From a virus: a stretch of DNA of 21,297 bases. The notes beneath the pieces were generated by a model that had not been told where the DNA came from, did not search any database, and saw only the letters and a list, made by a program, of their open reading frames with translations. Positions 1 to 21,297 of the stretch are shown one piece after another. The stretch lies in the IMG/VR virus record IMGVR_UViG_3300030107_003150, positions 1 to 21,297 of that record; one strand, written 5' to 3'. The position numbers were made by a program, and so were the translations under genes. Position 1 is the stretch's first letter. Every line of letters begins with the position of its first letter.

Positions 1-1
1 T

Positions 2-1402
2 GTCATTGCAGATACAAATGCTTATACAAAATCGCAAGCGTTTTTAGAGCAAAAAAGTAAAAAATTAGCAATACCTCAAGATGTCATTGTTAGGCAATTC
101 ACAGCTTTAACTGCTTCTGTTAAAGGTGCAGGACATAGCGTAGAAGATGCACAAAAGGTATTTGAATCTATTGCTTCTGGTATTAGAGGTACAGGTGGAA
201 GCTTAGAAGATATGAAAGCAGCGATGACTGCTACTGCCCAAGTCTTCAGTAAAGGGAAGGTCTCAGCCGAAGAGCTTCGTCAACAACTGGGCGAGCGTCT
301 GCCCGGGGCTTTTACCATTTTTGCTGAGTCGATGGGCAAGACTCCTGCTGAATTAGACAAGGCGTTAGAGCAAGGGCAGGTAACTTTGCAAGACTTTATG
401 AATTTCTCAGAAACCTTATTTAAAAAATATGGTAAAAATGCAGAAATATTAGCAGCAGGGCCAGAAGCAGCAGGAGATAGATTAGCTGCTTCTATGAGTG
501 AATTGAAAGATAATATTGGTAAGTTACTTACACCTATAGGAGCAGGTTTTCAAGATACTTTTAAAGATATTGTTGATGCGATTAATCCAGCTATAAAAAA
601 ATTGGTTGAGTTTCAAAATAAATTAAAAATTGGTAAGTTAGATGATGAGATGAAGCGATTGCAATCAATTATTGATTCAGGTCGTATAAGGACTGGTGGG
701 CCTTTTAATAGAAGAACAGTTGATCTAAATAGGAATTTTGATATAACAAAAGGCCCGTTAAAAACACCATTAATGTTATTAGAAGAACGATTAAATGGAT
801 TAAAGAAAGAGAAAAAACTTTTATTAGGTATTGAAGATGAAACTAATAATGTTGCTAATGCTCAAAGCGATGTAAATAAAAAGCTTCGAGTAACAACAGA
901 ATTAACTAAAAAAGTAGGTGAAACAATTAGGGCTGGAATTGTAGATACAATTGAAAGTGCGATAACAGGTGCTAAATCATTAAACGAAGTCCTTAATGGT
1001 GTGCTTCGCTCTATTGGAAGGATGTATTTACAAGCTGCTGTAAATCAGATTCCTTTGCCTGGATTAAACGCTAAAGGTAATGTTTACGCTCAAAACGGAA
1101 TCGTACCTTTCGCAAAAGGTGGCATTGTTTCTCAACCTACGATTTTCCCCTTTAAAAATGGCATTGGCCTGATGGGTGAGGCAGGGCCAGAAGCAATTAT
1201 GCCCCTTCGTAGAGGCACAGGTGGTCGTTTAGGTGTTGAAGCCTCTGGTGCAGGTGTTGGTAATATTGTGGTCAATGTAGACGCTTCTGGCTCCTCTGTT
1301 GAAGGTGATTCAGGGCAAGCAGAAGCATTAGGATCTATCTTAGGAGCAGCAATTCAAGCTGAAATTGTAAATCAGCAACGACCTGGAGGACTTCTAGCAT
1401 AA
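2..1402 (+). CDS. Tail tape measure protein, C-terminal part (5' truncated)
   Basis: The frame is open from the first bases, so the N-terminus lies outside the window; 466 residues are visible. The tape measure protein sets tail length and occupies the tail lumen. The motif GTGGSLEDMKAAMTATAQVF followed by KGKVSAEELRQQLGERLPGA (about residues 60-100 of the visible part) is typical of the phage tape-measure domain. The C-terminus has the usual Gly-rich end of lambda-family tape measures: FAKGGIVSQPTIFPF, then GLMGEAGPEAIMPLRRG, then a hydrophobic Ala/Gly tail. It sits directly upstream of the gpM-like gene, as expected in lambda-like tails, and the stop overlaps the next start (TAATG at 1400-1404). 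The identification is firm; the full length is unknown. Confidence 0.93.
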   Translation, partial: VIADTNAYTKSQAFLEQKSKKLAIPQDVIVRQFTALTASVKGAGHSVEDAQKVFESIASGIRGTGGSLEDMKAAMTATAQVFSKGKVSAEELRQQLGERLPGAFTIFAESMGKTPAELDKALEQGQVTLQDFMNFSETLFKKYGKNAEILAAGPEAAGDRLAASMSELKDNIGKLLTPIGAGFQDTFKDIVDAINPAIKKLVEFQNKLKIGKLDDEMKRLQSIIDSGRIRTGGPFNRRTVDLNRNFDITKGPLKTPLMLLEERLNGLKKEKKLLLGIEDETNNVANAQSDVNKKLRVTTELTKKVGETIRAGIVDTIESAITGAKSLNEVLNGVLRSIGRMYLQAAVNQIPLPGLNAKGNVYAQNGIVPFAKGGIVSQPTIFPFKNGIGLMGEAGPEAIMPLRRGTGGRLGVEASGAGVGNIVVNVDASGSSVEGDSGQAEALGSILGAAIQAEIVNQQRPGGLLA

Positions 1403-1749
1403 TGGCAACTTTTCCTTCGATTGATCCAGTCTACGGGTTTCAAAAAAGATCAAAACCTGTTCAACGCACAGTTCGTTTTGCTGATGGGTATGAACATCGA
1501 ATTTTATTCGGCTTGGATGCACATACGAATCCAAAAGTTTATTCTTTAAAATTTGACGTTACTGAAACAGATTCAGACACCATAGAAACATTTTTAGATG
1601 CAAGAGCTTTAGATCAAGCAAGTTTTGATTGGACTCCTCATGGTGAAAGTTCATCTTCTAAATACGTTTGCGATTCATGGAATAAATCAATCCCATATTT
1701 AGATAGAGCGATTATTACAGCAACATTTAGGGAAGTATTTGAGCCATGA
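1402..1749 (+). CDS. Minor tail protein, lambda gpM-like
   Basis: This is a 115-residue protein matching the phage minor tail protein M family (lambda gpM is of similar size). Visible features are the N-terminal FPSIDPVYGFQKRSKP, the segment VRFADGYEHRILFGLD, and a C-terminal REVFEP, all in the usual family pattern of a small beta-rich tail-tip protein. In lambda, gpM acts late in tail-tip assembly, joining the complex before gpL. The ATG overlaps the tape measure stop, and the 3' end overlaps the next gene by ATGA. Its position between the tape measure and the gpL-like gene strongly supports the call. Confidence 0.9.
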   Translation: MATFPSIDPVYGFQKRSKPVQRTVRFADGYEHRILFGLDAHTNPKVYSLKFDVTETDSDTIETFLDARALDQASFDWTPHGESSSSKYVCDSWNKSIPYLDRAIITATFREVFEP

Positions 1750-2393
1750 GTCTAGATCCAATTATTAGTGATCTACAGAAGACTAATCCTTCTGCAATTA
1801 TTGAATTATTTGAACTTGAATTAGATTCAACATTGCATGGTAGTCAAACAACCATGACATATAGATTTCATGCAGGTAGTAATTTAGATTTGAATGGAAA
1901 AGTTGTTTGGCAAAGTAATGAGTACTTACGTTACCCAGTAGAAGCAAGTGGTTTTGCTTTCCAAAAAGGGCAACTTCCCAGACCACAAATAACGATTAGC
2001 AATGCTTTATCTTTGATTAGTGCTGTAATGTTAGAGGTTAATTTAATAACAGCAGGTAATGATTTAACGGGTGCAAAAGTAACAAGAATTAGAACATTAG
2101 CTAAATTCTTAGATGAAACTAACTTTGCATCTAACGGACTTTTTGTTCAAGAAAATTCAACAGATTATATTGCTTTAGAAGATAGTGATTTATTTGCACA
2201 AGAATCTGTTAGTCCTGGTACTGCTGCTAACAATGAATTTCCTAGAGAAATATATTATATAGATAGAAAAGTTACTGAGAATAGAAATGTTGTTACTTTT
2301 GAGCTTGCTAGTGTTAGTGATTTGGCAGGAATTAGATTACCTAAAAGACAATGCACAAGGGATATATTCCCTTCTATTGGTACATTTATTTAA
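1746..2393 (+). CDS. Minor tail protein, lambda gpL-like, lacking the Cys cluster
   Basis: This 215-residue protein begins IISDLQKTNPSAIIELFELE, the typical opening of lambda gpL-family tail-tip proteins, and has the family's middle segment (FQKGQLPRPQITISN, about residues 72-86). Lambda gpL binds a [4Fe-4S] cluster through four C-terminal cysteines. Here the protein ends in RLPKRQCTRDIFPSIGTFI and contains only one cysteine in total, so that cluster cannot be present in the lambda form. The other two frames around the 3' end do not restore a Cys-rich tail, which argues against a simple frameshift. It overlaps the upstream gene (ATGA) and its TAA overlaps the next ATG (TAATG). Family assignment is confident; loss of the cluster is direct observation. 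Confidence 0.88.
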   Translation: MSLDPIISDLQKTNPSAIIELFELELDSTLHGSQTTMTYRFHAGSNLDLNGKVVWQSNEYLRYPVEASGFAFQKGQLPRPQITISNALSLISAVMLEVNLITAGNDLTGAKVTRIRTLAKFLDETNFASNGLFVQENSTDYIALEDSDLFAQESVSPGTAANNEFPREIYYIDRKVTENRNVVTFELASVSDLAGIRLPKRQCTRDIFPSIGTFI

Positions 2394-3100
2394 TGGCTTG
2401 GAAAGAAAAAGCATTAGAACATGCAAAAGAAGAAGAGCCGAAAGAATCTGTTGGCTTGTTATTAAATATTAAAGGTAAAAAAGTTTATTATCCTTGTCGT
2501 AATTTATCAACTTATTCTCATCAATGTTTTATTTTAGACCCAGAAGATTATGTTAAAGCAGATGGTTTAGGTCAAATCGTTAGCGTTATACATTCGCATC
2601 CAATAACGCCAGCAGTAGCAAGTGAAGCAGATAAAGTTAGTTGTGAAGCAGGTAGTTTGCCTTGGCATATTGTTAATCCAAAGACAGAACAATGGGGATA
2701 TTACGAACCAACAGGATACAAGCCAGCGTTAAAGGGTAGACCGTGGTGTTGGGGCGTTACTGATTGTTGGAGTTTGGTGAGAGATTGGTATCGAGAAGAG
2801 AAAGGGATTGAACTGATGGATTGGGAGCGACCTGTTACACCTGAAGAATTTTTAGAAAAACCAATGTTTGAAGATTGTGCAGAAGCAACAGGTTTTAGGT
2901 TGTTAGAGCCTAAAGAGAAATTAGAAAATGGTGATTTATTGTTTATGTCAATTATGGGTAAAGGATTGAATCATGTTGCGATCTTTTTAAATGGGGAAGT
3001 TTTACATCATTTAGCAGATCGCTTAAGTTGTCAGGAACCTTATTCTGAATGGTTGCTAAAATGTACGGGAGGTAGGTATCGCTATGTTGAAAACAATTAA
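2393..3100 (+). CDS. Tail assembly protein, lambda gpK-like (JAMM/MPN + NlpC/P60)
   Basis: This is a 235-residue, two-domain protein. Residues 1-90 form a JAMM/MPN metalloprotease domain: Glu18 (KESVGLL), then H67-S-H69-P, ten residues, and D80 (ASEAD) give the full H-x-H-x10-D zinc motif. Residues 110-235 form an NlpC/P60 cysteine peptidase domain: C125 in GVTDCWSLVRDWY, H194 in LNHVAIF, and a third polar residue at H205/H206. In lambda-like phages gpK is required for tail-tip assembly and is thought to process the tail tip or cut peptidoglycan. I chose ATG 2393 (MAWKEKALEH), which overlaps the previous stop, over an upstream ATG at 2351 that lies inside the gpL-like gene. It overlaps the gpI-like gene by 17 bp. 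Confidence 0.93.
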   Translation: MAWKEKALEHAKEEEPKESVGLLLNIKGKKVYYPCRNLSTYSHQCFILDPEDYVKADGLGQIVSVIHSHPITPAVASEADKVSCEAGSLPWHIVNPKTEQWGYYEPTGYKPALKGRPWCWGVTDCWSLVRDWYREEKGIELMDWERPVTPEEFLEKPMFEDCAEATGFRLLEPKEKLENGDLLFMSIMGKGLNHVAIFLNGEVLHHLADRLSCQEPYSEWLLKCTGGRYRYVENN

Positions 3101-3704
3101 ATTGTATGGTGATCTAAGAGAGATCACAGGACATAGCGAATTAGATGCTCATGTAAATAGTGTTGGAGATTGTATTAGATTTTTATTGATGAATTGGCCT
3201 CAATTAGAGCGTCACATGAATGAAAGATATTATCAAGTTTTAACAGATGGAAATGAAATGGGAGAAGAAGAAATTCATTACCCAGTAGCAGAAGAAATCA
3301 AGATTGTTCCTGTGATTGCTGGTGCTGGTGGAGGTGCAGGAAAGATGCTTGCTGGTGCTGCTTTGATTGGATTAGCGATTGCATTTGCTCCTGCTGCGGC
3401 TGCGGGTGGTGGTTTCTTGACGGCTGGTGCTGCTGGTACAACTATGGGTGCAATGGGTATAACAACTATGGTCGCTGGAAAGATTGGTATTGGTCTTATG
3501 TTGTATGGAGTTTCAGAACTTTTATTCCCTATCCCTAAGCCAGAGAAATTTGAGAATGATCAAGATCCACGAATCTCTTTTGACTTTGGTGGAACGCCAA
3601 ACACCTCCAGAGCAGGGGTAACGCATCCAATCGTTTATGGAGAAATATTTACAGGCTCTACTGTTATTAGTATGAACTTAACGACTGATCAGGTGACAGC
3701 ATGA
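3084..3704 (+). CDS. Tail assembly protein, lambda gpI-like (ubiquitin-like N-terminus)
   Basis: This 206-residue protein matches lambda gpI. The first ~75 residues (MLKTIKLYGDLREITGHSEL onward, ending EEIKIVPVIAGAGGG) form the ThiS/ubiquitin-like beta-grasp domain of the family. Next comes a long Gly/Ala-rich hydrophobic segment (about residues 75-150) and a C-terminal part with DPRISFDFGGTPNTSRAGVT and HPIVYGEIFTGSTVIS. The Gly-Gly-Gly at the end of the ubiquitin-like domain is a plausible cutting site for the JAMM domain of the gene just upstream. The K-I-J order is exactly that of lambda. It overlaps the next gene by ATGA. Confidence 0.9.
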   Translation: MLKTIKLYGDLREITGHSELDAHVNSVGDCIRFLLMNWPQLERHMNERYYQVLTDGNEMGEEEIHYPVAEEIKIVPVIAGAGGGAGKMLAGAALIGLAIAFAPAAAAGGGFLTAGAAGTTMGAMGITTMVAGKIGIGLMLYGVSELLFPIPKPEKFENDQDPRISFDFGGTPNTSRAGVTHPIVYGEIFTGSTVISMNLTTDQVTA

Positions 3705-6700
3705 CGAAAGTAATACGAGGAGCAGGTGGTGGTGGACAAAAGAGTCCACCTAAACCAACTCGTGCACCTGACACCTTAAATAGTCGTCAGTTTGTAACTC
3801 TTCAGGACTTAATCAGTGAAGGGGAAATAGAAGGCTTTGCTACTGCATCCAAAGAAGGAAGAACAAAAGGAACAGCTACATATAATACTGCTGCATTGAA
3901 AGATGTTTATTTAGATAACACTCCTATTCTTAATTCTGGTGCAAATTCAGCCAGTCCTCAAACAACAGATTACAACTTTCAAGATGTAACTTTCACCCCT
4001 CGTTTTGGAACGTCTGATCAAACACATATCCCTGGGATAGAACAGTCATCAAGCCCTATTTCTGGTTTTCCTAGAGCTTGTACTGTTGCTAATGGTGGTG
4101 TCACCCAACAAATCACAACAACCACTGTTGATGCTGTTCGAGTTACAATTAACTTTCCGCAATTGCAGGAAGCAAAAGACAACGGTGATTTATTGGGAGC
4201 GAGTGTTCAATTAAAAATACAAATTCAATATAATTCTGGTGGTTATTCTGATGTTATTTCAGATACAATTACAGGTCGCACAAGTGATTCATATTCAAAA
4301 GATTACAGAGTAACAATTGATGGTGCTTTTCCTGTTGATATAAAAGTAGTTCGTGTAACTGCTGATAGTACAAGTGCATCTTTACAAAATTCTTTTAATG
4401 TCTTGTCAATGCAAGAGTTAATTGATGATCAACAAGCTTATGCTAATAGTGCTTATGCTGCTTTAACTCTTGATAGTAAAATTGTAAGCAATATTCCAAA
4501 TAGAAAATATAGAATTAGAGGTGTAAAAATAAGGATTCCAGGTGCAGGAGCATCGGGATCAGGAACACCAACTGTTGATAGTTCCACAGGTCGAATTATA
4601 TACCCAACTGGTTATATATTTAATGGCACAATGGGTGCAGCGCAGTGGTGTTCATGCCCTGCGATGGTACTACTTGATCTACTTACAACCGTTAGATATG
4701 GTTTAGGAGATCATATTGCTGATAGTAATTTAGATTTATTTAGTTTTGTCGATGCTTCTAAATTTGCTAATACATTAGTTGATGATGGTTTCGGAGGGCA
4801 GGAAGCAAGATTTAGCTGCAATGTAAATATTTTATCTGCAAGTGAAGCGTTTAATTTAATTGAAGAACTTTGTGGAGTGATGAGATGTATGCCTATTTGG
4901 AGTGCAGGAACAATAACAATTGCACAAGATAAACCAACTGATGCAAGCTTTTTATTCAGTCTTGCAAATGTAACAGAAGAAGGATTTGATTATTCTGGAT
5001 CGTCACTTAAAACAAGACATTCTGTAGTAGCTGTTAGTTATTACAATATGGATTCAAGAGAAATAGATTATGAAATTGTAGAAGATAGCACTGCAAAAAC
5101 TAAACTGGGCGTTGTTAAAAAAGACGTAAAAGCGTTTGCCTGTACTAGTCGTGGTCAAGCCCAAAGATTAGGAAAGGCAATACTTTTTGCGGAGCAAAAT
5201 GAGTCGGAAGTTGTTACTTTTACCACATCTGTTGATACTGGAGTATCAATCAGACCTGGAGCAGTTATAGATGTAAATGATCCAGTTCGTAGTGGTGCCA
5301 GACGGTCTGGGCGTATAAATACTGCAACTACAACTGCAATTACTGTTGATGATACACAAGGCTTATCAACATTTGGCGGTGCAAATCAAAAATGTAGTGT
5401 TCAAATGCCTGATAATTCTGTAGAAACAAAAAATGTTTTAAGTGTTACAAGTGGCGTAATTAGTTTAGATTCTGCTTTATCAGAAGTACCAAATGTAAAC
5501 GCAATATGGTTTTTATTTAGCGATACAATTGAAGCTCAAAAATTTAGAGTAATAACTGTAGAAGAAGCAAATGGGATTAATTATAAAATTACAGCTTTAT
5601 CTTATAGACCAAATAAATATGCCAATATTGAAGAAGGTTTAGCTTTACCTGCAAGAAATGTATCAATATTAAACGCACCAGCAGAACCTCCAACTTCTGT
5701 TGATTTTGAAGAAAAGACTATTACAAGAAATGGTGTTGCTATCTCAAGGTTATTTGTTACTTGGATTCCTGTTAATGGTGTTAATCAATATTTAGTGCAA
5801 TACAGATTTGAAAATGGAAACTATGAAAGTCAGATTGTTTTTAGACCTGATATTTATATTGATAATAGTGAGGCTGGAGCGTATGAGTTTCAGATATTTT
5901 CTTTTAACGCATTATTAGAAGCTTCTCCTACCTCTTTAGATGCAACCTTCAATGCTCAAGGTAAAACAGCTTTACCAGCCGATGTTGCAAATTTAACAGC
6001 AGAGCCAGTTGGTGATCATTTAATGAGGTTGAGATGGGACAAATCAACCGATGCTGATGTTTTACATGGAGGAAGAGTTTATGTAAGACACTCTAATAAA
6101 ACAGATGGATCGGGTACGTTTGCAGGTTCAGTTGATCTCGTAAATGCACTAGCAGGAAACACTTCAGAAGCGACTGTGCCAGCTTTAGAAGGTGAGTACA
6201 TTTTGAAATTTCAAGATGATGGATTACGTTTTTCAGCAGGGGAAACAAGCATTATCATTGATCTTCCAGATGTAGGGCAAGAATTAGCAGTTTTAACAAA
6301 ACGGGAAGACTTATTAGGGACACCGTTTAGCGGAAGCAAAACAAATGTCAGTTATTCAAGCGGAGCCTTACAACTAACAGATCCATCAGCAAACCTAACA
6401 GGAACTTATGAATTTGCGGATACTTTAGATTTAGGTGGTGTATTTACACTGACCTTAAGAAGACATATTCAAAGTCTTGGTGTTCTGGTTGGTAATAACA
6501 TTGATTCTTGGGCTGATTTTGATAGTGTCTCGAATTTTGATGGTGATCCAGCTAACGATACTGATTGCCAAGTTTTTGTAAAAACAAGTACAGATGCTTC
6601 TAGTTATGGTTCGTTTAATGTTTTTGCTAATGGAGAATTTAAAGCAAGAGCATTTCAATTTAAAGCAAATTTATCTTCAACAAACACAAACCAAAATATT

Positions 6701-7018
6701 AACTTACAGCAGTTAGGTTACACAGCAATTCTTCCATCTAGAACAGAACAAAGTACAACAACAATTGCATCAGGAACAACTGCGGGAGGAAAAGCAATCA
6801 CATTTGCCAAACCGTTCTTTGTTGGGACTGCTTCTCTTGGTGGGGCTAATTCTTATTTGCCTTCAATTGGTATTACTGCACAAAACATGGCTACTGGTGA
6901 CTTCTTTACCATTTCAAGTGTTTCAGGTACAGGTTTTACCGTTAAATTCTTAAATGGTTCAACAGTTCTTGATAGAAATTTCACTTATCAAGCTGTAGGA
7001 TTCGGTAAAGGGGTATAG
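3701..7018 (+). CDS. Central tail tip / host specificity protein, lambda gpJ-like
   Basis: This 1105-residue protein matches gpJ, the tail-tip protein that contacts the host receptor. The N-terminus has the usual Gly/Pro/Lys-rich start, then TLNSRQFVTLQDLISEGEIE, the family signature. The middle (about residues 340-520) holds the phage-tail-3 type segment around EAFNLIEELCGVMRCMPIWS. Residues 660-860 hold two fibronectin III-like repeats (starting near PAEPPTSVDF and ALPADVANLTAEP). The last ~250 residues are beta-rich and diverge, as expected for the receptor-binding part. It starts ATGA-overlapped with the gpI-like gene and ends just before the fibre genes. Length is close to lambda gpJ (1132). 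Function is firm; the receptor is unknown. Confidence 0.93.
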   Translation: MTKVIRGAGGGGQKSPPKPTRAPDTLNSRQFVTLQDLISEGEIEGFATASKEGRTKGTATYNTAALKDVYLDNTPILNSGANSASPQTTDYNFQDVTFTPRFGTSDQTHIPGIEQSSSPISGFPRACTVANGGVTQQITTTTVDAVRVTINFPQLQEAKDNGDLLGASVQLKIQIQYNSGGYSDVISDTITGRTSDSYSKDYRVTIDGAFPVDIKVVRVTADSTSASLQNSFNVLSMQELIDDQQAYANSAYAALTLDSKIVSNIPNRKYRIRGVKIRIPGAGASGSGTPTVDSSTGRIIYPTGYIFNGTMGAAQWCSCPAMVLLDLLTTVRYGLGDHIADSNLDLFSFVDASKFANTLVDDGFGGQEARFSCNVNILSASEAFNLIEELCGVMRCMPIWSAGTITIAQDKPTDASFLFSLANVTEEGFDYSGSSLKTRHSVVAVSYYNMDSREIDYEIVEDSTAKTKLGVVKKDVKAFACTSRGQAQRLGKAILFAEQNESEVVTFTTSVDTGVSIRPGAVIDVNDPVRSGARRSGRINTATTTAITVDDTQGLSTFGGANQKCSVQMPDNSVETKNVLSVTSGVISLDSALSEVPNVNAIWFLFSDTIEAQKFRVITVEEANGINYKITALSYRPNKYANIEEGLALPARNVSILNAPAEPPTSVDFEEKTITRNGVAISRLFVTWIPVNGVNQYLVQYRFENGNYESQIVFRPDIYIDNSEAGAYEFQIFSFNALLEASPTSLDATFNAQGKTALPADVANLTAEPVGDHLMRLRWDKSTDADVLHGGRVYVRHSNKTDGSGTFAGSVDLVNALAGNTSEATVPALEGEYILKFQDDGLRFSAGETSIIIDLPDVGQELAVLTKREDLLGTPFSGSKTNVSYSSGALQLTDPSANLTGTYEFADTLDLGGVFTLTLRRHIQSLGVLVGNNIDSWADFDSVSNFDGDPANDTDCQVFVKTSTDASSYGSFNVFANGEFKARAFQFKANLSSTNTNQNINLQQLGYTAILPSRTEQSTTTIASGTTAGGKAITFAKPFFVGTASLGGANSYLPSIGITAQNMATGDFFTISSVSGTGFTVKFLNGSTVLDRNFTYQAVGFGKGV

Positions 7019-7019
7019 A

Positions 7020-7043
7020 ATGAATCAAAACGTAAAAGCCTAG
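7020..7043 (+). other. 7-codon micro-ORF overlapping the GTG start of the collar fibre
   Basis: ATG at 7020 is followed by six sense codons (NQNVKA) and a TAG at 7041-7043 whose G is the first base of the GTG start of the fibre gene (TAGTG). The arrangement would allow translational coupling from the gpJ-like gene into the GTG-started fibre gene. It may equally be the scar of a lost gene end, because ATCAAAACGTAA in another frame matches the last codons (Ile-Lys-Thr-stop) of the collar fibre itself. I do not claim that the peptide has a function. Confidence 0.3.
7024..7036 (+). repeat. 13-bp direct repeat, copy 1 (ATCAAAACGTAAA)
   Basis: The copy lies just before the collar fibre gene; the identical 13 bases recur at 8114-8126 at the end of that gene, where they encode its last residues Ile-Lys-Thr and the stop. 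The two copies bracket the fibre gene almost exactly, as would be left by exchange or insertion of a fibre cassette. Confidence 0.6.
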
Positions 7044-8125
7044 TGTCACAGGTCACGAATTTTACAGTTGATAACGCTGCAGGTAATGTTGTTCGTGCCG
7101 ACATTAATAGTATTCTTGATGCGATAAAAACAAATAATAGCGGCGGTTCAGATCCTAGTAACCCTGTAAAGTTCATGCTTTACGGAAAATCTAGTGATGA
7201 CAAATTAAAAGTTTATGACGGGTCAAATTTTAGAGAGATAGGAGATGTAGGAGAAGATAATTTAGGTTTATTGCTTAGATCAGGTGGCACGATGACTGGT
7301 GTTATCTTGGCTGATGATGCTTCAGGAGCCAGCACACCAGCATTAGCTTTTGATGGTGATCCAGATACAGGAATATTTAGAAAATCAGCAAATACGATTG
7401 GTCTATCAACTGCTGGAACGGAAAGAGCAATTATTGATAGTAATGGCGTAACGATCCAAGCACAGGGAGATATAAGACTTGCAGATTCAGATAGTAGTCA
7501 TTATGTAGCGTTGCAAGCTGCTTCTACTGTTAGCTCTAATCTTACTTTTACGCTTCCTTCTGCTGATGGGTCGAATGGCCAGATGCTTCAAACAAATGGC
7601 TCGGGGACGCTTTCATTTACAACTGTTCAGGGTGTTCCATCTGGTGCAGTCTTTTGTATAGCAGTTGCAACTGTTCCCTCTGATTATTTGGAATGTAATG
7701 GTGCAGCAGTTAGCAGGACAACTTATTCAGCTTTATTTGCTGTTGTTGGTACGGCCTATGGAGCAGGGAATGGAAGTTCAACTTTTAATCTGCCAGATTT
7801 AAGGGGTGAATTTGTAAGAGGTTTTGATAATGGTCGAGGTATTGATTCTGGAAGATCAATTGCAACTGCTCAAAGTGATCAAAACGAATCACATAGTCAT
7901 ACTGCAAGTGTTACTGATCCTGGGCATAATCATAGCTATACAAAAACTTCAACAACTCAAGGGGTTGATACAGATAGTCATGGACATGACACTTCTGTTG
8001 CACAGGGTTCAACTTCTCCTAATACAGGTAGCAAAACAACAGGAATCAGTGTCTCCAATAGTAGTTCCGGTGGAACTGAAGCTAGACCTCGTAACATAGC
8101 AATGATGTACGTCATCAAAACGTAA
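7043..8125 (+). CDS. Tail fibre with phage collar domain and HxH metal-binding motifs
   Basis: This 360-residue fibre starts at GTG 7043 (MSQVTNFTVDNAAG). The N-terminal part (1-60) is probably the attachment segment. Residues ~90-135 hold the pattern PALAFDGDPDTGIFRKSANT, which recurs in altered form in the next gene. Residues ~195-265 are a phage collar domain (PSGAVFCIAVATVPSDYLEC and STFNLPDLRGEFVRGFDNG). The C-terminal part carries three His-x-His motifs at H284/H286, H295/H297 and H313/H315, then ends GTEARPRNIAMMYVIKT, the typical end of collar-type fibres. HxH motifs coordinate iron in the T4 long tail fibre tip, so metal-stabilised trimerisation is likely here. No ATG fits the start; the GTG overlaps the stop of a 7-codon ORF. 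The stop abuts the next ATG directly. Confidence 0.88.
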   Translation: MSQVTNFTVDNAAGNVVRADINSILDAIKTNNSGGSDPSNPVKFMLYGKSSDDKLKVYDGSNFREIGDVGEDNLGLLLRSGGTMTGVILADDASGASTPALAFDGDPDTGIFRKSANTIGLSTAGTERAIIDSNGVTIQAQGDIRLADSDSSHYVALQAASTVSSNLTFTLPSADGSNGQMLQTNGSGTLSFTTVQGVPSGAVFCIAVATVPSDYLECNGAAVSRTTYSALFAVVGTAYGAGNGSSTFNLPDLRGEFVRGFDNGRGIDSGRSIATAQSDQNESHSHTASVTDPGHNHSYTKTSTTQGVDTDSHGHDTSVAQGSTSPNTGSKTTGISVSNSSSGGTEARPRNIAMMYVIKT

Positions 8126-8126
8126 A
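8114..8126 (+). repeat. 13-bp direct repeat, copy 2 (ATCAAAACGTAAA)
   Basis: This is the partner of the copy at 7024-7036. Here it covers the last three codons and stop of the collar fibre gene and the first base of the next start codon. The spacing between copies is 1090 bp, close to the length of the fibre gene. Confidence 0.6.
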
Positions 8127-11100
8127 TGGCAAACCGCAAAATTTCAGAGTTTACAGCCTTAACGGCTCCAGCGTCAGGGGATACCTTTGCGATTCTTGAT
8201 GTAGATGCTAGTGGTGCGGAAGTTAATAAAAAGATTACTTTTGCGAATGTTTTAGGTAAGGCTCCAGATGGTACTGCTGCTGCTCCAGCTTTTAGCTTTA
8301 ACTCAGATACAAACTCTGGAATTAGTGGAGGTTCAGATACTTTTGTTATAAGCACAGGTGGTACTGCTGCTATCTCTGTTGATAGCTCCCAGAATGTGAC
8401 GTTGAGTGCGAATTTGACTGTCAGTGGAACGACTACAACGATTGATACGACTACGCTGACTGTTAAAGATAAAAATATTGAGATTGCAAAAGGTAATGGT
8501 AATGATGCTGCTGTTGATGGTGCAGGTATAACAATTGATTCAACTGATGGTGATAAGACCTGGAACTGGGTTGATTCAACTGATGCTTGGACAAGTAGTG
8601 AACATATTAATTTAGCTTCAGGGAAAGAATATAAAATTAACAACACAACGGTTATAGGGGCAGCAGGGGCAGTTGTTCTTAGTGATGGACAGAGGAATAC
8701 TGTAGCTGGTACTAATGCAGGAGATAGTTTTACTGGAACTGATGCTATTAATAATACATTAATTGGATATAACGCTGGAACAGCAATAACAACTGGTGAT
8801 AATAATACTGCTATCGGTGAAGAAACATTCTCTGCAAATACAACAGGTTATGCCAATGTTGCCGTTGGTAATCATGCTCTAGATGCTAATACTACAGGTA
8901 TTTATAATACTGGTGTTGGTTATAATACTGTATCATCTTGTACAACTGGTAATAGGCATACTGGATTAGGTTCAGGAGCTTTAGAACATACTACAACTGG
9001 TAATGATAACACTGGAGTAGGGCAATATGCTTTACAAGCTAATACAACAGCAAGTAACAACACTGCTGTTGGTAGCTATACGCTGAAGCTAAACACAACA
9101 GGTGCTAATAATACTGCTACTGGTTATGCTGCATTAGATGCAAACACTACTGGTGATTTTAATAATGCTTTTGGTTCTGGTGCTTTAGGAGCAAATACTA
9201 CTGCTGATGGTAACTCTGCTTTTGGTCACGGTGCCTTGAATGCAAACACAACTGGAGCTACTAATACTGCTGTTGGATATGTTGCTCTAGCTGCAAATAC
9301 AACTGCAGCTAATAACACTGCTGTTGGGTATCAAGCTTTAGATACAAACACAACAGGTGCTAATAATGTCGCAGTGGGTGTTAACGCTTTAGATGCAAAC
9401 ACTACTGCAGATAATAATACTGCGATTGGAGCGTTTGCATTAATTCTAAATACTACTGGTGCTGAGAATACTGCTGTTGGTAAGGGAGCTTTATCTGCTA
9501 ATACCACTGCAGATAATAATACTGCTGTTGGGTATCATGCCTTAGATTTAAACACAACAGGATCTAATAATACTGCTTTTGGTACTTATTCATTAGACGC
9601 CAACACAACTGGAAATCAGAACGTAGCGGTAGGTAGAGATGCCTTAACGGCAAACACAACTGGCAATTATAATGTAGTTATTGGTTCTTATGCTTTAGAT
9701 TCAAACACAACTGCAGATAGTAATACAGCTTTAGGCCATGTTGCATTAACATTAAACACCACAGGAGCACAGAACACTGCTGTTGGTAAAGGTGCTTTAT
9801 CTGCAAATACCACTGCATCTAACAATACTGCTGTTGGTTATCATGCCTTGGATTTAAACACCACAGGAGCACAGAACACTGCTGTTGGTGCAGGTTGTTT
9901 AGTAGCAAACACAACTGCGTCTAATAATACTGGTCTTGGTTTTGAGGCATTAAATGCAAACACAACAGGAGCATCTAATACTGCTGTGGGTCGTGATGCA
10001 TTAGAAGAAAATACAGAAGGAAATAATAATATTGGTGTTGGCTATCAAGCATTAAGAGTAAACACAACTGGTTTAGCTAACGTAGCTGTTGGTGCTATTG
10101 CTCTAGATGCAAATACAACTGGTGATTACAATACAAGCATAGGGTATGAATCATTATCAGCAAACACCACAGCAGATTCAAATACTGGATTAGGTTCATT
10201 TGCTTTAAGATACAATACAACAGGAGCTGATAATACTGCTACTGGATATAAAGCATTAGAAGCAAACACTACTGGTGCTAGTAATACTTCTGTTGGTAGA
10301 AGTGCATTAGGTGCTAATACCACTGCAAGTTATTCTTCGGCTGTTGGACATGCTGCTTTAGCTAATAACACAACAGGAGCTAATAACACTGCGTTGGGAT
10401 ATGCTGCCTTAACAGCAAACACAACTGGAGCTGATAACACTGGTATTGGTAAAGATGCATTAAAAACAAATTCAACTGGAAGTAATAATACGGCTATTGG
10501 TAAGAGTTCTTTACAAGACAATACAACAGGAAATAATAATACTGCTATAGGTTTAAAGGCATTAGACAATAATACAACAGGAAATTCTAACGTAGCTATT
10601 GGTAATTATGCTGGAGAGCAAACGACTACAGGTAGTTATAACGTTTCTATGGGTTATGATGCATTAGAAGCAAACGCAACAAATTCTAATAACACTGCTG
10701 TTGGTCATAGGGCATTACAGGATAATACTGCAGATGATAATACTGCTGTTGGTTATTCTGCATTAAAAGAAAATACAACAGGTACTAAGAATACTGCTAT
10801 AGGTAGGACTCCGTTAAGTACAAACACAACTGGATCTTATAATGTTGCTGTTGGTTATGGTGCATTAGACGCAAACACAACAGGAGGTAATAATGTTGGT
10901 GTTGGTCCTAATTCATTAGGTGCAAATACAACAGCTAGCAATAATACTGCTATTGGTAATGATGTGCTGAAGTTAACTACTACTGGTGGTGATAATACTG
11001 CGGTTGGTATGTCAGCTATGGAAGATAACACCACAGGAATAGGAAATACTGCAGTTGGTCACGATGCTTTAGAAAAAAATACTACTGCAAATTATAATAC

Positions 11101-12124
11101 TGGTATTGGTCTTGAAGCATTACATGCAAATACTACTGGTGCAAATAACGTTGCTGTTGGTGCTTTCAGTTTAGACGCTCATACTACTGGACAACAAAAT
11201 ACAGGTGTAGGTTATGGTGCATTAGGAGCAAGTACGACTGCTGATTACAATACTGCTTTTGGTTCTGGAACTTTATCAAGCGTAACGACTTCAGAAAATA
11301 ATGTAGCGATGGGTAGAGCAGCGTTATATAACAATACTGCTGCTGATAATACTGCTATTGGATCATTAGCTTTATACCTAAATACAACTGGTGCAAGCAA
11401 CACTGGTTGCGGTAGAGGTGCTTTGCAATCTAATACAACAGGTGCAAATAACACTGCTGTTGGATATCAAGCTCTAGATACAAACACAACTGGAGGTAGT
11501 AACACTGCTGTTGGTTATGCTGCATTGACTGCTTGTGTAACAGGACAAAGAAATACTGCAGTAGGTTATCAAGCTTTAGATGTATGCACAGGTAATGACA
11601 ACACTGCAATAGGTCTTAGTGCTGGTGGTGCTTTAACATCTGGAGCTGAAAATACTTGTCTTGGTAGATCAGCAGGAGGGAATATCACTTCAGGTGATGA
11701 GAATATTTGTGTTGGATATGGTTCTGAAACGAGTTCTGCTACCGTTGATGGAGAATGTGTTTTAGGTTCTTCTGATATTGGTACTTTACGATGCAATACT
11801 CAAACTATTTCATCATTATCAGATCAAAGAGATAAAACAGAAATCATTGATTTACCAATAGGTCTTGATTTTATACATCAGTTGAAACCTAGAAAGTTTA
11901 AATGGGCATCAAGAGATGGAAATAGAAAAGATGGTACTTATGAAGCTGGATTTGTAGCACAAGAACTTCAAAATACTGAATCTTTAACTTCTGTTGATTA
12001 TTTACACTTAGTATTAGCAGAAAATCCCAATAGGCTAGAAGCATCTTATGGGCAATTAGTTCCTGTTTTAGTTAAAGCAGTACAAGAATTATCAGCAAAA
12101 GTCACGGCCCTCCAAGCAGGGTAG
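8126..12124 (+). CDS. Giant repeat tail fibre with C-terminal S74 intramolecular chaperone
   Basis: This 1332-residue fibre has four parts. Residues 1-110 are an attachment region with the pattern PAFSFNSDTNSGIS, related to the preceding fibre. Residues ~110-225 are a linker typical of cyanophage fibres (TTLTVKDKNIEIAKGNG). Residues 226-1209 are about 58 copies of a 17-residue repeat, consensus NNTAVGYxALxxNTTGx, predicted to form a long beta-roll shaft like the YadA head. Residues ~1225-1332 are a peptidase S74 (endosialidase-type) chaperone domain: S1232-D1233 in SLSDQRDKTEI is the expected self-cleavage site, followed by FKWASRDGNRKDGTYEAGFV and a terminal helix (VKAVQELSAKVTALQ). The domain normally assists trimer folding and then cuts itself off. 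The ATG directly follows the previous stop. It probably recognises host surface glycans. Confidence 0.9.
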   Translation: MANRKISEFTALTAPASGDTFAILDVDASGAEVNKKITFANVLGKAPDGTAAAPAFSFNSDTNSGISGGSDTFVISTGGTAAISVDSSQNVTLSANLTVSGTTTTIDTTTLTVKDKNIEIAKGNGNDAAVDGAGITIDSTDGDKTWNWVDSTDAWTSSEHINLASGKEYKINNTTVIGAAGAVVLSDGQRNTVAGTNAGDSFTGTDAINNTLIGYNAGTAITTGDNNTAIGEETFSANTTGYANVAVGNHALDANTTGIYNTGVGYNTVSSCTTGNRHTGLGSGALEHTTTGNDNTGVGQYALQANTTASNNTAVGSYTLKLNTTGANNTATGYAALDANTTGDFNNAFGSGALGANTTADGNSAFGHGALNANTTGATNTAVGYVALAANTTAANNTAVGYQALDTNTTGANNVAVGVNALDANTTADNNTAIGAFALILNTTGAENTAVGKGALSANTTADNNTAVGYHALDLNTTGSNNTAFGTYSLDANTTGNQNVAVGRDALTANTTGNYNVVIGSYALDSNTTADSNTALGHVALTLNTTGAQNTAVGKGALSANTTASNNTAVGYHALDLNTTGAQNTAVGAGCLVANTTASNNTGLGFEALNANTTGASNTAVGRDALEENTEGNNNIGVGYQALRVNTTGLANVAVGAIALDANTTGDYNTSIGYESLSANTTADSNTGLGSFALRYNTTGADNTATGYKALEANTTGASNTSVGRSALGANTTASYSSAVGHAALANNTTGANNTALGYAALTANTTGADNTGIGKDALKTNSTGSNNTAIGKSSLQDNTTGNNNTAIGLKALDNNTTGNSNVAIGNYAGEQTTTGSYNVSMGYDALEANATNSNNTAVGHRALQDNTADDNTAVGYSALKENTTGTKNTAIGRTPLSTNTTGSYNVAVGYGALDANTTGGNNVGVGPNSLGANTTASNNTAIGNDVLKLTTTGGDNTAVGMSAMEDNTTGIGNTAVGHDALEKNTTANYNTGIGLEALHANTTGANNVAVGAFSLDAHTTGQQNTGVGYGALGASTTADYNTAFGSGTLSSVTTSENNVAMGRAALYNNTAADNTAIGSLALYLNTTGASNTGCGRGALQSNTTGANNTAVGYQALDTNTTGGSNTAVGYAALTACVTGQRNTAVGYQALDVCTGNDNTAIGLSAGGALTSGAENTCLGRSAGGNITSGDENICVGYGSETSSATVDGECVLGSSDIGTLRCNTQTISSLSDQRDKTEIIDLPIGLDFIHQLKPRKFKWASRDGNRKDGTYEAGFVAQELQNTESLTSVDYLHLVLAENPNRLEASYGQLVPVLVKAVQELSAKVTALQAG
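8801..11752 (+). repeat. Tandem 51-bp (17-residue) coding repeat array, about 58 copies
   Basis: Inside the giant fibre gene I count about 58 successive 17-residue units by hand. Three (copies 38, 50 and 55) are one or two residues short. Each unit contains N-x-A-x-G, a hydrophobic A-L pair and, in nearly all, N-T-T. In copies 8-15 and 18-23 the residue after N-T-T alternates strictly between Ala and Gly, giving a 34-residue superrepeat. Copies 14-15 (9464-9565) and 20-21 (9770-9871) are nearly identical, showing a recent internal duplication at an offset of exactly 306 bp. Third-base differences show that most other copies are old. Confidence 0.92.
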
Positions 12125-12150
12125 AATAAAACTATTCATTCTTAATTCTC

Positions 12151-12399
12151 ATGGCTGAAAGAACAGCAGATGAAGTTGCAGCAATTTTTACTGCTGCTGG
12201 TGATAGCGTCACCTTGATCAATTCCGTTGCAGGACAATCATCTATAACTGATGATGACAAGGCAACTCTTAAAAGAAATGTTGACCACCTTGAAATTATC
12301 AAGGCATATAAAAAAGAAGATGGAACGACTTCTATCTGGACATCCGAATCTTTTACAGCTATAGATGCAGCCGTTACACTTGGAAAGTCTAAATACTAA
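12151..12399 (+). CDS. Hypothetical protein following the fibre gene
   Basis: This 82-residue soluble protein begins MAERTADEVAAIFTAAGDSV and ends AAVTLGKSKY. It has an N-terminal helix with Ala/Glu-rich composition and a middle segment DDKATLKRNVDHLEIIKAYK that looks helical. No catalytic motif is visible. It follows the fibre gene after 26 bp in the same direction and is followed after 2 bp by another small gene, so it belongs to the late operon. A fibre accessory or virion role is possible by position only. I recall similar small proteins in marine cyanophages but cannot name a family. Confidence 0.75.
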   Translation: MAERTADEVAAIFTAAGDSVTLINSVAGQSSITDDDKATLKRNVDHLEIIKAYKKEDGTTSIWTSESFTAIDAAVTLGKSKY

Positions 12400-12401
12400 T
12401 T

Positions 12402-12611
12402 ATGACTGATCAACTTTCTAAATGGAAAACAACCTTAGCTGAAAAAGAACAGTATAAGGTACAGCTAGAAAATGCTTTAAATACAACTATCTCTGAAATC
12501 CTTCAATTAAAAGGTGGGATTCAGTATGCAGAGTCGGCTGTTCAGGAAGAAGAGCCTGAGCCTTCATGCGAAGTATCAAGTGAAGAGGCAACAGAGGAAG
12601 AAGCCCAATAA
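12402..12611 (+). CDS. Small coiled-coil hypothetical protein with acidic tail
   Basis: This 69-residue protein has a predicted coiled coil over roughly residues 5-45 (LAEKEQYKVQLENALNTTIS) and a strongly acidic C-terminus (EEEPEPSCEVSSEEATEEEA). It starts two bases after the previous gene. The layout, a short coiled coil plus acidic tail just after a fibre gene, resembles small fibre or baseplate adaptor proteins, but no family is recognised. Composition is unlike the strongly Asn/Thr-rich fibre beside it. Confidence 0.7.
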   Translation: MTDQLSKWKTTLAEKEQYKVQLENALNTTISEILQLKGGIQYAESAVQEEEPEPSCEVSSEEATEEEAQ

Positions 12612-12661
12612 CAACAATTAGGCTAGTGTGAGCAAGAGCTTTTAAAATTGCGTCTCTTATC

Positions 12662-12904
12662 ATGCAAAAAATTCTCAACATTATCAGTGTAATCTCCTTT
12701 GTTCTTGTAGCAGCAATTACTGGTGGCGGGGTGTTTGGTTATTTATGGATAACTAATGAAGATAATCAGAAAATGCTTCAAGACAAAGCCATGGAGAAAG
12801 TAATGGGTGCAATAAAATTACCTGGATTATCTGGCCCTGTCCTTCCTACTGCTGCTCCTAAAGCTGCTGGTGATGCTGGTGGATTTAGTATTCCTAAGTT
12901 TTGA
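12662..12904 (+). CDS. Small single-span membrane protein
   Basis: The protein has 80 residues with one clear membrane helix near the N-terminus (about residues 8-30, ISVISFVLVAAITGGGVFGY), a short charged stretch (NEDNQKMLQDKAMEKVM) and a Gly/Ala/Pro-rich end (LPTAAPKAAGDAGGFSIPKF). A 50-bp gap separates it from the previous gene. The last codon and stop overlap the TTG start of the next gene (TTGA at 12901-12904), so the two are probably translated together. The function is not known; a membrane role late in infection is an inference from the helix and the neighbour, which also has a hydrophobic segment. Confidence 0.72.
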   Translation: MQKILNIISVISFVLVAAITGGGVFGYLWITNEDNQKMLQDKAMEKVMGAIKLPGLSGPVLPTAAPKAAGDAGGFSIPKF

Positions 12905-13623
12905 CAGAGATACCAAAAATAGGAGTCAATTCTATTGGGATTGAATCAGTTAGAACATATCTTATAAACGCTCCAACAATTAATACTCCTAATGTCCCTG
13001 TGGTCGTTCCTATGGGATTTCCTGTTGTTAATATTCCTGGCTGTGTTGAAGCAAGACGATCTTATGAAAATGAAAATTTAGTTACTAATGATCCTGATGG
13101 GAATTTAGTTCTATGTGATGCACAATATCCGTCCTATGACGCAATGAATTTTACTCCCGAAGAACTTATTTACACAGAAGAATCAGAACCTCAACGATAC
13201 GAACAACCAGAAACGCCTCCAGCACCAGAAGTACCAAAAGCAAAGCCACAAGATTGTCCTCCTGATGGTGCGCCTGAAGTTGGGACAAAAGTAGAAGAAG
13301 GTACTAAACAGATTATCAAGTATGAATTGGTAGGAAACCGTTGTGTAACTAGATATAAAAAATTAAATGTTCAACAACAGATAATTGATGCGATACCTAC
13401 GGTTCCGCAAGTAATCAAAACGGGCTCAATCACACTGGTCGCTACAACGGCTGCATTGAGTACACCACTGCTTTTGAAGGCTGTAAAACCTATCATTAAG
13501 CAGGTGGTAAATAGGGTTAAAAAGATGTTAGGTAAGAAAGTGGAACGTCCAAACTTATCTGAAAGAAGAACTACTTCTTATCGAGAGAAGAGGGGTTTGC
13601 CTCCTTTGAAGAAGAAGAAATAG
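12901..13623 (+). CDS. Pro-rich protein with one hydrophobic segment and basic tail
   Basis: This 240-residue protein is read from TTG 12901, which overlaps the previous stop; there is no better start, and the frame is coding from its first residues (PKIGVNSIGIESV). The N-terminal ~60 residues are rich in Val/Pro/Ile-Asn turns (APTINTPNVPVVVPMGFPVV), followed by an acidic, Pro-rich linker (residues ~90-130), a short Cys-containing segment (ELVGNRCVTRYKKL), a hydrophobic stretch at about residues 174-194 (GSITLVATTAALSTPLLLKA), and a very basic C-terminus ending PPLKKKK. It is probably membrane associated. The family is not recognised. It is convergent with, and overlaps by 53 bp, the - strand gene ending at 13571. 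Confidence 0.75.
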   Translation: MTEIPKIGVNSIGIESVRTYLINAPTINTPNVPVVVPMGFPVVNIPGCVEARRSYENENLVTNDPDGNLVLCDAQYPSYDAMNFTPEELIYTEESEPQRYEQPETPPAPEVPKAKPQDCPPDGAPEVGTKVEEGTKQIIKYELVGNRCVTRYKKLNVQQQIIDAIPTVPQVIKTGSITLVATTAALSTPLLLKAVKPIIKQVVNRVKKMLGKKVERPNLSERRTTSYREKRGLPPLKKKK

Positions 13624-14236
13624 GAGGAATGTTATGTCTATGAGGAAGCACTTGTCCCATCTTCGGCTTAACAAGGACATCTTCACATAAGGAATAAAAA
13701 ACTGAACCTTTAGCAAATTCAATTCCAGAAAGTTTTAGCTGACCACATTCTTTCAAACGAGCAACGTGCCAGGATAATTGTTTATCAGCAAGGACTTGTT
13801 CTTGGATCGCTATTTGAGCATCAGCAGCTCTCTTGCATCTTTTTTGTAAAGAGTTATCTAATGGCATGGAGAAAGTAATACTAAATCCCCAATTTAAACT
13901 TGCAGAATCTTTCTGACCTGTCCTTACATCTTGGTAATAAATAACATTTCCATCATCGTCATACACTGGCGAGGAGTACCAATATTCATGTGGAAGCTGT
14001 TGCTGGAAGCTGTCGGTTAGGAAGGGAGAAGCCGTGAGCATTGGCCCTTGACAAACTATTCCATTACCATATTGGTTTTGTATCATATTACCTTGCAAAG
14101 ATTGTATAGCCATGTTGGTCACTGAACCACTGGAATTGGCTACGGGAGCTGCGGTCTGGGAGGTATTTGCTAATACTTTTAAAGGGTTAAGTGCAAATAT
14201 TATTGAGAGAATGTAGAGGTAGTTTCTGTTACGCTT
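13571..14236 (-). CDS. Predicted secreted protein, start codon unresolved
   Basis: The frame encodes a clear export signal: basic RKRNRN (codons near 14239-14222), hydrophobic YLYILSIIFALNPLKVLA, then NTSQTAAPV, with cleavage likely after VLA. No ATG, GTG or TTG lies close before the signal. ATT at 14212 and a near-cognate AAG at 14236 are possible. The nearest upstream ATG (14371) would add 45 residues that read like an out-of-frame shadow of the gene it overlaps. The mature part (~200 residues) has four cysteines, an aromatic stretch PHEYWYSSPVYDDDGNVIYY, a helical segment (KRAADAQIAIQEQVLADKQL) and a Lys/Ser-rich end. It is the last gene of the six-gene - strand operon and converges on the 12901-13623 gene. 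The function is not known. Confidence 0.68.
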   Translation of the reverse strand, partial: KRNRNYLYILSIIFALNPLKVLANTSQTAAPVANSSGSVTNMAIQSLQGNMIQNQYGNGIVCQGPMLTASPFLTDSFQQQLPHEYWYSSPVYDDDGNVIYYQDVRTGQKDSASLNWGFSITFSMPLDNSLQKRCKRAADAQIAIQEQVLADKQLSWHVARLKECGQLKLSGIEFAKGSVFYSLCEDVLVKPKMGQVLPHRHNIPPISSSSKEANPSSLDKK

Positions 14237-14634
14237 TCTACCTGAGTTGTGCGAGTTATGTTTGTTATATTTGATAAACCTGGCCCGTGGTAAACCTGAT
14301 TCATTTGAAACGCTGCCCCTGCATTTTTGATAGTTACATTGGGCATTGTTGTTAGATCGGCTCCAGTCCATTGGTAGGTCGTTCCATTTACAGTTTGGTT
14401 AATAGTTGTTGGATCGGGCAACATTGTTGCTCCATCTATATCTAAATTTGTCCCAGTAATACTCAGAGAATGGCCCGTATTATAATCTGTTGATACAATA
14501 TTTTCTGTAATATTTTGAGTAGTTCGTGTCACTGCGGTCATAGATCCGCTAGAGAAATTAGGTACCACAGGTACTGCTATGACTGGTTTTTGCCACCCAT
14601 TTAATAACAACAATAGCGAAAGATAGCGTTTCAT
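14200..14634 (-). CDS. Predicted secreted Thr/Asn-rich protein
   Basis: This 144-residue protein has an N-terminal signal peptide (MKRYLSLLLLLNGWQKPVIA, cut probably after VIA). The mature part begins VPVVPNFSSGSM and is dominated by Thr, Asn and Ser (TRTTQNITENIVS; ending ITRTTQVESVTETTSTFSQ), with predicted beta structure and no cysteine. Its ATG overlaps the stop of the oxygenase gene (TAATG), and its 3' end overlaps the next secreted protein. The direct position after the oxygenase and the Pro-rich start of the mature chain make it a candidate substrate of that enzyme, which is an inference. No family is recognised. Confidence 0.78.
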   Translation of the reverse strand: MKRYLSLLLLLNGWQKPVIAVPVVPNFSSGSMTAVTRTTQNITENIVSTDYNTGHSLSITGTNLDIDGATMLPDPTTINQTVNGTTYQWTGADLTTMPNVTIKNAGAAFQMNQVYHGPGLSNITNITRTTQVESVTETTSTFSQ

Positions 14635-15227
14635 TAATGGATATAGGTAGAGATAATATATTTTTTATATTTTAAGGGTGGACATCCACGATGTATAAAA
14701 TTCCATACGGCAGGAAACATAACTAATTTCCCTACAGTTGGCTCAATTAATGTTCCATCTGCGAACTCAGTATGACCACCGCCATCATTTATTAAATCGT
14801 TTAAATAATATAACATTGCAAATATTCTAGGTCTTTCTTCATTGGTATTATCACTATGCCAATTAAATAATCCTCCTGGGTTATAGCTTTTTACGTTATA
14901 CCCTACATCTCTAAAATTATTTCCTTCAAACGGGTCAGGTCTTGGCTCTAATGTAGAGAAACCTTCCTCGCAATGATCTAGATAATTTCGTATATTTTGA
15001 CCAACATTTTTAACAAGTATTTCATCTATATCTTTCCATTCTTTTAGATTAGTAATGTAAAGGTCTTTAGAATCTTTAAGCGTTTTATCAACAACTTTTT
15101 CTCCTCTTCTTAAAATGTACCCATCAGTTTTTCTGTCATCTTTCTCGAATCTGTTGATAATTTCTTCGCATACATCTGCTGGTAAAGCATGATGATTGGT
15201 GTAGATATAATCTTCAAATTTGATCAT
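14634..15227 (-). CDS. 2-oxoglutarate/Fe(II)-dependent oxygenase (prolyl 4-hydroxylase type)
   Basis: The protein has 197 residues. The iron-binding triad is visible as H124-x-D126 (GLFNWHSDNTNEERP) and H179 (WNFIHRGCPPL). The segment AMLYYLNDLINDGGGHTEFA between them and TVGKLVMFPA before the second His are typical of the prolyl 4-hydroxylase-like (P4Hc) fold. The residue that usually binds 2-oxoglutarate is Arg; here Lys in LKYKKYIIS (K188 or K189) probably serves. Members hydroxylate protein side chains or other substrates using O2 and 2-oxoglutarate. There is no signal peptide, so it acts in the host cytoplasm. It is overlapped on both sides in an operon of exported proteins, whose products are the obvious candidate substrates. 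Marine cyanophages often carry such enzymes. Confidence 0.9.
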   Translation of the reverse strand: MIKFEDYIYTNHHALPADVCEEIINRFEKDDRKTDGYILRRGEKVVDKTLKDSKDLYITNLKEWKDIDEILVKNVGQNIRNYLDHCEEGFSTLEPRPDPFEGNNFRDVGYNVKSYNPGGLFNWHSDNTNEERPRIFAMLYYLNDLINDGGGHTEFADGTLIEPTVGKLVMFPAVWNFIHRGCPPLKYKKYIISTYIH

Positions 15228-15319
15228 TTATTTATATCCATGTAGTGTTTCCACATTAAAAAGTTGAATGTAAAAACAATAATCACAGCCACAAAAGCAA
15301 CAATTAGTGGAACATGCAT
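15224..15319 (-). CDS. 31-residue single-span membrane peptide
   Basis: The small frame starts at ATG 15319, which overlaps the stop of the upstream secreted-protein gene (TAATG), and ends in a TGA that overlaps the oxygenase start (ATGA). The product is nearly all membrane helix: MHVPLIVAFVAVIIVFTFNF followed by LMWKHYMDINK, putting the basic end in the cytoplasm. The tight overlaps on both sides and the clear transmembrane pattern argue that it is a real gene rather than chance. Possible roles are a small holin-like or membrane-anchoring peptide; nothing in the sequence decides between them. Confidence 0.72.
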   Translation of the reverse strand: MHVPLIVAFVAVIIVFTFNFLMWKHYMDINK

Positions 15320-15831
15320 TAGTCCACCACCGATTCAACTACGGTCTGAGCCGTACAGCTAGAGCCTGCGCCCATTGTGCCAGCACAAGTATGAACGCCA
15401 GAACTAAGAGAAGTAATCGTTCCTCCAGAGACACCTCCCGATCCTGTGACTGTTACACCAAGAGAAGGCAAAGCTGGAACAACACCTCCAGTCACCGTAG
15501 TTGCACTTTGAATAGCATCACCCACCACCAGACTTTCGGTCAGACTTACGGCTGAGCCTGCTGTGGTTATTGTGAAATCAGTGTCCACAATTGCTGGAAC
15601 TCCTGAAGTCACGGAATCAGCCGTCAAGCCTCCGATGGCCCCAGAGGTAGTAGTTCCTCCAACCGTAGTGCTTGGTGTGATGTTGTTACCTGTAACGCTG
15701 TACGTTGTTCCGATTCTCGAAGCAGAACTATAAGCCGCATCTAAAGTGACTTTTGCCGAAGTGGTAATTGAGTGCCTCATGTCAGCTTGCACTGGACTTG
15801 CTAATAAAAGCAAGATTAAAAACTTTTTCAT
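15319..15831 (-). CDS. Predicted secreted Thr/Ser/Gly-rich protein
   Basis: This 170-residue protein has a classic signal peptide (MKKFLILLLLASPVQA, cut before DMRHSITTSA). The mature part is low in charge and rich in Thr, Ser, Val and Gly with a beta-strand rhythm (TTYSVTGNNITPSTTVGGTT; VTVTGSGGVSGGTITSLSSG). It ends in a segment with the only two cysteines (HTCAGTMGAGSSCTAQ), which could form a disulphide. It resembles adhesin-like or decoration proteins, but no named family is recognised. Its ATG overlaps the stop of the membrane gene upstream (15828-15831), and its stop overlaps the 31-residue membrane peptide. Confidence 0.8.
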   Translation of the reverse strand: MKKFLILLLLASPVQADMRHSITTSAKVTLDAAYSSASRIGTTYSVTGNNITPSTTVGGTTTSGAIGGLTADSVTSGVPAIVDTDFTITTAGSAVSLTESLVVGDAIQSATTVTGGVVPALPSLGVTVTGSGGVSGGTITSLSSGVHTCAGTMGAGSSCTAQTVVESVVD

Positions 15832-16280
15832 GTTCCTAATGTTCCGTCATTTTTTACGTCTTTCCCACTAATGGGATCAACTCGAATAACGTCTGGTTTT
15901 CTAGTAATTAATTCTATAGGTTGTTTGATGACGATAGTTTGATAACCGCTACCATTTCCTATATTTCCATTTGATTCATCTTCTTTCTTTTTCTTTTTCG
16001 CTCCAGTCGCCGCACCCACAGAGACACCCCATCCTGCAAGGATATTCCCCAATAATCCAGCCGCAAAAGTTGAGTCCACTCTTGGCTGGTCTGGGATGTC
16101 AAGGCCAAACATGCGATTGGGCAATTTTATGTATCCAAGAGACAAGACGATCAAGCACCAGGCAAGAATGGCCCCCTGTGCAGTTGTAGACACCAGAAAC
16201 ATGATTTTTTCTTGGTAATCAGGCTTGTCATCCTCCTCTACAGCAATAGCTTTTGTTTGGGGGCTTGATTTTTCAGCCAT
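15828..16280 (-). CDS. Two-helix membrane protein, holin candidate
   Basis: This 150-residue protein has an acidic N-terminus (AIAVEEDDKPDYQEK) and two hydrophobic helices at about residues 26-50 (IMFLVSTTAQGAILAWCLIV) and 70-93 (DSTFAAGLLGNILAGWGVSV), joined by a short loop. A run of five lysines (95-99) and a polar C-terminal domain of about 50 residues follow. Two helices with both ends inside and a basic run after the second are common in class II holins, but the long C-terminal domain is unusual, so the holin reading is tentative. It is the first gene of the - strand operon and is divergent from the gene at 16327 with only 46 bp between them. Confidence 0.78.
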   Translation of the reverse strand: MAEKSSPQTKAIAVEEDDKPDYQEKIMFLVSTTAQGAILAWCLIVLSLGYIKLPNRMFGLDIPDQPRVDSTFAAGLLGNILAGWGVSVGAATGAKKKKKEDESNGNIGNGSGYQTIVIKQPIELITRKPDVIRVDPISGKDVKNDGTLGT

Positions 16281-16326
16281 AAAAAACTAGAAACAATAGT
16301 CTAAGATTACACATAAAAGGTTAAAA
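16281..16326. promoter_or_regulatory. Short divergent intergenic region, presumed promoters
   Basis: Only 46 bp separate the divergent genes starting at 16280 (-) and 16327 (+), so both operons should be started from here or from inside the neighbouring genes. On the + strand, TAAGAT (16303-16308) could be a -10 box, and AAAAGG (16315-16320) is a plausible ribosome binding site for ATG 16327. No convincing -35 is visible on either strand. The call rests mostly on gene orientation. Confidence 0.35.
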
Positions 16327-16515
16327 ATGCCTCAAGAACTACTAGCAGCACTTGTTGGGGCTGCTGTTTCTGGTCTGTTGATGGTTATTTCAAACTACAC
16401 AAATAAACGACATAGAGACCTAATAGAGCTATTCCACCGCATGAATGCAGTAGAACAAAACCTAGCTAGATTAGAAGGAACTAAGAGAAACCCAAACGGA
16501 TGGAGGAACAGATAG
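16327..16515 (+). CDS. Small membrane protein with coiled-coil tail
   Basis: This 62-residue protein has a single N-terminal membrane helix (PQELLAALVGAAVSGLLMVI) followed by NYTNKRH and an amphipathic helix (DLIELFHRMNAVEQNLARLE) and a basic end. This layout, a short N-terminal anchor and a cytoplasmic or periplasmic helix, fits small lysis-associated or membrane-anchored phage proteins, and with the two-helix protein transcribed away from it a lysis role is possible. AAAAGG lies 7 bases before the ATG. The 3' end overlaps the next small frame by 16 bp. No named family. Confidence 0.68.
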   Translation: MPQELLAALVGAAVSGLLMVISNYTNKRHRDLIELFHRMNAVEQNLARLEGTKRNPNGWRNR

Positions 16516-16616
16516 CAAGGGCTAAAGCCAGAATCAAAGAGTTAGAGACATTAGTAAAACACTGGGAAAAACAAAACCCCCTACCGTCCAAGCTAGGGGG
16601 TGATGTCTATATCTAA
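16500..16616 (+). CDS. 38-residue helical peptide (possible gene)
   Basis: ATG 16500 opens a frame that overlaps the end of the preceding gene and encodes a charged amphipathic helix (MEEQIARAKARIKELETLVK) and a short end (HWEKQNPLPSKLGGDVYI). The overlap and helix pattern favour a real small gene. However, its last third coincides with a strong hairpin at 16576-16601 that reads as a terminator on the other strand, so coding and regulatory use overlap here. Confidence is moderate at best. Confidence 0.45.
   Translation: MEEQIARAKARIKELETLVKHWEKQNPLPSKLGGDVYI
16567..16601 (-). terminator. Rho-independent terminator for - strand transcripts
   Basis: ACCCCCTA (16576-16583) pairs perfectly with TAGGGGGT (16594-16601) around a 10-base loop. 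On the - strand the hairpin is followed by TTTTGTTTTT (16575-16566), a good U-tract; on the + strand no T-run follows. It would stop transcription arriving from the right, just after the 36-residue - strand frame at 16660-16770. Confidence 0.72.
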
Positions 16617-16659
16617 TGTTGATGTTTGATACTTAAGCTTGCAGCCTCCTAATAAATTG

Positions 16660-16770
16660 CTATCTAACTTTAGCCAGTTCTTTTTCGGTGTTCAATAGGT
16701 AAGCTCTCTCAATTTGTCTTCTTTTTTCTAAGCAGTGTGAACAAAAACATACAATCGTTTTTTGCTCCAT
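16660..16770 (-). CDS. 36-residue CxCxxC peptide (possible gene)
   Basis: The frame begins at ATG 16770 after AGGATT and encodes MEQKTIVCFCSHCLEKRRQI and a helical, charged end (ERAYLLNTEKELAKVR). The C8-x-C10-x2-C13 group could bind metal, although three cysteines alone do not make a full zinc site; the neighbouring His12 could be the fourth ligand. The frame lies between two hairpins that act as terminators for - strand transcripts, one just after its stop, which supports its being transcribed. The AGGA is close to the ATG (2 bases), which weakens the start. Confidence 0.42.
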   Translation of the reverse strand: MEQKTIVCFCSHCLEKRRQIERAYLLNTEKELAKVR

Positions 16771-16798
16771 AATCCTGTTAGGTTGGGTATCGGCTTAA

Positions 16799-16837
16799 AC
16801 AACAAAACCTCCCTTGCTGTGCAAATCTCGGGAGGTT
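16799..16837 (-). terminator. Second - strand rho-independent terminator
   Basis: AACCTCCC (16806-16813) pairs with GGGAGGTT (16830-16837); inside the loop TTGC/GCAA can pair again, giving a long bulged hairpin. On the - strand it is followed by TTGTTGTTTAAG (16805-16794), a moderate U-tract. It would end - strand transcripts coming from the zinc-ribbon gene side. On the + strand it forms the first hairpin of a three-hairpin leader before the gene at 16915. Confidence 0.58.
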
Positions 16838-16840
16838 CTG

Positions 16841-16890
16841 ATGTAGCGGAGGGGATCAAGCCGCTATGCCAAATGTAGCGGTTTTATATA
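16841..16890 (+). promoter_or_regulatory. Attenuator-like mutually exclusive hairpins before the 16915 gene
   Basis: The nine bases ATGTAGCGG occur twice (16841-16849 and 16873-16881) around one complement CCGCTA (16861-16866). The first copy can pair with CCGCTA (loop AGGGGATCAAG), or the second copy can (loop TGCCAAATG). Only the second pairing is followed at once by TTTTATATA (16882-16890), making it a terminator; the first would prevent it. This is the geometry of a transcription attenuator. What would switch it is not visible. Confidence 0.5.
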
Positions 16891-16914
16891 AGATTGTGAA
16901 GAGTGAGTCTAATT

Positions 16915-17100
16915 ATGCGAAAACTAGCTAAACCTTTCCTACCTCTTCTTTATGCTTTTTTGCGTAGTGAAGCAGGTAAAAAACTGTTACTTGATCTATT
17001 GAAAGCAGCAGCAAAACAGACTACAAATACACTGGATGATCAAGCTGTAGATTTTCTACAAGCAAGGTTATATCCCAAATCTAATACGAATTTACAATGA
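16915..17100 (+). CDS. Small hydrophobic/basic hypothetical protein
   Basis: From ATG 16915 the product is 61 residues (a GTG at 16903 in frame would add four). It begins MRKLAKPFLPLLYAFLRSEA, then GKKLLLDLLKAAAKQTTNTL and a C-terminal DDQAVDFLQARLYPKSNTNL. It looks like an amphipathic helical protein, possibly membrane-associated. GAAGAG at 16898-16903 is a possible ribosome binding site. It directly follows the attenuator-like hairpins, and its stop overlaps the next ATG (ATGA), so it leads a three-gene + strand unit. Function not recognised. Confidence 0.68.
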   Translation: MRKLAKPFLPLLYAFLRSEAGKKLLLDLLKAAAKQTTNTLDDQAVDFLQARLYPKSNTNLQ

Positions 17101-17261
17101 GCGATTACGATCCAAATTGGTTAGAAGAAGATAGACAAAGGATGTTAAACATGGAGCGTTGGTACGTTCTTGATGGTCGTCACAGACCTGACAATCCTTT
17201 ACATGGTGTCTACACTGGATTAGCAGCTAAAGGGAAAGAATTAGATGGAGAGTTTGGATGA
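17097..17261 (+). CDS. 54-residue hypothetical protein
   Basis: ATG 17097 overlaps the TGA of the preceding gene, a strong sign of a coupled real gene. The product is soluble and charged: MSDYDPNWLEEDRQRMLNME, then RWYVLDGRHRPDNPLHGVYT and GLAAKGKELDGEFG. The segment LDGRHRPDNPLHGVYTGL, with its conserved-looking Gly/Arg/Pro spacing, suggests a small folded domain, but I know no family. It overlaps the next gene by 17 bp. Confidence 0.66.
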   Translation: MSDYDPNWLEEDRQRMLNMERWYVLDGRHRPDNPLHGVYTGLAAKGKELDGEFG

Positions 17262-17535
17262 ACAATTTATTCTGTTAGATCAACTAATGGAACCTCCTTC
17301 AATGGAGCAAGAATTAGAACTAGAAAAAAAGATCCGATGGTTCTCAGAAGGAGCTACTAAAGAGCAACTTTTAAAACATTGCGAAGCAGTCGAAAGGCAA
17401 AGCTTTCAGCAAGCACAATTCATTGCTAATTGTTTAACTGAAATAGCAAAATGCAAAGCTAAAATTGCTTGCTTAGAGAATCCTGTAAGACAACCTACGT
17501 TTAAAAATTTCCTAAGAAAAGTACTTGATTTATGA
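17245..17535 (+). CDS. Small helical protein of cyanobacterial/cyanophage type
   Basis: This 96-residue protein is entirely helical in character: LDQLMEPPSMEQELELEKKI, RWFSEGATKEQLLKHCEAVE, RQSFQQAQFIANCLTEIAKC. The pattern of a short acidic start, a helix with W..EGA..E.L, then QQ..FIA..L..IA is reminiscent of small proteins widespread in marine cyanobacteria and their phages, a recollection I cannot verify here. The start at 17245 overlaps the previous gene; ATG 17288 is a shorter alternative. It ends 6 bp inside the convergent zinc-ribbon gene. No enzymatic motif is visible. Confidence 0.65.
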   Translation: MESLDEQFILLDQLMEPPSMEQELELEKKIRWFSEGATKEQLLKHCEAVERQSFQQAQFIANCLTEIAKCKAKIACLENPVRQPTFKNFLRKVLDL

Positions 17536-17745
17536 AGGGACAAATGTTGCATCAGAGCCAGATTTACCCCATTTAACTTCGCTGCTTTTTATAACAACTT
17601 CTGGGTACTGAAGAGAATACCAACGGTGATCACAGATAGGACATCTTCTGCGCCTAATCGTGACTCCATCATTGTCTCGTTTAGTGCATACAACTCTAGT
17701 CCTAAGATTTGGACACTTAGGGCAAGGACAATAAGTTTGATTCAT
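17530..17745 (-). CDS. NrdR-like zinc-ribbon protein
   Basis: This 71-residue protein has C8-P-K-C11 and C35-P-I-C38 with 23 residues between the pairs, and the stretch RTRVVCTKRDNDGVTIRRRR before the second pair. This is the layout of the NrdR N-terminal zinc ribbon (CPxC ... IRRRRxCxxC). The ATP-cone that completes NrdR is missing, so this is a free ribbon of the type phages use as small DNA- or RNA polymerase-binding regulators (compare Ogr/Delta, which differ in spacing). Extra cysteines at 6 and 20 are present. It is the most downstream gene of the - strand module and is preceded by the unusual repeat region 17746-18136. A regulatory role is inferred. Confidence 0.75.
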   Translation of the reverse strand: MNQTYCPCPKCPNLRTRVVCTKRDNDGVTIRRRRCPICDHRWYSLQYPEVVIKSSEVKWGKSGSDATFVPS

Positions 17746-17760
17746 TATCTACGGAGCTGG
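17744..17760 (-). repeat. 17-bp direct repeat, copy 1 (ATTATCTACGGAGCTGG on +)
   Basis: Identical to 19380-19396. Similarity continues for about 21 bp further at roughly two thirds identity. This copy overlaps the start codon of the zinc-ribbon gene. At the other copy the same bases encode the C-terminal Pro-Ala-Pro-stop of the gene at 19385-19594. Confidence 0.75.
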
Positions 17761-17815
17761 AACGAGAATGTTTTGTATGTGTTAAAGAAGTCCGATCTTA
17801 ATCGTATATCGGGAG
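17747..17815 (-). pseudogene. Decayed copy of the 3' end of the 19385-19594 gene
   Basis: Read on the - strand, the bases before the zinc-ribbon start encode IQNILVPAP-stop, matching the AQHILTPAP-stop end of the gene at 19385-19594. Just upstream, in another frame, LPDIRLRSDF resembles the WPDKRRSEH of that gene, but a stop interrupts the frame. The simplest reading is a partial duplication of the small gene that has since decayed by a frameshift. The alignment is short and made by eye. Confidence 0.42.
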
Positions 17816-18142
17816 CGATGGAGTTGAGGCGAGATGAAACGAATCGAGTGGTCATGCAGCGATGCGCGAAGAGGAGAGTCAAAGGGAATGGGGCTGCAAC
17901 GAGGCGATTTCTCACTCATCACCACGAAGGGCTTAAGTGAGTTGAAACACTTTTAATCGTGAAGTGTGAACGATTGCGGGGAGTCGAGGGGAAGCGAATT
18001 GAGTTGAATAGAGTCGGATAGAGGAGGATAGGATAGCTAAGACAAAAAATTAGGATGCACTTTTAGTCGTGAAGTGCGAACGATTGCGTTGAGTTGAAAA
18101 GTGTGGAATCGAGCTGAAAAGAGTAGAAACGGATAGCTAAGA
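17792..18142. repeat. Three hairpins with shared TTARTCGT loop plus 10-bp phased GAGTYGA arrays
   Basis: Hairpins: CCGAT/ATCGG (17792-17812), ACACTT/AAGTGT (17947-17967) and GCACTT/AAGTGC (18057-18077). Each contains TTAATCGT or TTAGTCGT between its arms, although the arms differ; the last two differ by an A-T to G-C pair change. After each comes GA(A/G)CGAT and a run of degenerate GAGTYGA heptamers starting at 17821/17831, 17981/18001/18011 and 18091/18111/18121, all in a 10-bp register. Two units end in GGATAGCTAAGA (18031, 18131); the last of these runs into the stop of the 18137 gene. Unlike flanking DNA the + strand is purine-rich. No gene is visible. An origin, operator array or structured RNA are the options. 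Confidence 0.7.
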
Positions 18143-18640
18143 ATCAGGTGGGATAAGCTTGGATGTCTTGATCAGAGACTTGGGTAAAGATTGACCTTTC
18201 CGTGTCGTCTGTAAAGACTGTTTTCTTGCCCCATCAGCAGCAGCAGCAATAAACGCATGATGAATTTGTTTAGTCTCTAACTTGCGTTTCTCTGATTCAT
18301 TCAAATTGTCAACGTCAATGTCAGTTAGTAACCTTCTGGCATTTTTACGTTGCTTCCTAATACCTGCTGTTGCTTGTGATGCCAAGTAATCAGGTGCTTC
18401 TTTGTCTGTAAGAATCCGAAGAGTTTTTTCTTCTCCTGTTTTTTCTTGTTTAATAACTATAGGTTCATTGATTTCTGCCCTTAGTTTTTGAATCTCTTCT
18501 TTTACTCTCATGTAAGCAAATTCATCAAAAGCATAATCAGGGAAATGATATTTATGAAATTCAATGATTTGTTCTTGAGTAATGGAAGAACCTTTTTCAA
18601 GGTTCCTCCAATCAAGTGGATGAATAGTTGAATCAGACAT
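18137..18640 (-). CDS. Conserved phage hypothetical protein (helical)
   Basis: The 167-residue product from ATG 18640 overlaps the end of the upstream gene by 8 bp. It has ITQEQIIEFHKYHFPDYAFD near residue 20, a helical middle, then LRILTDKEAPDYLASQATAG and IRKQRKNARRLLTDIDVDNL, and a basic end. The LTD-x-EA...G-x-R...R...DV pattern recalls a family found in many siphophages next to the same partner as here, but I do not know an assigned function. Charged, no membrane helix, no catalytic motif. The two genes form a unit separated by 110 bp from the upstream small genes, inside a DNA recombination/replication neighbourhood. Confidence 0.75.
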   Translation of the reverse strand: MSDSTIHPLDWRNLEKGSSITQEQIIEFHKYHFPDYAFDEFAYMRVKEEIQKLRAEINEPIVIKQEKTGEEKTLRILTDKEAPDYLASQATAGIRKQRKNARRLLTDIDVDNLNESEKRKLETKQIHHAFIAAAADGARKQSLQTTRKGQSLPKSLIKTSKLIPPDS

Positions 18641-19274
18641 CAAAACCTACCTCTACTAAATCACCAGCAGTAAATCTTCCATGTCTCGGTCTCCATGTAC
18701 CAAGACCTTCAGCTTTACCAGCCATTTTGATAATTCTTTTAAGTTGTTGAATACTTAATATTTCATCATCAACAGTCAAATTATAAGTAACCTGCCAAAT
18801 TGGAAACATTAAACGATTAACCCATACACCCCTAGAAGTAAATGCTGCTAATTGAAATTTTGGTGTTCTTGAATTGAACATTTCAATAGCTTCTTTTGGG
18901 CCGTCATATTCAATGGCTGCATCGTTAGAAACAACAACAGAACGAAGAACATCTTTTCCTAATTTCCATTTTGTTGCGGCATTTCTTAAGCAGCGTTGGA
19001 AATTAGCACCTGGAAGGATTGGGTTGGCAAATCCTTCAAAGTCAACAGTGTTTTCTGATTCGTCAACTGAGACTTCACCTTGCTTGTCCCAATAACCTGA
19101 GAAAACCCAATCAAGAGTTCTTAAAGCACGATGATCCTCGTCATTTTTCTTCTTCTTGGAATGGAAGAAAGATCTTTGTTTTGAGCCTTCTCCTAATGGA
19201 TCGGAACTTGCAACATTTGAGCAAAGTAGAGGGCCATCGCTCTCTAGCGTTACTTGAAAGCCTTTTAAAGCCAT
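18633..19274 (-). CDS. Conserved phage protein with GLGTWRPRHGRF end motif
   Basis: The protein has 213 residues. Visible blocks: SDGPLLCSNVASSDPLGEGS (residue ~12), KKKKNDEDHRALRTLDWVFS, an ILPGANFQRCLRNAATKWKL helix, AIEYDGPKEAIEMF, and near the end AGKAEGLGTWRPRHGRFTAG. This set of motifs (PLL...DPL, K-x-DED, YDGP, GLGxWRPRxGRF) recalls a widespread uncharacterised phage family whose members usually sit beside replication or recombination genes. The glycine/arginine-rich end is reminiscent of RAMP/Cas7-like nucleic-acid binding folds; that is a guess from motif shape only. It is the first gene after a 110-bp gap and overlaps the following gene. A nucleic-acid role is inferred. Confidence 0.78.
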   Translation of the reverse strand: MALKGFQVTLESDGPLLCSNVASSDPLGEGSKQRSFFHSKKKKNDEDHRALRTLDWVFSGYWDKQGEVSVDESENTVDFEGFANPILPGANFQRCLRNAATKWKLGKDVLRSVVVSNDAAIEYDGPKEAIEMFNSRTPKFQLAAFTSRGVWVNRLMFPIWQVTYNLTVDDEILSIQQLKRIIKMAGKAEGLGTWRPRHGRFTAGDLVEVGFDV

Positions 19275-19284
19275 AGATGATTAC

Positions 19285-19314
19285 CTTAACGGTGACAGTG
19301 AAATGCTCTTAACG
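19285..19314. promoter_or_regulatory. Candidate operator: paired CTTAACG repeats in the 19275-19384 gap
   Basis: The 110-bp gap before the 18633-19274 gene holds CTTAACG twice (19285-19291 and 19308-19314), 23 bp apart, about two helical turns. The second lies in the imperfect palindrome GCTCTTAACGAGC (19306-19318). On the - strand, TATGAG (revcomp near 19334-19339) could be a -10 box. A promoter with a two-site operator would fit, but the boxes are weak. Confidence 0.38.
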
Positions 19315-19379
19315 AGCTTGTTATTATCTTCTCATAGCATCATAGGATTGCAACAACATATTTACATATCATCATATTT

Positions 19380-19396
19380 ATTATCTACGGAGCTGG
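19380..19396 (-). repeat. 17-bp direct repeat, copy 2
   Basis: Same 17 bases as 17744-17760. Here they encode the last residues of the 19385-19594 product and its stop, so this copy is likely the source and the other the derived one. Confidence 0.75.
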
Positions 19397-19594
19397 CGTA
19401 AGTATGTGTTGTGCGTGTTCTGACCGTCTCTTATCAGGCCATTTCACTTCGTAGTAATAACAAATTCGATCTCTTTTATTATGTTTCTCTATAACCTTGG
19501 TAATCGTTCCTCTGTTTGATTCTGTTCTTAGGAAGACTCCTGTATTCCTTTTCTTATTTACTTGATCATTGATCTTGTATTTCGGTGAGGGCAT
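19385..19594 (-). CDS. Small basic SH3/KOW-like hypothetical protein
   Basis: The product has 69 residues, strongly basic: KYKINDQVNKKRNTGVFLRT, then GTITKVIEKHNKRDRICYYY and EVKWPDKRRSEHAQHILTPA. The pattern of short beta strands (NDQV, GTITKVIE, CYYYEVKWPD..RSEH...L.P) is typical of SH3-like beta-barrels of the KOW or chromo type, used by small phage proteins to bind RNA, DNA or ribosome/polymerase. No known name. Its start overlaps the upstream gene by 29 bp. A decayed copy of its 3' end lies at 17747-17815. Confidence 0.65.
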   Translation of the reverse strand: MPSPKYKINDQVNKKRNTGVFLRTESNRGTITKVIEKHNKRDRICYYYEVKWPDKRRSEHAQHILTPAP

Positions 19595-19763
19595 TTTTTT
19601 GTAGGTAAAGTTCGACTAATTTTTTTTTACTGCAATGAGCATTTGACTCGGCTAATGATCTTAACTCTCTACTTGGAAGGTCTAAAAGAAACCTTTTAAA
19701 TCCGTCATACGGTTTAGGACTTTTATAAACAAAACCTGATCCAAGCCAGTCAAGAAAATTCAT
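19566..19763 (-). CDS. Small hypothetical protein with possible Rho-N/SAP-like helices
   Basis: The product has 65 residues: MNFLDWLGSGFVYKSPKPYD, GFKRFLLDLPSRELRSLAES, NAHCSKKKLVELYLQKNALT. The last half, L-x-x-L-A-(x5-6)-SKKKLVELYL, recalls the short helix-extended-helix of SAP and Rho N-terminal domains that bind nucleic acid, a weak resemblance. It starts one base after the preceding stop and overlaps the next gene by 29 bp, as usual in this compact - strand set. Confidence 0.6.
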   Translation of the reverse strand: MNFLDWLGSGFVYKSPKPYDGFKRFLLDLPSRELRSLAESNAHCSKKKLVELYLQKNALTEIQDQ

Positions 19764-19764
19764 G

Positions 19765-19953
19765 TCACAATTCTTTTTTCCAAAGGATACTAGCCCCAGG
19801 ATTATTATCTTTAGCCTTTTGATGGGCTTCTTCTTTTGAGTATCCCCAATACTTCATATTGCGTCCTTGCATCTTTGGTTGACAGACCCAAAACACATGT
19901 AACTTTGCAGTAGGTGGAACACTATTAGAAGAAACAATAGAGTGATAGGTCAT
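19765..19953 (-). CDS. Small hypothetical protein (tandem relative of its neighbour)
   Basis: This 62-residue protein has a beta-strand-like part (AKLHVFWVCQPKMQGRNM) followed by YWGYSKEEAHQKAKDNNPGA and SILWKKEL. The second half matches, with conserved spacing, the corresponding part of the gene just upstream (S-K-E-x-A-x4-K-x3-P-x3-I in both), which suggests that the two arose by duplication. The ATG overlaps the TGA of that gene (ATGA). No function recognised. Confidence 0.6.
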   Translation of the reverse strand: MTYHSIVSSNSVPPTAKLHVFWVCQPKMQGRNMKYWGYSKEEAHQKAKDNNPGASILWKKEL

Positions 19954-20189
19954 GCACTTAAGAAGGATCTAACCGTCTTGCTTTTAACAATGTATGGGCA
20001 TCCTTCTCCAACCTGGATTTCGATTGCCTTTTCTGGCTCTTTGGCCTTGATAATGCGTAGCGCACTTTCTTTACTGCCAGCAAGGATGTTGCCCCTACAA
20101 ATCCTGTGATTAGTAAGGGTAAGTTCGTAGGGGTAAACTCTGGTGACAGAGTGGATCTGATCGTCATTTGCTGATTGTAATAAGCTCAT
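19950..20189 (-). CDS. Small hypothetical protein
   Basis: The product has 79 residues from ATG 20189, one base after the stop of the upstream gene. A longer reading from ATG 20246 would run deep into that gene and reads like a shadow. Features: SVTRVYPYELTLTNHRICRG, then NILAGSKESALRIIKAKEPE and KAIEIQVGEGCPYIVKSKTV. This is a strand-helix-strand pattern with the S-K-E-x-A...K...P...I spacing shared with the next gene. No catalytic residues stand out. Part of the early - strand operon by position. Confidence 0.63.
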   Translation of the reverse strand: MSLLQSANDDQIHSVTRVYPYELTLTNHRICRGNILAGSKESALRIIKAKEPEKAIEIQVGEGCPYIVKSKTVRSFLSA

Positions 20190-20190
20190 T

Positions 20191-20466
20191 TCAGAAGGGC
20201 ATCTCTGATGAAGATTCTGCAATCTTTTGTGGGTTGATATTCCCAAAACAAGAACTGTAATTACCTTCTCTGCCTTTACCGTTTAAGTAAATAACAGGTA
20301 CTTCTTTTTCCTGCTTAGTTTCAAAGATCCATACCTTGCCTTCTTTATGCTTCATGTGATCGCTTTCTAATGCCATCAAATGATTAATAAGATCAGGAAT
20401 TGAATCAACAGGAATACAAAGTGAAATTGTCTTTGGATTCTTATCCTTATTTAAGAATTGCGTAAT
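20191..20466 (-). CDS. Hypothetical protein with probable ATT start
   Basis: From TTG 20379 or ATG 20376 the product would be about 61-62 residues, but the frame stays coding-like upstream: TQFLNKDKNPKTISLCIPVD, then SIPDLINHLMALESDHMKHK. The only reasonable start for this part is ATT at 20466-20464, just after an upstream in-frame stop, giving 91 residues and a 20-bp overlap with the ribbon-helix-helix gene. The rest is EGKVWIFETKQEKEVPVIYL and NGKGREGNYSSCFGNINPQK. It looks like a small soluble beta-rich protein. Function unknown. The first 30 residues would be lost with a standard start. Confidence 0.6.
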   Translation of the reverse strand: MTQFLNKDKNPKTISLCIPVDSIPDLINHLMALESDHMKHKEGKVWIFETKQEKEVPVIYLNGKGREGNYSSCFGNINPQKIAESSSEMPF

Positions 20467-20605
20467 GAGAAAGAATAATCTCGTTAGTTAGAGATGAAAG
20501 AGTGACCTGTGAATCAGATCCATAACGAAGTTGAACTTCGCGCTGCATTGCTTCAAAAGCTGCATTGTCTATTAAGGCGTTAAGCCTGACTTTTTCGCTA
20601 GGCAT
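20447..20605 (-). CDS. Small putative ribbon-helix-helix DNA-binding protein
   Basis: The 52-residue product starts at ATG 20605, overlapping the end of the annealing-protein gene by 8 bp. MPSEKVRLNALID fits the beta strand, AAFEAMQREVQLRYG the first helix, and VTLSSLTNEIILSHYAILK the second helix of a ribbon-helix-helix (CopG/Arc-type) fold. Such proteins bind DNA as dimers and usually regulate their own operon. No database check was possible, so the fold is inferred from pattern and length. Candidate targets nearby are the CTTAACG pair (19285-19314) and the GAGTYGA array. Confidence 0.62.
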   Translation of the reverse strand: MPSEKVRLNALIDNAAFEAMQREVQLRYGSDSQVTLSSLTNEIILSHYAILK

Positions 20606-21230
20606 TGTTCAACTCCCTCAGTAGTTCTTGCAGATGAATATCAGACATTTGTTTTAGTTTTGAGCCTGATCCTGTGACGTTATAAAGTTTTGCCTTTTCT
20701 GCAACCCATTGTTTCGCCTCGTCATCTTTTTTCTTTGAATTAAGTAAAACCATGATTTTCTCAATGGTTTCATCTTTTGAAGGTTTGGCAGGTTGCTTCA
20801 GTTGAGACTCAGGAACAATGTCGATCTTTTCATCAGAAATTTCTTCATCAGCCCAAAGTTCAAAACCTAACGAGAAAAAGAAGCAACTAGCAGCACATAA
20901 GGATCTCCGATGAGAATCCGTAATTTCTCTTGCTCCAATTTTTTCGTACTTAATGGCCTGATTATGATTATTCATAATTGAAAACGGAAACAAGCTGGTG
21001 CATGTTCCATCATCGTTTCTGAAATAACCCTGTAAGTAACCAGTCCCATCTGGAGCTTTCCAAACAGGATTGCCATCATCGGTTTCAAGGCAGTAAGTCC
21101 ATTCAGGAGCTTTGTCATTTAATAGCTGAGCAATTTTTGCCCAACACATGTACTTAGCTCTGAAATTGCCACCGCCTTTTTCGTGAACATCTTTTTTCTG
21201 GATTGTTCCAGATAAATTAGGTCTAGGCAT
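20598..21230 (-). CDS. DUF1071/Sak3-like single-strand annealing protein
   Basis: This 210-residue protein has the pattern of the DUF1071/Sak3 group of phage single-strand annealing proteins: YMCWAKIAQLLNDKAPEWTY, then a TGYLQGYFRN strand, LFPFSIMNNHNQAIKYEKIG, AREITDSHRRSLCAASCFFF and SLGFELWADEEISDE. The key features are W followed by P-x-W-x-Y, P-x-M-(N)-N-x-N-x-A-I, I-T-D-S-x-R-R-x-L, and a final G-x-x-L-W-A-x-E. These proteins coat and anneal single-stranded DNA in phage recombination and repair, usually together with an exonuclease and SSB. The C-terminal ~65 residues are a charged linker plus a second helical part (KIMVLLNSKKKDDEAKQWVA). It starts 6 bp after the preceding gene's stop. 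No experimental function can be claimed. Confidence 0.75.
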   Translation of the reverse strand: MPRPNLSGTIQKKDVHEKGGGNFRAKYMCWAKIAQLLNDKAPEWTYCLETDDGNPVWKAPDGTGYLQGYFRNDDGTCTSLFPFSIMNNHNQAIKYEKIGAREITDSHRRSLCAASCFFFSLGFELWADEEISDEKIDIVPESQLKQPAKPSKDETIEKIMVLLNSKKKDDEAKQWVAEKAKLYNVTGSGSKLKQMSDIHLQELLRELNNA

Positions 21231-21236
21231 TGTTTT

Positions 21237-21297
21237 CTAAATCAAGTTTTTTTGTTTTTGAGATTGAATAGCTTCTTCTATTGTGGCAAAAGTGCCA
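21237..21297 (-). CDS. C-terminal end of an upstream gene (truncated by window edge)
   Basis: Only the last 19 residues are visible: GTFATIEEAIQSQKQKNLI and a TAG. The ending G-T-F-x-T-x-E-E-A-I is common at the end of AP2-type DNA-binding domains and of HNH homing endonucleases that carry them, but the fragment is far too short to assign. It ends 6 bp before the annealing-protein start, in the same direction, so it belongs to the same operon. Confidence 0.5.
   Translation of the reverse strand, partial: GTFATIEEAIQSQKQKNLI

Follow-up and report, generated by a model that had tools for sequence, protein, structure and literature searches.

The window analysed here, the whole of a virus record of 21,297 bases, very probably carries a locus of the VIPR (Viral Interference Programmable Repeat) type, belonging to a marine cyanophage and composed of a minus-strand vipr gene, a probable vap gene and three guide RNAs, the first of which is directed at the capsid gene of satellite-like elements. 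The identity of the vipr gene, the architecture of the RNA, its code and strand, and the matches to its targets were all established computationally.

VIPR was introduced in a 2026 preprint (PMC13142463), whose main text presents it as a system in which a RAMP protein and a vap gene accompany guide RNAs built from 9-16 pentamers. According to the same text, the pentamer follows the consensus GGY/NN or a related one, and the 3' tail of the SUSP1-clade guides holds a pseudoknot. The NN bases pair with DNA, one base being skipped between successive pairs, and many targets are satellites or prophages. The systems described there come from E. coli and Pseudomonas elements (PMC13142463). The preliminary description of the region at 17792-18142 had stated that no described element shows its combination of features, and this preprint has overtaken that statement.

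The vipr gene and a probable vap gene

The vipr gene (18633-19274, minus strand) encodes a RAMP-like (Cas7-family-like) protein of 213 aa, assigned to phrog_4652. A phmmer comparison matched residues 10-204 of this protein to PDB entry 36pp, 'SUSP1 Vipr protein' (E 5.4e-14), and the locus was therefore recognized as a VIPR system. In an alignment with the homologues of wV8, LittleE and Trine, the conserved G-rich loop G-x-WRPR-x-G-x-F is invariant. A Foldseek search with a low-confidence AlphaFold model of Vipr (pLDDT 61) gave Csm3/Cas7 as the best PDB matches, with E values of 6e-4 to 1e-2 for Csm3.

The probable vap (accessory) gene lies at 18137-18643 on the minus strand, overlaps the end of vipr and encodes about 163-168 aa, with a likely ATG start at 18640. 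Fold comparison of Vap yielded weak, winged-helix-like matches. No significant match was obtained against the known vap proteins available for comparison, and the hhalign comparison with wV8 gene 94 gave a probability of 3% (E 0.014). The components of a minimal VIPR locus are present, namely vipr, a vap gene (here the probable one) and a long noncoding flank. A search of viral contigs with the 163-aa Vap identified 54 relatives, and in these 54 loci vap is kept directly after vipr and ahead of the array. Similar arrays, often longer, occur downstream of vap in the relatives' loci examined; 181 units were parsed from them, and their architecture is unchanged where the flanking genes differ. 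The next gene downstream of the array in the window (17530-17745, minus strand) encodes an NrdR-like zinc ribbon of 71 aa (Pfam Zn_ribbon_NrdR, E 6e-6). It probably lies outside the system; in relatives, its position is taken by other genes or a terminator.

Architecture of the guide array

Three stem-loops were found at exactly the positions given in the preliminary description: 17792 (CCGATC/(t)ATCGG), 17947 (ACACTT/AAGTGT) and 18057 (GCACTT/AAGTGC). As it had also reported, all three loops share TTA(A/G)TCGT, and each stem is followed by GA(A/G)CGAT. A motif finder returned exactly three matches in the window, all on the plus strand and within the hairpin region (shuffled windows, 0-3). Base pairing of the loop core ATCGT with the RCGAT that lies after the stem makes each unit an H-type pseudoknot. 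Selection on structure, originally proposed from a single compensated A-T to G-C change between two stems, is borne out far more broadly by covariation in 77 unique units of relatives, picked without any pairing requirement. Over six stem positions, 70% of the pairs in these units are Watson-Crick; 2000 arm shuffles averaged 38% and never exceeded 46%. The stems of the relatives are highly diverse (CACTT, CACTC, CGATC, CAATTC, CAGTTC, GGGT).

The hairpins had been described as each followed by a 10-bp-phased array. The regular phase holds, but the period is 5 nt: GA autocorrelation over the region is 2.9x at lag 5 and 1.7x even at lag 40, the only phase in phage coding DNA being one of 3 nt, and the reported steps of 10 or 20 bp are multiples of five. 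The plus-strand repeat is G-M-R-N-N. It occurs 17 times at 17821-17905, 12 times at 17976-18035 and 10 times at 18086-18135, and all three tracts keep the frame of the CGATN at the pseudoknot end. When the whole window was scanned with a model of the repeat, this region gave scores of 36, 32 and 29, in a range of 29-37 bits, and no other place was detected (shuffled windows, at most 7). The region displays a purine/pyrimidine skew, its minus strand being C/U-rich, G-poor and evenly spaced. Relatives lacking the stems or the register were sought among the 54 related loci; both features are kept, the register being 5 nt. Rfam contains no family matching the window and gave only weak, chance-level matches in one relative's array, and the unit had no exact DNA match in viral contigs.

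Read along the minus strand, vipr and vap are followed three times by a pentamer tract and a pseudoknot. Guide RNA 3, nearest to vap, occupies 18057-18140 (minus strand) and consists of 10 pentamers (18086-18135) and a pseudoknot tail (18057-18084); its variable pairs, written on the plus strand, are TT TT AA TG TC CT AA TA AC TA. Guide RNA 2 (17947-18040, minus strand) contains 12 pentamers (17976-18035) with the pairs GG TC GG GC TT TT TA TC TA GA TA TA on the plus strand, and a tail at 17947-17974. Guide RNA 1 (17792-17910, minus strand) is the longest, with 17 pentamers (17821-17905), a tail at 17792-17819 and the plus-strand pairs TT GC AT AC TC TG AT GC GC AA GA TC GG TG CT AC GC.

Two different linkers separate these units. 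The linker between guides 1 and 2 (17911-17946) forms a hairpin, CTCACT/AGTGAG, with the conserved loop ACCACGAAGGGC, and this hairpin also occurs between the units of relatives, with differing stems. The linker between guides 2 and 3 (18036-18056) is GCTAAGACAAAAAATTAGGAT, likewise found between relatives' units, where it is sometimes a perfect CTAAGA/TCTTAG hairpin. Linker hairpins in the window (17911-17946) and in the arrays of L009, L016 and L018 have conserved loops of their own and varying stems; the loop is ACCACGAAGGGC in one clade and AACCTATTAAG or GGTTCTTGCACC in another. The main text of PMC13142463 mentions arrays interspersed with ribozymes, and it is possible that the linker hairpins between the guides are processing sites.

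The constant triplet and the strand of the guides

In relatives identified with the Vipr alignment, the constant triplet was read on the vipr strand. It is GGY in wV8, LittleE and Trine, whose Vipr proteins are 29-38% identical to that of the window, and YGC in relatives at about 47-50% identity. Relatives at about 54-67% have YGY or YKC, and the window has YTC, as do the relatives near to it. Within the window itself the triplet is YKC, mostly YTC/YUC and sometimes YGC. Some members (e.g. L155 and L167) are too degenerate for a triplet to be called. The stepwise passage from GGY through YGC and YKC to YTC with Vipr divergence was seen downstream of vipr across L168, L170, L172, L173, L111, L122, L124, L138 and L140. 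Such a stepwise change suggests that Vipr and its code co-evolve. Because the triplet grades with Vipr identity on the vipr strand, we infer that the window guides read YUC/NN on the minus strand, and this graded series is the strongest of the strand evidence. The succession of vipr, vap, tract and pseudoknot along the minus strand is also that of the published systems. The order of stem and loop and the pseudoknot topology of the wV8 tail on the vipr strand equal those of the window, and in L005 a bidirectional terminator lies directly against the last pseudoknot.

Targets of the guides

With 13 dinucleotides (26 bases), a 1-nt skip and at most 3 mismatches, guide 1 was found at 10 places in 8 of 400 genomes belonging to the family of the Synechococcus-type genomes described below, compared with 0 places for the reversed guide in the same genomes and a chance expectation that we estimate at about 0.03. 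All ten places lie at the 3' end of a gene in which a prohead protease is fused to an HK97-type major capsid protein (..RHPESFAAMQDAIA), the gene being intact or a remnant. The best full-length match covers 31 of the 34 guide bases; with three differences left, the exact target strain is not among the sequences searched. The capsid site of guide 1 also occurs in seven viral contigs and is absent from the VIPR phage records tested, the window included. The capsid C-terminus is a conserved motif, present in unrelated phages too, and guide matches in such phages may therefore be incidental. Capsid gene remnants at five loci (L097, L098, L099, L100 and L101) still contain the C-terminal target site, in the manner of decayed copies of such elements. 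None of the three guides had an exact match in viral contigs. Guide 2 had no target in 380 genomes of the family, and the matches of guide 3 are attributable to chance, since its 4 places are no more than those of reversed controls. No targets were found inside the VIPR phages themselves.

The reading rule was examined by scanning all guides of at least 12 repeats (n=145) against 227 kb of target-bearing loci. At skip 1, ten guides scored at least 21/24, and none did so at skip 0, 2 or 3 or with the order of dinucleotides shuffled. Five of the ten are directed at three distinct regions of the capsid gene: the C-terminus (guides of the window and L041), GGTNGAAPTLDNM (L007) and TATAGGNL/TASAGGNL (L032 and L030); the other five are directed at an integrase motif. 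The target-bearing loci were partly selected with the tested guides; the guides of L007, L030 and L032, which score 23/24 in the capsid gene, and that of L006, which scores 21/24 at the integrase motif, had no role in this choice. The skipped base occupies codon position 3 in all 14 of the best cases, which include targets on both strands.

A comparison of 156 distinct guides provided a separate indication of the integrase target. In the guides L026:1556 and L044:170, 19 of 20 variable bases are reverse-complementary to each other, and the backbone is on the same strand in both. Such a relationship cannot arise by descent, but it can arise if two guides read one site on opposite strands. Translated with the skipped base as wobble, the site reads T-P-Y-S/C-F-R-H-G-Y-A, the active-site motif of tyrosine integrases (RHGYA). 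A pattern of this shape, searched over the genomes of 84,980 species, gave two matches, both in Synechococcus-type genomes. At locus L065 a 409-aa integrase carries ITPYSFRHGYAFRAH. The L040 integrase used as a query found no relative in genome contigs, and an exact search of viral contigs for the integrase site found none.

The target loci look like compact, integrated elements and encode a capsid-protease fusion, an AAA_25 ATPase and a tyrosine integrase; the virus contig L082 contains the same three genes. They are situated beside tRNA-Pro(tgg) or tRNA-Ala(ggc), between ordinary host genes (L087, L088, L089, L090, L065 and L082). No terminase or portal was found among the tested proteins of these loci. 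They are here called satellite-like elements of picocyanobacteria, similar in outline only to tycheposons and VEIME satellites (PMC10187409, PMC10872708), and we infer that they depend on this phage. Its host is probably a picocyanobacterium, because the most complete database matches of the window tail protein J are in the Prochlorococcus phages MED4-117 and MED4-184, and a marine single-cell virus contig shows about 70% identity to the window in its tail proteins.

Proposed mechanism and relation to known systems

By analogy with the SUSP1 system, Vipr would oligomerise on the guide tract, holding the constant triplets, and the variable dinucleotides would pair with DNA, one target base being skipped between them. 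Guide 1 is aimed at satellite-like elements integrated in picocyanobacteria, at the 3' end of their capsid gene, and the guides of sister phages at other capsid sites and at the integrase active-site motif. The likely outcome is that satellites parasitising this phage are silenced. Ribonucleoprotein assembly, DNA binding, repression and a benefit to the phage are all predicted in this scheme.

The window locus resembles the SUSP1 clade of VIPR in its homologous Vipr, the small gene that follows, the guide array downstream, the pentamer tract with a 3' pseudoknot, the 1-nt skip placed on codon wobble and the use of satellites as targets. It differs in the triplet, which is YUC instead of GGY; the strict GGY consensus does not apply, and the graded series joins the two forms. 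Its Vap is not recognisably homologous, its carriers are marine cyanophages with three to eight guides and alternating hairpin linkers, and its targets are capsid and integrase genes of picocyanobacteria. The guides comprise 10, 12 and 17 repeats, compared with the 9-16 given in the main text of PMC13142463, and the YUC triplet and the natural targets go beyond that text. Overall, it is rather probable that the triplet drifted from GGY to YUC by way of YGC and YKC, with a triplet of its own read in each Vipr lineage, and that the YUC systems of many marine cyanophages silence satellite capsid and integrase genes, constituting an unreported VIPR type with unreported targets. This would extend the RNA-guided VIPR principle to a large group of marine cyanophages. 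It would also mean that the constant half of the code is able to change under an unaltered reading rule, so that swaps could directly probe the specificity of protein for triplet; lineage-specific constant triplets would also be a source of orthogonal programmable DNA binders. With the capsid and integrase genes of picocyanobacterial satellites as natural targets, the guide system would be tied to the oceanic conflict between phages and satellites.

Class 1 CRISPR-Cas systems (Cas7/Csm3 RAMPs) share with this locus a RAMP-like fold, a guide array and the combination of a constant handle and a variable part. However, they have identical repeats, cas genes and a contiguous spacer, whereas in the window the copies are 61-78% alike and the guide bases are interrupted every two letters, and no cas match was obtained among the proteins scanned from the vipr/vap region. 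The RNA repeats of type III toxin-antitoxin systems (ToxIN, CptIN) are also tandem pseudoknot RNAs, but those systems include an endoribonuclease toxin gene, which the window lacks, and the window units have long variable tracts. In the absence of a toxin, the tail pseudoknot was rejected as a type III antitoxin.

Alternative interpretations

Of the three options originally offered for the region, structured RNA proved right. A replication origin with iterons or an operator array, in which proteins would bind duplex repeats phased at 10 bp, is extremely improbable: the purine/pyrimidine skew, the spacing in multiples of 10 bp and the small regulator-like genes nearby agree with such a DNA element, but they have to be set against a true period of 5 nt, co-varying stems and pseudoknot, an architecture kept next to other flanking genes, and a transcript that belongs to the minus-strand vipr-vap operon. 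No replication initiator was present among the proteins scanned. Moreover, the dinucleotides carry target information; they are not the same from unit to unit, and only at skip 1 do they match codons of the capsid and integrase genes; these matches refute the DNA-operator reading. There is equally little chance that the array is a passive structured RNA, for example a minus-strand Rho-utilisation region or an RNA sponge of a TRAP-type RNA-binding ring protein. TRAP binds triplets separated by 2-nt spacers, and the window offers 5-nt spaced triplets on a C/U-rich, G-poor, regularly spaced strand. This explanation leaves the adjoining Vipr gene, the conservation of variable bases in sister guides and the target matches unaccounted for, and both of its forms were dropped because Vipr and the target matches were found.

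It is also very unlikely that the locus, while being a VIPR system, uses a plus-strand guide with a GAR/NN code and a 5' pseudoknot. GAR begins with G, as GGY does, the target search is blind to strand, and the counts of G-U versus A-C pairs in the stems do not decide between strands. Against this stand the graded GGY-YGC-YKC-YTC series on the vipr strand and the geometry of pseudoknots, which on the plus strand would need a loop of 1-4 nt to cross a stem of 6-9 bp. In L005, furthermore, a terminator on the plus strand stops about 4 nt short of the first unit.

Other genes of the window

Several further genes accompany the VIPR locus. A 1332-aa protein (8126-12124) contains many NTAVGYxAL..NTTG repeats and has a C-terminus like that of chaperoned tail fibres; it is probably a repetitive adhesin or tail fibre. 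A fusion-like tail protein with JAB and NlpC/P60 domains (Pfam), comparable to lambda-type tail assembly proteins, is encoded at 2351-3100, and a 2OG-Fe(II) oxygenase gene (14634-15227) lies on the opposite strand among structural genes. A Sak-type single-strand annealing protein (Pfam SSAP_Sak) is encoded at 20598-21230.
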